Shown here piece after piece: positions 1-64,000 of a DNA stretch of 64,000 nt. The notes beneath the pieces were generated by a model. It had not been told where the DNA came from. It searched no databases and was given only the letters and a program-made list of their open reading frames with translations. Positions within the stretch are counted from its first letter, which is position 1. Every line of letters begins with the position of its first letter. The position numbers and the translations under genes were made by a program. Location of the stretch: positions 1,116,001 through 1,180,000 of the forward strand of contig NZ_JACVAJ010000001.1 in NCBI RefSeq assembly GCF_014851815.1. The letters are read 5' to 3'. This DNA is from Pseudoxanthomonas sp. PXM01. Lineage in GTDB: Bacteria > Pseudomonadota > Gammaproteobacteria > Xanthomonadales > Xanthomonadaceae.

Positions 1-692
1 CTGACCAGCTTGATCTCGAACACGACGGCCACGTTCGGCGGGAAGCCGGTACGCGGGTCGGCGCCATAGGCCTTGTCTGGCGGCAACGCCACTTCCCACT
101 TGGCACCGGCCGGCATCTGCAGCAGCGCCTCTCGCATCGCCGGCATCTCGACGGCGCTGATCTTCAGGTCCTTCATCGGCTGCGCCGGGCGGGCTTCCGC
201 CGGACGCTGGCCGAACGGATACGGACCGGACACCAGCAGCTCGACCGTGCTGGCCTGCGTCGGCTTCGCACCGTTACCGTTCTCCATCACCTTGTAGGGC
301 ACGCCACTGGCCAGCGTCTTCACGCCCGCCTGACCCTTGTACTGGGCGATGAACTGGTCGCTCTTGGTCTTGTTCTCGCCGGCGACCTTGTCGTATTCGG
401 CCTTGGCCTGCTGGGCGCGGGACTGCTCGCGCTTCTGGAAGGCTTCCAGTGCCGGCTTCAGCTGGTCGGCCGTCAGGGCCGGCTGCTTCTTGGCGTAGGC
501 GTCCTGCAGGCCCTTCACCACGGAATTGATGTCCAGCTGCTCACCACGTGCGGTCAGTTCGGCAAGGTTGTTGCCGTAGTCGTAACCGAAGTAGTAGCTC
601 AGCTTGCCTTTCTCGGACGAGACGTCCTGGGCCAGGGCGCTACCGGCCATGGCGAATGCCGCAACAGCGACCGCAATCGAACGCAACTTCAT
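1..692 (-). CDS. FKBP-type peptidyl-prolyl isomerase family protein with FKBP N-terminal domain (3' end cut by window)
   Basis: The ATG at 692-690 follows a GGAGAG ribosome site and opens a Sec signal peptide (about 21 residues, ending GSALA before QDVSSEKGKLSYYFGYDYGNNLAE). The long charged helical part (about residues 25-115) resembles the FkpA/Mip dimerisation domain, so the protein should be a periplasmic or envelope-attached folding factor. The C-terminal half keeps FKBP-like pieces (GAKWEVALPPDKAYG, FPPNVAVVFEIKLV). The segment that normally carries the first FKBP strand and active-site aromatic and Asp residues reads differently (STVELLVSGPYPFGQRP), so isomerase activity is uncertain. 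About 230 residues are present and the C-terminus lies outside the window. It is divergent from the enoyl-CoA hydratase gene, with 166 bp between the two starts. Confidence 0.82.
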   Translation of the reverse strand, partial: MKLRSIAVAVAAFAMAGSALAQDVSSEKGKLSYYFGYDYGNNLAELTARGEQLDINSVVKGLQDAYAKKQPALTADQLKPALEAFQKREQSRAQQAKAEYDKVAGENKTKSDQFIAQYKGQAGVKTLASGVPYKVMENGNGAKPTQASTVELLVSGPYPFGQRPAEARPAQPMKDLKISAVEMPAMREALLQMPAGAKWEVALPPDKAYGADPRTGFPPNVAVVFEIKLV

Positions 693-858
693 CAACACAC
701 TCTCCGAAGATAGGGCGACGGCGGCATACCGTCTGGAATGGACGCGCTAGGATAGCCGCCGGGGCGCTTAACCGCCACTGACGACAGGCGGCTCTGACCG
801 GGCCTTGTCGGCAGAGTTCCGATTTCACCCAGAATTTACAAAAATCCCCGGAAAACCC

Positions 859-1641
859 ATGTCCGAACGCCTTGTCCTTGTCGCCGACGACGCCGGCATC
901 CGCCGCATCACCGTCAACCGTCCCGACAAACTGAATGCCCTCAATGCCGACACCCTGGACGCCCTGCAAACGGCGTTCGACGAGGCGGCGGCCGATGCCG
1001 CCGTGCGGGTCGTGGTGCTCACGGGCGCCGGCCCCAAAGCCTTCGTCGCTGGCGCCGACATCGCCGAGATGGCGGACCTGCGCCCGACCGAGGGCCGGGA
1101 TTTTTCGCTGCGCGGGCAGAAACTGATGCGCACCATCGAGACGCTGCCCAAGCCGGTGATCGCGATGGTCAACGGCTTCGCGCTCGGCGGCGGACTGGAA
1201 CTGGCGATGGGCTGCCACCTCCGCATCGCCGCGGACAGCGCCAAGGTCGGCCAGCCGGAAATCAACCTGGGCCTGATCCCGGGGTTCGGCGGCAGCCAGC
1301 GCCTGCTGCGCCTGGCCGGGCGGTCCGCCACGCTGGAGTTGTGCCTGCTCGGCACGCCGATTACGGCCGAGCGCGCACTGCAGCTGGGCATCGTCACCCG
1401 CGTGGTACCCGCGGCGGAGCTGGAGGCCGAAACCCTGAAGATCGCCACCCAGCTCGCCGCCTCGGCGCCACTCGCGCTGCGTGCGACGCTCGACGTGGTC
1501 AATATCGGCGGTGAGTGCGGCATCGAGGAAGGCCTCCAGTACGAGAGCGCGCAGTTCGGCCTGATGTTCGCGACCGACGATATGCGCGAAGGCACGCGCG
1601 CCTTCGTCGAGCGCCGCAAGCCTGCCTTCACCGGCCACTGA
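859..1641 (+). CDS. Enoyl-CoA hydratase/isomerase (crotonase) family protein
   Basis: A 260-residue crotonase-fold enzyme, predicted to hydrate trans-2-enoyl-CoA to 3-hydroxyacyl-CoA in fatty acid or related CoA-ester breakdown in the cytoplasm. Two oxyanion-hole regions are visible (AFVAGADIAEM near residues 61-71 and GFALGGGLELAMGC near 106-119). Both catalytic glutamates of true hydratases are present: E114 (GLELAMG) and E134 (VGQPEINLG), with the family's 20-residue spacing. The length is normal for a stand-alone hydratase. The ATG at 859 is chosen because the protein then starts directly at the crotonase fold; an upstream in-frame start at 805 would add an unconserved extension. The substrate cannot be told from sequence. 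The next gene follows by 15 bp. Confidence 0.9.
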   Translation: MSERLVLVADDAGIRRITVNRPDKLNALNADTLDALQTAFDEAAADAAVRVVVLTGAGPKAFVAGADIAEMADLRPTEGRDFSLRGQKLMRTIETLPKPVIAMVNGFALGGGLELAMGCHLRIAADSAKVGQPEINLGLIPGFGGSQRLLRLAGRSATLELCLLGTPITAERALQLGIVTRVVPAAELEAETLKIATQLAASAPLALRATLDVVNIGGECGIEEGLQYESAQFGLMFATDDMREGTRAFVERRKPAFTGH

Positions 1642-1656
1642 AACGCGGCGATACGC

Positions 1657-2022
1657 GTGACCATCCCGTCCTGCCCCTGTTGCGACCAGGCACGCGCACT
1701 GCATGCCCTGCTCATGACCAGTGACGTCGATGCCGCGATCGAGGCAGGACTGATGACCTTCCAGGCCTGCGGCTGCGCGGACGGCAGCATTGCTGAAGTG
1801 ATGCAGGTCCAGCAGCGCCTGCGCACGGCATGGGATGCGCGGGAACGCTACCGGCAGCGCGGGGCCAGGCTGGCGCGGCGCGCAGAGGAGCGGGACGCGC
1901 GCCGGTTGAAGGCCACCGAGGTGACGGACAGCGTCCAGCCTCCTCGCCCTGCCCTGCCGACCGGTGCGGCCGCGATCCTTGCGCGCGCCAAGGCCAAGGC
2001 GGCCGAAAGGATGAAGCCATGA
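1657..2022 (+). CDS. Small Cys-rich hypothetical protein upstream of nth
   Basis: A 121-residue protein starting at GTG 1657. The N-terminal third carries a CPCC motif (residues 6-9) and a second cluster CGC (about 38-40), which together could bind zinc or form a redox site. The rest is an Arg/Ala/Glu-rich helical segment ending in an Ala/Lys-rich tail. There is no signal peptide or membrane segment. Its stop codon overlaps the start of nth (ATGA, 2019-2022), so the two are translationally coupled, which suggests co-expression with endonuclease III. I do not recognise a characterised family. The coupling supports a real gene, but a DNA-repair role is only inference from position. Confidence 0.65.
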   Translation: MTIPSCPCCDQARALHALLMTSDVDAAIEAGLMTFQACGCADGSIAEVMQVQQRLRTAWDARERYRQRGARLARRAEERDARRLKATEVTDSVQPPRPALPTGAAAILARAKAKAAERMKP

Positions 2023-2684
2023 CGGCGCCCCCCCGGCGCAGCGCCACGCTGACGCGCGCCGAGGTCGTCGAGCTGTTCTCGCGCCTGCGCGAACTCAATC
2101 CCAAGCCGACCACCGAACTGGAGTACCGCACGCCTTTCGAACTGCTGGTCGCAGTGACGTTGTCGGCGCAGGCGACCGACGTGGGCGTCAACAAGGCGAC
2201 AAGGCGACTGTTCCCGGTAGCCAACACGCCGGCGGCGATCCTCGCGCTGGGCGAGGACGGACTGAAGAAGTACATCTCGACCATCGGCCTGTTCAACGCG
2301 AAAGCGAAGAACGTCATCGCCACGTGCCGCATCCTGATCGACGAACACGGCGGCGAAGTGCCGCGTTCGCGCGAAGCGCTGGAAGCGCTGCCAGGTGTCG
2401 GTCGGAAGACCGCGAACGTGGTGATGAACACCGCGTTCGGCGAACCGACCATTGCGGTGGACACGCATATCTTCCGCGTCTCCAACCGCACCGGCCTGGC
2501 GCCCGGCAAGGATGTACGCGCGGTGGAGGACCGGCTGCTGAAGGTGGTGCCGTCGGAGTTTATGCAGGACGCGCATCACTGGCTGATCCTGCATGGGCGC
2601 TACGTGTGCAAGGCGCGCAAGCCCGACTGCCCGCAGTGCGTGATCCGCGATCTCTGCCGGTTCAAGGAAAAGACCGCCGCCTGA
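2019..2684 (+). CDS. nth: Endonuclease III (DNA glycosylase/AP lyase)
   Basis: A 221-residue base-excision repair enzyme that removes oxidised pyrimidines and cleaves at abasic sites. The helix-hairpin-helix is LPGVGRKTANVV with catalytic lysine K130; the catalytic aspartate is D148 in AVDTHIFR. The [4Fe-4S] cluster ligands C197, C204, C207 and C213 follow the C-x6-C-x2-C-x5-C spacing of Nth. The ATG at 2019 overlaps the preceding stop by 4 bp and gives the usual N-terminus and length. It converges with the M28 peptidase gene, with only about 25 bp between the stop codons and no clear terminator. Confidence 0.96.
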   Translation: MTAPPRRSATLTRAEVVELFSRLRELNPKPTTELEYRTPFELLVAVTLSAQATDVGVNKATRRLFPVANTPAAILALGEDGLKKYISTIGLFNAKAKNVIATCRILIDEHGGEVPRSREALEALPGVGRKTANVVMNTAFGEPTIAVDTHIFRVSNRTGLAPGKDVRAVEDRLLKVVPSEFMQDAHHWLILHGRYVCKARKPDCPQCVIRDLCRFKEKTAA

Positions 2685-2709
2685 TGCGGCAGCGGTCCTC
2701 CGTCACTGC

Positions 2710-4326
2710 CTATTGTGCGTCCCGCTCGATGAAGGGTTTGCGCGGCAGCCGCTCCTCGCGCATCGCAGCGTGGTACGCGAACGAAGCGATGATCGCCGCC
2801 GCCTGCTTCAGGTCTTCCGGCACCACGTGGTCGTAGGTGTCCAGGTGGGTGTGGTGCACGTGGGTGAAGTAGTCCGCCGGATCCTGCACGAACTGGAAGC
2901 CCGGGAGGCCGACGCGATCGAACGAGATGTGGTCGGTGCTGCCGGTGTTGCGGGTGGTGACGATGCTCGCGCCGAGGTCGTTGAACGGCTCCAGCCACGC
3001 CTTGAAGATCGGCACGGCGGCATGGTTCTCCTGCGCATAGATGCCGCGGATGCGGCCGGTGCCGTTGTCGAAGTTGAAATAGGTCGAGAAGCGGTCGTAG
3101 CCGCGCCGGCGCTGCAGCGGACCGGTCCCGCGCTGGTAAGCGCGCGGCAGCGCCTTCTGTTCCGGATCGGTGGGTTCCGGATAGTCGGCCATATGCTTCG
3201 CGACGTAGCCCGCGGATCCATGCAGGCCCTGCTCTTCGCCACCCCACAACGCCAGGCGGATCGTGCGCCGCGGTTTCGCGCCGATCGTCTTGAGGATGCG
3301 CATGGCTTCCATCATCACGACCACGCCGGCGCCGTTGTCGCTGGCGCCGGTACCGGTATGCCAGGAATCCAGGTGCGCGCCGATGATCACCACTTCGTCC
3401 GCCTTCCCACTGCCGGGGATCTCGGCGAAGGTGTTGGTGGCGGGCAGATCCTGTTCGCTGGTGAACGCGGAATCCACGTCGATGCGCAGGCGCACCGGCT
3501 GCTTGCCCTGCACCGCACGCACCAGCGGGTTGTAGTGCTCGGCCGGCAGGACCAGTTCGGTCACGCCGACGGGTTCGCCGGCCTTGCGCGCGCCACCGCC
3601 GGTCGCGCGGATGATGCCGTTGTCCCAGGAGCTGATCGACAGCGTGGCCAGCACGCCCTCCTCGGCGAGGAAGGTGTTCAGCGCCTTGCTCAGTGCGGTC
3701 CGCTTGCGGTACTCGTCCAGGCGCTTCTGTTGTGCGTCGGGCGCAGCGTCTTCCGGCGTCGGGAAGGTCTGCAGTTCGCCCAGCTCGGCGGCGGTGTAGC
3801 GGCGGAAGTCGGTCTTTTCGGACGGCTTGTAGGCGCGCGCCTCGTCGACCAGCACGATGCGTCCGCGCAGCTTGCCGCGCTGCTTCTCGATGTCCTCCAG
3901 CGTCTTGAACGACGCCAGCACCACCTCGCCTTCGACCGGACCGTCGGTCCCACGCGTCCATGCCTTGGGCAGCGCGTGCACCGGCAACTGGCGCGGCGAC
4001 AGCATTTCCACGCGCGACGCGCGGAACGCCCAGCCGCGGCCGAACGCCGGGTCGTAGACCTCGTCGTGGACGTTGGACAGGCCCCAGCCGGACAGCTTGC
4101 CGCGCGCCCAGGCGCTGGCCTGCGTGTAGTTGGGCGAGTTGGTCAGCCGCGGCCCGATGGTCTCGGTCAGCTCCTTCAGGTTCGCGGCGGCCTGCGAGCG
4201 ATGGAGCGCCTCGCTACGGATCTTCGCCACCATGTCCAGGTCGACCGGCTCGGCGGCCTGTACCGGCCCCGCCATCGACATCCCCGCCCACAACGCCACC
4301 GCTGCAACACACGCCAAATGCTTCAC
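2710..4326 (-). CDS. Secreted M28-family metallo-aminopeptidase with PA-like domain
   Basis: A 538-residue protein from GTG 4326, preceded by AGGGGG; a second GTG immediately upstream (4329) is possible. The signal peptide runs to about residue 24 (GPVQA before AEPVDLDMVAK), so it is exported. The region around residues 130-270 resembles the protease-associated insert. The di-zinc catalytic domain follows: HLDSW near residue 317, SDNGAG near 330, and EEQGLHGS near 360 with the general-base and ligand glutamates. A late histidine segment (THVHHTHLDTYDHV) supplies further ligands. The family removes N-terminal residues from peptides in the periplasm or outside the cell. It lies downstream of the porin gene on the same strand but behind a strong hairpin, so it is probably transcribed separately. 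Confidence 0.9.
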   Translation of the reverse strand: MKHLACVAAVALWAGMSMAGPVQAAEPVDLDMVAKIRSEALHRSQAAANLKELTETIGPRLTNSPNYTQASAWARGKLSGWGLSNVHDEVYDPAFGRGWAFRASRVEMLSPRQLPVHALPKAWTRGTDGPVEGEVVLASFKTLEDIEKQRGKLRGRIVLVDEARAYKPSEKTDFRRYTAAELGELQTFPTPEDAAPDAQQKRLDEYRKRTALSKALNTFLAEEGVLATLSISSWDNGIIRATGGGARKAGEPVGVTELVLPAEHYNPLVRAVQGKQPVRLRIDVDSAFTSEQDLPATNTFAEIPGSGKADEVVIIGAHLDSWHTGTGASDNGAGVVVMMEAMRILKTIGAKPRRTIRLALWGGEEQGLHGSAGYVAKHMADYPEPTDPEQKALPRAYQRGTGPLQRRRGYDRFSTYFNFDNGTGRIRGIYAQENHAAVPIFKAWLEPFNDLGASIVTTRNTGSTDHISFDRVGLPGFQFVQDPADYFTHVHHTHLDTYDHVVPEDLKQAAAIIASFAYHAAMREERLPRKPFIERDAQ

Positions 4327-4459
4327 CACGCCCCCTGGTTCTGGAAGGATCCCCATCCCTCGGCCACAGGGACAGGTGCCCGGGCCGTCCCCCAGTGTCT
4401 CCGTGTGGAGCGCGACGGACCCCTGCCAATGGTCATGGTCGTCCGGATCCGGATTCCGG

Positions 4460-4494
4460 AAACGACAAGGCCCGGGATGCGATCCCGGGCCTTG
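4460..4494 (-). terminator. Strong hairpin downstream of the porin gene
   Basis: A 13-bp perfect inverted repeat (4466-4478 with 4482-4494, 3-nt loop GCG; core GGCCCGGGAT) lies about 40 bp past the porin stop. The following tract on the minus strand is only moderately T-rich (TCGTTTCC). It is probably an intrinsic terminator or a 3'-end-stabilising hairpin that separates the porin from the M28 peptidase. Confidence 0.5.
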
Positions 4495-4531
4495 CGTTCG
4501 CACGGTGGCGGCAAGCTGCCGCGTCCCGTGG

Positions 4532-5830
4532 TTACCAGGCGAACTGCGTGCGCAGCGCGTACTGGGCGGTCTCGTCACCGGTGACTTCGTTGTCACCCTG
4601 CGTGTAGTTGAACATGAAGCGCAGGTTCGGGTTGACGTAGTAGTTCATGCCGAGGATCCAGCTGGTGACCTCGCGGTTCAGCGTCTCGTTCTCGACGTAG
4701 TCATAGCGCGCGGTCAACTCCCACAGACCCTTGTCGACGACCTTCGGCGACGCGAACACGCCGGTGGCGGCCTTGTAACCCTTGTGCCCGCCGTTGAGCA
4801 TGAAGCTGCCCTGCACGTAGTAGCTGGTCACGTCCTGGTCGCGGCCGAGCGGCTGGCCGAAGGTGGCATCGGCGTACTCGGCCTGGAAGAAGGCCGGACC
4901 GAACGAGCCGGCGGCTTCCAGCGCGTAGACGCTGACTTCGTTGCGGCTGGCGCCGGTGGTGGTAGCGATGGTCTGCGACGGACCACGACGGCCGGCGTAG
5001 TTGGACGTGGCGACCAGATCGGCCGAGCCGTTGTTGGCGTTTTCGTAGCTGTACCAGCCACCGACGTGCAGCGTGCTGTTGTCGGTGTTGATCGGCGCCC
5101 AGGTCACGCGACCGGCGTAGCCCATGCCCTCGTTGCGGGCCGCAGCCGCGCCGCGCAGGTTGAACACGCTCAGGCCGGCGGTGTAGTTCTCGCCGGCGCG
5201 CTGGTAGCCCACGCCCTGCTGGAACTGGCGGCTGGAGAACAGGCCGGTGGCGGAGACGAACGGACGCTCCATGGTCAGCAGTTCGTTGGAGCTGGTCAGC
5301 TCTTCCATCGCGCGGTACGGCTTGAAGTGACCGATGGTGAACTTGCCGCCCAGCGCGGACTTGGCGATGTAGGCATCGCGCAGGCCGTCGAGGTTGGTGC
5401 CGGCGCCGAAGTCCTGCTCCATCTTGTATTCCCAGCCGTAGGCCTTGCCGGCGAGGGTCAGGCGCGCGCGGCGGAACTCGGTGGTGCCGGTGGTGCTGGC
5501 GATGTCGCGGTCGAACGCGTAGGTGTCGAAGTGGATGCGGCCGCCGACGGTGGCTTCGAACTTGCCGTCGGCCGAGGTGACCTTGATGCCGCCCTTGGTG
5601 TCGATCTTCGGCGAGCCCGTGGTGATCTTGTCCAGCGCCGCGGCCGTGTCGAGGTTGACGTCGGACTGCGCGTCGGTGCGATCTTCCAGTTCGGCCACCT
5701 TGGCCGACAGCGCTTCCAGCTGCGCCTTCAGTTCGGCGATCGTCTGATCGCGGGAGTCGGCGGCGGACGCCGAGAAGCTGGTGCTGCCCATGGCGACGGC
5801 GAGCGCGGCGGCCAGGAGGGAATAACGCAT
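4532..5830 (-). CDS. Phosphate-selective porin, OprP/OprO family
   Basis: A 432-residue outer-membrane beta-barrel. The ATG at 5830 follows GGAGAGTCACC. The signal peptide ends near residue 24 (SFSASA before ADSRDQ). A short coiled coil (about residues 28-55, Gln/Glu/Leu heptads) precedes the barrel, as in OprP/OprO trimers. The last residue is an aromatic Trp (RTQFAW), the usual C-terminal signal for the BAM machinery. It should let phosphate or polyphosphate across the outer membrane to the PstS proteins encoded divergently. A four-heptamer Pho box at 5957-5996 points toward it, so PhoB control is likely. Confidence 0.9.
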   Translation of the reverse strand: MRYSLLAAALAVAMGSTSFSASAADSRDQTIAELKAQLEALSAKVAELEDRTDAQSDVNLDTAAALDKITTGSPKIDTKGGIKVTSADGKFEATVGGRIHFDTYAFDRDIASTTGTTEFRRARLTLAGKAYGWEYKMEQDFGAGTNLDGLRDAYIAKSALGGKFTIGHFKPYRAMEELTSSNELLTMERPFVSATGLFSSRQFQQGVGYQRAGENYTAGLSVFNLRGAAAARNEGMGYAGRVTWAPINTDNSTLHVGGWYSYENANNGSADLVATSNYAGRRGPSQTIATTTGASRNEVSVYALEAAGSFGPAFFQAEYADATFGQPLGRDQDVTSYYVQGSFMLNGGHKGYKAATGVFASPKVVDKGLWELTARYDYVENETLNREVTSWILGMNYYVNPNLRFMFNYTQGDNEVTGDETAQYALRTQFAW

Positions 5831-5956
5831 GGTGACTCTCCGAGTGGAAGTAGAAGTAAGAGCGCAGGCTTCGTGGGCGCCCTGCTTCGCTTCCGAGATG
5901 ACCTTCGGAAATCATTAAGCGCCCGTCAAAGATGCGCTAAAGGATGGGAGTGAAAT

Positions 5957-5996
5957 CTTGCAGTCACATGTGAGTTTCGTGACCGTGATGTGACAG
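5957..5996 (-). promoter_or_regulatory. Pho box array for the porin gene (four heptamers)
   Basis: Read on the minus strand, four 7-mers occur at exact 11-bp steps: CTGTCAC (5996-5990), CGGTCAC (5985-5979), CTCACAT (5974-5968) and CTGCAAG (5963-5957). They resemble the PhoB heptamer CTGTNAT with 4-bp A/T-rich spacers. The array ends about 127 bp before the porin ATG. The intergenic region 5831-6258 otherwise shows only the oppositely directed array at 6147-6197. Confidence 0.72.
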
Positions 5997-6146
5997 AGCA
6001 CGCGCAAGCACCGCGAGCACCCGCGATCCACGGATGACCTCTCCTATATATGCGTCGCGAGACATCCGATCGCATCCGTCCCGCGTGCGACACCCGACAT
6101 GCCCGCCTCTAGCGCCGCACAGCGCAGGCGGGCGGGGATCCGCCCG

Positions 6147-6197
6147 GCGTCACGCGACTGTCGCAATGCCGACACCGGGCTGTCACACAAACGTCGT
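6147..6197 (+). promoter_or_regulatory. Pho box array for the first pstS gene (five heptamers)
   Basis: Heptamers GCGTCAC (6147), CTGTCGC (6158), CCGACAC (6169), CTGTCAC (6180) and ACGTCGT (6191) are spaced exactly 11 bp apart. The second and fourth match the PhoB half-site best. The array ends about 60 bp before the pstS start codon. Confidence 0.65.
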
Positions 6198-6258
6198 GGA
6201 ATGGCCACCCAACGGGCATGCCCCGTCCTTCCACCCTGCCTTCTCCCAGGAGATTTCC

Positions 6259-7272
6259 GTGCTCAACTCGATCAAATCCCGCGTCGCGCTGCTCGCGCTC
6301 GCCTCGGCCTTCTCGGCGCAGGCGTTCGCCGCCGACGTGACCGGCGCCGGTGCGTCGTTCGTGTACCCGGTGATGACCAAGTGGTCCGCCGACTACGCCA
6401 AGTCCACCAACAACCGCGTCAACTACCAGTCGATCGGTTCGGGCGGCGGTATCGCGCAGATCAAGGCGGGCACGGTGGACTTCGGTTCGTCCGACGCCCC
6501 GCTGAAGCCGGAAGAACTGGCCAAGTACGGCCTGGCGCAGTTCCCGTCGGTGATCGGCGGCGTGGTGCCGGTGCTGAACGTGGCCGGCCTGAAGCCGGGC
6601 CAGCTGAAGCTGGACGGCCCGACCCTGGCCAACATCTTCCTGGGCACGATCAAGACCTGGAACGACCCGGCCATCGCCGCCCTGAACCCGGGCGTCACCC
6701 TGCCGGCGCAGCGCATCACCGTCGTCCGTCGCTCGGACGGCTCGGGCACCACCTTCAACTTCGTCAACTACCTGTCCAAGGTCAGCCCGGAGTGGAAGAG
6801 CAAGGTCGGTGAAGGCACCACGGTGCAGTGGCCGACCGGCGTGGGCGGCAAGGGCAACGAAGGCGTCGCCGCGTACGTGAAGCAGATCAAGGGCGGCATC
6901 GGCTATGTCGAACTGTCCTACGCGCTGCAGAACAAGATGTCGTACGCCAGCCTGAAGAACGCCGCTGGCCAGTTCGTGCAGCCGAGCGAAGAGAGCTTCG
7001 CCGCCGCGGCCGCCAGCGCCGAGTGGGGCAAGTCGAAGGACTTCTACCTGGTGATGACCAACGCCCCGGGCGCGCAGTCCTGGCCGATCACCGCCACCAA
7101 CTTCATCCTGATGTACAAGGCGCCGAAGAAGGGCAACAAGGACGCCCGCGACTTCTTCCGCTGGGTCTACGCCAACGGCGACGCCCAGGCCAAGTCGCTC
7201 GACTACGTGCCGCTGCCGCCGGCGCTGGTCCAGCAGATCGAGACCTACTGGAAGGCCAACCTGAAGTACTGA
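6259..7272 (+). CDS. pstS: Phosphate ABC transporter substrate-binding protein PstS (soluble copy)
   Basis: A 337-residue periplasmic phosphate-binding protein starting at GTG 6259, behind CCAGGAGA. The Sec signal peptide (about 22 residues) ends SAQAFA before ADVTGAGASFVYP, with no lipobox, so this copy is free in the periplasm. PstS phosphate-site motifs are visible: TGAGASF, IGSGGGIAQI, VDFGSSDAPL and RRSDGSGTTF. It delivers phosphate to PstC-PstA. A second pstS of very similar sequence follows, separated by a terminator and its own Pho box, so the two can be expressed at different levels. Confidence 0.95.
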   Translation: MLNSIKSRVALLALASAFSAQAFAADVTGAGASFVYPVMTKWSADYAKSTNNRVNYQSIGSGGGIAQIKAGTVDFGSSDAPLKPEELAKYGLAQFPSVIGGVVPVLNVAGLKPGQLKLDGPTLANIFLGTIKTWNDPAIAALNPGVTLPAQRITVVRRSDGSGTTFNFVNYLSKVSPEWKSKVGEGTTVQWPTGVGGKGNEGVAAYVKQIKGGIGYVELSYALQNKMSYASLKNAAGQFVQPSEESFAAAAASAEWGKSKDFYLVMTNAPGAQSWPITATNFILMYKAPKKGNKDARDFFRWVYANGDAQAKSLDYVPLPPALVQQIETYWKANLKY

Positions 7273-7340
7273 TCGCTCCCGTCGGCACGGATCTCTCCCG
7301 TGCCGGCCCGATGGGGCGTTCCTCCCGCGCCACATCACCG

Positions 7341-7366
7341 GGCGGGCCTTCGGGCCCGCCTTTTTT
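7341..7366 (+). terminator. Intrinsic terminator after first pstS
   Basis: An 8-bp GC stem (GGCGGGCC at 7341-7348 with GGCCCGCC at 7353-7360) is closed by a TTCG tetraloop and followed by six Ts. It is a textbook rho-independent terminator. Confidence 0.9.
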
Positions 7367-7412
7367 GTTGGGCGCCGCTCCGCCCGTCGTCGCATGACAG
7401 CGCGAGATGGCG

Positions 7413-7441
7413 ATGTCATCACGCTGTAACAAAAACATCAT
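7413..7441 (+). promoter_or_regulatory. Pho box for second pstS
   Basis: Heptamers ATGTCAT (7413), CTGTAAC (7424) and ACATCAT (7435) are at 11-bp steps, with spacers CACG and AAAA. The array lies 40 bp before the second pstS ATG and has nearly the same core as the site before pstC at 8614. An oppositely oriented perfect CTGTCAT is also present at 7394-7400. Confidence 0.75.
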
Positions 7442-7480
7442 TTCATAGCGTGGATCACAAACGACCCGTCCGGAGACTCC

Positions 7481-8575
7481 ATGCACGTCCGTACCGCCCG
7501 CCTGGCCACGCTGGCCCTGGCCACCGCCTTCTTCGCCGCTGCCTGCGGCGGCAAGACCGACGCCCCGGCGTCCGCTGCCGGCACCGACGCGGCTCCGAGC
7601 GCCGCCGCTGGCGCGCAGAAGATCTCCGCCGAACTGACCGGCGCCGGCGCGTCCTTCATCTACCCGCTGATGGCCCGCTGGTCCACGGACTACAACAAGG
7701 CCACCGGCGCCAAGATCAATTACCAGTCCATCGGTTCCGGCGGTGGCATCGCCCAGATCAAGGCCGCCACCGTCGACTTCGGTTCGTCCGACAAACCCCT
7801 CTCGTCCGAGGAACTGGCCCAGGCCGGTCTGGCGCAGTTCCCGTCGGTCATCGGCGGCGTGGTGCCGGTCATCAACGTCGAAGGCCTGCAGCCCGGCCAG
7901 CTGAAGCTCAACGGCACCGTGCTGGCGGACATCTTCCTGCACAAGATCACCACCTGGAACGACCCGGCGATCGTCGCGTTGAACCCGGGCGTCACCCTGC
8001 CCACCGGCAAGATCAACACCGTGCACCGCTCCGATGGTTCGGGCACCACCTTCAACTTCGTCAACTACCTGTCCAAGGTCAGCACGGAGTGGAAGTCCAA
8101 GGTCGGCGAAGGCACCTCGGTCAACTGGCCAGGCGGCGTCGGCGGCAAGGGCAACGAAGGCGTCGCCGCCTACGTGCGCCAGCTGAAGGGCTCGATCGGC
8201 TACGTCGAACTGGCCTATGCCGAGCAGAACAACATGTCGTACGCCTCGCTGCAGAATGCGGCCGGCCAGTTCGTGAAGCCCACGCCGGAAAGCTTCGCCG
8301 CCGCGGCGGCCAGCGCCGACTGGGCGAACGCGAAGGACTTCAATCTGGTCATCACCAACGCACCGGGCGAGCAGGCGTGGCCGATCACCGCCACGAACTT
8401 CATCCTGGTCTACAAGCAGCCGAAGGACGCCACGAAGGCCAAGCACACGCTGGAGTTCTTCAAGTGGGCCTACGCGCAGGGCCAGGCGCAGGCGAACGAG
8501 CTGGACTACGTGCCGCTGCCGCCGGAACTCGTCGGCCAGATCGAGCAGTACTGGACCGCCGAAATCAAGCTCTGA
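7481..8575 (+). CDS. pstS: Phosphate-binding protein PstS (second, lipoprotein-type copy)
   Basis: A 364-residue paralogue of the preceding PstS. The ATG at 7481 follows CGGAGACTCC. The signal sequence ends AFFAAAC-GG, a plausible but non-ideal lipobox with C22 as the lipidation site, followed by an Ala/Pro/Ser-rich linker (about residues 25-48). The protein is therefore probably membrane-anchored, unlike the soluble first copy. The mature part keeps TGAGASFIYP, IGSGGGIAQI, VDFGSSDKPL and HRSDGSGTTF and is collinear with copy 1, so this is a tandem duplication with altered localisation. It precedes pstCAB and has its own Pho box. Confidence 0.93.
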   Translation: MHVRTARLATLALATAFFAAACGGKTDAPASAAGTDAAPSAAAGAQKISAELTGAGASFIYPLMARWSTDYNKATGAKINYQSIGSGGGIAQIKAATVDFGSSDKPLSSEELAQAGLAQFPSVIGGVVPVINVEGLQPGQLKLNGTVLADIFLHKITTWNDPAIVALNPGVTLPTGKINTVHRSDGSGTTFNFVNYLSKVSTEWKSKVGEGTSVNWPGGVGGKGNEGVAAYVRQLKGSIGYVELAYAEQNNMSYASLQNAAGQFVKPTPESFAAAAASADWANAKDFNLVITNAPGEQAWPITATNFILVYKQPKDATKAKHTLEFFKWAYAQGQAQANELDYVPLPPELVGQIEQYWTAEIKL

Positions 8576-8589
8576 TCCCTGTCGTGCAA

Positions 8590-8613
8590 CGGGCCGCCCA
8601 CCAGGGCGGCCCG
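8590..8613 (+). terminator. GC hairpin between second pstS and pstC (partial terminator or processing hairpin)
   Basis: A perfect 10-bp stem (CGGGCCGCCC at 8590-8599 with its complement at 8604-8613, loop ACCA) ends directly at the pstC Pho box and has no T-run. A stem of this kind can protect the upstream pstS mRNA or attenuate read-through, as described for other substrate-binding-protein genes in ABC operons. Confidence 0.5.
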
Positions 8614-8631
8614 CTGTCATCACGCGGTAAC
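8614..8631 (+). promoter_or_regulatory. Pho box before pstC
   Basis: A perfect CTGTCAT (8614-8620), spacer CACG, then CGGTAAC (8625-8631), 61 bp before the pstC ATG. The same arrangement as the site before the second pstS indicates an internal PhoB-dependent promoter for pstCAB-phoU. Confidence 0.75.
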
Positions 8632-8691
8632 CGCACCACCGTGCACTAGCTCTTCACGCGACAACCGCCCCTCCCCCACTTCCCGGGTTGC

Positions 8692-9663
8692 ATGAACGCC
8701 ACCGCCCTCCCCGCTTCCCTGACGGACGTGCGCACTGCGAAAGACGCACGTGCCGACAAACTGTTCCGGCTGACCCTGACCGGCGCCGGCCTGTTCGTCC
8801 TGTTCTCCCTGATTGCCGCCGCCGCCTCGATGCTGTGGGGCGGCCGCGAAGCCCTGCAGACCTTCGGCCTCGGCTTCTTCACCAGCACCGACTGGAACGT
8901 CGGCACGCGCGAGTTCGGTGCGCTTGTGCCGATCTTCGGCACGCTGGTCAGCGCCGGCATCGCGATGCTGATCGCGGTGCCGGTGAGCTTCGGCATCGCG
9001 GTGTTCCTGACCGAAGTCGCGCCGGCCTGGATGCGCGGCCCGGTCGGCATGGCCATCGAACTGCTGGCCGGCATCCCCTCGATCATCTACGGCATGTGGG
9101 GCCTGTTCGTGCTGGCGCCGCAGCTGAGCGAACACGTCTACCCCTGGATCAACGACAACCTCGGCCAGCTGCCGCTGGTCGGCGTGCTGCTGTCGGGCCC
9201 GCCGCTGGGCATCGGCATGATGACCGCCGGCCTGGTGCTGGCGATCATGGTGATCCCCTTCATCTCGTCGGTGATGCGCGAGGTCTTCCTGACCGTGCCG
9301 GGCCGCCTGAAGGAGTCGGCCTACGCGCTGGGCTCGACCAAGTGGGAAGTGGTCTGGGACATCGTGCTGCCCTACACCCGCTCGGCGGTGATCGGCGGCG
9401 TGTTCCTCGGCCTGGGCCGCGCGCTCGGCGAAACGATGGCGGTGACCTTCGTCATCGGCAACGCCTACGCGATCAGCCTGGCACTGCTCGAACCCGGCAC
9501 CTCGATCGCCGCGACCGTCGCCAACGAATTCGCCGAAGCCACCGACCCACTGCACAAGGGTTCGCTGCTGCTGCTCGGCTTCACCCTGTTCGTGCTGACC
9601 TTCATCGTGCTGGCGATCGCCCGCCTGATGCTGCGCCAGCTCGCCAAGCGGGAGGGCACCTGA
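8692..9663 (+). CDS. pstC: Phosphate ABC transporter permease PstC
   Basis: A 323-residue inner-membrane permease with a short cytoplasmic N-terminus (about 25 residues) followed by roughly six hydrophobic helices. The binding-protein-dependent transport signature lies in the loop reading ALGSTKWEVVWDIVLPYTRSAVIGG (about residues 205-235), which contacts the ATPase PstB. It forms the translocation pore with PstA. The ATG at 8692 has only a weak ribosome site. The stop overlaps the pstA start by one base (TGATG at 9661-9665), so the two are coupled. Confidence 0.95.
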   Translation: MNATALPASLTDVRTAKDARADKLFRLTLTGAGLFVLFSLIAAAASMLWGGREALQTFGLGFFTSTDWNVGTREFGALVPIFGTLVSAGIAMLIAVPVSFGIAVFLTEVAPAWMRGPVGMAIELLAGIPSIIYGMWGLFVLAPQLSEHVYPWINDNLGQLPLVGVLLSGPPLGIGMMTAGLVLAIMVIPFISSVMREVFLTVPGRLKESAYALGSTKWEVVWDIVLPYTRSAVIGGVFLGLGRALGETMAVTFVIGNAYAISLALLEPGTSIAATVANEFAEATDPLHKGSLLLLGFTLFVLTFIVLAIARLMLRQLAKREGT

Positions 9664-10514
9664 TGTCCACGTCGCTCTACACCTGGCGCAAGGTCAAGAA
9701 TGTCGCCGCGCTCACGCTATCCATCGCCGCCGCCGCGTTCGGCCTGATGTGGCTGGTCTGGATCCTCTGGACCACGATCACCAAGGGCATGGGCAGCCTG
9801 AACCTGGACCTGTTCACCCAGATGACCCCGCCGCCGAACGAACCCGGCGGCCTGGCCAACGCGCTGTTCGGCAGCGTGGTGATCAGCCTGCTGGCGATCC
9901 TGCTGGGCACACCGATCGGCATCGCCGCGGGCACGTACCTGGCCGAGTACGCCAACAAGCACTGGCTGGGCGAAACCGTCCGCTTCGTCAACGACATCCT
10001 GCTGTCGGCGCCGTCCATCGTGCTGGGCCTCTTCATCTACACCGTGATGGTGGCGCAGATGGGCCACTACTCGGCGTGGGCCGGCGCGGTCGCGCTGGCG
10101 TTCATCGCCCTGCCGGTGATCGTGCGCACCACCGACGAGATGCTGCGGCTGGTGCCGCAGCAGATGCGCGAGGCCGCGCTGTCGCTGGGCGTGCCGCAGT
10201 GGAAGGTGACCACCCAGGTGCTGATGCGCTCGGCGCTGCCGGGCATCGTCACCGGCATCCTGCTGGCGCTGGCGCGCATCAGCGGCGAAACCGCGCCGCT
10301 GCTGTTCACCGCCTTCAACAACCAGTTCTGGAGCACGGATCTCAACCAGTCCATGGCCAACCTGCCCATGGTGATCTTCCAGTACGCGATGAGCCCCTAC
10401 GACTCGTGGAACTCGCTGGCCTGGGCCGGTGCCTTCCTCGTCACCGGCATGGTGCTGGTCCTCAGCCTGATTGCGCGAACCATCCTTCTTCGAAACAAGG
10501 TGACCCATGAATGA
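9663..10514 (+). CDS. pstA: Phosphate ABC transporter permease PstA
   Basis: A 283-residue partner of PstC with about six membrane segments. The EAA-like loop reads [30 protein letters not shown] in pieces around residues 170-200. The start at 9663 shares one base with the pstC stop, and the stop at 10514 lies 8 bp inside pstB. The tight overlaps mark a single translation-coupled unit. Length and topology are normal for PstA. Confidence 0.95.
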
Positions 10515-11325
10515 CGCCGCCCGCATTGCCGTGGTGACGCCGCAGCGCCACGACGACCTCGCCGCGCCCGCCAGCGTGAAGCTGGCGGCCAAGGGCCTGG
10601 ACTTCTACTACGGTGATTTCCATGCACTGAAGAACATCAACCTGGAGATCCCGGAAAAGCGCGTCACCGCGCTGATCGGTCCGTCCGGTTGCGGCAAGTC
10701 CACCCTGCTGCGCGTGTTCAACCGGATCTACTCGCTGTACCCGAAGCTGCAGGCCAAGGGCGACGTGCTGCTGGACGGCGAGAACATTCTCGACGCCAAG
10801 TACCCGATGAACCGCCTTCGCAGCAAGGTCGGCATGGTGTTCCAGAAGCCGGTGCCGTTCCCGATGACGATCTTCGAGAACGTCGCCTACGGCATCCGCC
10901 ACCACGAGCGGTTGAACAAGGCCGACATGGACGTGCGCGTCGAGCAGGCGCTGCGCCAGGCGGCGCTGTGGGACGAAGCCAAGGACAAGCTGAAGCAAAG
11001 CGCGCTGGGTCTGTCCGGCGGCCAGCAGCAGCGCCTGTGCATCGCACGCGCGGTGGCGCTGCGTCCTGACGTGATCCTGCTGGACGAGCCGACTTCGGCA
11101 CTGGATCCCATTTCGACCAGCAAGATCGAACAGCTGATCGAGGAACTGAAGCACCAGTACACGATCGCCATCGTCACCCACAACATGCAGCAGGCGGCGC
11201 GCGTGTCCGATTACACCGCCTTCATGTACCTGGGCGAGCTGGTGGAGCACGACGCCACGTCGACCATCTTCTCCAACCCCGGCAAGCAGCAGACCGAAGA
11301 CTACATCACCGGCCGGTTCGGCTAA
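10507..11325 (+). CDS. pstB: Phosphate ABC transporter ATP-binding protein PstB
   Basis: A 272-residue ATPase that drives phosphate import. Walker [10 protein letters not shown] is at residues 58-66, the signature LSGGQQQR is near 165-172, Walker [13 protein letters not shown] follows, and the switch histidine sits in [14 protein letters not shown]. The Tyr-rich PstB motif [14 protein letters not shown] is near residues 33-46. It starts 8 bp inside pstA and is followed 13 bp later by phoU. Confidence 0.97.
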
Positions 11326-11338
11326 GGACACGCCCACC

Positions 11339-12046
11339 ATGAACACTCAACCACACGACCATATCGTGAAGAGCTACGACGAAGAACAGCGCCGCGTGGT
11401 CGGCGAGATCGTACGCATGGGCGAAACCGCCGTCGCCCAGCTGGAGGCCGCACTGGACGTGGTCGAACGCCGCGACGACAAGGCCGCCCAGCGGATCATC
11501 GCCAACGACGAAGCCATCGACGCCATCGAGCACCAGGTCAGCCACGACCTGATGCAGCTGGCGTTGCGCGGCCCGATGGCGCGCGACCTGCGCGTGATCC
11601 TGGCCGGCCTGCGCATCCCGGCCGATATCGAGCGCATCGGCGACTACGCCGCCAACGTGGCCAAGCGCTCGATCGCGTTGAACCTGGCGCCGCCGATGCC
11701 GCAGATCACCGGCCTGCGCGCGCTCGGCAAGCTGGCCGCGCGCCAGGTGCGCGATGCACTGACGGCCTACCAGGAAAGCGATGCGGAAGACGCCGTGCAG
11801 GTCCGCGCACGCGATGCCGAACTGGACGCGCACTACACCGCGCTGTTCCGCGAACTGCTGACGTACATGATGGAAGACCCGCGCAACATCACGCCGTGCA
11901 CGCACCTGCTGTTCATGGCGAAGAACCTGGAGCGCATCGGCGACCACGCCACCAACATCGCCGAGAACGTCTGGTTCCTGGTGCATGGTGAACAGCCGCT
12001 GCCGCCCCGCGACAAGCGCGACGAGACCAGCACCACGTCGGTCTGA
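11339..12046 (+). CDS. phoU: Phosphate signalling regulator PhoU
   Basis: A 235-residue helical protein made of two PhoU repeats (about residues 18-108 and 120-210). Each repeat carries a metal-binding E/DxxxD-type signature (IERIGDYAANVAKR and LERIGDHATNIAENV). PhoU links transport through PstSCAB to the PhoR-PhoB two-component system and represses the regulon when phosphate is ample. PhoB and PhoR are not in this window. Confidence 0.96.
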   Translation: MNTQPHDHIVKSYDEEQRRVVGEIVRMGETAVAQLEAALDVVERRDDKAAQRIIANDEAIDAIEHQVSHDLMQLALRGPMARDLRVILAGLRIPADIERIGDYAANVAKRSIALNLAPPMPQITGLRALGKLAARQVRDALTAYQESDAEDAVQVRARDAELDAHYTALFRELLTYMMEDPRNITPCTHLLFMAKNLERIGDHATNIAENVWFLVHGEQPLPPRDKRDETSTTSV

Positions 12047-12078
12047 TCCCCGACCTTCCGCATTGCAGCACCGCAGAT

Positions 12079-12103
12079 GCCCCGCTCCCACGCGGGGCGT
12101 TTG
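12079..12103 (+). terminator. Terminator-like hairpin after phoU
   Basis: The 7-bp stem GCCCCGC (12079-12085) pairs with 12092-12098 across loop TCCCAC and is followed by GTTTG. The T-run is short. It marks the probable end of the pst operon. Confidence 0.55.
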
Positions 12104-12199
12104 CGTTCAGCGGGCCGCATACGGCGATCTAACGCGCAACGTCTACACTGTCGCCACTTCCCGTGCGGCCCCCGCCGCACCCCATTGGAGAGCATGACG

Positions 12200-12580
12200 A
12201 TGTCCAAGACGAACAAGCCCGCCGCTGTCGCCATCGCCCTGGTCGGCAGCCTCGCCCTGACCGGTTCCGCCTTCGCCATGGAACCTCTGGCACAGGGTTA
12301 TCTGCTGGCCGCCGGCGAAACCGCCAAGGCCGGCGAAGGCAAATGCGGCCTGGCCAAGGCCGACACGGACAAGGATGGCAAGGTCTCGCAGGCCGAGTTC
12401 ACCGCCGCGCATCCGGACAAGGCGGCCAAGTTCGCCGAGATCGACACCAACAAGGACGGCTTCATCGACGCGGCCGAGCACAAGGCCCATGCCGGCACCA
12501 AGGGCGCCGAGGGCAAGTGCGGTGAAGGTAAATGCGGCGAGGGCAAGTGCGGCGGCGACAAGAAGACCGGCGACAAGTAA
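12200..12580 (+). CDS. Secreted EF-hand/EGKCG-repeat protein, predicted precursor for the adjacent DUF692 (MNIO) enzyme
   Basis: A 126-residue protein; an ATG two codons upstream (12194) is possible, but 12200 has the better spacing from GGAGAG. The signal peptide is about residues 1-26 (ends GSAFA before MEPLAQGY). The mature part holds four EGKCG motifs with the only cysteines at 49, 107, 112 and 117. The last three are back to back at the C-terminus. Between motifs 1 and 2 lie two complete EF-hand loops: residues 55-66 (D, D, D, then E at position 12) and 82-93 (D, N, D, D, E). EGKCG repeats next to DUF692 and DUF2063 genes match the precursors of Cys-modified, copper-binding RiPPs (HvfA/bufferin type). 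Modification and metal binding here are inferred. The EF-hand insert suggests a calcium-dependent element. Confidence 0.8.
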
Positions 12581-12599
12581 GACGTCATCGGTCGATGCG

Positions 12600-12622
12600 G
12601 GTCCCGGCGATACGCCGGGACC
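12600..12622 (+). promoter_or_regulatory. Hairpin between precursor and MNIO gene that covers the MNIO ribosome site
   Basis: A perfect 10-bp stem (GGTCCCGGCG at 12600-12609 with 12613-12622, loop ATA) ends four bases before the DUF692 start codon. Its right arm contains GGGA, the only ribosome-binding candidate. There is no T-run, so translation control or partial attenuation is more likely than termination. This would keep precursor expression above enzyme expression. Confidence 0.55.
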
Positions 12623-12626
12623 TGTC

Positions 12627-13490
12627 ATGACCTCGCGCATGGGCACGCCCCTCTCTCCCGACACCGCCGGCCTGGGCCTGCGCCGCGCGCTGCTGGACGA
12701 ACTGATGACGGCGCCGGCAGGCGCGTTCGACTTCCTCGAGTGCGCGCCGGACAACTGGATCGGCGTGGGGGGGCGCTACGGCGAAGCCTTGCAGACGTTG
12801 TCCGCCCGGCACCCGGTCACCTGCCATGGCCTGTCGCTGTCGCTGGGCGGCATGGCGCCACTGGACGACACCTTCCTCGCGCGCACGCGCCGGTTCCTCG
12901 ACCGGCATGGTGTCGCGCTGTACAGCGAACACCTCAGCTACTGCAGCGACGACGGCCACCTGTACGACCTGATGCCGATCCCGTTCACCGAGGAAGCCAT
13001 CCATCACGTCGCCGCACGCATCCGCCAGACGCAGGACGCGCTGGGCCGGCGCATCGCGGTGGAAAACGTTTCCTACTACGCCGCCCCCTACCAGGCGATG
13101 GCCGAGGTGGATTTCATCACTGCCGTACTCGACGAAGCGGACTGCGACCTGCTGCTGGACGTCAACAACATCTTCGTCAACGCGATCAACCACGGTTACG
13201 ACGCGCGTGCGTTCCTCGCGCGCATGCCGTCGAAGCGGATCGCGTCGTACCACGTCGCAGGCCACTACGACGAAGCCGAGGACCTGAAGGTCGATACGCA
13301 CGGCGCACCGGTGAAGGACGATGTGTGGTCGCTGCTCGCGCTGGCCTACGCCACCCACGGCGTGCGCCCCACGCTGCTGGAGCGCGACTTCAACTTTCCG
13401 CCACTGGCGGAACTGGCCGACGAGCTGCAGCGCATCCGCGTCCTGCAAGCGGCGGCCCGCACAGACGCGACCTTGGCGACCCATGGCTGA
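12627..13490 (+). CDS. DUF692 family multinuclear non-haem iron oxidative enzyme (MNIO)
   Basis: A 287-residue TIM-barrel-type protein of the MbnB/HvfB family. These enzymes use two or three iron ions to oxidise cysteine residues of peptide substrates to azole or thioamide-type groups. Candidate metal ligands in conserved positions are H67 (CHGLSLS), E101-H102 (YSEHLSY), E146-N147 (AVENVSYY), D178-N180-N181 (LDVNNIFVN), H209 and H213 (YHVAGH), D223-H225 (DTHGAPV) and E252 (LERDFNFPP). The length is typical. The start at 12627 lies just behind the hairpin, and the stop overlaps the DUF2063 gene by 8 bp. The genes on either side make the EGKCG protein its likely substrate. Confidence 0.88.
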
Positions 13491-14232
13491 CACTCTGCGC
13501 GACCAGCAGTTCACTCTGTCCAATCACCTGCGTGATCCCCAGGCGCATGCCGCGCCGCCCGGGATCGAGGAACGCAGGCTCGCCATCTACCGCGACCTGT
13601 TCTTCAACAACATCGAAGGCCTGCTGGCCGGCAACTTCCCGGTGATCCGCAAGACGCTGGGCGACGACGCGTGGCGGGGACTCGTGCGGGGGTTCTACGC
13701 GAACCATCGCAGCCATACGCCGTTGTTTCCCGAGATCGCACGCGAGTTCATCCGTTACCTGGAAGCGCGCGATGACGAAACGCTGCCACCGTGGTTGCGC
13801 GAACTCGCCCACTACGAGTGGGTCGAACTCGCCCTGCAGATCGCCGACGACGCCGTGCCGGCCCATGTCGCCGACGGTGACCTGCTGACCGGCGTCCCCG
13901 TGCTGTCGCCGTTCGCCTGGGCGCTGGCCTACCAATGGCCCGTGTATCGCATCGGACCGGACGTCCAGCCCGACCTGCCACCGGCGGAGCCGACGCTGCT
14001 GCTGGTGCGTCGCGATGCGGACTACCAGGTACGGTTCGCCGCGATCTCGCCGCTGGTTTACCGACTGGTCGAACTGCTCGGCGAAGGCAGCCGCACCGGC
14101 TCCGATGCGCTGCGCCAGCTTGCCCAGGAGGCCGGCGTGGACGACGTGCCCGCCTTCGTCGAACAGGGTGCCGCGATGCTCGCGCGCATGCGCGAGGAAG
14201 GCACGGTGCTGGGGACCGTTCCCCGGATCTGA
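13483..14232 (+). CDS. DUF2063 family protein, predicted partner of the DUF692 enzyme
   Basis: A 249-residue cytoplasmic protein. Its N-terminal region (about residues 5-95, [33 protein letters not shown]) is the DUF2063 helical domain found in HvfC/MbnC-like proteins, which bind the precursor and form a complex with the MNIO. The C-terminal part (about 150-245) has an alpha/beta layout reminiscent of a winged or precursor-recognition fold. It starts 8 bp inside the DUF692 gene, so stoichiometric co-production is likely. No DoxX-like fourth gene follows; the cassette ends at an inverted repeat immediately after this stop. Confidence 0.85.
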
Positions 14233-14308
14233 CCTGTGGGAGCGACGTCAGTCGCGATTGCCCGCGGGACTGCACTCGGCCCGTCGCGACTGACGTCGCT
14301 CCCACAGG
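14233..14308 (+). repeat. Inverted repeat element (REP-like), copy 1
   Basis: Perfect 25-bp arms (14233-14257 and 14284-14308; core GGAGCGACGTCAGTCGCGA) flank a 26-nt loop. The element starts on the base after the DUF2063 stop. The same core recurs around 57395-57537, which marks a dispersed intergenic repeat family. It may also act as a 3'-end hairpin for the cassette. Confidence 0.85.
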
Positions 14309-14376
14309 GAAAAGTCCTGATTGCGGTTGGGCTCCCAGCCAAGGAAGCGCGCCTGCCCTCTGCTACCCTTTCCCGC

Positions 14377-15369
14377 ATGGAAAACACCCCCGAAACCGCC
14401 CGCATCACCCCCATGGCCCAGCGTTTCCGCGGCTACCTGCCCGTGGTGGTGGACGTGGAAACGGGCGGCTTCGACTGGAACAGGCACGCCCTGCTGGAAC
14501 TGGCGGCGGTACCGCTGGATCTGGACGAAAACGGCCTGCTGGTCTGCGGCCCGACCTCGAGCGTGCACCTGCACCCGGCCCCCGGCACCGAGATCGATCC
14601 AAAGTCGCTGGAAGTCACCGGCATCGACCTGGACCACCCGTTCCGCTTCGCCAAGCACGAGAAGGACGCGCTCGACCATGTGTTCGCACCGGTCCGCGCG
14701 GCGGTGAAGAAGCACGGCTGCCAGCGCGCGATCCTGGTCGGCCACAACGCGCACTTCGACCTCAACTTCCTCAACGCCGCGGTCGCGCGCGTGGCGCACA
14801 AGCGCAATCCGTTCCATCCCTTCAGCGTGTTCGACACGGTGACGCTGGCCGGCGTCGCCTACGGCCAGACCGTGCTCGCCCGCGCCGTCCAGGCGGCCGG
14901 CTTCGACTGGAACGCCGAGGACGCGCATTCGGCCGTCTACGATGCCGAACAGACCGCACGCCTGTTCTGCAACATCGTGAACATGTGGCCGAAGCCGCTG
15001 GCATCGGCGTCCTTTTCCGAACCGGAACAGGACACGATCACGATGTACCGGCCTACCGGCCCGGAGGAGTTGGCCTTGCTGGCCCAGCGCGAGTTCCGTC
15101 GTTGGCCACCGCGTCTGCCCGAGCAGCCCATCTTCTACCCGGTCACCAACGAACAGTATGCCGCCGAGATCGCGGAGCGTTGGAATATCAAGGACAGCGG
15201 TGTCGGCTACGTGACTCGTTTCAGGGTGCGCAAGGACTTCATGTCCCGCTATCCCCTCCAGAAGGTCGGCGGCGCGCACCATACCGAGTGGTGGGTACCC
15301 GCAGAGGAACTGGAGCTGTTCAACGACAACATCGTGGGAACCATCGAAGTCATCGGCGAGTACAAGTGA
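14377..15369 (+). CDS. rnt: Ribonuclease T fused to a C-terminal 'ADP-ribosylation/crystallin J1'-like domain
   Basis: A 330-residue single reading frame. Residues 15-209 are RNase T, a DEDDh 3'-5' exonuclease for tRNA end turnover and stable-RNA maturation. The catalytic residues D26, E28, D128, H184 and D189 are all present, each three positions later than in E. coli, and RNase T normally ends near this point. Residues 224-330 form a separate domain (starting [51 protein letters not shown]). I associate it with small stand-alone proteins often labelled ADP-ribosylation/crystallin J1. The Met at residue 223 (15043) looks like the ancestral start of that gene, so the fusion probably arose by loss of the rnt stop. 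The stop overlaps the macrodomain gene by one base. Confidence 0.85.
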
Positions 15370-15869
15370 TGGCCCTCCACGCGCTGCGTGGCGACATCAC
15401 CACCCTGCAGGTCGACGCCATCGTCAACGCGGCGAACAGTTCGCTGCTCGGCGGCGGCGGCGTGGATGGCGCGATCCATCGTGCCGCCGGTCCGGAGCTG
15501 GTGCACGAATGCCGGCTGCTCGGCGGCTGCAAGACCGGCGAGGCGAAGATCACGAAGGGATATCGCCTGCCGGCGCGCCATGTGATCCATACCGTCGGCC
15601 CGGTCTGGCGTGGTGGGGAACAAGGCGAGCCGGCGCTGCTCGCCGCGTGTTATCGCAACAGCCTGGCACTGGCGGAGAAGCACGGCCTTCACAGCATCGC
15701 CTTCCCGTGCATCAGCACCGGCATCTTTGGCTACCCAGCGGATGCCGCGGCGCGCATTGCGGTCGATACGGTCCGCACCGCGCTGTCCGCTTCGGACGCG
15801 CCGCAGGAAGTGATCTTCTGCTGCTTTTCCACCGACGACCTGGCGCTCTACCTGGCCTTGCTCGACTGA
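15369..15869 (+). CDS. Macrodomain protein (O-acetyl-ADP-ribose deacetylase type)
   Basis: A 166-residue single macrodomain. ADP-ribose-binding motifs are [34 protein letters not shown] (in pieces, residues 9-43) and the phosphate loop [10 protein letters not shown] near 113-122. This is the YmdB/MacroD layout that hydrolyses O-acetyl-ADP-ribose or mono-ADP-ribose linkages. The ATG at 15369 shares a base with the stop of the RNase T fusion (TGATG), so translation is coupled. This puts a macrodomain directly after a domain of the ADP-ribosylation/crystallin J1 label, which suggests a shared ADP-ribose-related role. Confidence 0.93.
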
Positions 15870-15870
15870 C

Positions 15871-16758
15871 CTACGCCTCGCCGTTGGCCGCGGTCTGCAC
15901 CGGAGGACGCGATGTCATCGCCGCACCAGCGGACGCGACGATGATCGCGGCGATCGCCAGCCACTGCAGCACCGACAGGCGTTCGTGCAGGAACAGCAGG
16001 CCGCAGAGTGCGGCAATGGCCGGCTCCAGGCTCATCAGCATGCCGAACGTGCGCGTCGGCATCTTGGTCAGCGCCACCATCTCCAGGCTGTAGGGAATCG
16101 CGGTGGACAGCAGCGCCACGGCCAGCGCGATGGGCAGCAACGCCGGCGCGAGCAACGCGGTGCCGGCATGCGCGACACCGAACGGCACCGCGACCGCCGC
16201 GGCGATGCAACTGCCGATGGCGACCGTCTGCGGCCCGTGCGCGTTGCCCGCCTTCTGGCCGAACACGATGTACATCGCCCAGCACGCGCCCGCGCCCAGC
16301 GCGTAGGCCGCGCCCGTGAGATCCAGCGGCTGATTGCCCTGCTCCGGCACCAGCAGCACCAGGCCGACGACGGCGAGCACCACCCAGATCACATCGCGCA
16401 GATGCCGCGAGCCGAACAGCGCCACGGCCAGCGGTCCGGTGAATTCGAGCGCGACTGCGATGCCCAACGGCACGGTTTCCAGCGACTTGTAGAACAGCAG
16501 GTTCATCAGGCCCAGCGAGGCACCGTAGAACATCAGCAGCGGCCACTGCTCCCGGGTCACCCGCGCGCGCCAAGGCCGGAACACGATCACCAGCATCAGC
16601 GTCGCCAGCGCCAGGCGCAGCGCCGTCGCGCCGGTGGCGCCGACGGCCGGGAACAGGCTCTTCGCCATCGAGGCGCCGGCCTGGATGGAGAGCATCGCGA
16701 CGAGCAGCAGCGCGATCGGCTGCCAGGCGAGGGTTGCGTGGGAATTCGGGGACGACAT
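15871..16758 (-). CDS. EamA/DMT family exporter, RhtA-like (threonine/homoserine exporter)
   Basis: A 295-residue inner-membrane protein with about ten hydrophobic helices in two EamA repeats (roughly residues 20-145 and 155-285). Length and layout match E. coli RhtA, which exports threonine and homoserine. The substrate here is a family-level guess. The ATG at 16758 is chosen over a GTG at 16815 because the latter lies inside the operator described at 16806-16864. It is divergent from the XRE-cupin regulator gene, which probably controls it, and tail-to-tail with the macrodomain gene (1-bp gap). Confidence 0.85.
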   Translation of the reverse strand: MSSPNSHATLAWQPIALLLVAMLSIQAGASMAKSLFPAVGATGATALRLALATLMLVIVFRPWRARVTREQWPLLMFYGASLGLMNLLFYKSLETVPLGIAVALEFTGPLAVALFGSRHLRDVIWVVLAVVGLVLLVPEQGNQPLDLTGAAYALGAGACWAMYIVFGQKAGNAHGPQTVAIGSCIAAAVAVPFGVAHAGTALLAPALLPIALAVALLSTAIPYSLEMVALTKMPTRTFGMLMSLEPAIAALCGLLFLHERLSVLQWLAIAAIIVASAGAAMTSRPPVQTAANGEA

Positions 16759-16805
16759 GACGGCACTGCCTGCGGACGCCGACGCGCCGCGCTTGAGGGG
16801 GAATA

Positions 16806-16864
16806 GGTTGCGCACTATATTGCGCAGACCGAAGCTTACCGGATGCGCAATATAGTGCGCAACC
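16806..16864. promoter_or_regulatory. Symmetric four-site operator between the exporter and the XRE-cupin regulator
   Basis: Perfect 21-bp inverted arms (16806-16826 and 16844-16864; part reads GCGCACTATATTGCGCA) lie 17 bp apart. Each arm holds two copies of the palindrome TGCGCA, at 16809, 16821, 16844 and 16856, with a 12/23/12-bp rhythm. The right arm ends 8 bp before the regulator start. This is a likely binding region for the XRE-cupin protein, giving autoregulation and control of the exporter. Confidence 0.75.
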
Positions 16865-16871
16865 CCTACCC

Positions 16872-17411
16872 ATGAGTGTGCTGGAACACGTCGCCGAGAA
16901 TATTCGCCGTCTGCGGACCGACGCGGGCCTCAGCCAGCAGGCGCTGTCGGTCGCGGCGGATGTCTCCCGTCGGATGCTGGTCGGGATCGAGTCCGGCGAT
17001 GCCAATGTCAGCCTCAATACGCTGGACCGGATCGCCGAGGCGCTGAAGGTGACGTTCGCCGACCTGGTGAAACCGCCGACGGCGCCGGGCTTGGACCGGA
17101 TCGAGGCGCTGGCGTGGAGCGGCCGCACGCCGGGCTCGCAGGGTGTGCTGCTGGCGACCGCGCCGGCCTCGCACGACGTCGAACTCTGGGCATGGACGTT
17201 GATGCCGGGTGATCGCTACACCTCGGCCGCCGATCCGGCCGGCTGGCACGAGATGTTCTTCGTCATCGAGGGCAACCTAGTGATCGAACTCCCGGACCGC
17301 GAACACGTCGTCGCGGCCGGCGATTTCTTCGTCTTCCCCAGCGACTGCGACTACGCCTACCGCAACGACGGCGACACGCCGCTGCGCTTCATCCGCAACG
17401 TCGTGCACTGA
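16872..17411 (+). CDS. XRE-family transcriptional regulator with C-terminal cupin domain
   Basis: A 179-residue regulator. The N-terminal helix-turn-helix (about residues 8-62, LRTDAGLSQQALSVAADVSRRMLVGIESG in part) is of the XRE type. The cupin barrel (about 105-178) carries HEMFFVIEGNLVIEL and AGDFFVFPSD, the sensor fold that binds a small ligand such as an amino acid or polyamine. The start codon lies directly beside the symmetric operator, so autoregulation is likely. The divergent RhtA-like exporter suggests an amino-acid-type inducer (inference). It converges with the P1 peptidase gene. Confidence 0.88.
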   Translation: MSVLEHVAENIRRLRTDAGLSQQALSVAADVSRRMLVGIESGDANVSLNTLDRIAEALKVTFADLVKPPTAPGLDRIEALAWSGRTPGSQGVLLATAPASHDVELWAWTLMPGDRYTSAADPAGWHEMFFVIEGNLVIELPDREHVVAAGDFFVFPSDCDYAYRNDGDTPLRFIRNVVH

Positions 17412-17421
17412 TCGCGGAGGA

Positions 17422-18597
17422 TCACTCCGTCGGCGGTGCGATGCCGTGCTGTTTCAGGATCTGGCGCACGCGATCCAGCGGGATCGCCTCGACGGTCTCG
17501 CCGTTGCCGCTGACCGTGGTCGCCATGAAGATCGAGTTGTAGATCGCCTCTTCCACCGCCTCCACGCTGGCCTGGAATACCGCGCTCATCTGCTCGTTGG
17601 CCAGCTCCGAGGTCTCGAGGCGCGGCGCGTCGAACGTGCGGCGGACCGAGTCCGCGGTGGAGAACGCGAGGATGTAGTCGCCGCTGCCATTGGACGCCGA
17701 ACTGCCGGTACGGCCCAGCCCCATCATCGCGCGCGAGGCGACGCGGCGCAGGTTGCGGTCGCTGAGCGGCGCATCGGTGGCGATGACGATGATGATCGAG
17801 CCGTCGCCGCGATCGTCGGCGAGGCCATGTCGATCGTCCGCCTGCAGGGCGACCGCCTGCTGGAACGCGTAGCGATCCAGTTCGCGACCGACGGGCGCAC
17901 CCGCCACCTGCAGCACGCCGCCGAAGTTGCTCTGCACCAGTACGCCGACGGTCCAGCCGCCCAGCGATCCGGGCAGCGCGCGCGACGACGTGCCGATGCC
18001 GCCCTTCCAGCCAAACGCCACCGTGCCGGTGCCGGCACCGACGCTGCCTTCCTGCACCGGCCCCTCTTTCGCGGACGTCAGCGCGCGACGCACGGCGTCG
18101 GCGGTGACCGGACGTGCACGGATATCGTTGAGGCCGCCATCGTTGGTCTCGCCGACCACGACGTTGAGCGAGCGCACCTGCTGCATGTCGGGCTGGGCCA
18201 GCATCCAGTCCGCCATCGCGTCGGCGGCCTTCCACACGCACAGCGTGCAGGTCAGCAGGATCGGCGTTTCCAGCTCGCCCAGCTCGTTGATCTGGGTGCT
18301 GCCGACGAACTTGCCGAAACCGTTGCCGACATGCACCGCGGCCGGCACGCGCGACCGGTAGACATTGCCGGGATGCGGCAGGATCGCGGTGATGCCGGTG
18401 CGTATGGTGTCGCCTTCCTTCAGCGTCACCTGGCCGACGCGGACACCGGCGACATCGGTGATGGCGTTGTGCGGACCAGGCGTGAAGATGCCGGGCGCGA
18501 CGCCGAGGTCGCGCGCGCGTACACGCGACTCGTCGCGTGCGACGGCAGAGAAAGAACACGCTACCAGCGACAGCGCGACCAGACGGCGGAAGATCAT
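17422..18597 (-). CDS. P1/S58-family peptidase (DmpA-type aminopeptidase), exported
   Basis: A 391-residue protein from ATG 18597 (AGGGA ribosome site); a second candidate ATG at 18615 adds six residues. The signal peptide ends near SFSAVA before RDESRVRARDLG. The family makes an inactive precursor that cuts itself at Gly-Ser; here the motif is NGSGDYILAFST with S305 as the new N-terminal nucleophile. DmpA-like enzymes release N-terminal amino acids, including D-Ala and beta-residues. Other family features are GPHNAITDVAGVRVG near the start and VVVGETNDGGLND. It lies 30 bp after rlmB on the same strand. Confidence 0.88.
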   Translation of the reverse strand: MIFRRLVALSLVACSFSAVARDESRVRARDLGVAPGIFTPGPHNAITDVAGVRVGQVTLKEGDTIRTGITAILPHPGNVYRSRVPAAVHVGNGFGKFVGSTQINELGELETPILLTCTLCVWKAADAMADWMLAQPDMQQVRSLNVVVGETNDGGLNDIRARPVTADAVRRALTSAKEGPVQEGSVGAGTGTVAFGWKGGIGTSSRALPGSLGGWTVGVLVQSNFGGVLQVAGAPVGRELDRYAFQQAVALQADDRHGLADDRGDGSIIIVIATDAPLSDRNLRRVASRAMMGLGRTGSSASNGSGDYILAFSTADSVRRTFDAPRLETSELANEQMSAVFQASVEAVEEAIYNSIFMATTVSGNGETVEAIPLDRVRQILKQHGIAPPTE

Positions 18598-18628
18598 GCG
18601 GCGTTCCCTGCTCATGTCGATGTCCTGC

Positions 18629-19372
18629 TTACTGGCGCTGGCGAACGGCCTCGAACAGCGTGATGCCGGCCGCGACCGAGACGTTGAGGCTTTCGATATC
18701 GCCGGGCATCGGGATCTTCACCAGCCCGTCGCAGTGCTCGCGCGTCAGGCGACGGAGGCCGTCGGCTTCGCCGCCCAACGCCAGCGCCACGTTGCCGCGC
18801 AGGTCGATCGAATACAGCGACGCCTCCGCTTCACCGGCCAGTCCGTAGATCCACACGCCGAGCTGCTGCAGATCGCGCAGGCAGCGCGACAGGTTGGTGA
18901 CCTGCACGACCGGGATACGGTCGGCGGCGCCGGCCGAGGTCTTGCGCACGGTCGCGTTGACGCCGACCGACTTGTCCTTGGGGATGATCACCGCGGTGAC
19001 GCCGGCGGCGGCCGCGCTGCGCAGGCAGGCGCCGAGGTTGTGCGGGTCCTGCACGCCGTCCAGCACCAGCAGCAGCGCCTTGCCCTCGGCGGCTTCCACC
19101 AGGCCCTGCAGTTCGTCCTCGTCCCAGGTCTTCGCGGCGGCGTAGCGCGCGGCCACGCCCTGGTGGCGCAGCGAGCCGGCCACGCCGTCCAGTGCCTGGC
19201 CGGTGACGCGGCGCACGTCGATGCCCTTGCGGCGGGCGTTCTCTTCGATCTCGGTCAGGCGCGCGTTCTTGCTGCCGCCTTCGACCAGAATCTCGCGCAC
19301 GTTGTCGGCATCGTTCTCGACGGCCGAGGCGACCGCGTTGACGCCGACGATCCACTGATTCTGCTTGCTCAT
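18629..19372 (-). CDS. rlmB: 23S rRNA (guanosine-2'-O-)-methyltransferase RlmB
   Basis: A 247-residue SPOUT methyltransferase. The N-terminal L30-like substrate-binding domain spans about residues 5-80. The SpoU catalytic motifs follow: LDGVQDPHNLGACLRSA (motif 1, with conserved Asn and Arg), LALGGEADGLRRL (motif 2) and IPMPGDIESLNVSVAAGITLFE in pieces (motif 3, knot). RlmB methylates G2251 of 23S rRNA in E. coli. The position downstream of rnr on the same strand copies the rnr-rlmB order of enterobacteria, with the GFA gene inserted between them. Confidence 0.95.
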   Translation of the reverse strand: MSKQNQWIVGVNAVASAVENDADNVREILVEGGSKNARLTEIEENARRKGIDVRRVTGQALDGVAGSLRHQGVAARYAAAKTWDEDELQGLVEAAEGKALLLVLDGVQDPHNLGACLRSAAAAGVTAVIIPKDKSVGVNATVRKTSAGAADRIPVVQVTNLSRCLRDLQQLGVWIYGLAGEAEASLYSIDLRGNVALALGGEADGLRRLTREHCDGLVKIPMPGDIESLNVSVAAGITLFEAVRQRQ

Positions 19373-19423
19373 GCGCTGTACGGCCGCGTTGGAAAGGCCG
19401 GCATTATCGCACCGACCGCCGGC

Positions 19424-19897
19424 TCAGCGCGGCGGCCACGCGGTCGTGTCATGGTCCGGATGCTGGAACGACACCACCCCGGCGAGGAATGCCGCGGCCG
19501 CCTCGTCCTCCTCGGTGCGCCGCTGCGGCAGCGCCGACAGGCCGTCCACGTACGGCAGCTTGCCCTCGACGCCGTATTGCACCCACGGCGCCAGTCCGGC
19601 CGGATCGTCGAACGCCCCGGCCGCCACCGCCACGCCATCCGGCGCCTCATAGGTCAGCGGCGTACCGCAGTCGCTGCAGAAGCCGCGGCTGACCACGTTC
19701 GACGACGGGAAGCGCTTCGGCTCGCCCCGCGTCCATTCCAGCACCGCGCCGCGTGTGGACACCAACGGCGCGTAGTACGCGCCGAACGCCTTCTGGCACA
19801 TGCGGCAATGGCAGATCGACGCGTCCTTCAACTCACCGGTGACGCGGAAACGCACGGCACCGCACTGGCAGCCACCGGTATGGACGGTATCGCTCAT
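19424..19897 (-). CDS. GFA (glutathione-dependent formaldehyde-activating enzyme) family protein
   Basis: A 157-residue zinc protein. Cysteine clusters are GGCQCGAVRF (residues 9-18), CHCRMCQKAFG (29-39) and FCSDCGTPL (73-81). These are the Cys set that holds two zinc ions in the GFA/CENP-V fold. Many members do not act on S-hydroxymethylglutathione, so the function is open. It begins 3 bp after the rnr stop and precedes rlmB by 51 bp, so it is probably co-transcribed with both. Confidence 0.87.
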   Translation of the reverse strand: MSDTVHTGGCQCGAVRFRVTGELKDASICHCRMCQKAFGAYYAPLVSTRGAVLEWTRGEPKRFPSSNVVSRGFCSDCGTPLTYEAPDGVAVAAGAFDDPAGLAPWVQYGVEGKLPYVDGLSALPQRRTEEDEAAAAFLAGVVSFQHPDHDTTAWPPR

Positions 19898-19900
19898 GCC

Positions 19901-22357
19901 TCAGTACTTCTGCTTCTTCCGCTTGGCTGGCTGGCCGCGCGGCGGCGGCGGCGGCAGACCGCTGTCCTTCGTCTTGTCCTCGACCAGGCGGAAGTCGATC
20001 TTGCGTTCCTCCAGGCTGGCCTTCAGCACGATGATGCGCACGCGGTCGCCCAGCCGGAACGACAGGCCGCGGCGCTCGCCGGACAGCGTCTTCCGCACCG
20101 GGTCGAAGTGGTAGTAGTCGTGCGGCAGCTGGGTCACGTGGACCAGGCCGTTGACCTTGGACTCGTCCAGCTCGACGAACAGGCCGAAGCTGGTCACGCC
20201 GCTGATGACGCCGTCGAACTGGCCGCCGACGTGCTTCTCCATCCACGCGGCACGGAAGCGCTCGTCGACCTCGCGCTCGGCCTCGTCGGCACGGCGCTCG
20301 CGCTCGGAGCACTGCAGCGCCAGCGCGGCCATGTCGCGCGCCGAGTACTGGAACGCGTCCGGTGACTTCTTCGTCAACCCGTGCTTGATCGCGCGGTGCA
20401 CCAGCAGGTCGGGATAGCGGCGGATCGGCGAGGTGAAGTGCGCGTAGGCCTCCAGGGCCAGGCCGAAGTGGCCGACGTTGTCCGGCGAGTACACCGCCAG
20501 GCTCTGGCTGCGCAGCAGCACCGACTCCAGCAGCGGCGCGTCGGGGCGCTCGCGCACCTTCTTCAGCAGATTGGTGAAGTCCTTGGGCTGCACCTTGCCC
20601 CACGACGGCATCGACAGCTTGAACTCCTTCAGGAATTCCAGCAGGTCCATGTACTTGGTTTCCGGCGGCTTGTCGTGGATGCGGTACGGCGCGGGGATAT
20701 GCGCCTTCAGCAGGAAAAGGGCCGCCTGGACGTTGGCGGCGATCATGCATTCCTCGATCAGCTTGTGCGCGTCGTTGCGCACCAGCATCCCGGCCTGCGT
20801 GACCTCACCCGTATTGTCGAGGACGAAGCGGACTTCGGAACTTTCGAACTCGATGGCGCCGCGCTGCGTGCGCGCCTTCGCCAGCACCTGGTAGAGCTGG
20901 TACAGGCGCTCGACGTGCGGCAGCACCGGCGCGATCTGCGCGCGGACCTCCTCGTCGTTCTCGCCGACCGCCTTCCACACCTGCGTATAGGTCAGGCGCG
21001 CGTGCGAGTTCATCACTGCTTCGTAGAACCTGGAGCTGGTCACCTCGCCGTCGCGGTTGACCTGCATGTCGCAGACGAAGGTCATGCGGTCGACCTTCGG
21101 GTTCAGCGAGCAGATGCCGTTGGACAGCGTCTCCGGCAGCATCGGCACCACGTAGCCCGGGAAGTAGACGGACGTGGCGCGCTTCTGCGCCTCGTCGTCC
21201 AGCGGCGCACCGGGACGGACGTAGTGCGAGACGTCGGCGATGGCGACGATCAGGCGGAAGCCGTCGCGCGTCGGTTCGCAGTAGACCGCGTCATCGAAGT
21301 CCTTCGCATCCTCACCGTCGATGGTCACCAGCGGCGTGGCGCGCAGGTCCACGCGGTCGCCGATCATCGCCTGCTCAACCACCAGCGGCACCGCGGTGGC
21401 TTCGTCCAGCACTTCCTGCGGGAATTCGTGCGGCAGGTTGTGGCCGTGGATCGCGGCCTCGACCACCAGCGACGGCGTCAGGCTGTCGCCGAGCACCGCG
21501 ATGACCTTGCCGATGGGGGGACGGCGCGCATCCGGCGCCTGCGTCAGTTCGACGACCACCAGCTGGCCGTCGCGCGCGCCACCGGTGGCGTCCTGCGGGA
21601 TCTGCACGTTGCGCTGGATGCGCTTGTCGTCCGGCGCCACGTACGCGATGCCGACCTCGAAACCGAAACGCCCGATCAGCCGGGTGACGCCACGCTCCAG
21701 CACGCGGGCGATGCTGCCCTCGCGGCGACCACGGCGATCGATGCCGGTGACGTTGGCCAGCGCACGGTCGCCGTGCATGACCTTGCGCATTTCATAGGGC
21801 GGCAGGAACAGGTCGTCGCCACCGCCGGTGTCAGGCCGCAGGAAGCCGAAACCGTCGGGATTGGCGATCACGGTGCCGGCGATCAGGTCGGTGTGCTGCA
21901 CCGGCGCGAAGCCGCCCCGCCGGTTCTGCACCAGCTGGCCATCGCGGACCATCGCGCCCAGCCGCTTGGACAGCGCGTCGAAACGGTCGGCGGCATCGAG
22001 GCCCAGCGGCCCGGCGATTTCTTCCGCCGTCTGCGGACCGTCGGCGGCTTCAAGGAAGCCGAGGATGGCCTCCCGGCTGGCGATGGGCTGCTCGTACCGC
22101 TGGGCTTCGCGCTGCGCGTGCGGGTCGACGAACCGGCCGGCGGCGCGCGGTGCGGGACCGGCCGGCGGGCGACGGGACGGCGCCTTGGCGTTCGATGGAC
22201 GGGACGCCACGTCGGGCATCCACGGCGGCAGGCTCTTCTTGGCGGGTTTGCCGGTCTTGGCCGGCTTTCCGGTGGTGCGGGAGGCGGACACACTGCCCGG
22301 CTTGCTTCCTTTCCCGGCGGGCGTCTTGCCGCCGCTTCGTGGTGTTTTCTTGGTCAT
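19901..22357 (-). CDS. rnr: Ribonuclease R
   Basis: An 818-residue 3'-5' exoribonuclease for structured RNA, mRNA decay and rRNA quality control. It has a basic N-terminal extension (about 1-70), a winged-helix-like region (AILGFLEAADGPQTAEEIAG, about 85-150), cold-shock domains, the RNB catalytic domain with the magnesium-binding stretch DGEDAKDFDDAVYCE (about 340-355), an S1 domain (GVTSFGLFVELDE) and a short Pro- and Lys-rich tail. The ATG at 22357 is preferred over a GTG five codons upstream. Length matches the family. Confidence 0.95.
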   Translation of the reverse strand: MTKKTPRSGGKTPAGKGSKPGSVSASRTTGKPAKTGKPAKKSLPPWMPDVASRPSNAKAPSRRPPAGPAPRAAGRFVDPHAQREAQRYEQPIASREAILGFLEAADGPQTAEEIAGPLGLDAADRFDALSKRLGAMVRDGQLVQNRRGGFAPVQHTDLIAGTVIANPDGFGFLRPDTGGGDDLFLPPYEMRKVMHGDRALANVTGIDRRGRREGSIARVLERGVTRLIGRFGFEVGIAYVAPDDKRIQRNVQIPQDATGGARDGQLVVVELTQAPDARRPPIGKVIAVLGDSLTPSLVVEAAIHGHNLPHEFPQEVLDEATAVPLVVEQAMIGDRVDLRATPLVTIDGEDAKDFDDAVYCEPTRDGFRLIVAIADVSHYVRPGAPLDDEAQKRATSVYFPGYVVPMLPETLSNGICSLNPKVDRMTFVCDMQVNRDGEVTSSRFYEAVMNSHARLTYTQVWKAVGENDEEVRAQIAPVLPHVERLYQLYQVLAKARTQRGAIEFESSEVRFVLDNTGEVTQAGMLVRNDAHKLIEECMIAANVQAALFLLKAHIPAPYRIHDKPPETKYMDLLEFLKEFKLSMPSWGKVQPKDFTNLLKKVRERPDAPLLESVLLRSQSLAVYSPDNVGHFGLALEAYAHFTSPIRRYPDLLVHRAIKHGLTKKSPDAFQYSARDMAALALQCSERERRADEAEREVDERFRAAWMEKHVGGQFDGVISGVTSFGLFVELDESKVNGLVHVTQLPHDYYHFDPVRKTLSGERRGLSFRLGDRVRIIVLKASLEERKIDFRLVEDKTKDSGLPPPPPRGQPAKRKKQKY

Positions 22358-22403
22358 GGCGGGATGGTACACCTCGCCTGAACAACATCATGCGAACGAA
22401 CCG

Positions 22404-22432
22404 TTGACATTCCCCCGCCCGATCCTCAAAAT
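22404..22432 (+). promoter_or_regulatory. Sigma-70 promoter for tRNA-Leu
   Basis: A perfect -35 TTGACA (22404-22409), 17-bp spacer, and CAAAAT (22427-22432, 4 of 6) as -10. Initiation would be expected near 22439, about 11 nt before the mature tRNA. Confidence 0.72.
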
Positions 22433-22449
22433 GCGCGCCTCGCTTACCT

Positions 22450-22534
<85 letters not shown>

Positions 22535-22545
22535 CGCATAACGAA

Positions 22546-22570
22546 GACCCTCGCGAAAGCGGGGGTTTTT
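22546..22570 (+). terminator. Intrinsic terminator after tRNA-Leu
   Basis: The stem ACCCTCGC/GCGGGGGT with GAAA loop is followed by a T-run (22566-22570), 12 nt after the tRNA. Confidence 0.85.
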
Positions 22571-22686
22571 CGTTTCCGGCTTCCTACGACGACGGCATGC
22601 ACATGCCCTCCCGACCTCACACGTCCTCACGGCGCCCCGCCGTAGGCTGCCGGTCACGCAACACGACGTAACGCCAGGGGGCGCAC

Positions 22687-24504
22687 ATGGAGTTCCAGCA
22701 GATCCTGTTCCTCGCCATCCTGGCGATCACCCTGGGTCTGTTCATCAGTGAAAAGCTGCGCGTCGATCTTGTCGCCCTGCTGGCGCTGCTTGCACTGACA
22801 CTGACCGGCATCCTCGGCCCGAAGGAAGCGCTGTCCGGATTCGCCAGCGAGCCGGCGATCATCGTTGCCGCGGTATTCGTGCTGTCCGCCGGCCTGTCGG
22901 CCACCGGCATCACCGAGCGCATCGGCGCGGGCATCGGCCGCGCCGCCGGCGGCAGCGAATGGCGCACGATCGCCGTCGTGATGCCGGCCACCGCGGCGCT
23001 GGCCGCGTTTTCGCACCATGTGATGGTCACCGCGATGATGCTGCCGATCCTGATGCGCATCGCGCGCGACCAGAAGCTCGCCGCGTCGCGCCTGCTGATG
23101 CCGATGTCGCTGGCCGCCTCGCTGGGCACCACGCTGACGCTGTTCAGTGCGCCCGCCTTCCTGCTGTCGAACGACCTGATCAAGCGTGCCGGCCTGCCGG
23201 CGCTGGACATCTTCGCCATCACGCCGATCGGCATCGCGCTGGTGGTACTGGGCACGATGTACATGCTGCTCGGGCGCTGGCTGGTACCCAAGCGCGAGAG
23301 CGACGCGCCGCAGGGCGATTACCTGAAGCTGGACCGGTACTACACCGAACTGCTGGTCGAGGAGGACTCGCCATGGATCGGCCGGGAGCGCGGCGAGTTC
23401 GCCAAGACCTTCGACGACCGACTACAGGTGGTGGACTGGCTCCGCCACGGCATGCGCCGCCGCAACCAGCGTCCGGACAGCGTCCTGGCCGCCGGCGACG
23501 TGCTGCTGGTGCGCGCATCGCCCGACGAAATCGCCTCCATCCGCGACGAACCCGGCCTCGCGCTGCATGCGGTGGCCAAATACGGCGACAAGCGTGAGGA
23601 AGGCAAGAGCGAGGCGCTGGGCGAAGAGCAGCTGGTGCAGGCCGTGGTCGCGCCGCATTCCGAGTTCATCGGCCGCAGCGTGGCCGACATCGACTTCCTG
23701 CGGAACCTGGGCGTGGTCGTCGTCGGCCTGTGGCGCCGCGAGGGCTGGCTGCATGGCGAGCTCTCCGAAATGGTGCTGCAGGAAGGCGACCTGCTGGTGC
23801 TGTGGGGCCAACAGCAGAACTTCGAGCCGCTGGCGGCACACCACGGCTTTCTGATGCTGGTGCCGTTCGGCGGCCAGAAGAAGCCGCGTCGTCGCGCACC
23901 GGTCGCGCTGGCGATCATGGTCGCCGCGGTGGCGGCGGCCGCCACCGAGACGCTGGCGCCGCACATCGCCTTCCTCGCCGGCGCGGTGGCGATGGTGCTG
24001 ACGCGCTGCGTGGACATCGAACGCGCCTATCAGGAGATCGATGTCCGCATCTTCGTGATGATCGGTGGCGTGATCCCGCTGGGCATCGCGATGGAGAAGA
24101 CCGGCACCGCGGCGCTGGTCGCCGACCTGCTGCAGAACCACACCGCCCACTGGTCCCCGCTGGTACTGCTGCTGGTGATGTTCGGCACCGCCGCCCTGTT
24201 GACGCAGATCCTCTCCGACGCGGCGACCACCGTACTGCTGGCGCCGATCGCGCTGGCACTGGCCACCGGCCTGGAACTGAACCCGGTGCCCTTCGTGGTG
24301 TGCACGGCGATGGGGGCGGTGGCCTCGTTCCTGACCCCCATCGGCCACCACGGCAACCTGTTGATCCTCAACCCGGGGCGCTACACGTTCGGCGACTTCC
24401 TGCGCGTGGGCATCCCGCTGACGGCGGCCATCGCCATCACCACCGCCTGGCTGGCACGCTGGCTGTGGCTGGGCGGCCCGCTGGTGCCCGGTAGCAGCGG
24501 CTGA
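22687..24504 (+). CDS. SLC13-type (DASS/ArsB-NhaD superfamily) transporter with two TrkA-C domains
   Basis: A 605-residue inner-membrane carrier. Helices fill residues 5-200 and 410-595. The central hydrophilic part (about 205-400) holds two TrkA-C-like regulatory domains (for example LAAGDVLLVRASPDEI and LQEGDLLVLWGQQQNF). SLC13-type proteins move sulfate, phosphate, dicarboxylates or related anions; the substrate cannot be read here. Conserved membrane-hairpin pieces include SHHVMVTAMMLPI and FLTPIGHHGNLLILNPGRYTFGDF. The ATG follows a weak ribosome site in the region after the tRNA terminator. Confidence 0.85.
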   Translation: MEFQQILFLAILAITLGLFISEKLRVDLVALLALLALTLTGILGPKEALSGFASEPAIIVAAVFVLSAGLSATGITERIGAGIGRAAGGSEWRTIAVVMPATAALAAFSHHVMVTAMMLPILMRIARDQKLAASRLLMPMSLAASLGTTLTLFSAPAFLLSNDLIKRAGLPALDIFAITPIGIALVVLGTMYMLLGRWLVPKRESDAPQGDYLKLDRYYTELLVEEDSPWIGRERGEFAKTFDDRLQVVDWLRHGMRRRNQRPDSVLAAGDVLLVRASPDEIASIRDEPGLALHAVAKYGDKREEGKSEALGEEQLVQAVVAPHSEFIGRSVADIDFLRNLGVVVVGLWRREGWLHGELSEMVLQEGDLLVLWGQQQNFEPLAAHHGFLMLVPFGGQKKPRRRAPVALAIMVAAVAAAATETLAPHIAFLAGAVAMVLTRCVDIERAYQEIDVRIFVMIGGVIPLGIAMEKTGTAALVADLLQNHTAHWSPLVLLLVMFGTAALLTQILSDAATTVLLAPIALALATGLELNPVPFVVCTAMGAVASFLTPIGHHGNLLILNPGRYTFGDFLRVGIPLTAAIAITTAWLARWLWLGGPLVPGSSG

Positions 24505-24560
24505 GACGGGGCGGCGGGTAGAATGGCCGGGCTTTCCGCCCTGCAGACCGCACGCCCGCA

Positions 24561-26804
24561 ATGACCGAAACGATCCGCCCCACCTTCCACGGCTTCGAAC
24601 AGATCCCGCTGCGCGAGTACGCCGAGCGCGCCTACCTCGACTACTCGATGTATGTCGTGCTGGACCGCGCCCTGCCCTTCATCGGCGATGGCCTGAAGCC
24701 GGTCCAGCGCCGCATCGTCTATTCGATGAGCGAGCTGGGCCTGAATGCCGGCGCCAAGCCGAAGAAGTCCGCGCGCACCGTCGGCGACGTGATCGGCAAG
24801 TACCACCCGCACGGCGACAGCGCCTGCTACGAAGCACTGGTGCTGATGGCGCAGCCATTTTCGTACCGCTACCCGCTGATCGAAGGCCAGGGCAACTTCG
24901 GTTCGCCCGACGACCCGAAGTCGTTCGCCGCGATGCGCTACACCGAATCCAAGCTCACGCCGATCGCCGAAGTGCTGCTGGGCGAGCTGGGCCAGGGCAC
25001 GGTCGACTGGATACCGAACTTCGACGGCACGCTGGAGGAGCCCACCTGGCTGCCGGCGCGCCTGCCGCACCTGCTGCTCAACGGCACCACCGGCATCGCC
25101 GTCGGCATGGCGACCGATGTGCCGCCGCACAATCTCAACGAGATCGTCAGCGCCTGCATCCGCCTGATCGATGATCCGGACGCGACCGTCGCCGACCTGT
25201 GCGAACACGTCCGTGGTCCGGACTATCCGACCAGGGCCGAGATCATCACCGCCGCGTCCGACCTGCGCGCGATGTACGAGAACGGCACCGGCAGCGTCCG
25301 CGCGCGCGCGGTGTGGCGCAAGGACAATGCCAACATCGTCATCGACGCCCTGCCCTACCAGGTGTCGCCGTCGAAGGTGATCGAGCAGATCGCCGCGCAG
25401 ATGCGCGCCAAGAAGCTGCCCTGGCTGGAGGACATCCGCGACGAGTCCGACCACGCCAACCCGGTGCGCGTGGTGCTGATCCCGCGCTCGAACCGCGTGG
25501 ACGCCGAACAGCTGATGGGCCACCTGTTCGCCACCACCGACCTGGAGAAGAGCTATCGGGTCAACCTCAACATCATCGGGCTGGACGGGCGTCCGCAGGT
25601 CAAGAACCTGAAGATGCTGCTGACGGAATGGCTGGCGTTCCGCAGCGATACCGTCACCCGCCGCCTGAAGCACCGGCTGGACAAGGTCGAGCGTCGCCTG
25701 CACCTGTTGGAAGGCTTGCTGGTCGCGTTCCTCAACCTGGATGAAGTCATCCGCATCATCCGCACCGAGGACGAACCCAAGGCCGCGTTGATCGCCCGCT
25801 TCCAGCTGAGCGAGGAACAGGCGGACTACATCCTCGATACCAAGCTGAAGCAACTCGCCCGCCTCGAGGAAATGAAGATCCGCGGCGAGCAGGACGAACT
25901 GCAGGCCGAGCGCGAGAAGATCGCCAGCATCCTGGAATCGAAGGCCAAGCTGAAGAAGCTGATCAAGGACGAACTGACCGCCGACGCGAAGAAGTTCGGC
26001 GATGCGCGCCTGTCGCCGCTGGTGCAACGCGATGCCGCGCAGGCGCTGGACGAAACCGAACTGGTCGCCAGCGAACCGATGACCGTGGTGCTGTCGGAGA
26101 AGGGCTGGATCCGCGCGGCGAAGGGCCACGACGTGGATGCGTCCACGCTGTCCTACCGCGACGGCGACGGGCTACTGGGTGCGGTGCGTTCGCGCAGCAA
26201 CCAGCAGGTCGCGTTCCTGGATTCGGAAGGCCGCAGCTACTCGACCGCCGTCCACACGCTGCCCTCCGCACGCGGCAACGGCGAGCCGCTGACCGGACGC
26301 TTCTCGCCGGCCGCGGGCGCGTCGTTCCAGGCGCTGGCCACGGGCGACAACGACGCTCGCTTCGTGCTGGCGTCCTCGCACGGTTATGGCTTCGTCACCC
26401 GCTTCGAGAACCTCACCGGCCGCCAGAAGGCCGGCAAGGCGATGCTCAACCTGACCGTCGGTGCGAACGTGCTGCAACCGGCGCAGGTGCCCAATACCGA
26501 AACCGACCGCATCGTCGCCGTCACCAGCGCCGGCCACCTGCTGGCGTTCCCGGTCAGCGAGCTGCCGGAACTGGACAAGGGCAAAGGCAACAAGATCATC
26601 GAGATCCCCAAGGCCAAGCTCGGTACCGAGCGTGTGGTCGCGATCGCTGCGGTGTCGCCGGGCGCCACGCTGCTGGTCAAGAGCGGACAGCGCACGATGA
26701 GCCTGTCGTTCAAGGACCTGGACGAGTATGTCGGCGCGCGCGCGACGCGGGGCGGGTTGTTGCCGCGCGGGTGGCAGAAGGTCGACGGGCTGGATGTGCA
26801 ATAG
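24561..26804 (+). CDS. parC: DNA topoisomerase IV subunit A
   Basis: A 747-residue type IIA topoisomerase breakage-reunion subunit that decatenates daughter chromosomes with ParE. The active-site tyrosine is Y127 ([10 protein letters not shown]), preceded by R126. The quinolone-determining segment reads [14 protein letters not shown] with the susceptible-type residues S87 and E91. The winged-helix, tower and coiled-coil regions fill residues 30-490. A reduced C-terminal beta-pinwheel (about 500-745) contains [18 protein letters not shown] blades typical of ParC rather than GyrA. ParE is not in the window. Confidence 0.95.
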
Positions 26805-26821
26805 GTGGACGGCACAGGCCG

Positions 26822-27106
26822 ATGACAACCTCCGAACCGATGATGATCGACTGCGGTCCGCACGGAGAGCGGGTTTCCGCTGTGGTCTGCCAGCACTTGC
26901 TCCAACGAGACACCTCTCCGTCCGGATTCATCGAGAACAGCGATGATCCCCACGACCTTCAAGCGTGGTGTCACCTCTGCGAGGAGAAATTCCAGCTTGA
27001 GGGCGAGATGACGGACGCCTTCAGACAGTTCAATGGCATGGCGATCGTTTGCGTCGTCTGCTACGACGAATCGAAAGCCCGTCATGCAATTTCCGTAACC
27101 CAATGA
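26822..27106 (+). CDS. Small Cys-rich hypothetical protein
   Basis: A 94-residue protein from ATG 26822; later in-frame ATGs (for example near 26840) are possible. It contains paired cysteines that could bind zinc: IDCGPHGERVSAVVC in the first third, WCHLCEEKF in the middle and IVCVVCYDES near the end. There is no signal peptide. The base composition is visibly less GC-rich and less G/C-biased at third positions than parC and tpm on either side, which suggests recent acquisition or an orphan gene. A hairpin (about 27115-27145) follows the stop. I do not recognise a family. Confidence 0.6.
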   Translation: MTTSEPMMIDCGPHGERVSAVVCQHLLQRDTSPSGFIENSDDPHDLQAWCHLCEEKFQLEGEMTDAFRQFNGMAIVCVVCYDESKARHAISVTQ

Positions 27107-27166
27107 CTGCAAGCGTCGCCGCACTCGGATGTTGAGTGCGACGACCCTGCGATGAGGAGCTTCGCG

Positions 27167-27823
27167 ATGGATGCCGATTTCTGGTTGCAGCGGTGGCAGG
27201 AAGGCCAGATCGGCTTTCATCGTCACGACGTGATGCCGCTGCTCCAGAAGCACTGGCCGTCGCTGCAATTGCCGGAAGGGTCGCGGGTGCTGGTGCCGCT
27301 GTGCGGCAAGTCGCTGGACATGCACTGGCTGGCGGCGCAGGGCCATCGCGTGCTGGGCGTCGAACTGTCGCCGCTGGCGGTGACGCAGTTCTTCGAAGAA
27401 GCGAAGCTTGAGCCAGTCCGGACGACGAGCCGCTACGGCGAGCATTTCAGTGCCGGGCCGATCGAGATCATCCTGGGCGACGCCTTCGGCCTCGATCCGG
27501 CCCTGCTGGCGGATGTGGCCAGCATTTATGACCGTGCCGCCCTGATCGCATTGCCCGCCGACCTGCGCCTGCGTTACCGCGACACCGTCTATGCCAGCGC
27601 GCCCAGCGGCTGCCAGGGACTGCTGATCACGCTGGAGTATCCGCAGGAAGAGAAGGCCGGGCCGCCGTTCTCGGTGGCGCAGGCCGAAGTCGAGGCCCTG
27701 TTTGCGGCGCCATGGCGGCACACGCTGCTGGAGCGGCGCGACATCCTCGACCAGGAGCCGCGCTTTCGCGAAGAGGGCCTGAGCGCGCTGGAGACGGCGG
27801 TCTACCGCCTCCGCCGCGGCTGA
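27167..27823 (+). CDS. tpm: Thiopurine S-methyltransferase
   Basis: A 218-residue SAM-dependent methyltransferase. The start at ATG 27167 gives MDADFWLQRWQEGQIGFH, the conserved N-terminus of bacterial TPMT, behind GAGGAG; an ATG at 27152 overlaps that ribosome site and is disfavoured. The SAM-binding region reads VPLCGKSLDMHWLAAQGHRVLGVELS in pieces (about 44-70). The family methylates thiopurines, and some bacterial members methylate selenium or tellurium compounds. Its stop abuts the convergent bacterioferritin gene with no gap. Confidence 0.93.
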   Translation: MDADFWLQRWQEGQIGFHRHDVMPLLQKHWPSLQLPEGSRVLVPLCGKSLDMHWLAAQGHRVLGVELSPLAVTQFFEEAKLEPVRTTSRYGEHFSAGPIEIILGDAFGLDPALLADVASIYDRAALIALPADLRLRYRDTVYASAPSGCQGLLITLEYPQEEKAGPPFSVAQAEVEALFAAPWRHTLLERRDILDQEPRFREEGLSALETAVYRLRRG

Positions 27824-28309
27824 TCACCCGGCGGCGGGTTCGCCTTCCAGCTTCGAGGTCAGGTACAGCTGGATGCCCAGTCGCTTGATCAAGCCCAGCT
27901 GCTGCTCCAGCCAGTGCGCGTGGTCTTCCTCGGTGTCCTTCAGCTGGGTCAGCAGGATCTCGCGGCTGACGTAGTCGCCATGCTGCTCGCACAGCGCCAC
28001 GCCCTTGGCCAGGTGCGCACGCACCGCGTACTCGACCTCGAGGTCGCGCTGCAGCATCTCCTCGACCGTCTTGCCGGCAACGAAGGTTTCCGGACGCATG
28101 TCCGGGTCGCCCTCCAGGAACAGGATGCGGCGCAGCAGCGCGTCGGCGTGTTCGGTTTCTTCCTGCATCTCGTGGTCGATGCGGTGGAACAGGGCCATGA
28201 GCCCCTGGTCCTCGTAGCGGCGCGAATGGATGAAGTACTGGTCGCGGGCGGCGAGTTCGCCACGCAGCAGGAACTTGAGGTAGTCGACGACGTCGGGATG
28301 GCCTTTCAT
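27824..28309 (-). CDS. bfr: Bacterioferritin-like iron-storage protein
   Basis: A 161-residue four-helix ferritin starting at ATG 28309 behind AGGAG. Ferroxidase ligands are recognisable: E18 ([11 protein letters not shown]), E51 and H54 in the EETEHAD segment, and later helices with [10 protein letters not shown] and [14 protein letters not shown]. In E. coli Bfr the haem-binding Met52 sits between E51 and H54; here the aligned residue is Thr, so haem binding between subunits is doubtful. It would store and detoxify iron in the cytoplasm. It converges with tpm and is divergent from the acylase. Confidence 0.87.
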
Positions 28310-28469
28310 GGGGGCGGCTCCTGGGGCGAGGCGCGCATCATGCCCCATCCCTCGCGGCGATGACCGAATCGGAATCAGTCTCGTTCGGCGTCGCGGCACG
28401 GCGGTGATGGCCTTGGCTTCCGTGGAATAATCCGGCCACCCGCCACGCCCTTACCGCAAGGACTCCGCA

Positions 28470-30881
28470 ATGCTGAAGTGGACCCGGCGCATCGCGCTGC
28501 TGCTGTTGACCCTGGTTGTCGTGGCGTTGCTGGTGGCGTGGTGGCTGATGCGGGGCAGCCTCGCCCGACTCGATGGCGAACAGGCGCTGCCCGGGCTGTC
28601 CGCGCCCGTGAGCATCCAGCGCGATGCGCTGGGCGTGGTGACCATCGAGGCCGCCAGCGAAACCGACGCCGTGCGTGCGCTCGGCTTCGTGCACGCGCAG
28701 GAACGCTACTTCGAGATGGACCTGATGCGGCGCAGCTCCGCCGGTGAGCTGTCCGGCCTGTTCGGCTCCATCGCGGTGGACATGGACACATCACGACGGA
28801 TGCACCGCATGCGGGCGCGCGCGACCGCATCGCTCGACGGATTCGCCGGCGACCGCATGCCGCAACTGCAGGCCTATGCCGACGGCGTGAACGACGGCCT
28901 CAGCGCCTTGAAGTCGCGACCCTGGCCGTACCTGTTGTTGCGGCAGTCGCCGCGCGCCTGGGAAGTGGCCGACTCCGCGCTGGCTGGCTACGCCATGTAT
29001 TTCGACCTGCAGGACGCGGACAACGTGCGCGAGCTCGGCCTATGGAAGATCCGTCGCCAGGTGCCGCCTGCGCTGTATGCGCTGCTGACCCACGATGGCA
29101 CCGAGTGGGATGCGCCCCTGCAGGGTGAACCGCGCGGCAACGCGCCCCTGCCGACCGCCGACCAGGTCGACCTGCGTACGCTGCCGATGCCGGAAACCGG
29201 TACGCATCAGCGCCTGGCCGACAAGGGCACGCCGGGCAGCAACAACTGGGCCGTGGCGGGTGCGCTGACGGCGGACGGCCGCGCCATCGTCGCCGACGAC
29301 ATGCACCTGGGGCTGCGCGCGCCGAACATCTGGTTCCGCGTGCGTCTGCGCTATCCGGATCCGCGCGCGCCTGGCGGCAAGGTCGATGTCTCGGGCTTCA
29401 GCCTGCCCGGCCTGCCGGCGATCATCGTGGGCAGCAATGGGCACGTGGCATGGGGCTTCACCAACAGCTACGCGGACACGGCGGACTGGTATCCGGTGAA
29501 GCCCTGCGGCAAGGGCGATGCCGCGGAGACCTGCGATGCGGTCGAGCACCATGCCGAAACGATCGAGGTCGCAGGCGCCGAGCCGGTGACGCTGGACGTG
29601 CCGGAAACGCGCTACGGGCCGATCATCCACGCGGCGAAAGGCAAGCAGCCGGCGCTGGCGTTGCGCTGGGTCGCGCACCAGCCGGGCTCATTGAACTTCG
29701 GGCTGGCGGACTTCGCCGCGGCCGGCGACCTGTCGGCCGCGCTGTCGGTGGCACAGCGCACCGCGACCCCGGCGCAGAACCTCGTCATCGCCGACCACAA
29801 CGGCCGCATCGCCTGGCGCATCCTCGGTCCGCTGCCGTCGCGCGCGGCGTCTTGCCCACATACGCTGGAACTCGCGCCCGCTGCACCCGGGGACGATGCG
29901 GCCCCGTTGGCGCCGGGCAGCTGCCGGCCCTGGGTCATTTCCAGCCAGCTGTCGCCGGTACTCACCTCGCAGACGAGCCACCGCCTGTGGACGGCGAACG
30001 CGCGCGTGCTGGATGGCGCCGCACTCGAACGCGTCGGCGATGGCGGCTACGCGCTGGGCGCACGCGCGCAGCAGATCCGCGACGGCCTGCTGGCGAAGGA
30101 GCGGTTCACCGAGCAGGACCTGCTGGCGATCCAGCTCGACGACCGGGCGCTGTTCCTGCAGCGCTGGTGGCAGCTGCTGCAGGACGAAGCGAAGCGGTTG
30201 CCGGCGGACTCGTCGGTGAAGGCGCTCGCCGACGCCGGCAAGACCTGGGAAGGCGTCGCCAGCGTCGATTCGGTGAGCTACCGGCTGGTACGCGCCTGGC
30301 GTCTGGCCGTGCATGCGCGCATCGCCGACGGCCTGACCGCACCGGCGCAGGCGGCGCTCGGCGACGACTTCGTCATGCCCGACCTGCCGCAACTGGAAGG
30401 CGCGGTGTGGCCGTTGCTGGAGCAACGCCCCGCTCACCTGCTGTCGCGCCGATACAAGACCTGGGATGCGCTGCTGGAGGACGCGGCGAAGGAAGTCCGC
30501 GACGACCTGGCCGATCAAGGCCCGCTGGCCGAGCGTCGCTGGGGCGAACGCAATACCGCCAAGATCTGCCACCCGCTGGCCAACGCCCTGCCCGCCTTCC
30601 TCAAGCCGAAGCTGTGCATGCCGGGCGAACCGCTGGCCGGCGACGGCGCCATGCCACGCGTGCAGGGACCGGCGTTCGGCGCGTCCGAACGCATGGTGGT
30701 GTCGCCCGGCCACGAGGCCGACGGCATCATCCACATGCCGGGCGGCCAGAGCGGCCACCCGATGTCGCCGTTCTGGGGCGCGGGCCACGACGACTGGGTC
30801 CATGGCCGTCCGACGCCGTTCCTGCCCGGCGCCGCGACCCATACGCTGACGCTGCGCCCGACCAACGCTCAGCCGAGGTAA
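28470..30881 (+). CDS. Penicillin acylase family protein (Ntn hydrolase), membrane-anchored or exported
   Basis: An 803-residue Ntn-hydrolase precursor. An N-terminal hydrophobic segment (residues 7-27) acts as an uncleaved anchor or signal. The alpha chain (about 35-250) is followed by the self-cleavage site GTPGSNNWAVAG, whose S257 becomes the beta-chain nucleophile. Downstream DDMHLGLRAPNIWFRVRL and the HMPGGQSGHPMSPFWGAGHDDW-type end (in pieces, about 745-785) are typical of penicillin G acylase and acyl-homoserine-lactone acylases. The natural substrate could be N-acyl-homoserine lactones, other amides or beta-lactams; sequence alone does not decide. Its end overlaps the convergent SnoaL-like gene by 13 bp. 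Confidence 0.92.
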   Translation: MLKWTRRIALLLLTLVVVALLVAWWLMRGSLARLDGEQALPGLSAPVSIQRDALGVVTIEAASETDAVRALGFVHAQERYFEMDLMRRSSAGELSGLFGSIAVDMDTSRRMHRMRARATASLDGFAGDRMPQLQAYADGVNDGLSALKSRPWPYLLLRQSPRAWEVADSALAGYAMYFDLQDADNVRELGLWKIRRQVPPALYALLTHDGTEWDAPLQGEPRGNAPLPTADQVDLRTLPMPETGTHQRLADKGTPGSNNWAVAGALTADGRAIVADDMHLGLRAPNIWFRVRLRYPDPRAPGGKVDVSGFSLPGLPAIIVGSNGHVAWGFTNSYADTADWYPVKPCGKGDAAETCDAVEHHAETIEVAGAEPVTLDVPETRYGPIIHAAKGKQPALALRWVAHQPGSLNFGLADFAAAGDLSAALSVAQRTATPAQNLVIADHNGRIAWRILGPLPSRAASCPHTLELAPAAPGDDAAPLAPGSCRPWVISSQLSPVLTSQTSHRLWTANARVLDGAALERVGDGGYALGARAQQIRDGLLAKERFTEQDLLAIQLDDRALFLQRWWQLLQDEAKRLPADSSVKALADAGKTWEGVASVDSVSYRLVRAWRLAVHARIADGLTAPAQAALGDDFVMPDLPQLEGAVWPLLEQRPAHLLSRRYKTWDALLEDAAKEVRDDLADQGPLAERRWGERNTAKICHPLANALPAFLKPKLCMPGEPLAGDGAMPRVQGPAFGASERMVVSPGHEADGIIHMPGGQSGHPMSPFWGAGHDDWVHGRPTPFLPGAATHTLTLRPTNAQPR

Positions 30882-31237
30882 TGCGAAGGCACCGGCAGAC
30901 CCTGCTGCCGGAAGAAGCTGAGCTGGTCGAAATAACCGCGCTGGAACACGATCCGTCCCTCGCGCACGTGGAAGAACCCGCAGCCCCGCAGGCCGAGCGG
31001 ATCGCGCCATTCGAGGATGGCCCACTCGCCATCCTCGAACAGGTTTTCCAGGATGCATACCATCGTGGCGCGACCGAATTCGGTGCGGAACATGGCCGTG
31101 ATCGCCTCGCGGCCGTGCAGCGGATCGGTCACCACCTGGTGGTTGATCGCGTCTTCCGCGTACAGCGCCGCCAGACCATCGACATCCGCTGCGTTGAAGC
31201 GGCGGACCCATTCCCGCACGAGCTCGGACGGCGTCAT
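30869..31237 (-). CDS. SnoaL-like/NTF2-fold small protein coupled to asnB
   Basis: A 122-residue NTF2-like alpha+beta-barrel protein (TPSELVREWVRRFNAADVDGLAALYAEDA at the N-terminus, HVREGRIVFQRGYFDQ near the end). Its ATG (31237-31235) overlaps the asnB stop as ATGA, so it is expected to be translated with asparagine synthetase. SnoaL-type folds serve as small isomerases, hydrolases or ligand-binding modules; no catalytic assignment can be made. The coupling suggests a role tied to AsnB or simply shared expression. It converges with the acylase gene. Confidence 0.75.
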   Translation of the reverse strand: MTPSELVREWVRRFNAADVDGLAALYAEDAINHQVVTDPLHGREAITAMFRTEFGRATMVCILENLFEDGEWAILEWRDPLGLRGCGFFHVREGRIVFQRGYFDQLSFFRQQGLPVPSHYLG

Positions 31238-32937
31238 GTCGACACTGACGCGTGCGCGGCTGCATGCACGCCAGCGACGGCGCGGCCGGACGGGTCGGCC
31301 ATCTTCGCGAAGCTCGCATCCCACGCGATCGCCGCCGGCGACGAACAGGCGATCGACTTGCCGCCCGGCACCGTCTCCGCGCAGGCCTGTCCGGGATAGT
31401 GCTGCTCGAACAGCGTGCGGTAGTAGTACGCCTCCTTGGTCTGCGGCGGATTGACCGGGAAGCGCTTGTCGGCCGCCGCAAGTTCGCGATCGCTGACCTG
31501 CGCTTCGGCATGCGCCCTCAGTCCGTCGATCCAGCCATAGCCGACACCGTCACTGAACTGCTCCTTCTGCCGCCACAGGATCGACTCCGGCAGGTAGCCG
31601 TCGAACGCCTCGCGCAGCACACCCTTCTCCATGCGCTGCGCACCGGCGGAAGCCTTGTCGATCATCTTGTGCGCGGCATCCATCTTCATCGCCACTTCGA
31701 GGAATTCGACGTCGAGGAACGGCACGCGCGGCTCCACGCCCCAGGCCATCATCGACTTGTTGGCGCGCAGGCAGTCGTAGTTGTGCAGGGCGTCGAGCTT
31801 GCGCACCAGTTCCTCATGGAACTCGCGTGCGTTCGGTGCCTTGTGGAAGTACAGGTAGCCGCCGAAGATCTCGTCGCTGCCCTCGCCCGACAGCACCATC
31901 TTCACCCCCATCGCCTTGATGCGGCGCGCCAGCAGGTACATCGGCGTGGACGCGCGGATGGTGGTGACGTCATAGGTCTCGATGTGGCGGATGACCTCGG
32001 GAATCGCATCCAGGCCTTCCTGGAACGTGTAGGTGAACCCGTGATGCACCGTGCCCAGCGCCTTCGCCGCGATCTCGGCGGCGGCCAGGTCGGGGGAACC
32101 CTCCAGGCCGATGGCGAAGGAGTGCAGGCGCGGCCACCAGGCTTCGGTCTTGTCGTTGTCCTCGATGCGATGGCGTGCATAACGCGCGGCAACGGCGGCG
32201 ACCAGCGAAGAATCCAGCCCGCCCGACAGCAGCACGCCGTACGGCACGTCGGTCATCAACTGGCGATGCACGGCGCGCTCGAACGCATCGCGCAGTTCCT
32301 CCTTCGGGACCTGCATGCCTTCGACCGCGGCGTAGTCGCGCCAGGCCGTGTCGTAGTACTTCACCAACGCACGCGTGGCGGTGTCGTAATAGTGGCCCGG
32401 CGGAAACTGCGCCACGTCCGCGCAGATCGGCGACAGCGCCTTCATCTCCGACGCCACGCACAGACGGCCCTCGCGATCGTGGCCCCAGTACAGCGGGCAC
32501 ACCCCGATCGGATCGCGCGCGATCAACGCACGTCCGTTCGCCTTGTCCCACAGTGCGAACGCGAAGATGCCGTTGAGGCGGTTGAGGAATGAGGCGGGTT
32601 CGTCTTCGCGGTACAGCGCGTTGATCACTTCGCAGTCCGAGCCGGTCTGGAACGCATAGTCCTGCGCCAGTTCCGCCTTCAGCTCGCGATGGTTGTAGAT
32701 CTCGCCGTTCACGGCCAGCACCAGGTCGCCATCGGCCGAGCGCAGCGGCTGGGATCCGCCCGCCGGATCGACGATGGCGAGGCGCTCGTGCACCAGGATA
32801 GCGCCGTCGTCGTGGTACACGCCGCTCCAGTCCGGACCGCGATGGCGCTGCTTCTGCGAAAGCTCCAGCGACTGCCGTCGCAGGGCCTGGACGTCGTCGC
32901 CGGGTTGCAGCCCGAAGATGCCGAAGATGGAACACAT
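31234..32937 (-). CDS. asnB: Asparagine synthetase B (glutamine-hydrolysing)
   Basis: A 567-residue enzyme converting aspartate, glutamine and ATP to asparagine. The ATG at 32937 gives MCSIFGIFG, so Cys becomes the N-terminal glutaminase nucleophile after Met removal. The class II amidotransferase domain (about 1-190) has RLAIVDPAGGSQPL, NGEIYNHREL and TGSDCEV. The synthetase domain starts near 215 with the PP-loop LLSGGLDSSLVAAVAAR, followed by SGEGSDEIFGGY. The C-terminus VPGGKSIACSSPAAIAWD matches AsnB. An AGGAG site is present. Its 5' region (32982-33120) carries a predicted Asn-sensing attenuator, so transcription should rise when charged tRNA-Asn is scarce. Confidence 0.97.
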   Translation of the reverse strand: MCSIFGIFGLQPGDDVQALRRQSLELSQKQRHRGPDWSGVYHDDGAILVHERLAIVDPAGGSQPLRSADGDLVLAVNGEIYNHRELKAELAQDYAFQTGSDCEVINALYREDEPASFLNRLNGIFAFALWDKANGRALIARDPIGVCPLYWGHDREGRLCVASEMKALSPICADVAQFPPGHYYDTATRALVKYYDTAWRDYAAVEGMQVPKEELRDAFERAVHRQLMTDVPYGVLLSGGLDSSLVAAVAARYARHRIEDNDKTEAWWPRLHSFAIGLEGSPDLAAAEIAAKALGTVHHGFTYTFQEGLDAIPEVIRHIETYDVTTIRASTPMYLLARRIKAMGVKMVLSGEGSDEIFGGYLYFHKAPNAREFHEELVRKLDALHNYDCLRANKSMMAWGVEPRVPFLDVEFLEVAMKMDAAHKMIDKASAGAQRMEKGVLREAFDGYLPESILWRQKEQFSDGVGYGWIDGLRAHAEAQVSDRELAAADKRFPVNPPQTKEAYYYRTLFEQHYPGQACAETVPGGKSIACSSPAAIAWDASFAKMADPSGRAVAGVHAAAHASVST

Positions 32938-32981
32938 GGAAGGAAGCTCCTGGTGGGGTTCGGAAACAGGGACCGGAAACG

Positions 32982-33010
32982 AAAAAACCCGCATCTCGCG
33001 ATGCGGGTTT
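32982..33010 (-). terminator. Attenuator terminator (3:4 hairpin) in the asnB leader
   Basis: On the minus strand a 10-bp perfect stem (AAACCCGCAT, 33010-33001, with ATGCGGGTTT, 32994-32985) closes a 6-nt loop and runs into a six-T tract (32987-32982). It sits 45 bp before the asnB start codon and after a short Asn-rich reading frame, so it would stop transcription before asnB. Confidence 0.88.
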
Positions 33011-33113
33011 CTGGTATCCGGCAGGTCTTTCTTTGCCTAGTCGCAGAGCCGCATCGCCCGCGTCCCGTTGTTCGGACGCAGGTTATTGCGGTTGTTATTA
33101 ATGGCGGTGCGGC
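32985..33113 (-). promoter_or_regulatory. Predicted asnB attenuator RNA with alternative 1:2, 2:3 and 3:4 pairings
   Basis: Four segments are visible on the minus strand. Segment 1 is GCCGCACCGCC (33113-33103). Segment 2 is GGCGATGCGGC (33058-33048). Segment 3 contains CCGCATCGC (33006-32998). Segment 4 is the terminator's 3' arm (32994-32985). Segments 1 and 2 can pair over 11 positions with one mismatch. Segment 2 and segment 3 pair perfectly over 9 positions (antiterminator). Segments 3 and 4 form the terminator. All seven Asn codons lie between segments 1 and 2, and the leader stop follows segment 2. A ribosome stalled at Asn codons would cover segment 1 and favour 2:3 (read-through); one reaching the stop would cover segment 2 and favour 3:4 (termination). 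This is the layout of his/trp-type attenuators. Confidence 0.8.
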
Positions 33114-33120
33114 AGGGCAT
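33037..33120 (-). CDS. Asn-rich leader peptide of asnB
   Basis: A 27-codon frame from ATG 33120 to TAG 33039-33037. Seven of 27 residues are Asn, at positions 8, 9, 10, 12, 13, 17 and 18 (AINNNRNNLRPNNG), encoded by AAC and AAT. There is no obvious ribosome-binding site, but a plausible promoter would place the transcript start at or next to the ATG, so it may be a leaderless message. The role would be to sense the supply of charged tRNA-Asn rather than to make a functional peptide. Too short for automatic gene finders. The Asn clustering directly upstream of asnB and of a terminator is hard to explain by chance. Confidence 0.8.
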   Translation of the reverse strand: MPCRTAINNNRNNLRPNNGTRAMRLCD

Positions 33121-33127
33121 GGGGCGA

Positions 33128-33156
33128 CCGTAACCGCTCCCGCGGGGGCTTGGCAA
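33128..33156 (-). promoter_or_regulatory. Candidate promoter of the asnB leader
   Basis: Minus-strand TTGCCA (33156-33151, 5 of 6 to the -35 consensus), a 17-bp spacer, and a poor -10 TTACGG (33133-33128). The ATG of the leader lies 7 nt past the -10, so initiation would fall at about the A of ATG. It lies between the dapE stop and the leader, so asnB can be transcribed independently of dapE. Confidence 0.4.
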
Positions 33157-33196
33157 CTGTTTCATCCGAAAGTGAAGCGGCCCGGACCGACCGGCC

Positions 33197-34339
33197 TCAC
33201 GCCGGCCGGGTCGACAGCATCAGCCGCTCAAGCAACCTCTGGTACAGGCCGGGCAGCGCCTCCAGATCGGCCACGCGGATGTTCTCGTCGACCTTGTGGA
33301 TGCTGGCATTGACCGGTCCCACCTCGATGCATTCCGCGCCGAGCGGCGCGATGAATCGCGCATCGGACGTGCCGCCTGCCGTACTTTCCTCCGGTGGCGC
33401 GCCAGCGAATTCGCCCAGCACTGCGCGCGCGGTGGCACGCAGATGGCCTTCCGGCGTGTAGAACGGCTCACCGCCGCGCAGCCACTGGATGCTGTACTCC
33501 AGGCCATGCCTGCGGAAAATGCCTTCGATCTCCTGCTCCAGCCGTTCCGCCGTCCAGCTCGGATTGAAGCGCAGGTTGAACACCAGCTGCAGTTCGCCGG
33601 GGATGACGTTGCTCGCGCCGGTGCCGGCATTGATGTTGGAGATCTGCAGGCTGGTCGGCGGGAAAGTTTCGTAGCCTTCGTCCCACTGTCGCGCCGCCAG
33701 TTCGTCCAGCGCAGGCAGTGCCTTGTGGATGGGGTTGAGCGCCTTGTGCGGATAGGCCACGTGCCCTTGCACGCCGTGCACCTGCAACGTGCCGGTCAGC
33801 GTGCCGCGGCGGCCCACGCGCAACAGGTCACCCAACACATCCTTCGAGGAAGGCTCGCCGGTGATGCACCAGTCGATCTTCTGGCCACGCTCGCGGAACA
33901 GCTCGGCGACCTTCTTCACACCATCGTGTGCGGGACCTTCCTCGTCCGACGTGACCAGCAGGGCGACCGTGCCCGGATGATCGGGATGCGCGTCGACGAA
34001 GCGCTCCAGCGCGATCGTGCACGCGGCCACGCTGCACTTCATGTCGGCGGTGCCGCGCCCGTACAGCACGCCATCGCGCACAGTCGGCACGAAGGGATCG
34101 CTGGTCCACGCGGACAGCGGCCCCGGCGGCACCACGTCGGTATGGCCGAGCAGCACCAGCACCGGTGAGCCCGACCCGTGCGTTGCCCAGAGATTGTCGG
34201 TATCGCCGAAGCGCAGGTGTTCGCACTGGAACCCCCACTGCGCCAGCCGCGTCGCCAGCACCTGCTGGCAGCCTGCATCGTCCGGTGTCACCGAATGACG
34301 GCGGATCAGTTCGCTGGAAAGCTCGACGACATCGCTCAC
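33197..34339 (-). CDS. dapE: Succinyl-diaminopimelate desuccinylase
   Basis: A 380-residue M20-family zinc amidohydrolase that releases succinate from N-succinyl-LL-diaminopimelate in lysine and peptidoglycan precursor synthesis. Ligand motifs: [11 protein letters not shown] (near residue 68), YGRGTADMK with the bridging Asp, TSDEEGPA with the catalytic Glu pair, TGEPSS, and a late HKVDENI. Start GTG 34339 overlaps the upstream arsC-like stop as GTGA and is preceded by GGAG; longer starts would run through that gene. The arsC/yffB-dapE order matches E. coli. Confidence 0.95.
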
Positions 34340-34698
34340 GATTCGGCTCCGAACTGCTTCTTGAAGCCATTGTCGCTGAAGCCCTGTGAAAAGCCCGCCA
34401 CGCCACCGATCACCACGGGGCGGCGGATGAGCTGCGGATACTCCTTCAGCAACAACTTCCACTCCGCGTCGGAGCCCGGCGTCTTTCGGTTCTCCGGCAA
34501 CTGCCGCCACGTCGTCGACGACTTGTTGATCAGCGCGTCCCAGCCACCAGCCTTGTCTGCCCAGCCCTTCAGCGTCTCGGGTGCCTGCCGGTTGTCGCGG
34601 TAGTCGATGAACGTATAGGCCACGCCGAAGCGGTCCAGCCACTTCGTGGCCTTCTTGCAGGTGTCGCAGTTCTTCAAACCGTAGAGCGTCGCCGTCAT
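34336..34698 (-). CDS. ArsC/Spx-family protein (YffB-like)
   Basis: A 120-residue thioredoxin-fold protein ([22 protein letters not shown], with C11 and C14). The conserved RRPVV arginine near residue 92 is the usual anion-contacting residue. The family contains arsenate reductases and the uncharacterised YffB, which sits immediately before dapE in many gammaproteobacteria. That linkage argues for YffB rather than arsenic resistance, and no ars genes are nearby. Its stop overlaps the dapE GTG. Confidence 0.9.
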
Positions 34699-34770
34699 GA
34701 TCCGATCGTTCGCAAGGAGTCGCCAGCGATGTTACCGCAGGGCCACACCATCATTCGCGAAATGCGCCGG

Positions 34771-35175
34771 TCAGTGCGGACACATGACCGTAGTAGCGCC
34801 TCGCAGGCGACCGTGGTCGTCGAACTGGAGTCCGATGGCGCCAACGCGCTCCACACCATCGCGTTCCATGCACACCATCTTGCGACGCACTGCATCGGGA
34901 TTGTCGGCAGCACGCCGGACGGCATCGACGATGGACTCACGACTGGCGCCATCTGCACCTGCCGCCTGCACCGCCGCAATCAAGGGCACCATCTGGCGAC
35001 GGGAAATGTCCCAAGCCACCTGGTCGGGATAGCAGTCGGGATTGGACGAGGTCGCCGCATTCGACAAGACCTCGCCCTCGATGGCTCCTTGGTGCCGGCC
35101 GGCGACCCACCAAAGCGCGTTGGTTCCGATCAGCAGGAACAGCAACACATAGATGAGAACGTTGCGGGTCGACAT
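34771..35175 (-). CDS. Small membrane-anchored hypothetical protein
   Basis: A 134-residue protein with a good ribosome site (GAGGAAAG) before ATG 35175. Residues 5-25 (NVLIYVLLFLLIGTNALWWV) form one transmembrane segment or signal anchor, leaving a soluble domain of about 105 residues outside the cytoplasm with C48, C101 and C132. I do not recognise a family. It is inserted between dapD and the arsC-like gene, which are usually close neighbours, and its codon use looks less GC-biased than theirs, so it may be a lineage-specific addition. Confidence 0.65.
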   Translation of the reverse strand: MSTRNVLIYVLLFLLIGTNALWWVAGRHQGAIEGEVLSNAATSSNPDCYPDQVAWDISRRQMVPLIAAVQAAGADGASRESIVDAVRRAADNPDAVRRKMVCMERDGVERVGAIGLQFDDHGRLRGATTVMCPH

Positions 35176-35255
35176 TGGACTTTCCTCACGTCAAGACCCA
35201 TAGAACGACATTGAAATCGATCCCGCCACGCCAGACCACGGCACCGCGACTGCGC

Positions 35256-36107
35256 TCAGTCCGCGAGACCGCGCAGCAGTTCGTTGACGCTGGTCTTGCT
35301 CCGCGTCTTCTCGTCGACCTGCTTGACGATCACCGCGCAGTACAGCGAGTGCGAGCCGTCGGCGGCCGGCAGCGAGCCGGAGACGACGACGCTGCCAGGC
35401 GGCACGTAGCCGTAAGTGATTTCCTTCGTCGCACGGTTGTAGATGCGCGTGGACTGGCCGATGAACACGCCCATGCCGATCACGCTGTGATGGCCGACCA
35501 CCACGCCTTCGACAACTTCCGAGCGCGCACCGATGAAGCAGTGGTCCTCGATGATCGTCGGGCTGGCCTGCAGCGGTTCCAGCACGCCACCGATACCGGC
35601 GCCGCCGGACAGGTGGCAATGCTTGCCGATCTGCGCGCACGAACCGACCGTCGCCCAGGTATCGACCATGGTGCCCTCGCCCACGTAGGCGCCGATGTTG
35701 ACGAAGCTCGGCATCAGCACCACGTCCTTACCGAAGTACGTGCCGCGGCGCGCGATCGCACCGGGAACCACGCGCACGCCGAGCTTGCGGAAATCGTTCT
35801 CGTCGAACGCACCGAAGCGCGCTTCCACCTTGTCCCAGAACGGCGCGGGATAGGCTTCGACCAGTTCCATTTCGTTGACGCGGAAATACAGCAGCACGGC
35901 TTTCTTCAGCCACTCGTTGACCTTCCAACCGCCCTTGCCGTCGGGCTCGGCCACGCGAAGCTTGCCGGCTTCCAGGCCCTCGATGGCCAGCTCGACGGCG
36001 GCGCGGGTGGAGCCCTCGATCTCGTGCGGCGTCAGTTCGGCGCGACGCTCGAACGCGCTCTCGATGGTGGACTTCAGTTCTTCGGTCTTGCTGGCTTTGC
36101 GGGTCAT
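35256..36107 (-). CDS. dapD: 2,3,4,5-Tetrahydropyridine-2,6-dicarboxylate N-succinyltransferase
   Basis: A 283-residue acyltransferase that succinylates tetrahydrodipicolinate in the succinylase branch of lysine/diaminopimelate synthesis; DapE acts later in the same pathway. The N-terminal helical domain (about 5-95) is followed by hexapeptide repeats of a left-handed beta-helix (about 105-240: [47 protein letters not shown]). The ATG at 36107 gives [13 protein letters not shown]; no stop separates it from an upstream reading frame, but that region belongs to glnD in another frame. Confidence 0.95.
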
Positions 36108-36129
36108 CAAACGGTCTGCCGGATACGTG

Positions 36130-38772
36130 TCAGGGGGGAGTCTCGAGGCCGGCGCGCAGCGCATCGCGCAGCGCGTCCTGCTGGGAAGTATCGGTGAGCG
36201 GCTGGTCGTGCTCGTCGGTGATCTGGAACACGTCCTCGGCGCGCTCACCGAAGGTCGCGATGCGCGCGTCGTGCACGCGCAATCCCTGCCGGCGCAGCAC
36301 CTGGGCCACGTCCGACAGCAGGCCGGGACGATCGGGCGCGACCAGCCCGAGCATGGTGCGCCGCCCGTCGGGCGTGGTGCCGAACTCGATGCGCGGCGCG
36401 AACCGGAAATGCTTGAGCTGCCGCGGTACGGCGCGGCGCGAGGTGCGCACGCTGTCGAGCGGGCGCGCCAGCGCCTCACCGAGCGTGCGCTCGATGTCGT
36501 CGGGATCCCGCGGCGCGTACGCATCGGCCGGCAGCACTTCGAACGTATCGAAGATCGCGCCCTGCGGCCCCACCAGCACGCGTGCCTGGTGGATGGCGAA
36601 GCCCATGCGGTCGAGGGTCGCGAGGATGGCGGCGAACAGGCCGTCACGGTCGGGCGAATGCACGAACACTTCCATCGCGTCCGCGTCGTCGGCGATGCGG
36701 CGCGCGCGTACCCGCGTCTCGCCGGCATTCGCGCCACGGATGGCATGCGCCTGCCAGGCCAGCTGTTCGGGACGGAAACGAAGGAAGCTCTCCTCCGGCA
36801 TGGTGGTGAACAACGCATCCGCCTGCGCCGCCGACAGGCCCTGCAGTTCCAGCATGGCGCGGACGCTGCCGCGCGCTTCGTCCAGCCGCTCGTGCACCGC
36901 CACCGGGTTTTCCAGACCCTCGCGCAGCACGCGGCGCGCGGCGAAGTACAGGTCGGCCAGCAGCCGGTCCTTCCATGCGTTCCACAGCTTGGGACTGGTG
37001 CCGGCGATGTCCGCGCACGTCAGCAGGTACAGGTAATCGAGACGCTCGCGATCCTCCACCAGGACGGCGAAGGCGTGGATGACGTCGGGATCGGAGATGT
37101 CCTGCTTCTGCGCCGTCACCGACATGCGCAGGTGCTGCTCCACCAGCCAGGCCACCAGTGCGGTGTCGCCCTCGCTGAGCGCATGCGCTGCGCAGAACTC
37201 GCGCGCATCCACCGCACCCAGTTCCGAATGGTCGCCGCCGCGCCCCTTGGCGATGTCGTGGAACAGGCCCGCCAGCAGCAGCAGTTCCGGCTTGCGCAGG
37301 CGCGGCCAGACCTCATGCGCGATGGAGAAGCGCTCGTCCGCACGGCCCGCAGCGAAGGCGGCGATGTTGCGCAACACCATCAGCGTGTGCTGGTCGACTG
37401 TGTAGACATGGAACAGGTCGAACTGCATGCGTCCGGACACGCGTGCGAACGCCGGGATCCACTGCCCCAGCACACCGAGCCTGGCCATGCGGGTGAGCGT
37501 TTCCACCGCGCGCGGACCGCGCAGCAGGGCCATGAAGGCATCACGCTGCGCCCGCGTGGCCGCGGGATAGGCGGACAGCTTCGGCAGCGATTCCGCCAGC
37601 GCACGGGCGGTGCGCGAATGCAGGCCGCGAATCTGCGGATGGGCTGCCCACGCGGCGAACAGGGCGAAGACCTGCCCGACATCGTTCGCCGGCCAGCCGC
37701 CCTGGCGCGCGGCGAGATATCCGCGACGCAGCGCGAAGTGCTCGTCCAGCGGCTCCGGCAACGCTTCGCCGTCGAACTGTTCCTCGAACCGCTGCAGCAG
37801 GCGGTCGCTGATCCGCCGCACGATGGCGGCGCTGCGGTAGAAGCCCTGCATCATCTTCTCGACGCCGAGATTCTCGGCGTCGTCGGCGAACCGCAGCCGT
37901 TGCGCCAGCGTCTTCTGGTAATCGAAGCGCAGGCGTTCTTCCGGTCGGCCCGCGACCCGGTGCAGGCCGTAGCGCAGGCGTCCCAGCGCGCGGCGCTCGC
38001 GTGCCAGCGCGACGGCTTCGTCGGGGCCCAGGTGGCCCAATCCCACCAGCGCCTCCAGGTCGCGCACACCGAACGTGCGCAGCGCCATCCAGCCCAGCGT
38101 GTGCAGGTCGCGCAGGCCGCCGGGGCCTTCCTTGATGTTGGGCTCGAGGTTGTCGGAGGTGTCGCCGAACCGCGCATGACGCAGGCGCAGTTCCTCGCGC
38201 TTGGCGACGAAGAAGTCGCGCGGCGGCCAGACCCGTGCCGGGCCGATGGCGTCGATCAACAGGCCTTCGTCGACGGGTTCGCCGACGATCAGCCGCTCCT
38301 CGATCAGTGCGGTCAGCACGCTCTGGTCGGCGGCCGCCGCGGCCGTGCACTCGCCTGCCGAGCGCACGCTGTGACTGATCGGCAGGCCGGCATCCCACAG
38401 CAGGGCGAACAGCCGCGCCACCGCGTCGTGATGGGCCTGCTGCACGTCCGCCGCGGCAAGCACCAGCACATCGACGTCGGAGTGCGGGAACAGTTCGCCC
38501 CGGCCGTAACCACCGACCGCGAACAACGCCATCGGCGCATCCGCGGGGATGCAGCGCAGCCACGCGTCCTTCAGCAGATGGTCGACCGCCCGCGCGCGCA
38601 GCGCGAGGATGCGGTCCATGCCGTCGTCCTGGTCGAAACGCTTGTCCAGTCGCGCGTCGGTCTGGCCGAGCGAGGCACGTGCCGCCGCCGACCAGGCTGC
38701 GTCATCGGCAGCGTCCGGGCCGATGTCCGGAAGCCGCGTCGCCTGTCCGTTCGCGGCCGAAGGGGTGCTCAC
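36130..38772 (-). CDS. glnD: Bifunctional uridylyltransferase/uridylyl-removing enzyme GlnD
   Basis: An 880-residue nitrogen sensor that uridylylates PII when glutamine is low and deuridylylates it when high. The nucleotidyltransferase domain has [19 protein letters not shown] (about residues 105-123). The HD phosphohydrolase domain has [19 protein letters not shown] (about 495-515). Two ACT domains close the protein (about 690-770 and 800-875). Start GTG 38772 overlaps the map stop as GTGA. The map-glnD-dapD order is as in E. coli. Confidence 0.96.
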
Positions 38773-39545
38773 AGGTCGTTGTCGTCGCCCGGCACGCGGG
38801 TCAGGATCTCGACGCCGTCCTCGGTCACCGCCACGGTGTGTTCCCACTGCGCGGACAGCTTGCGGTCCTTGGTCACCACGGTCCAGCCGTCGGGCAGCAC
38901 CTTGGTGTGGCGCGCACCCTCGTTGATCATCGGCTCGATGGTGAAGGTCATGCCGGGCTTCAGCACCACGCCCTCGCCGGGGCGTCCGTAATGCAGCACC
39001 TGCGGCTCGTCGTGGTAGACCTTGCCGATGCCGTGGCCGCAGTACTCGCGCACCACGCTGAAGCGCTCGCCTTCCGCGTACTGCTGGATCGCGTTGCCCA
39101 CGTCACCCAGGGTGGCGCCCGGCTTCACCGCACGGATGCCGCGGAACATCGCCTCGCGGGTGACGTCCACCAGTCGCCTGGCCATCACCGACGGCGTGCC
39201 GACGATGTACATGCGGCTGGTATCGCCGTGCCAGCCGTCCTTGATGACGGTGACGTCGATGTTGAGGATGTCGCCGTCCTTCAGCACCTTCCCCTCGCTG
39301 GGGATGCCGTGGCAGATGACGTTGTTCACCGAGGTGCAGACCGTGGCCGGGAAGCCCTTGTAGCCCACGTTGGCCGGGATCGCCTTCTGCACGTTGACGA
39401 TGTGATCGTGGCAGATGCGGTCCAGTTCGGCGGTGGTCACGCCCGGCTTCACATGCGGGGCGACCACCTGCAGCACCTCGGCGGCGAGCCGGCCGGCGAT
39501 GCGCATCTGGGCGAGGTCTTCGGAAGTCTTGAGCTGGATGGCCAT
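38769..39545 (-). CDS. map: Methionine aminopeptidase type I
   Basis: A 258-residue cytosolic metallopeptidase that removes initiator Met. Di-metal ligands: D in [17 protein letters not shown] (two aspartates), H in [16 protein letters not shown] in FTIEPMIN and E in AQWEHTVAV. The ATG at 39545 gives [15 protein letters not shown]. The gene is divergent from rpsB, with about 320 bp between them occupied by the rpsB promoter and leader. Confidence 0.96.
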
Positions 39546-39621
39546 GGCCCGATTATCCCCCATTTGGCGCCCGGGCTGAACGACCGGACGCCCTTTCCCG
39601 CCCCGGCACGCCAGTCCGGGT

Positions 39622-39651
39622 TTGCGGCAGAGGGGCCAGGACCGCTATACT
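39622..39651 (+). promoter_or_regulatory. Sigma-70 promoter of rpsB
   Basis: -35 TTGCGG (39622-39627), 18-bp spacer, -10 TATACT (39646-39651, 5 of 6). Transcription would start near 39658. Confidence 0.7.
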
Positions 39652-39657
39652 CCCGCG

Positions 39658-39866
39658 GCTTCGCGCCCGGGTCCGCCCGGCCGGACCGCCCACGTCGGGC
39701 GACACCGACGAATCCACACCTGCTGCCCCAACCCGTGCCGGGGTGCCCTTCGCTGAAGGGTTCGGACACGGAAGCCGCAGGGAGGCCCAACCCCGGAACC
39801 CCGCCCTCACGGGCACCGTCCTCCATTGAACCGGACGGTGGGTTCCCCTTCGATGGAGTCATTGCA
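39658..39866 (+). promoter_or_regulatory. Long GC-rich 5' leader of rpsB, candidate S2 autoregulatory RNA
   Basis: About 209 untranslated nucleotides separate the promoter from the rpsB ATG, without any convincing reading frame. Several short stems are possible, such as CCCTTCGCTGAAGGG (39747-39761) and CCGTCC/GGACGG (39819-39824 with 39832-39837) just before the ribosome site. S2 represses rpsB-tsf through the rpsB leader in E. coli, so a regulatory role is plausible here, though no match to a known leader class was tested. Confidence 0.45.
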
Positions 39867-40670
39867 ATGCCCCAAGTCACCATGCGCCAGATGCTGGAAG
39901 CCGGCGTCCATTTCGGCCACCAGACCCGCTACTGGAACCCCAAGATGGCGCCGTACATCTTCGGTGCCCGCGGCAAGATCCACATCATCAACCTCGAGAA
40001 GACCGTTCCGCTGTTCAACGACGCGATGAACTTCATCTCGGGCGTCGCGCAGAAGCGCGGCACCATCCTGTTCCTGGGCACCAAGCGCAGCGCGCGTGAG
40101 GCCGTGAAGGAAGAGGCCGAGCGTTGCGGCATGCCGTTCATGACCCAGCGCTGGCTGGGCGGCACGCTGACCAACTTCGCCACCGTGAAGAAGTCGGTCG
40201 CCCGCCTGAAGGAACTGGAAGCCGCTGAAACCGACGGCACGTTCGAGAAGCTGGTCAAGCACGAAGTGCTGGGCCTGCGTCGCGAGCGCGAGAAGCTGCT
40301 GGCCTCGCTGGGCGGCATCAAGGAAATGAACCGGCTGCCCGACGCCCTGTTCGTCATCGACATCGGCCATGAAGACATCGCCATCAAGGAAGCCAAGAAG
40401 CTCGGCATCCCGGTGATCGCGGTGGTCGACTCGAACTACGACCCGGCCCTGGTCGACTACGCCATCCCCGGCAACGACGACGCCATCCGCGCCGTGCAGC
40501 TGTACGCCCGCGCCGCCGCCGACGCCGTGCTGGAAGGCAAGGCCGCGTCGCCGAACGCCGCCACCGTGCGCGAGGAAGAGTTCGCCGAAGGCGGCGACGA
40601 CAAGGGTGCCCGTCGAGCCCCGGCCAAGAAGGCCGCCGGCAAGAAGTCCGACGAAGCCGCTGCCGAGTAA
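39867..40670 (+). CDS. rpsB: 30S ribosomal protein S2
   Basis: A 267-residue S2 ([27 protein letters not shown] at the start, in pieces; [48 protein letters not shown]). The C-terminal tail beyond about residue 235 is Lys/Ala/Glu-rich and longer than in E. coli (241 residues), as is usual in Xanthomonadaceae. GGAG precedes ATG 39867 by 8 nt. tsf follows after a terminator-like hairpin and a repeat. Confidence 0.97.
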
Positions 40671-40682
40671 TCCGGCTGCAAT

Positions 40683-40717
40683 GCCGCCGCGCCATGCTGC
40701 GCGGCGGCCATGTTTTT
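40683..40717 (+). terminator. Terminator/attenuator between rpsB and tsf
   Basis: A perfect 10-bp stem GCCGCCGCGC (40683-40692) with 40699-40708, loop CATGCT, is followed by CATGTTTTT. It would reduce tsf relative to rpsB transcription. Confidence 0.7.
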
Positions 40718-40845
40718 CCCTTCTCCCGTCGGGAGAAGGTGCCCGAAGGGCGGATGAGGGTGCGGCAAGCATGTCGACGCTGCAGGCGTCGCGGTTCCGC
40801 CGGACCCTCACCCCAACCCCTCTCCCGACGGGAGAGGGGCTTTGC
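40718..40845 (+). repeat. MITE-like inverted repeat element in the rpsB-tsf spacer
   Basis: Two related hairpins stand at the ends in opposite orientation: CCTTCTCCC-GTC-GGGAGAAGG (40719-40739) and CCCCTCTCCC-GAC-GGGAGAGGGG (40817-40839). Internal flanks TGAGGGTGCGG (about 40755-40765) and CCGGACCCTCA (40800-40810) are inverted copies with one mismatch. The sequence looks like a dispersed intergenic repeat known from many GC-rich proteobacteria. It fills most of the spacer. Confidence 0.7.
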
Positions 40846-40867
40846 CAATCTAAACCGAGGTAATCCC

Positions 40868-41746
<879 letters not shown>

Positions 41747-41769
41747 GCCAACCTCACCGCTTCACCGGG

Positions 41770-41800
41770 AAAGCCGCGGGAAACCGCGGCTTTTTCTTTT
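41770..41800 (+). terminator. Intrinsic terminator after tsf
   Basis: A 10-bp stem (AAAGCCGCGG, 41770-41779, with 41784-41793) with GAAA loop and a T-rich tail TTTTTCTTTT. Confidence 0.92.
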
Positions 41801-41960
41801 GCTGCGATACACGCTACCTGCGTCGTCGCGTCGCACGACCGCTCGTCGCCCGCGACTAAAGTTTGCCGATCCTGCGCCGAAATTGTTTACAAAGCTGACA
41901 TTCCGTCACGCTTTGCTGGCATGCTGCCCGCCACTTTCCTTCAGCGTAGTGCGCACCCGG

Positions 41961-43451
41961 ATGCGTCCCGAACTCGAATCCCAGCTCTCGAACTGCCGCA
42001 ACCTGCCCAGCCCGCCGGGCGTGGCGTTGCGCATCATCGAACTTGCGCAGGATCCCGAGGTGGTGATGGCGACGGCTGCCGATGCGATCGGCCTGGACGC
42101 CGCGCTCAGCGCGCGCATGCTGCGCATCGCCAACTCTCCGCTCTACGCCAGCCGTCGCCGTGTCGAGAACCTGTCGCAGGCACTGACGGTGCTCGGACTC
42201 AACGCCACGCTGACGCTGGCACTGGGCTTCTCGCTGGCGCGCTGCGGCAGCGGCACCCATCCGGTCGCGCAGGAGCGCGTCTGGCGCCGCAGCGTGATCG
42301 CCGCACTGGCATGCCGCCTGCTGGGCCAGCACGCCGGCCTGCGCAAGGCCGAGGAACTGATGCTGGCCGGCCTGCTGCAGGACATCGGCGTCCTCGCCCT
42401 GCTGGAAGTGCTGGGCGACGACTACGCACGGCTCGTCGAGCGGGCCGAGGACAACGCGGCGTTGCTGGCGGCCGAGCGCGAGCTGCTGGGCTGCGACCAC
42501 GCCGCCGTCGGCGGCTGGCTGGCGCGGCAATGGAACCTGCCGGCGCTGCTGCGCGAAGCCATCATGGAGAGCGAGACGCCGGCCTCCGACACCACATTCA
42601 ACGCATGCGTCGCCGTGTCCGGCCACGTCGCCGACATCTGGCTGGCGGGCGCGGACGAAGCGCACACCGAAGAAGCCCACCGGCAGGCCGCCCTGCAGGC
42701 CGCAACGCGGCTCGGACTGGACTATGCGACCTTCCTCGCGCTGACCGAAGACATGCTCGCGGCCCTGCCCGAGGTGTGCACGATGTTCGACGTGCCGCCC
42801 GCGCCGCCCGCCCGCATCCAGGCGTTGCTGGACCAAGCGCGCGAGCTGCTGGTGGTGCGCAACCTGCGAGAGATCCAGGAAGCCGCACGCGCGCGCAAGG
42901 AGGCCGACGAACACGAGGACCGCGCACGCCGATTGGCCGAGGAGGTCCGCCGCGATCCGCTGACCGGCGCCTACAACCGCAGCCAGCTGGAAGAAGTGCT
43001 GGAGAAGGAGTTCGACGCCGCCACGCGCCATGGCTGGCCGCTGTCGATCGCCTTCATCGACCTGGACGACTTCAAGCAGGTCAACGACCGCTGGGGCCAC
43101 CTGGTCGGCGACGAGGTGCTGCGCAACTTCGCCAAGTCGCTGATGCGGCACGTGCGTAGCAGCGACATCGTCGCCCGCTACGGCGGCGAGGAGTTCCTGG
43201 TGGTACTGCCCGGCATCAACGAAGAAGCCGCCGCGCACGTGGTGCGGCGCATCCTGTCCGAAGTGGCAGGCTCCGCCATGGCCCACGTCAATGGCCAGCC
43301 GCTGCACATCACCTTCTCCGCCGGCCTCGCCACGCAGGGCACGCTGGAGCAGTTCCGCCATGTCGACGACCTGCTGCGCGCCGCCGACGAGGCGCTGTAC
43401 GGTGCCAAGCGTGAAGGACGCAACCGCGTCTCGGTGGGCGCCAGCGCCTGA
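41961..43451 (+). CDS. HDOD domain-GGDEF diguanylate cyclase
   Basis: A 496-residue cytoplasmic signalling protein. The HDOD domain (about residues 10-205: NLPSPPGVALRIIELAQDPE, ANSPLYASRR, LLQDIGVLALLEVLG) is followed by a helical linker and coiled coil (about 290-330). The GGDEF domain (about 335-496) has the active motif GGEEF at 408-412 and an inhibitory site RSSD at 399-402, five residues upstream. It should make c-di-GMP and be feedback-inhibited. The start is uncertain: ATG 41961 is used, and GTG 41949 is possible. Neither has a clear ribosome site. No EAL domain. Confidence 0.9.
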   Translation: MRPELESQLSNCRNLPSPPGVALRIIELAQDPEVVMATAADAIGLDAALSARMLRIANSPLYASRRRVENLSQALTVLGLNATLTLALGFSLARCGSGTHPVAQERVWRRSVIAALACRLLGQHAGLRKAEELMLAGLLQDIGVLALLEVLGDDYARLVERAEDNAALLAAERELLGCDHAAVGGWLARQWNLPALLREAIMESETPASDTTFNACVAVSGHVADIWLAGADEAHTEEAHRQAALQAATRLGLDYATFLALTEDMLAALPEVCTMFDVPPAPPARIQALLDQARELLVVRNLREIQEAARARKEADEHEDRARRLAEEVRRDPLTGAYNRSQLEEVLEKEFDAATRHGWPLSIAFIDLDDFKQVNDRWGHLVGDEVLRNFAKSLMRHVRSSDIVARYGGEEFLVVLPGINEEAAAHVVRRILSEVAGSAMAHVNGQPLHITFSAGLATQGTLEQFRHVDDLLRAADEALYGAKREGRNRVSVGASA

Positions 43452-43472
43452 GCCGGCGCACCCGCACCGCGG

Positions 43473-44168
43473 TTACTGCCGCGGCTGCAGTGCCACTTCC
43501 TCGTACGGCTGCACGACCACCCAGCCTTCGCCGGCGAAACGCAGCTGGATGCTTTCGCCGGAGCCACGCCCCAGCAGGGTGCCGAACGAGATGTCGGTGA
43601 TGATTTCCGGCGTCAGGCTGCCCGACCACGCCACCGTCGCATTGGGATCGGTGAACACCGGCCCGGTCTGCGCGTTTACCGGCAGCGTCAGCGGCTCGTA
43701 GTGCGAGGTGATGGCCACGATGCCGTGGCCGCTCAGGCGCACGTTGAACAGGCCGCCCGACAGCATGCCGGCAACCTTGCGCATCATGGTGATGCGACTC
43801 TCGATACCCGACTCGACGGCGAGCACGTCGTTGCCGTTGACGAAGATGGATTCGCCGGCCAGGCGCAACAGGGTGATCCGCTTGCCGGCATCGGCCAGGT
43901 ACACGCGGCCCTGCCCTTCGATCTTCATCAACTGCATGCCTTCGCCGCTGACCGCCTTCTTCAGCAGGTTGCCGAGGCCTTGCTCCAGCACACCCTGGCG
44001 GGTGAACTTGACCGCGCCCTTGCGCGCGACCATTGCCCCGGCCTTGGCCCAGACCAGTCCGTTCAGCCGTACCTCGAGCAGGTGCGGACTCTCCAGTTCG
44101 AAGGCCTCCGGGCTGGCGTCCTTTTCGCGGGACGAAGCGATGAATTCCTGCAGGGTGCGCACGGCCAT
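43473..44168 (-). CDS. AIM24 family protein
   Basis: A 231-residue beta-rich protein of the AIM24/TIGR00266 family (VRLNGLVWAKAGAMVARKGAVKF, RITLLRLAGESIFVNGNDVLAVE, IITDISFGTLLGRGSGE). The bacterial role is unknown; the family name comes from a mitochondrial protein. The ATG at 44168 follows AAGGAACGACC. No signal peptide. It converges with the HDOD-GGDEF gene and is divergent from the cupin gene (66 bp apart). Confidence 0.87.
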   Translation of the reverse strand: MAVRTLQEFIASSREKDASPEAFELESPHLLEVRLNGLVWAKAGAMVARKGAVKFTRQGVLEQGLGNLLKKAVSGEGMQLMKIEGQGRVYLADAGKRITLLRLAGESIFVNGNDVLAVESGIESRITMMRKVAGMLSGGLFNVRLSGHGIVAITSHYEPLTLPVNAQTGPVFTDPNATVAWSGSLTPEIITDISFGTLLGRGSGESIQLRFAGEGWVVVQPYEEVALQPRQ

Positions 44169-44234
44169 GGTCGTTCCTTGATGACGGTGGAAAGAGGACG
44201 CCATCATAGCCACCCCGCCCTCCAGGTACCGTCC

Positions 44235-44594
44235 ATGCCCCGCATCGTTGCCGTGCCGCACACACCGGATGCCGCCACGCGCGCACCGGTCGCCTCCGAA
44301 CGCCTGGTGGCAGGCCAGCCGCAGCAGGCCGTCGGCAACGCCTACTCGTCGCAGGACGAACGGTTCCATTGCGGCGTATGGGAAGGCGAGGTGGGTGCCT
44401 GGCGCGTGCAGTACACCGAGCACGAGTTCTGCCACCTGCTCAGTGGCCGCGTCCGCCTGCGCGGCGATGACGGTGAAGAGGTGGTGACGCTGGAGGCCGG
44501 CCAGAGTTTCGTGGTGCCAGCGGGTTTCACCGGCACGTGGGAAGTGCTGGAAACGGCGCGCAAGCTCTATGCGATCTACGAACCCGGCGACTGA
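44235..44594 (+). CDS. Cupin domain protein (DUF861/EutQ-like)
   Basis: A 119-residue single-domain cupin. The conserved barrel motifs are YTEHEFCHLLSGRVRLRGDDG (about 58-78) and EAGQSFVVPAGFTGTWEVLE (about 86-106). Such small cupins act as isomerases, dioxygenases or sensors. Substrate and metal are not evident. It lies 52 bp before pyrH. Confidence 0.82.
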   Translation: MPRIVAVPHTPDAATRAPVASERLVAGQPQQAVGNAYSSQDERFHCGVWEGEVGAWRVQYTEHEFCHLLSGRVRLRGDDGEEVVTLEAGQSFVVPAGFTGTWEVLETARKLYAIYEPGD

Positions 44595-44646
44595 GGGCCG
44601 GGCTCTCGGCTAGAATTGCCGCGTTTGCCCCCACGCCGAGAACCCC

Positions 44647-45372
44647 ATGCCCGCTCCCCTCGCCTATCGCCGCATCCTGCTCAAACTGTCCGGCGAAGCG
44701 CTGATGGGGGCCGAGGACTACGGCATCGACCCGGTCGTGATTACCCGCATCGCCCGCGAGATCATCGAGGCGCGCGACGCCGGCGCCGAGATCGGCCTGG
44801 TGATCGGTGGCGGCAACATCTTCCGCGGTGCCGGCCTCGCCGCCGGCGGCATGGACCGCGTCACCGGCGACCAGATGGGCATGCTGGCCACGGTCATCAA
44901 TGCGCTGGCCATGCAGGATTCGCTGGAAAAGCTCGGCGCCAAGTGCCGCGTGATGAGCGCCATCAAGATCAACGACGTGTGCGAGGACTACATCCGCCGC
45001 CGCGCGATCCGCCACCTGGAGAAGGGCCGCATCGCCATCTTCGCGGCCGGCACCGGCAACCCGTTCTTCACCACCGACTCCGGCGCCGCGCTGCGCGCGA
45101 TCGAGATCGGCGCGGACCTGCTGCTGAAGGCCACCAAGGTGGACGGCGTCTATGACAAGGACCCCAGCAAGCACGCCGACGCCGTGCGCTACGACCAACT
45201 CACCTACGACGACGTCATCGCCCGCGACCTGCAGGTGATGGACACCGCCGCGTTCGCGCTGTGCCGCGACAGCGACGTGCCGCTGCGCATCTACGACCTG
45301 TCGGTGCCCGGCAACCTGATGCGCATCCTGCGCGGCGAGCATGTCGGCACGCTGGTGAAGGGTCGCAACTGA
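44647..45372 (+). CDS. pyrH: Uridylate (UMP) kinase
   Basis: A 241-residue hexameric bacterial UMP kinase of the amino-acid-kinase fold ([64 protein letters not shown] in pieces). It makes UDP for pyrimidine nucleotides and is regulated by GTP and UTP. A TAGAAT hexamer (44611-44616) could be its -10. In most gammaproteobacteria frr follows directly; here a cation transporter gene sits between them. Confidence 0.97.
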
Positions 45373-45438
45373 GGCGTGGCGCCCTCCCTGCGCCGCTGTA
45401 ATAGTGTCCGGCCACCCCGGCCGGCACGCTAGCCCGCC

Positions 45439-46368
45439 ATGGGACACGGACATCACCACGGGCACGGGGCGCACGCCCATCCACAGGCATCGGCCACGCG
45501 CACCTTCGCCTGGGTCACCCTGATCAATCTGGCGTACACCGCGCTCGAGGCCGGTTACGGCTTCCACACCAATTCGCTGGCGCTGCTGTCGGACGCGCTG
45601 CACAACCTGGGCGACGTGCTGGGACTGGCGCTGGCCTGGGGGGCGGCGGCCCTCGCCGGCCGCCGGCCCAGTGGCCGCCACACCTACGGCTGGCGCCGCG
45701 CGACGCTGCTGTCGCCGCTCGCCAACGCGGTCCTGCTGGTCGTGTTCTCCGGCGCGCTGGGCTGGGAGGCCTTCCGGCGCTTCAGCGCTCCGCCGGAGAT
45801 TCCCGCCACGCCGGTCATCGTGGTCGCCTCGCTGGGCATTCTGGTCAACCTCGGTGCGGCCTGGCTGGTGAAGGACGGGCATGCGCACGACCTCAACAAG
45901 CGCGGCGCGTTCCTTCACCTGCTTGCGGATGCCGCCGTCTCGCTCGCCGCCGTCCTGGCGGGCATCGGCATGGCGACCCTGGGCTGGGCGTGGCTGGATC
46001 CCGCCACTGCACTGCTGATCGCGGTCGTGGTAGCGGTCGGCTCGTGGGGTCTGCTGCGCGACAGCTTCGACGCCGCCATGGACGCCGTACCGGGCAGCGT
46101 GGACCCGGACGAGGTCCGCGTCTTCCTGCTGGCACAGCCAGGCGTCTCGGCCCTGCACCACCTGCACATCTGGTCGCTGGGCGCCAACGAGATCGCATTG
46201 ACGGCGCATCTGGTACGGGCGCGCGAGGACGATCATGACGCTTTCATCGATGCCACCGTACATGCACTGGACGACCGTTTCGGCATCAACCACGCCACCC
46301 TGCAGATCGAACGGGGCGCCGGTTGCGGCCACGACCTGCACGATGCGGCGCCGCATCATTCGCACTGA
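45439..46368 (+). CDS. Cation diffusion facilitator (CzcD/ZitB-like metal exporter)
   Basis: A 309-residue inner-membrane zinc/cobalt/cadmium-type exporter. The His-rich N-terminus ([13 protein letters not shown]) is a metal-binding tail. Six helices span about 20-210. Transport-site residues are in [11 protein letters not shown] (TM2, about 50-60) and [10 protein letters not shown] (TM5). The cytoplasmic C-terminal domain (about 215-300) has [19 protein letters not shown] and ends in another His-rich tail. It interrupts the usual pyrH-frr neighbourhood, and frr has its own promoter. Confidence 0.92.
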
Positions 46369-46383
46369 ACGGCCGGCAGGCGG

Positions 46384-46412
46384 TCGGCAGCGGCCGCGAA
46401 TCGCCCTATAAT
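46384..46412 (+). promoter_or_regulatory. Promoter of frr
   Basis: A perfect TATAAT (46407-46412), 17-bp spacer, and TCGGCA (46384-46389, 4 of 6). It lies 33 bp before the frr ATG, just after the cation transporter stop. Confidence 0.68.
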
Positions 46413-46445
46413 CGGTCGTTTACAGGCTTTGCAACGGAAAGGGCG

Positions 46446-47003
46446 ATGCTCAACGACATCAAGAAAGACGCGCAGGCGCGCATGACCAAGAGCATCGAGG
46501 CGCTCCGCCACACGCTGGTGAAGGTCCGCACCGGCCGGGCGTCGACCGCCCTGGTCGAGCACCTGAAAGTCAATTACTACGGCTCCGACATGCCGCTGAG
46601 CCAGGTCGCCACGGTGACCATCTCCGATTCCCGCTCGCTCACGATCACCCCGTGGGAGAAGCAGATGGTCGGCGCGGTCGAGAAGGCCATCCTGGCCTCC
46701 GACCTGGGCCTGACCCCGAATACCGCCGGCACCACCATCCGCCTGAACCTGCCCGCCCTCACCGAAGAGCGTCGCAAGGAGCTGTCCAAGGTCGTCCACA
46801 GCGAGGGCGAGGACGCCAAGGTCGCGATCCGCAACATCCGCCGTGATGCCAACCAGCAGGTCAAGGACCTGCTGAAGGACAAGCAGATCACCGAGGATGA
46901 AGAGCGCAAGACCGAAGACGAGATCCAGAAGCTCACCGACAAGTCCATCAAGGACGTCGATGACGTCGTCAAGGCCAAGGAACAGGAACTGATGGCGGTC
47001 TGA
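46446..47003 (+). CDS. frr: Ribosome recycling factor
   Basis: A 185-residue two-domain protein ([59 protein letters not shown], in pieces). It splits post-termination ribosomes with EF-G. Length is exactly that of the family. The ATG at 46446 is used. It begins the frr-uppS-cdsA-dxr-rseP run; uppS follows by 8 bp. Confidence 0.97.
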
Positions 47004-47011
47004 GGACTGCC

Positions 47012-47770
47012 ATGTCCCCTGCCGTCCCCGCGTCCGTGCCCCGCCACCTGGCCGTCATCATGGACGGCAACGGGCGCTGGGCGGAACGCCGTCGCCGTCC
47101 GCGCGTGATCGGTCATCGTGCCGGTGCGCGCGCGGTCAATGTCTGCATCGATTTCTGCCTCGAGCGCGGCATCCGCGCGCTGACCCTGTTCGCGTTCTCC
47201 AGCGAGAACTGGGGACGCCCGGAAGAAGAAGTCGGCGCGCTGATGAAGCTGTTCCTCAACGCCCTCGACCGCGAAGTCGACGAACTGCACCGGCGCGCGG
47301 TGCGGGTGCGTTTCATTGGCGACCGTACCCGCTTCTCCAGCGACATCCGTGCCCGCATGGACGCCGCCGAAGCCCTGACCCACGCGAACGCGCGCCTGCA
47401 CCTGGTCATCGCCGCCAGCTATGGCGGACGCCAGGACATCGCGCACGCGGCACGCGCACTGGCCGCCGACGTCGCGGCCGGCCGGCTGCGACCGGAGGAC
47501 ATCGACGAAGCCGCGCTCGGCGCGCACGTCGCACTGGCCGACCTGCCGCCCCCCGATCTTTTCATCCGCACCGGCGGCGACCACCGCATCAGCAACTTCC
47601 TGCTGTGGCAGCTGGCGTATACCGAACTCTGGTTCACCGACGTGCTGTGGCCCGACCTGGACGCCGCGCTGCTGCAGCGCGCGCTGGACGACTTCGGGCA
47701 GCGCGAGCGCCGCTTCGGCCTGACCAGTGCCCAGGTCTCCGGCGACGCCGCCGAGCACAGCCCTGCATGA
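47012..47770 (+). CDS. uppS: Undecaprenyl diphosphate synthase
   Basis: A 252-residue cis-prenyltransferase that makes the C55 lipid carrier for peptidoglycan and O-antigen. Motifs: HLAVIMDGNGRWAERR (about 12-27, catalytic Asp), GHRAGA, TLFAFSSENWGRP and IRTGGDHRISNFLLWQLAYTELWF in pieces (near the C-terminal part). GAGGACTGCC precedes ATG 47012. Confidence 0.97.
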   Translation: MSPAVPASVPRHLAVIMDGNGRWAERRRRPRVIGHRAGARAVNVCIDFCLERGIRALTLFAFSSENWGRPEEEVGALMKLFLNALDREVDELHRRAVRVRFIGDRTRFSSDIRARMDAAEALTHANARLHLVIAASYGGRQDIAHAARALAADVAAGRLRPEDIDEAALGAHVALADLPPPDLFIRTGGDHRISNFLLWQLAYTELWFTDVLWPDLDAALLQRALDDFGQRERRFGLTSAQVSGDAAEHSPA

Positions 47771-47783
47771 GAGCGAGCCCCGC

Positions 47784-48644
47784 ATGAGCGCGACCCGTAC
47801 CCGTGTCATCGCCGCACTGGTGATGGCGCCCTTCGCCATCGGCGCGATCCTGCTGCTACCCACGTCCTGGCTGGCGATGCTGGCCGCGCTGGTGTTCCTG
47901 GTCGGCCTGTGGGAGTGGTTCAAGCTCGCCGAGATCGACGACACCTTGCAGCGCACCGTGCTGCTGACCGCCAACCTGCTGGTGATGGTGGCGCTGGTGT
48001 GGGCGTCGCGCGGCTCGGGCGATGCCACCGACCTGGTGCCGCTGCGCCTGATGGCACTGGTGGGTGTGGCCTGGTGGCTGCTGGCGCTGCTGTGGCTGCG
48101 CTTCTTCAACTTCGCCTCCGACCACGAAACCTGGGCCCGTGTGTTCAAGCTGGCCGCCGGCACGCTCGCCGTGGTGCCCGCCTGGTGCGCGCTGGGGCTG
48201 ATCCACTCGTCGCAGCCGAACGGCCACATCTGGTTGTTCGTCGCCCTGGCCATCGTCTGGGCGGCCGACAGCGGTGCCTATTTCGCGGGCCGCCACTTCG
48301 GCGGCCGCTGGTTCGCGGGCCGCAAGCTGGCACCGCGGATCAGCCCCAACAAGACGCTGGAAGGCCTGCTGGGCGGCTTGGCCGCCGGCATGCTGGTGGC
48401 GGCGGTGGGCGCGCTGATCGCGGGCGCGGGCGCCGGCCAACTGGCCGGGGTGCTGGTCGTGGCGATCTTCACCGTGCTGTTCTCGGTGGTGGGCGACCTG
48501 TTCGAAAGCCTGCTCAAGCGGCATGTCGGCGCCAAGGACTCGGGCGACCTGATCCCGGGCCACGGCGGCGTGCTGGACCGCATCGACGGCGTGCTGGCCG
48601 CCCTGCCGATCTTCGTGCTGGGCAAGGAAGTCTTCGGATTCTGA
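47784..48644 (+). CDS. cdsA: Phosphatidate cytidylyltransferase
   Basis: A 286-residue polytopic membrane enzyme that makes CDP-diacylglycerol for phospholipids. About eight hydrophobic helices. The family signature [28 protein letters not shown] (in pieces, about 245-272) supplies catalytic aspartates. It follows uppS by 13 bp. Confidence 0.95.
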
Positions 48645-48646
48645 GC

Positions 48647-49834
48647 ATGACCGCGCATGCACCCCGCAACGTGGCGGTCCTGGGCGCGACGGGCTCGATC
48701 GGTGCGTCGGCGCTGGACGTGATCGCGCGCCATCCGCGCCGCTACCGCGCCAGCGTGCTGGCCGCGGGCAGCAACGTGGACGCCTTGCTCGCCCTGTGCG
48801 CCGCGCATCGACCCGATCATGCCGTGATCGCCGACGACACGCTGTACGCGCGCCTGCGCGACGGGCTGACCGACGCCGGCCTCGCCACGCAGGCGCACGC
48901 CGGCATGGCGGCGCTCGATACGCTGGTGGCGGCACCGGCCTGCGACGTCGTGGTGGCCGCCATCGTCGGCGCCGCCGGCCTGTCCTCGACACTGGCCGCC
49001 GCGCACGCCGGCAAGCGCCTGTTGCTGGCCAACAAGGAATCCCTGGTACTCGCGGGCGAGCTGGTGATTGCCGCTGCGGATGCGGCGGGCGCCGAGATCA
49101 TTCCGATCGACAGCGAGCACAACGCCATTTTCCAATGCCTGCGTTCACGACAGGCTCAGGCCGACGTCAGCCGCATCGTGCTGACCGCATCAGGCGGTCC
49201 GTTCCGCGGGTACAGCCGCGCCGCGCTGGCGCAGGTGACGCGGGACCAGGCCGTGGCGCATCCCAAGTGGTCGATGGGGCCGAAGATCTCGGTCGACTCG
49301 GCCACGCTGATGAACAAGGGCTTGGAGCTGATCGAAGCCCACCACCTGTTCGGCGTCGGCCGCGAGCGTCTGGACGTGCTGGTGCATCCGCAGAGTCTGG
49401 TGCACTCGCTGGTGGAATTCGTCGACGGCTCGACGCTGGCGCAACTGGGCCTGCCCGACATGCGCACCTCGCTCGCGGTCGGCCTGGGCTGGCCCGAACG
49501 GATCGATTCCGGCGTGGGCGGGCTCGACCTGCTGAAGCATCCGCGACTGGAGTTCGAGGCGCCCGATACCGACGCCTTCCCGTGCCTGCGACTGGCCTGG
49601 GAGGCCATGGCGGCGGGCGGCACCGCCCCGGCCGTGCTGAATGCTGCGAACGAAGTCGCAGTTTCAGCCTTTCTTCAGGGCCGGATCGGTTTCCTATCCA
49701 TCCCCGCGCTGGTCGAGGATGCCCTCGCTGCGCTGCCTGCGGCGCCGGCGGATTCGCTGGAGGTCCTGCTGGCGGCGGATGCACGGGCCCGCCAACTGAC
49801 CGAACGCAACCTCGCAGGCCACCTCTCCCCATGA
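48647..49834 (+). CDS. dxr: 1-Deoxy-D-xylulose-5-phosphate reductoisomerase
   Basis: A 395-residue NADPH-dependent enzyme of the MEP isoprenoid pathway. The nucleotide-binding GATGSIG is near residues 13-19, [11 protein letters not shown] near 125-135, the metal/substrate site [12 protein letters not shown] (about 148-159), SASGGPF-like [10 protein letters not shown], and [19 protein letters not shown]. It feeds UppS upstream in the same operon. Start 2 bp after cdsA. Confidence 0.96.
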
Positions 49835-49847
49835 GCGCCGACATCCG

Positions 49848-51224
49848 ATGAGTGAAGTGCTGGGCTCAATCTGGTGGATGATCGTGGCGCTCGGCGTGCT
49901 GGTCACGTTCCACGAATTCGGCCACTACTGGGTGGCGCGCCGCTGCGGCGTCAAGGTGCTGCGCTTCTCGGTGGGCTTCGGCAAGCCGCTGTGGTCGCGC
50001 CGCGACCGCCATGGCACCGAATTCGCGGTCGCCGCCATTCCGCTGGGTGGCTACGTCAAGATGCTGGACGAAGCCGAGGGCGATGTCCCCGCCGCGCAGC
50101 TCGACCAGGCCTTCAACCGCAAGTCCGTCTGGCAGCGCATCGCGGTGGTCGCCGCCGGCCCGCTGGCCAACATCCTGCTGTGCGTGATCCTGCTGTGGGC
50201 GATGTTCGTCATCGGCAAGCAGGACTACTCGGCCACCCTAGGCAGCGTCTCCGGCATCGCCGCCGAGGCCGGTTTCCAGCGTGGCGACCGGATCGTCCGG
50301 GTCGGCGATCGCACCATCGACACCTGGACCGATGCGTCCATCGTGCTGACCAAGGCGGCGATCGATGGCGACGACCTCCCCGTGGAGGTCGAAACGGCCT
50401 CGGGGTCCAGCGCCACGCGTACCCTGCCGCTGTCGCGGCTGCCGGCCGGCTTCGACCAGGAGAACGCCATCGGCCTCAGCGGGCTCGTATGGCAGCACTG
50501 GGTCACGCCTGCCGTCATCGGCAAGGTCACGCCCGGCGCGGTGGCGGACGGGGTGCTGAAGCCGGGCGACACGGTGACCGCCGTGGACGGCCACACCGTG
50601 CATGGATTCGATGACATCGCCCGCCAGGTCGACGCGCTCGGCAAGCGCGGCGGCGCGGCCATGATCGAGGTGGATCGTGCAGGCGAGCGGCTGGCGTTCG
50701 AACTGACGCCCCGCTGGACCAGGCACCCTGAAGCGGACAAGGGCCACTACTGGGCGCTCGGCCTGGCTCCCCCGGACAAGAGGCAGATGCCTGCCTACGA
50801 CGCCCGGCTCCACTTCGGCCCACTGGCCGCCGTGCCGGCGGCGCTGCACGAGACCGGCAAGCTGACCTCCGACTCGCTGGGCATGATCCGCCGCATGCTG
50901 ACCGGCGACGCCTCGCTGAAGAACGTCTCGGGGCCGATCACCATCGCCCAGGTCGCCAATGTCTCGGCCCAGCGCGGGCCGGACTGGTTCCTCTGGTTCC
51001 TGGCGGCGATGTCCCTCAGCCTGGCCATCATCAACCTGCTGCCGATCCCCGTCTTGGACGGCGGGCACCTGCTGTATTACCTTATTGAATTGGTCAAGGG
51101 CAGCCCCTTGAGCGAGCGCCACATGGTGGCCGGACAATACGTGGGCCTGGCGGCACTGGCGGGCCTGATGGGACTGGCGTTCTACAACGACATCCTGCGT
51201 CTGATGACGCGTCTGGTGACCTGA
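49848..51224 (+). CDS. rseP: Intramembrane site-2 zinc metalloprotease RseP
   Basis: A 458-residue protease that cuts anti-sigma factor RseA in the sigma-E response and clears signal peptides. Zinc motif HEFGH near residues 22-26 in the first helix; two PDZ domains (about 115-205 and 210-290); the last catalytic-Asp motif NLLPIPVLDGGH (about 394-405). Four membrane segments. Its stop overlaps an in-frame ATG 40 codons before the likely bamA start. Confidence 0.96.
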   Translation: MSEVLGSIWWMIVALGVLVTFHEFGHYWVARRCGVKVLRFSVGFGKPLWSRRDRHGTEFAVAAIPLGGYVKMLDEAEGDVPAAQLDQAFNRKSVWQRIAVVAAGPLANILLCVILLWAMFVIGKQDYSATLGSVSGIAAEAGFQRGDRIVRVGDRTIDTWTDASIVLTKAAIDGDDLPVEVETASGSSATRTLPLSRLPAGFDQENAIGLSGLVWQHWVTPAVIGKVTPGAVADGVLKPGDTVTAVDGHTVHGFDDIARQVDALGKRGGAAMIEVDRAGERLAFELTPRWTRHPEADKGHYWALGLAPPDKRQMPAYDARLHFGPLAAVPAALHETGKLTSDSLGMIRRMLTGDASLKNVSGPITIAQVANVSAQRGPDWFLWFLAAMSLSLAIINLLPIPVLDGGHLLYYLIELVKGSPLSERHMVAGQYVGLAALAGLMGLAFYNDILRLMTRLVT

Positions 51225-51343
51225 TGCCCCTGAACTTCCACGGGCCGGCCCGCTCCAAGGTGGCCGCCCCTCCCCTTGCTGCACCCCGGACCGCTGCCCC
51301 GCAGTCCACTCCTGCTCCGCAGGAACCACCCCAACCGGATGTA

Positions 51344-53827
51344 ATGATGACGCGACTGCCTTCCCGCCGCCTGCTTGCCCTCGCCCTGGCTTCGGCCATC
51401 GCCATGCCGGCACTGGCCCAGACGACGGAACCCGCTGCCGCGCCCTTGGCCGCCGCGCCGCTGAGCCAAGGCTCGTTCACGGCGACGGACATCCGCATCG
51501 ACGGTCTGCAGCGCATCTCGACCGGTACGGCGCTGACCTACCTGCCGATCGAGCGTGGCGATGTCGTCACGCCGACCAACGTGGGCGAGTCCATCCGCGC
51601 GCTCTACAAGACCGGCTTCTTCGAGGACGTGAAGCTCGACCGCCAGGGCGACATCCTGGTCGTCACGGTCACCGAGCGGCCGGCGATCAACAAGCTGACG
51701 CTGACCGGCAACAAGGACATCAAGACCGAGGACCTGACCTCGGGCCTGAAGGACATCGGCCTGGCCGAGGGCGAAACCTTCGACCGCCTCAGCCTGGACC
51801 GCGTGACGCAGGAACTGGTGCGCCAGTACAACAACCGCGGCAAGTACAACGTCGAGATCACCCCGACCGTCAGCCCGCTGGACCGCAACCGCGTCGACGT
51901 CACCATCGCGGTCAAGGAAGGCAAGGCCGCCAAGATCAAGCACGTCAATGTGGTCGGCGCCGAGAAGTTCGCCACCGAAGACCTGCTGGAAAACTGGGAA
52001 TCCAAGGAATCCAGCTGGCTGTCGTGGTACCGCCGCGACGACCAGTACTCGAAGGAAAAGCTGTCGGGCGACATGGAGCGCCTGAACTCCTGGTACCTCG
52101 ACCGCGGCTACGTGGACTTCAACATCGACTCCACGCAGGTGTCGATCAGTCCCGACAAGCGCGACATGTTCATCACCGCCGGCATCACCGAGGGCGAGCA
52201 GTACAAGATCTCCGACGTCAAGGTCACGGGCGATACCGTGCTGCCCAAGGAGGAGATCGAGAAGCTGGTGATCGTGAAGCCGGAGCAGACGTTCTCCCGC
52301 ATCCTGCTGGAGATGACCGCCGACTCGATCACCGCCACGCTGGGCAACATCGGCCACGCGTTCGCGGAGGTCAATCCCATCCCGACCGTCGATCGCGAGA
52401 ACCGCACCGTCGCGATCAACCTGCAGGTGGTGCCGGGCCCGCGCGTCAACGTGCGCCGCATCGTGTTCAAGGGCAATACGCGAACCTCGGACGAAGTGCT
52501 GCGTCGCGAAATGCGCCAGTTCGAGGGCAGCTGGTTCTCGCAGGTCGCGGTCGACCGCTCGCGCGTGCGCCTGCGCCGCCTGGGTTACTTCGAGACCGTC
52601 GACGTGGAGACCACGCCCGTGCCGGGCACCAACGACCAGGTCGACGTGGTCTTCAACGTGAAGGAAACCACGTCCGGCAGCTTCGTGTTCGGCCTGGGCT
52701 ATTCGCAGCTGTCCGGCCTGACCACGTCGATCCAACTGTCGCAGAACAACTTCCTCGGCGGCGGCAACCGCGTGTCCGTCGAAGCGCAGCGCAGCGACTA
52801 CCTGCAGCGTTATTCGTTCTCGTACACGAACCCGTTCTTCACCGACGAGGGCATGTCGCTGGGCTACAACCTGTGGTGGCGCGAGTTCGATTACTCGGAC
52901 TTCAACACCGCCCAGTACTCGACCACCAGCGCGGCAGCGCAGGGCGTCCTGGGCCTGCCGATCACCGAGAACGACACCGTCTCGCTGCTGTTCGGCATCG
53001 ACAGCAACGAGATCCTGACGTTCGGCGGCTCCACGCCGCAGTCGATCATCGACTACATCGATGCGGTCGGCCAGCGCACCTTCCATGCCTGGCGCACCGA
53101 GATCGGCTGGGCACGCGACACGCGCAACGACTACTTCATGCCTACCGGCGGCACCTACCAGCGCGTGTCGGCCGAGATCGCGTTGCCCGGCTCCACCGTG
53201 CAGTACTACAAGCTCAACTACGAGTTCTCCAAGTACTGGTCGCTCAGCCCCTCGTTCGTGCTGAACACCCGCGCGGAAGTCGGTTACGGCGACAGCTACG
53301 GCTCCGACACCTACCGCTACATCTGCCGCGCGAACGGTTCGGATCCGCAGATCCCGGGCCAGGGCACCACCACCGCACCCGGTGCCGACGGCACGTGTGC
53401 CGATGGCGGCACGCTGGACAAGACACTGGTCGCCACCGGCCTGCCGTTCTTCGAGAACTTCTACGCCGGCGGTACGCGCTCGGTGCGTGGCTTCCGCGAC
53501 AACACGCTGGGCCCGCGCTCGGAAGTGATCGCAGGCTATCGCGGCCAGCCGCTGGGCGGTTCGCTGAAGACCACGGGTTCGGTGGAGCTGATCTTCCCGA
53601 AGCTGTTCGACTCCAACGCGGCACGCGTCTCGGCGTTCTTCGACTTCGGCAACGTGTTCGACGGGACGGACAACTTCGACGCAGGCGAACTGCGCGCCTC
53701 GACGGGCGTCGCCCTGCTGTGGCGTGCGCCGGTCGGCCCGATCTCGATCAGCTATGCCTTCCCGATCAAGAAGGAAGACGGCGACGAGCTGGAGCGCCTG
53801 CAGTTCACCTTCGGCGGCGCGTTCTGA
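51344..53827 (+). CDS. bamA: Outer membrane protein assembly factor BamA
   Basis: An 827-residue Omp85 protein that inserts beta-barrels. ATG 51344 begins a normal signal peptide (MMTRLPSRRLLALALASAIA, cut near ALA before QTTEP). A frame-continuous ATG at 51224 overlaps the rseP stop but would put 40 Pro/Ala-rich residues before the signal, so it is disfavoured. Five POTRA domains (about 50-430) precede a 16-strand barrel with the VRGF-type lid motif (SVRGFRDNTLGPR, about 715-727). The final residue is Phe (TFGGAF). No skp gene follows; lpxD is next. Confidence 0.95.
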   Translation: MMTRLPSRRLLALALASAIAMPALAQTTEPAAAPLAAAPLSQGSFTATDIRIDGLQRISTGTALTYLPIERGDVVTPTNVGESIRALYKTGFFEDVKLDRQGDILVVTVTERPAINKLTLTGNKDIKTEDLTSGLKDIGLAEGETFDRLSLDRVTQELVRQYNNRGKYNVEITPTVSPLDRNRVDVTIAVKEGKAAKIKHVNVVGAEKFATEDLLENWESKESSWLSWYRRDDQYSKEKLSGDMERLNSWYLDRGYVDFNIDSTQVSISPDKRDMFITAGITEGEQYKISDVKVTGDTVLPKEEIEKLVIVKPEQTFSRILLEMTADSITATLGNIGHAFAEVNPIPTVDRENRTVAINLQVVPGPRVNVRRIVFKGNTRTSDEVLRREMRQFEGSWFSQVAVDRSRVRLRRLGYFETVDVETTPVPGTNDQVDVVFNVKETTSGSFVFGLGYSQLSGLTTSIQLSQNNFLGGGNRVSVEAQRSDYLQRYSFSYTNPFFTDEGMSLGYNLWWREFDYSDFNTAQYSTTSAAAQGVLGLPITENDTVSLLFGIDSNEILTFGGSTPQSIIDYIDAVGQRTFHAWRTEIGWARDTRNDYFMPTGGTYQRVSAEIALPGSTVQYYKLNYEFSKYWSLSPSFVLNTRAEVGYGDSYGSDTYRYICRANGSDPQIPGQGTTTAPGADGTCADGGTLDKTLVATGLPFFENFYAGGTRSVRGFRDNTLGPRSEVIAGYRGQPLGGSLKTTGSVELIFPKLFDSNAARVSAFFDFGNVFDGTDNFDAGELRASTGVALLWRAPVGPISISYAFPIKKEDGDELERLQFTFGGAF

Positions 53828-53859
53828 CGTAGGCGCCAGACAACCCGGACCGCAGACAG

Positions 53860-53880
53860 GGGGGGCGCAAGCCCCCCTTC
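53860..53880 (+). terminator. Hairpin with GNRA tetraloop after bamA
   Basis: Stem GGGGGGC (53860-53866) with GCCCCCC (53871-53877), loop GCAA, followed by TTC. A weak terminator between bamA and lpxD. Confidence 0.55.
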
Positions 53881-53944
53881 TGCTGTTCACCATACGCCAC
53901 CGTGAAAGCGGTTCGCGGGCCGCAGGGGCTAAACTACGCGGCCT

Positions 53945-54964
53945 ATGACCCACCCCTCCTTCACCACCGGCGAACTGGCCGCCCGCTTCGGGCTGGAGCT
54001 GCGCGGCGACATCGACCTGCGCATCGACGGCGTGGCCACCCTGGCCCGCGCCGAGCCGGGGCAGCTCGCCTTCCTGGCCAATAGCCGCTACCGCGGCCAA
54101 CTGACGGACAGCCGGGCGAGCGTGGTCGTCCTGCGCGCGGATGACGCCGCGGATGCCACCGGCGCCGTGCTGATCGCGAAGGACCCGTACACCGCGTTCG
54201 CCAAGATGGCGGCGCTGTTCGAGCAGAAGCCGCTGCGTGAGCCGGGCATCCATCCGAGCGCCGTCATCGATCCGAGTGCGCGTGTCGCGCCTGGTGCCCA
54301 TGTGGGCCCGTTCGTCGTTATCGGGGCGCGCAGTACCGTCGGCGAAGGCGCCGTCTTGGGCCCCGGCTGCGTGATCGGCGACGACTGCGTGGTCGGCGAT
54401 GGCTGCGAACTGGTCGCCCGCGTCACCCTGGTCACGCGCGTGCGTCTGGGTCATCGCGTGCTGGTCCATCCCGGCGCCGTGATCGGCGCCGATGGTTTCG
54501 GCCTGGCGATGGACAGCGGCCACTGGATCAAGGTGCCGCAGCTCGGCGGCGTAGTGGTCGGCGACGATTGCGAAATCGGTGCCAACACCACGATCGACCG
54601 TGGCGCGCTCGACGACACGGTGCTGGAAGAAGACGTCCGCCTCGACAACCAGATCCAGATCGGCCACAACGTCCGCATCGGCGCGCACACCGCGATGGCC
54701 GGCTGCAGCGCCGCCGCCGGCAGTGCGCGCATCGGCCGCTACTGCCTGATCGGCGGCGCGGCCGGCGTCCTGGGCCATCTGGAGATCTGCGACCGCGTGG
54801 TGGTCACCGCCATGTCGCTGGTGACCAGTTCCATCACCGAGCCCGGCGAATACTCCAGCGGCACGCCGCTCACCGACAACCGTACCTGGCGCAAGAACGC
54901 CGCCCGCTTCAAGCAACTGGACGCCCTCGCACGACGGGTGCTGGCAGCCGACAAGGAATCCTGA
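53945..54964 (+). CDS. lpxD: UDP-3-O-(3-hydroxyacyl)glucosamine N-acyltransferase
   Basis: A 339-residue lipid A enzyme, third acylation step. N-terminal uridine-binding domain (about 5-95), then hexapeptide-repeat beta-helix (about 100-310). Catalytic His lies in QIQIGHNVRIGAHTAMAG (about 235-252). C-terminal helical tail follows. Its stop overlaps fabZ by one base. Confidence 0.96.
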   Translation: MTHPSFTTGELAARFGLELRGDIDLRIDGVATLARAEPGQLAFLANSRYRGQLTDSRASVVVLRADDAADATGAVLIAKDPYTAFAKMAALFEQKPLREPGIHPSAVIDPSARVAPGAHVGPFVVIGARSTVGEGAVLGPGCVIGDDCVVGDGCELVARVTLVTRVRLGHRVLVHPGAVIGADGFGLAMDSGHWIKVPQLGGVVVGDDCEIGANTTIDRGALDDTVLEEDVRLDNQIQIGHNVRIGAHTAMAGCSAAAGSARIGRYCLIGGAAGVLGHLEICDRVVVTAMSLVTSSITEPGEYSSGTPLTDNRTWRKNAARFKQLDALARRVLAADKES

Positions 54965-55419
54965 TGACCCTAGACCTGCAACTACCGATCGACGCCGCCA
55001 CCATCCGCAAGCTGCTGCCGCACCGCTATCCGTTCCTGCTGGTGGACCGTGTGGTGGAGTTCGAAAAGGACAAGCGCGTGCTGGCCTACAAGAACATCAC
55101 CCAGAATGAGCCCTTCTTCACCGGTCACTTCCCGGACCGTCCGATCATGCCCGGCGTGCTGATCATCGAGGCGCTGGCGCAGGCCGGTGGCCTGCTGACG
55201 CAACTCTCGCACCAGGGCGATACCGCGGGCCGCATGTTCTACATGGTGAAGGTGGAGAACGCGCGCTTCACCCGCATGGTGGTGCCGGGCGATCGCCTGG
55301 ACCTCGACGTCACCCTGAAGCGGCTGATTCGCAACATGGCCTTCTACACCGGCGTGGCCTCGGTCAACGGCGAACAGGTCGCCTGTGCCGACGTGCTGTG
55401 CGCCGAGGACACCCGCTGA
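54964..55419 (+). CDS. fabZ: 3-Hydroxyacyl-ACP dehydratase FabZ
   Basis: A 151-residue hot-dog-fold dehydratase of fatty acid synthesis. [14 protein letters not shown], active-site His in [16 protein letters not shown] and Glu in [10 protein letters not shown]. Competes with LpxA for 3-hydroxyacyl-ACP, which explains the conserved neighbourhood. Coupled to lpxD (TGATG). Confidence 0.97.
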
Positions 55420-55420
55420 G

Positions 55421-56209
55421 ATGAGCGCCCCCACCGCCATCCATCCCAGCGCGGTCGTCGATCCCGGCGCGGTGCTGGGCGAAGGCGTGCGCATCGGGCC
55501 GTTCGCCTACATCGGCCCGGACGTCGAGATCGGCGACGGCACGGTGATCGGTCCGCATTGCACCGTCACCGGCCCCACCCGCATCGGCCGCGACAATGTG
55601 TTCGTCGGCCACGCTGCGATCGGCGGCGATCCGCAGGACAAGAAGTTCAAGGGCGAGCGCGTCGAGCTGGTCATCGGTGATCGCAACCAGGTGCGCGAGT
55701 TCGTCACCCTGAACCGCGGTACCGGTACCGGCGGCGGCATCACCCGCGTCGGCAGCGACAACATGCTGCTCGCCTACACGCACGTGGCGCACGACTGCAT
55801 CGTCGGCAACCACTGCGTGTTCTCCAACAACTCCACCCTGGCCGGCCACGTGACTGTCGAGGACTGGGTGATCATGAGCGGCTTCGCCGGCGTGCACCAG
55901 TTCTGCCGTGTCGGCGCGCACGCCTTCATCGGCATGGGCGTGCTGCTGAGCGGCGACGTGCCGCCCTTCACGATGGTCGCGGGCGACGCCGCCGGCCGCC
56001 CGCGCGGCATCAACAGCGAAGGGCTCAAACGGCGCGGCTTCGATGCCGATCGCATTGCCGCGATCAAGCGCGCCTATCGCACGCTGTACGTAGCCGGCCT
56101 GCCACTGGCGGAAGCCAAGCAGCAACTTGCCGAGCAGGCCACTGCCAGCGATGACGTGAAGGCACTGCTGCAGTTCATCGAAAGCGGCGACCGGCCGCTG
56201 CAGCGCTGA
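55421..56209 (+). CDS. lpxA: Acyl-ACP:UDP-N-acetylglucosamine O-acyltransferase
   Basis: A 262-residue trimeric beta-helix enzyme, first step of lipid A. Hexapeptide repeats run from residue 6 to about 185. Catalytic His lies in [14 protein letters not shown] (about 119-130), and the C-terminal helical domain follows ([20 protein letters not shown]). Stop overlaps lpxB by one base. Confidence 0.97.
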
Positions 56210-57411
56210 TGGACCCGGTGCGGGAGCCCGGCGACGCGACTCCCGCCGCACTGCCGCTGCGCATCGCACTGTGCGCCGGCGAAGCGTCCGGCGATGGCCT
56301 CGGCGCAGGCCTGATCGCTGCGCTCCGGCAACGCTTCCCGCACGCGGAATTCGCCGGCATCGGTGGCGACGCGATGCGCGCCGCAGGCTGTGATACCTGG
56401 TTCGACGCGAACGAACTCGCGGTGATGGGCCTGGCCGAAGTGCTGCGCCATCTGCCGCGCCTGCTGCGCCTGCGCAAGGCGTTCCGCCAGCGCGTGCTGG
56501 ACTGGAAGCCCGATGTCTATGTCGGCATCGATGCGCCCGACTTCAATCTCGGCATCGAGCGCTGGCTGAAGGAGCGCGGCGTCCGCACGGTGCACTACGT
56601 CAGTCCGTCGGTCTGGGCGTGGCGCGAAAAGCGCGCCGAGAAGATCGGCCGAAGCGCCGACCGCGTGCTCTGCCTGTTCCCGATGGAACCCCCGATCTAC
56701 GCGAAACACGGCGTGGATGCGCGTTTCGTCGGCCATCCGATGGCCGATGACATCCCGCTGCAGCCGGACCGGGCCGCGGCACGCGCGGCGCTCGGGCTGT
56801 CGTCGGATGCACCGGTGCTGGCCGTACTACCGGGCAGCCGGCTCGGCGAGATCGGGCGACTGGCACCGGCATTTTTCGAAGCCGCGCGACGGGTCGCCGG
56901 GCAGAGTCCTGGCCTGCAGATCGTGGTGCCGGCCGCCAACGCCGCCTGCAAACAGGCTCTCGAGACACAGCTGGCCGCACACGGTGCCGACGAGGCGTGG
57001 CATCTGCTGGATGGACACGCGCGCGATGCGATGATCGCCAGCGACGTGGTGCTGCTCGCCTCCGGCACCGCCACGCTGGAAGCGATGCTGTGCAAACGAC
57101 CGATGGTGGTCGGCTACCGCATCGCGCCGCTGACCTACCGCATCGTCAAGGGCTTGGGGCTGTTGAAAGTCGAGCGCTACGCCCTGCCCAACGTACTGGC
57201 GGGCGAGGACATCGCGCCAGAACTGATGCAGGACGACTGCACGCCCGAGCAGCTGTCGGCTGCCGTCCTGCGCTGGTTCCGCGAGCCGGACGCGGTCGCC
57301 GCGCTGCAACCGATCTATGCGCGATTGCATGCGCAACTGCGGCAAGATGCTTCTGCGAGTGCCGCTGATGCGGTGGCGGCGTTGATCGCTCCCCCTGTAG
57401 GAGCGACGTGA
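56209..57411 (+). CDS. lpxB: Lipid-A-disaccharide synthase
   Basis: A 400-residue GT-B glycosyltransferase joining lipid X and UDP-2,3-diacylglucosamine. Motifs: [16 protein letters not shown] (about 22-37), [20 protein letters not shown] (about 104-116), [23 protein letters not shown] and [22 protein letters not shown] in pieces. The last few codons and the TGA stop (57409-57411) lie inside repeat copy 2, so the repeat has supplied the gene's terminus. Confidence 0.96.
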
Positions 57412-57537
57412 GTCGCGACCGCACGGACCGGCGCTGCGCCACCCCGTTGTTCACCCACCGGGCGCGTTGCGACGCGTTCGTCATCGCGACATCCGTGATT
57501 CGGCGGGGCGCGGTCGCGACTTACGTCGCTCCTACAG
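57395..57537 (+). repeat. Inverted repeat element (REP-like), copy 2
   Basis: 27-bp arms (57395-57421 and 57511-57537) are inverted copies with one mismatch; core GGAGCGACGT(G)AGTCGCGA is shared with copy 1 at 14233. The 89-bp interior is longer than in copy 1 and shows no gene. The left arm overlaps the lpxB stop codon; the right arm ends 13 bp before the rnhB ATG. Confidence 0.85.
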
Positions 57538-57550
57538 TCGGCCGTTCCCG

Positions 57551-58156
57551 ATGACGGGCTCCTCGCTGTTCCCGGATCCCGTCGTTCGCCTCATTGCCGG
57601 CGTCGACGAAGCCGGTCGCGGCCCGCTAGCCGGACCGGTCGCCGTCGCGGCGGTGATCCTGGATGAGTGCCGGCCCATCGCAGGACTGAACGATTCCAAG
57701 CAGCTCAGCGAAGCGAAACGCGAAGCGCTGTTTCCGTTGATCCAGGAACGTGCCCTGGCATGGCACGTCACCTTCGTCGAGCCCGACGAGATCGATCGCC
57801 TCAACATCCTGCAGGCGACGATGGAAGGCATGCGCCGGGCCGTCATGGCGCTGCGGCCGTTTCCGGAGCTGGTCCGCATCGATGGCAACCGCGCGCCGAA
57901 AGGGTTGAACTGCATGGCGGAAACGCTGGTCGGCGGCGATGCCATCGAACCGGCGATCATGGCCGCCTCGATCCTGGCGAAAGTGTCGCGCGACCGCCTG
58001 ATGGTGCAGTTGCATGCGACATTCCCGCAGTACGGCTTCGACGTGCACAAGGGCTATCCCACACCCGCGCACCTGTCCGCGCTGACGCAGCACGGTCCGT
58101 GCACGCACCACCGGCATAGCTTCGCGCCCGTGCGCAAGGCACTCGACCGGCGCTGA
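57551..58156 (+). CDS. rnhB: Ribonuclease HII
   Basis: A 201-residue RNase H-fold nuclease that excises ribonucleotides from DNA and cuts RNA-DNA hybrids. Catalytic Asp-Glu in [12 protein letters not shown] (about 17-28), Asp in [10 protein letters not shown] (near 113-116), and the late Asp region [17 protein letters not shown] 57551 is just past the repeat; no strong ribosome site. Confidence 0.95.
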
Positions 58157-58173
58157 CCGCGCGCGTCACCGCG

Positions 58174-58204
58174 CGTGACCATCGGCACGGTGCCCATGGT
58201 CACG
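58174..58204. promoter_or_regulatory. 31-bp near-perfect palindrome after rnhB
   Basis: CGTGACCAT-C-GGCAC-G-GTGCC-C-ATGGTCACG: arms are complementary throughout except the C:C pair at 58183/58195 and the central base 58189. It has no T-run. It could be an operator for the following gene or an mRNA 3'-end hairpin for rnhB. Confidence 0.5.
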
Positions 58205-58303
58205 ATGGCTTCCAGCAGGCGCGCATATCGCATCGCAAGGGCACCATGGCCCTGCATCCCGCGCTCCCTGCGCCGGGAGCCCTCTTCCCCCACGAGGTGC
58301 GCC

Positions 58304-58708
58304 ATGACCGTGTTGCATGCCGTTGTTTCCTCTCCTCATCCGCCACGTCCCATCGACGACACGCGCGCGCAACTGCTGCGCAGCCTGTTGGCCGACCGTG
58401 ACTGGTCCCAGGATGCCGCCTTGCGTGCGCGCCTGCTGCAGGCCGCTGCTTCGCTCCGCGATGGCGACACGCAGCTCGACGAAGCCACCTGGCTGCTGAT
58501 CGCGGACGAGACCGCTCACTATCTTGATTTCCGTCGCCTGCGCAGTCTCGAAGCAGAACTGCGCGGTTGCCCACCCGAGACGCTGGCTTATACCCGCGCC
58601 GACTGGCAAGCCGCACGCCATGCCGAGGCGGCACTGGAGTGGCACCTGCGACAGGTGCGCTTCAGCAGCTACGCCCCTGAACCGGTTCCGATGTTCCGCA
58701 TCCACTGA
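58304..58708 (+). CDS. Hypothetical protein
   Basis: A 134-residue protein from ATG 58304 behind GAGG. A Pro-rich start (SSPHPPRPIDDTR) is followed by mostly helical sequence rich in Leu, Ala, Arg and acidic residues (LLRSLLADRDWSQDAALRARLLQAAASLRDGD). No signal peptide, membrane segment or motif that I recognise. It sits alone between a palindrome and tandem terminators, so it may be monocistronic. Confidence 0.65.
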   Translation: MTVLHAVVSSPHPPRPIDDTRAQLLRSLLADRDWSQDAALRARLLQAAASLRDGDTQLDEATWLLIADETAHYLDFRRLRSLEAELRGCPPETLAYTRADWQAARHAEAALEWHLRQVRFSSYAPEPVPMFRIH

Positions 58709-58761
58709 TCCGCCTCCATTCAATCCGGGCGCGGCTCCGCAGAGAGCCGCGCCCACCCCAC

Positions 58762-58816
58762 CCCGAGCCCTCGGGTTTTCCCCTAGGCCGCCTTTCCCCG
58801 GGCGGCCTCTTTTTTT
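58762..58816 (+). terminator. Tandem terminators before dnaE
   Basis: First hairpin CCCGA-GCCC-TCGGG then TTTT (58762-58779). Second hairpin AGGCCGCC (58785-58792) with GGCGGCCT (58801-58808) then C and seven Ts (58810-58816). The second is a strong intrinsic terminator. Confidence 0.85.
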
Positions 58817-58909
58817 GTCGTTTGCGGGCCGTTCCGCGACGCCGGAAAGTCAAGCCTTGCCCCACCCCACCCCCGCCGGTACGCTGCCCCGACAGCACTC
58901 CGAGCCGGC

Positions 58910-61900
58910 ATGTCTTCCCGTTTCGTCCACCTCCACCTGCACACCGAGTTCTCGCTCGCGGATTCGATCATCCGCGTGCCCGAGAAGCCGGACCATGCCG
59001 ATCCCAAGAAAGCCAAGCAGGCCAACCTGCTGAGTCGGGCGGTGGAACTGGGCATGCCCGCGCTCGCGGTCACCGACCGCAACAACCTGTTCGCGCTGGT
59101 GAAGTTCTACAAGGCCGCCGAAGGCGTGGGCATCAAGCCCATCGCCGGCGCCGATCTGCTGGTCGCCGACGGCAGCGACGCGCCGTGGCCGGTGACGCTG
59201 CTGTGCCGTGATCGCGAAGGCTACCTGTCGCTGTCGCGCCTGCTGTCGCGCGCGTGGATGGAAGGCCACCGCACCGACGGCGTCGCCATCGATCCGGACT
59301 GGCTGCGCGCCGACCACCAGGGCCTGTTCGCGATCATGGGCCGGCAGAGCCTGGCAGGCCGCCTGGCACTGACCGGTCGCCATGACCTCGCCGAGCAGCA
59401 CCTGGCCGACTGGCAGCGCGCCTTCGGCGACGACCTGCACCTGGAACTGACGCGCACGCAGCGCGATGGCGAAGAAGCGTTCAACGCCTTCGCCCTGCAT
59501 GCCGCCGGTGCGCGCAGCCTGCCGGTGATCGCCAGCAACGATGTGCGCTTCCTGTCGCCGGACGATTTCGACGCGCACGAGGCGCGCGTCTGCATCGCCT
59601 CGGGCCGCGTGCTGGACGATCCCAAGCGTCCGCGCGACTACAGCGCCGAGCAGTACATGAAGTCGGCCGAGCAGATGGCCGAGCTGTTCGCCGACGTGCC
59701 CGACGCGATCGACAACACGCTGGCGCTGGCGCAGCGCTGCAACATCGAAATGCGGCTGGGCACCTACTTCCTGCCCGCGTATCCGGTGCCGGACGAGGAA
59801 ACGCTGGACAGCTGGATCCGCAGCCAGTCCCACGACGGCTTGAAGGCACGGCTGGAGAAGAATCCGCTGGCGCCCGGCCATACCCGCGAGGACTACGAGA
59901 AGCGCCTCGACTTCGAGCTGGACACCATCTGCAAGATGGGTTTCCCCGGCTACTTCCTGATCGTGGCCGACTTCATCCAGTGGGGTAAGCACCACGGCAT
60001 CCCGATCGGTCCCGGCCGTGGCTCGGGTGCCGGTTCGCTGGTGGCGTGGGCGCTGCAGATCACCGACCTGGACCCGCTGCCGTACGGCCTGCTGTTCGAG
60101 CGCTTCCTCAACCCGGAACGCGTGTCGATGCCCGACTTCGACATCGACTTCTGCATGGACCGCCGCGACGAGGTGATCGACTACGTCGCGCGCAAGTACG
60201 GCCGCGACCGCGTCAGCCAGATCATCACCTACGGCACGATGGCGGCGAAGGCGGTAGTGCGCGACGCCGGCCGCGTGCTCGGCTTCCCGTACGGCCTGGT
60301 CGACGGCGTCGCCAAGCTCATCCCGAACATCCTCGGCGTGTCGCTGAAGGACGCGATGGGCGAAGGCAGCAGCGAAGCCGCCTCGCAGGAACTGATCGAC
60401 CGCTACCGCGACGAGGACGACGTCCGCGACCTGATCGACCTGGCGCGCCAGCTGGAAGACCTCACACGCAACGCCGGCAAGCACGCCGGTGGTGTGGTGA
60501 TCGCGCCGTCGCCGCTGTCGGACTTCTGCCCGTTGTTCGCCGAACACGACGAAGGCGGACGCGGCAAGAACCCGGTCACCCAGTTCGACAAGGACGACGT
60601 GGAAGCGGTCGGCCTGGTGAAGTTCGACTTCCTCGGCCTGCGCACGCTGACGATCATCGACTGGGCGGTGAAGGCCATCAACCTGCGCCATGCGCGCGCG
60701 GGCGTGCCGCCGGTGGACATCACCACCATCCCGTTGGACGACGCCAGCGTCTACCGCGACGTGTTCGCCAACGGCAATACCGGCTCGGTATTCCAGTTCG
60801 AATCGACGGGCATGCGGCGTGCGCTGAAGGAAGCCAAGCCCGACCGCTTCGAGGACCTGATCGCGCTGAACGCGCTGTACCGTCCCGGCCCGATGGACAT
60901 GATTCCCTCGTTCGTCGAGCGCAAGCACGGCCGCGAGGAATTCGAGTATCCCGACCCGCGCACGCGGACCATGCTGGAAGAGACCTACGGCATCATGGTC
61001 TACCAGGAGCAGGTCATGCAGATGGCGCAGATCGTCGGCGGCTACTCGCTGGGCGGCGCCGACCTGCTGCGCCGCGCGATGGGCAAGAAGGTGCCGGCCG
61101 AAATGGCCAAGCATCGCGAAATCTTCCGCGAGGGTGCGGCCAAGGGCGGCGTGGAAGAGCGCAAGGCCGACGAAATCTTCGACCTGATGGAGAAGTTCGC
61201 CGGCTACGGCTTCAACAAGTCGCACGCCGCCGCGTACTCGCTGGTCGCCTACCAGACGGCCTGGCTGAAGAAGCACTATCCGTCCGAGTTCATGGCCGCC
61301 ACGCTGTCGTCGGACATGGACAAGACCGAGAAGGTGGTCGGCTTCCTCGACGAAGCGCGTGGCCTCGGCCTCAACGTGATGCCGCCGGACGTGAACCATT
61401 CGGATTTCATGTTCGTGGCCACCGATGCCAACAGCATCCGCTACGGCCTGGGCGCGGTGAAGGGCGTCGGCCAAGGCGTGTGCGAGAGCATCGTCGACGC
61501 GCGCCGCGACGGCGGTGAGTTCCGCGATCTGTTCGACTTCTGCAAGCGCGTCGATTCCTCCAAGCTCAACAAGCGCGCGCTGGAAGCGCTGATCAACGCC
61601 GGCGCGCTGGACGCACTGGGCCGCAACCGCGCCTCGCTGGCGCTGCAGTTGCCGGAGGTGTTGAAGGCCATCGACCAGATCAGCAAGAACCGCAATGCCG
61701 GCATCGTCGACATGTTCGGCTCCAGCAGCGGTGGCGACGACATCCACGTCGAACTGCAGGTCACCGACGAGTGGCCGCTGATGCAGGTGCTGCATGGCGA
61801 ACGCGAAACGTTGGGGCATTACCTCAGCGGACATCCGATGGACCCGTACCGCGACGACCTGCGCTCGCTGGTCGGCAGTGACCTCAGCGAGCTGGACCGC

Positions 61901-62467
61901 ATCTGGTCCAGTTCGTCCGGCGGCGACAAGAAGGGTTGGCGACCGGAGGTCAATGCGATCGTCGCGGGCCAGGTCGTCGGCATCCGCCGGAAGGGCGACA
62001 GCCAGGTCTTCGTGCAGCTGGAAGACGGCCGCGGCCGCATCGAATGCAGCGCGTTCTCCGACGCGCTGGCCGAGTTCGGCGCGCTGATGACGCGCGACCG
62101 CGTGCTGGTCATCAAGGGCGGCCTGCGCGAGGACGAGTTCAGCGGTGGCTACAGCCTGCGCATCCGCCAGGTGTGGGATTACGCGCAGCTCTGCCAGCAG
62201 CATGCGCACCGCCTGCAGCTGCGCCTGGACCTGCGAGTGCCCGGGCTGTGGGAACGCGTCGACGCCCTGCTGTCGCGCCATCGGCCCGGCGGCACACCGC
62301 TGCGCCTCGACCTGCTGATGACCGCCGACAGCACTGCGATCGCCGGCATGCTGGACCTCAACGGCCAGAAGGCCGTCCGCGTGGATGCCGAGCTGCTCGA
62401 CGCCCTGCGCGCCATGCCCGGCGTGCGTGCGGCCAAGCCCGCTTTCAGCCGGCCCTGGGCGAACTGA
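58910..62467 (+). CDS. dnaE: DNA polymerase III alpha subunit
   Basis: A 1185-residue replicative polymerase. PHP domain at the N-terminus (FVHLHLHTEFSLADS), then the palm with catalytic aspartates in PDFDIDF (about 405-411) and a late palm motif around VKFDFLGLRTL (about 568-578). Finger and beta-clamp-binding regions follow, and the OB domain (about 985-1075: VAGQVVGIRRKGDSQVFVQLEDG) is near the end. ATG 58910 lies about 90 bp past the terminators; a TTGCCC/TACGCT pair (58858/58881, 17-bp spacing) is a weak promoter candidate. Confidence 0.97.
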   Translation: MSSRFVHLHLHTEFSLADSIIRVPEKPDHADPKKAKQANLLSRAVELGMPALAVTDRNNLFALVKFYKAAEGVGIKPIAGADLLVADGSDAPWPVTLLCRDREGYLSLSRLLSRAWMEGHRTDGVAIDPDWLRADHQGLFAIMGRQSLAGRLALTGRHDLAEQHLADWQRAFGDDLHLELTRTQRDGEEAFNAFALHAAGARSLPVIASNDVRFLSPDDFDAHEARVCIASGRVLDDPKRPRDYSAEQYMKSAEQMAELFADVPDAIDNTLALAQRCNIEMRLGTYFLPAYPVPDEETLDSWIRSQSHDGLKARLEKNPLAPGHTREDYEKRLDFELDTICKMGFPGYFLIVADFIQWGKHHGIPIGPGRGSGAGSLVAWALQITDLDPLPYGLLFERFLNPERVSMPDFDIDFCMDRRDEVIDYVARKYGRDRVSQIITYGTMAAKAVVRDAGRVLGFPYGLVDGVAKLIPNILGVSLKDAMGEGSSEAASQELIDRYRDEDDVRDLIDLARQLEDLTRNAGKHAGGVVIAPSPLSDFCPLFAEHDEGGRGKNPVTQFDKDDVEAVGLVKFDFLGLRTLTIIDWAVKAINLRHARAGVPPVDITTIPLDDASVYRDVFANGNTGSVFQFESTGMRRALKEAKPDRFEDLIALNALYRPGPMDMIPSFVERKHGREEFEYPDPRTRTMLEETYGIMVYQEQVMQMAQIVGGYSLGGADLLRRAMGKKVPAEMAKHREIFREGAAKGGVEERKADEIFDLMEKFAGYGFNKSHAAAYSLVAYQTAWLKKHYPSEFMAATLSSDMDKTEKVVGFLDEARGLGLNVMPPDVNHSDFMFVATDANSIRYGLGAVKGVGQGVCESIVDARRDGGEFRDLFDFCKRVDSSKLNKRALEALINAGALDALGRNRASLALQLPEVLKAIDQISKNRNAGIVDMFGSSSGGDDIHVELQVTDEWPLMQVLHGERETLGHYLSGHPMDPYRDDLRSLVGSDLSELDRIWSSSSGGDKKGWRPEVNAIVAGQVVGIRRKGDSQVFVQLEDGRGRIECSAFSDALAEFGALMTRDRVLVIKGGLREDEFSGGYSLRIRQVWDYAQLCQQHAHRLQLRLDLRVPGLWERVDALLSRHRPGGTPLRLDLLMTADSTAIAGMLDLNGQKAVRVDAELLDALRAMPGVRAAKPAFSRPWAN

Positions 62468-62563
62468 CGCGCCGCGTGCGCGCCATCACGGCCCTACCCC
62501 CCCGTACGTGACCGCCGGACCGCTTCGGCTACACTTCCCCCCTTTCCGGCCCATGGCCCGCAG

Positions 62564-63523
62564 ATGAATCCGAATTACCTCGACTTCGAACAGCCCATCG
62601 CCGACCTGGAAGCCAAGATCCAGGACCTGCGCGCCGCCAGCACCGGCCCGGCGGTGAATGTCGATGCCGAGGTCCATGCGTTGCAGGACAAGCTGCGGGT
62701 GCGCACGGCGCAGATCTTCCGCGACCTGTCGCCGTGGCAGGTCTCGCAGCTGGCCCGCCATCCTGCGCGGCCGTACACGCTGGACTACATCAAGGTGTTC
62801 TGCGACGAGTTCCAGGAGCTGGCGGGTGACCGCGCGTTCGCCGACGACGCCGCCATCGTCGGCGGCCTGGGCCGAATCGACGGCCGCAGCGTGATGATCA
62901 TCGGCCACCAGAAGGGCCGCGACACCAAGAGCAAGATCGCCCGCAACTTCGGCATGCCGCGCCCCGAGGGTTATCGCAAGGCGCTGCGGCTGATGAAGAT
63001 GGCCGAGCGCTTCAAGCTGCCGCTGCTGACCTTCATCGACACGCCGGGCGCGTATCCTGGCGTGGGTGCGGAAGAGCGCGGCCAGTCCGAGGCCATCGCA
63101 CGCAACCTGATGGAAATGGCCGAACTGAAGATCCCGATCATCTGCACGGTGATCGGCGAGGGCGGCAGTGGCGGCGCTCTGGCGATCGGCGTCGGCGATC
63201 GCACGCTGATGCTGGAGTACGGCACCTATTCGGTCATCTCGCCGGAGGGCTGCGCGTCGATCCTGTGGAAGGACGCCGCCAAGGCCAAGGATGCCGCCGA
63301 GCAGCTCGGCCTGACCGCCAAGCGCCTGCACGGGCTGGGCCTGGTCGACAAGGTGGTGCGCGAGCCGATCGGCGGTGCGCACCGCAATCCGCGGCAGATG
63401 GCCGTGCGCCTGAAGGCCGTGCTGCTCAACGAACTGGACGCGCTGGACCAGCTGCCGGTGGAGCAACTGCTGCAGAAGCGCTACGAGCGTCTGCGCGGCT
63501 ACGGCGCCTACGAGGCCGCCTGA
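62564..63523 (+). CDS. accA: Acetyl-CoA carboxylase carboxyltransferase subunit alpha
   Basis: A 319-residue subunit that with AccD transfers carboxyl groups from biotin to acetyl-CoA, the first committed step of fatty acid synthesis. [19 protein letters not shown] at the N-terminus, [27 protein letters not shown] and [16 protein letters not shown] oxyanion region, in pieces. A TACACT (62530-62535) with GTGACC 16 bp upstream may be its promoter. The dnaE-accA order is as in E. coli. Confidence 0.97.
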
Positions 63524-63536
63524 GCCTTCGCCGGGG

Positions 63537-64000
63537 ATGGCCTGGATCAGAGCCCTCCTCGGAACCCTGCTGGCCCTCGCCGTACTCGTCGTGGGCCTGT
63601 GCTTCGGTCTGTATGCCTATGGGGTGTCCGGCCTTCCCGACGACCTCGAGCCGACTCGCTACCGCGCTGCGCCCGAGCTGCGCGCGCTTTACCTGGACAT
63701 GGAAGCGGGCGGCATCGAAGACGTGCCGCGCCTGAATCCCCTCAGCGTCTGGAGCTACGGGCTCTGGCACAACGCGGGCCGGCAACGCGAACCCCTCGGC
63801 TCCCAGCTGCGGCTGCTCGGCCACGCAGGACGCGCCCTGATGATCCGACGAGAAGCGGGTCAGGCAGGCGCGACGCGCTGGCACCTCATCAACCTGGCCG
63901 CCACGATCGAGGTCAGCCGCCACTGGCGCATGGACCGGATGGTCGACACGCTGCTCGCGGAAAGCGGATTCGGCCGCAACGCCACGGGTATCGAGCAGGC
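63537..64000 (+). CDS. Membrane-anchored protein, possibly GT51 transglycosylase-like (3' end cut by window)
   Basis: The reading frame from ATG 63537 (after GGGG) is open to the window end, 154 codons. Residues 5-27 are hydrophobic (LLGTLLALAVLVVGLCFGLYAYG), so it is an N-terminal anchor or signal. The segment ATIEVSRHWRMDRMVDTLLAESGFGRNATGIEQA, in pieces, resembles the GT51 peptidoglycan glycosyltransferase stretch containing an ERKLSKDEILELYLN-type helix and the FGRGAYGIEAA motif. The canonical EDRRFY and GGSTITQQ motifs are not recognisable, so activity is doubtful. 13 bp after accA. It may be a divergent or degenerate transglycosylase-domain protein. Confidence 0.55.
   Translation, partial: MAWIRALLGTLLALAVLVVGLCFGLYAYGVSGLPDDLEPTRYRAAPELRALYLDMEAGGIEDVPRLNPLSVWSYGLWHNAGRQREPLGSQLRLLGHAGRALMIRREAGQAGATRWHLINLAATIEVSRHWRMDRMVDTLLAESGFGRNATGIEQ

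What the first reader, a model, noticed from the sequence alone, without database searches (positions are those of the whole stretch)
32982..33120. Asn-codon leader peptide and complete attenuator upstream of asnB
Seen: on the minus strand a 27-codon frame with seven Asn codons (positions 8, 9, 10, 12, 13, 17, 18), then a 10-bp terminator stem with six Ts, 45 bp before asnB. Segments 1 (33113-33103), 2 (33058-33048), 3 (33006-32998) and 4 (32994-32985) allow 1:2 (10 of 11 pairs), 2:3 (9 of 9) and 3:4 pairings. All Asn codons sit between segments 1 and 2, and the leader stop falls just after 2. Known: his, trp, thr, leu and ilv operons use this ribosome-stalling logic. I know of no described asparagine attenuator of this type in proteobacteria. 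Inference: asnB transcription rises when charged tRNA-Asn falls.
Basis: partly seen in the sequence, partly recalled or inferred. Interest (0 to 1): 0.95.

Follow-up and report, generated by a model that had tools for sequence, protein, structure and literature searches.

The report
Asparagine-sensing ribosome switch before asnB
In this bacterium and its relatives the asparagine-synthesis gene asnB is preceded by a tiny asparagine-rich reading frame and a terminator hairpin, which likely work as a switch predicted to let asnB be transcribed only when ribosomes stall for want of asparagine-loaded tRNA.

Summary
An Asn-rich leader precedes asnB in 77 of 80 relatives fetched, and in 41 of 44 sampled genomes of a second family and 3 of 3 of a third, where the terminator sequence differs. 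Most Asn positions keep the residue while swapping AAC/AAT. Co-transcriptional folding predicts that stalling at Asn codons permits an antiterminator and that reaching the stop codon removes it. The genome has AsnRS, no GatA over cut-off and no AsnA. Ribosome-mediated attenuation by Asn-tRNA is strongly supported by comparison, not shown by experiment.
The conserved upstream hairpin sits around the last Asn-Asn pair and overlaps segment 2 by one nucleotide in the window, so a classical 'protector' is not evident. New: conserved promoter-like boxes place the transcript start at or within a few nt of the leader AUG, predicting a leaderless mRNA (122 of 125 leaders). No Asn attenuator was found in Rfam or in ten paper searches. 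I rate it a new variant of leader-peptide attenuators: new amino acid, predicted leaderless, no evident protector.

The parts
33151..33156 (-). -35-like box TTGCCA of the predicted leader promoter
   Evidence: sequence; TTG box, 17-18 nt spacer (one 19) and a hexamer ending in T 5-9 nt before an in-frame ATG in 122 of 125 leaders (shuffled control 6.8%; the rule is lax)
33127..33132 (-). -10-like box TACGGT ending 6 nt before the leader ATG; transcription predicted to start at or next to the A of the AUG (leaderless)
   Evidence: the start site is inference
33037..33120 (-). leader peptide frame, 27 codons, 7 Asn, no clear Shine-Dalgarno
   Evidence: SD comparison
33091..33099 (-). Asn codons 8-10 (AAT AAC AAC)
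   Evidence: conservation
33082..33087 (-). Asn codons 12-13 (AAT AAC)
33057..33082 (-). conserved hairpin CCTGCGTCC-GAACAACG-GGACGCGGG, Asn codons 17-18 in its loop in the window (possible RNA polymerase pause hairpin)
33067..33072 (-). Asn codons 17-18 (AAC AAC), the last codons at which a stall is predicted to allow antitermination
33049..33057 (-). segment 2, GCGATGCGG, 5' arm of the antiterminator
32998..33006 (-). segment 3, CCGCATCGC, 3' arm of the antiterminator and 5' arm of the terminator
32982..33009 (-). intrinsic terminator (segments 3:4) with U tract
   Evidence: 99.6% of cells paired in 73 rows
32947..32951 (-). AGGAG Shine-Dalgarno of asnB
31234..32937 (-). asnB, glutamine-hydrolysing asparagine synthase B, the regulated gene
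   Evidence: NF006949 equivalog, 877.8 bits, cut-off 499

Best explanation
The region between dapE and asnB likely is a ribosome-mediated transcription attenuator that would sense charged tRNA-Asn and raise asnB transcription when asparagine is short. Shown by sequence: a 27-codon leader with seven Asn codons; a segment (2) just before the leader stop that can pair with the 5' arm (3) of an intrinsic terminator; asnB 45 nt downstream; and the same layout in relatives. Inferred: transcription starts at or within a few nt of the leader AUG, so the ribosome begins on a leaderless 5' end and follows RNA polymerase. With enough Asn-tRNA it runs to the stop codon and covers segment 2, so 3:4 forms and transcription ends. 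With little Asn-tRNA it stalls at an Asn codon, segment 2 stays free and pairs with 3, no terminator forms and asnB is made. The conserved hairpin around Asn codons 17-18 more likely pauses polymerase than protects segment 2.
For: Conservation: Asn leader plus terminator in 77 of 80 named asnB loci; at least 4 Asn per 12 codons in 41 of 44 f12 and 3 of 3 f2 genomes (terminator found by my rule in 39 and 2 of these). Residue rather than base is kept at most Asn columns: aligned codon 14 is Asn in 67 of 72, AAC 31 and AAT 36. AAT is 379 of 819 leader Asn codons against 99 of 814 in asnB genes. Terminator 99.6% paired with double changes at 4 of 10 pairs. Segment 2 fits its own terminator arm better than permuted arms: -21.5 against -17.9 +/- 0.33 kcal/mol, 122 sequences, 1000 permutations. 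Stall model: segment 3 pairs with segment 2 at 0.83 on average for 515 Asn codons of 77 family sequences (505 above 0.5) and 0.69 for 304 Asn codons of 45 others (284 above 0.5); 0.04 and 0.01 with the ribosome at the stop. The leader follows asnB, not the neighbour: dapE lies within 2 kb upstream in 45 of 77 loci, and 31 of the other 32 still carry the leader. Charging logic: asnS 631 bits, no gatA over cut-off, no asnA.
Against: No expression data. Two named loci (L079, L083) lack it (a third, L045, is cut off). So do AsnBs of 63-67% identity in f1 and f12 (G091, G237, G067, G230) and one of 79% (G245); G249, G110 and L013 have only 3 Asn per 12 codons. Arg (18% and 10% in the two sets) and Ala (16% and 21%) are also frequent beside Asn (22% and 21%), and Arg is kept at codon 13 in 71 of 73 rows; I ascribe that to GC-rich frames and pairing, untested. 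For 2:3 the number of pairs changed on both sides is no higher than in shuffles (311 of 500 reach it). Within f12 own arms are hardly better than other f12 arms (-19.9 against -19.5). Codons other than Asn also permit 2:3 (0.56 and 0.53), so the model shows a competence limit, not Asn specificity by itself. In relatives with a longer tail (such as L066) the stop lies about 14 nt beyond segment 2, so masking there depends on timing.
Confidence: 0.9

Rival explanations
1. The frame codes a small functional Asn-rich peptide, and the terminator merely ends its own transcript; asnB has another promoter or is read through constitutively.
For: The frame is conserved as a frame and has promoter-like boxes of its own.
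Against: N-termini, length and C-terminus change between groups while Asn clusters remain; the conserved C-terminal RPMR-type stretch coincides with segment 2. Segment 2 matches its own terminator arm. The leader stays next to asnB where the neighbour differs.
Confidence: 0.04
2. A T-box or other riboswitch binds uncharged tRNA-Asn or asparagine directly.
For: T-box control of asparagine genes exists in Clostridium (Saad 2012 and 2013, seen only as references in PMC4206432).
Against: No Rfam match over cut-off in the window region or in 12 relatives; apart from the short hairpin and the terminator, what is conserved is translated Asn codons with synonymous swaps.
Confidence: 0.02
3. A plain terminator of dapE next to a chance Asn-rich ORF.
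For: dapE ends at 33197, upstream on the same strand.
Against: Resampling control (17 of 2790 with at least 4 Asn) and conservation, including 31 loci without dapE within 2 kb.
Confidence: 0.01
4. Same sensor, but the step controlled is asnB translation or Rho access rather than intrinsic termination.
For: No transcription was measured.
Against: A strong hairpin with a U tract follows the leader in the 77 named loci (only 4 T in L082 and L084); asnB's AGGAG lies outside the pairings described.
Confidence: 0.03

Closest known systems
Leader-peptide (ribosome-mediated) attenuators of proteobacterial trp, his, thr, leu, ilv, phe operons (recalled; general account in the start of the abstract of PMC1183508, listing, and a passage of PMC2659441)
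   Same: Short leader with runs of codons for the product amino acid, antiterminator/terminator switch, leader stop near segment 2, biosynthetic gene downstream.
   Different: The amino acid is Asn; no conserved segment-1 protector; predicted leaderless start.
Sinorhizobium meliloti trpL attenuator (rnTrpL/peTrpL; passages of PMC7298713)
   Same: There the transcript starts with the leader ATG and a small leaderless mRNA is released; here this is predicted.
   Different: Trp, 14-aa leader, Alphaproteobacteria. A trans role of the peptide or RNA is reported there, untested here.
T-box control of asparagine genes in Firmicutes/Clostridium (recalled; references seen in PMC4206432)
   Same: Would respond to Asn-tRNA charging, terminator read-out.
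   Different: T-boxes bind tRNA directly (recalled); here a translated Asn-rich frame is conserved and no T-box is found.
ilvC leader in the same genome (L097)
   Same: Leader with a VLVLVLI run and a terminator; ilvC starts 45 nt after the end of the match of the model built on the asn leaders (42.5 bits).
   Different: Branched-chain codons; gene is ilvC.

Membership tests
ribosome-mediated leader-peptide attenuators | short leader ORF enriched in codons of the amino acid made by the regulated gene | tested here: met
   7 of 27 codons Asn; leader in 77 of 80 named loci
ribosome-mediated leader-peptide attenuators | intrinsic terminator between leader and first gene | tested here: met
ribosome-mediated leader-peptide attenuators | alternative antiterminator excluding the terminator | tested here: met
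   85.8% of 2:3 cells paired in 73 rows; own-arm fit beats permutation; but no excess in the number of pairs changed on both sides
ribosome-mediated leader-peptide attenuators | stall at regulatory codons frees segment 2; ribosome at the stop covers it | tested here: met
   folding model only:
ribosome-mediated leader-peptide attenuators | read-through responds to charged tRNA in cells | not testable with these tools
   needs reporters or Term-seq
classical four-segment (trp/his) form | 1:2 protector hairpin that blocks 2:3 in untranslated RNA | tested here: not met
T-box riboswitch | match to the T-box covariance model | tested here: not met
   no such match among E-values up to 5 in 31000-35000
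leaderless attenuator (S. meliloti trpL type) | transcription starts at the leader AUG | tested here: inconclusive
   promoter geometry in 122 of 125 leaders and weak SD matches; no start-site mapping

The most novel reading that the evidence does not exclude
An asparagine-specific attenuator built on a leaderless mRNA with only three working segments, in which termination requires a translating ribosome: untranslated RNA defaults to antitermination, so asnB is switched on by low Asn-tRNA and also by any failure of leaderless initiation. The terminated, roughly 139-nt leaderless RNA and its Asn-rich peptide would be by-products that could act in trans.
Probability: 0.3. Interest if true: 0.78.

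Novelty: new variant of a known kind. Interest (0 to 1): 0.66.

Why it matters
It would add asparagine to the amino acids sensed by leader-peptide attenuation, explain how asnB, the one AsnB of its kind found in this genome (single match at E 1e-100 or better), is controlled in the many bacteria that share the leader, and give a naturally varied set (125 leaders) for testing how much of the classical four-segment design is needed. The predicted leaderless start ties attenuation to an initiation mode that bypasses Shine-Dalgarno recognition. The claim is cheap to test with reporters.

Tried and rejected
The conserved hairpin as protector: it overlaps 2:3 by 1 nt in the window and 3 of 14 pairs in the guide sequence, and the equilibrium model still forms 2:3 in most of the family. 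My first no-ribosome figures counted pairing of segment 3 with more than segment 2; restricts it and is what I cite. Rfam membership: none. E. coli asnB: 256 nt upstream read in one strain, no Asn leader. L178, an AsnB from outside the order, has none; its sister L179 was not analysed because my start-finder failed. Leader versus AsnRS route: asnS over cut-off in 60 of 65 genomes and gatA over cut-off in 0 of 65, with and without leader alike, so it fits but does not discriminate. Weak model hits across the order were not counted as attenuators of asnB: of 40 hit regions fetched, 37 hold asnB, one of them (L152) without a leader, and 3 (L139, L141, L153) do not. The terminator rule missed four loci (L078, L080, L082, L084); the relaxed rule found them (one mismatch in L078, only 4 T in L082 and L084). 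Rows left out of alignment A1: L052 (masked), L081, L082, L084, L087 (too divergent by eye). Among the 93 upstream regions, L270 (G208) has only 95 nt upstream.

Full report
Observation. The minus strand of 33120-32982 reads as described: a 27-codon frame with Asn at codons 8, 9, 10, 12, 13, 17 and 18, then a 10-bp terminator with six Ts, then asnB from 32937. The gene is asparagine synthase B by NCBIfam (NF006949, 877.8 bits against a cut-off of 499). The nearest named loci are Pseudoxanthomonas, with AsnB 93-95% identical, so the window is probably from that genus (inference). In 2790 first-order Markov resamplings of 93 upstream regions, at least 4 Asn within 12 codons of a short ORF occurred 17 times and at least 5 occurred 3 times.

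Conservation in the family. Of these 80, 77 carry an Asn-rich leader followed by a terminator (L052 is partly masked, L013 has only 3 Asn). L045 has 6 bp upstream and cannot tell; L079 and L083 lack the leader. By the 12-codon rule 77 of 81 upstream regions (80 loci plus window) reach at least 4 Asn. dapE lies within 2 kb upstream on the same strand in 45 of the 77 loci with 1000 bp or more upstream; of the 32 without it, 31 carry the leader, while L079 has dapE and no leader. So the leader goes with asnB.

Beyond the family. A covariance model built on 73 rows hit 183 of 397 genomes of the order at E 0.001 or better, weak hits included; the model can also hit an ilv-type leader. AsnB was found in 169 of 250 order genomes at E 1e-150 or better. 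I fetched the upstream DNA of 93 of the 169, chosen mainly outside the window's family or where the model was weak. At least 4 Asn per 12 codons: family f12 41 of 44, f2 3 of 3, f1 (nine genomes, most with a weak or no model hit) 5 of 9, f7 1 of 13 (one of them with 95 nt only), f9 0 of 21, f4, f5 and f10 0 of 1 each. A terminator was also found by my rule in 39 of the 41, 2 of the 3, 5 of the 5 and 1 of the 1. The f12 terminators (for example AGGCCCGCC...GGCGGGCCT) differ in sequence from the family's ACCCGCATC type. Cases without the leader in f1 and f12 include AsnBs of only 63-67% identity (G091, G237, G067, G230), but also G245 at 79%; G249 and G110 have 3 Asn. At class level AsnB relatives at E 1e-100 or better occurred in 6 of 369 genomes; two lie outside the order, and the one examined has no leader. 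E. coli asnB (one strain read) has none.

Codons. Asn is 21.8% of leader residues in 77 family leaders and 20.6% in 48 others; Arg (18.2%, 10.3%) and Ala (15.6%, 20.8%) are also common. Asn columns mostly keep the residue and swap the third base: aligned codon 14 Asn in 67 of 72 (AAC 31, AAT 36), codon 19 in 66 of 73 (21, 45), codon 20 in 63 of 73 (12, 51); codon 12 is nearly all AAC (56 and 4). AAT makes up 379 of 819 leader Asn codons (122 leaders) but 99 of 814 in the asnB genes. This may reflect slower decoding or loop structure; I did not separate the two.

RNA switch. In 73 rows the terminator has 99.6% of cells paired, with double changes at 4 of 10 pairs. The upstream hairpin has 70.7% (outer) and 87.3% (inner) with double changes at 5 of 9 pairs. 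The antiterminator has 85.8% and double changes at 3 of 14 pairs, a number that 311 of 500 shuffles also reach, although cells with double changes (15 against 6.1) exceed all shuffles. Across 122 sequences segment 2 binds its own terminator arm at -21.5 kcal/mol against -17.9 +/- 0.33 when arms are permuted (minimum of 1000: -19.1); f12 arms are interchangeable within f12 (-19.9 own, -19.5 others) but less so with other families (-14.2).

Stall model. I masked 12 nt beyond the A-site codon and folded what had emerged up to the terminator loop, counting pairs of segment 3 with the stretch from the last Asn pair to 15 nt past the stop (searches used looser counts). In 77 family sequences the mean is 0.83 at 515 Asn codons (505 above 0.5), 0.56 at other codons and 0.04 at the stop. 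In 45 sequences of the second set it is 0.69 at 304 Asn codons (284 above 0.5), 0.53 and 0.01. With the ribosome at the stop no sequence exceeds 0.3. In the window the value is about 7/9 through codon 17, 6/9 at 18, 2/9 at 19 and 0 from codon 22 on: the last Asn codon marks the limit. In several f12 leaders a final single Asn lies beyond that limit. The model gives competence, not kinetics.

What differs from the textbook. The conserved hairpin instead encloses the last Asn-Asn codons (mean z -2.4; below -1.5 in 62% of 77), though both codons are mostly unpaired in only 24 of 77; it overlaps segment 2 by one nucleotide in the window. Without a ribosome segment 3 pairs with the segment-2 region at 0.70 on average in the family (62 of 77 above 0.5; 68 of 77 if the RNA starts at the AUG) and 0.45 in the second set (24 of 45; 33 of 45 from the AUG). 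I therefore read it as a three-segment device with a possible pause hairpin, less surely outside the family; that kinetics make the hairpin a protector is open.

Leaderless start. A TTG box, a 17-18 nt spacer (one 19) and a hexamer ending in T lie 5-9 nt (mostly 6-7) before an in-frame ATG in 122 of 125 leaders (82 of 82 f1, 37 of 39 f12, 3 of 3 f2, 0 of 1 f7) against 6.8% after shuffling. In the window these are TTGCCA 33156-33151 and TACGGT 33132-33127. The best AGGAGG match before the leader is 3 of 6 or less in 96 of 120, against 5 of 6 in 63 of 80 for asnB. The stricter promoter scan found none. S. meliloti trpL is a precedent for a transcript starting at the leader ATG (passages of PMC7298713).

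Physiology. The genome has asnS (631 bits), no gatA over its cut-off and no asnA, so Asn-tRNA should depend on free asparagine. Other Asn_synthase-domain matches exist (8 stretches, two of them asnB itself; two other genes read, their family not tested because one search failed); whether any makes free asparagine is unknown, and the model shows no leader at them.

Literature. Ten searches listed no report of an asparagine leader-peptide attenuator, judged by title and abstract start. Passage searches in main texts found no 'asparagine' in PMC2965389, PMC1183508, PMC1262725 and PMC2659441, and only unrelated uses in PMC5009743, PMC5864092 and PMC11282234. The key survey of proteobacterial attenuators (Vitreschak 2004) was seen only as a reference, and subscription papers are largely missing, so absence from print is not shown.

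Verdict. A real, conserved, asparagine-specific ribosome-mediated attenuator of asnB, by comparative evidence; in mechanism close to the known kind, new in amino acid, predicted leaderless start and lack of an evident protector.

Noticed in passing
L097 (G000:C4:1781195-1781364): Second attenuator in the same genome: leader MLQRHTPTMTDPTAPAAASVLVLVLITSPTTAGRTGV and terminator before ilvC; by eye its upstream boxes also suggest a start close to the leader ATG.
   Followed up: partly
Asn codons of 122 leaders: AAT is used in 46% of leader Asn codons but 12% of those in asnB genes, although a single tRNA-Asn probably reads both (recalled).
   Followed up: partly
L266 (G082, family f7): Isolated leader MFAIYNTINTTNNRLLRSAGSF with terminator before an AsnB 62% identical to the window's; the 12 other f7 regions fetched (one only 95 nt long) show none. 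Convergence, transfer or remnant is open.
   Followed up: partly
L083: A contig labelled Tardiphaga carries an asnB whose last 40 or so upstream nt resemble Stenotrophomonas by eye but which follows another coding frame and lacks the leader: chimeric assembly or loss of the attenuator.
   Followed up: no
window 33197-34336, minus strand: dapE (TIGR01246) lies directly upstream of the predicted leader promoter.
   Followed up: partly
L001 and L002 (G000:C4:1039869, G000:C5:760003): Further Asn_synthase-domain proteins of 718 and 633 aa, role untested, without the leader.
   Followed up: no
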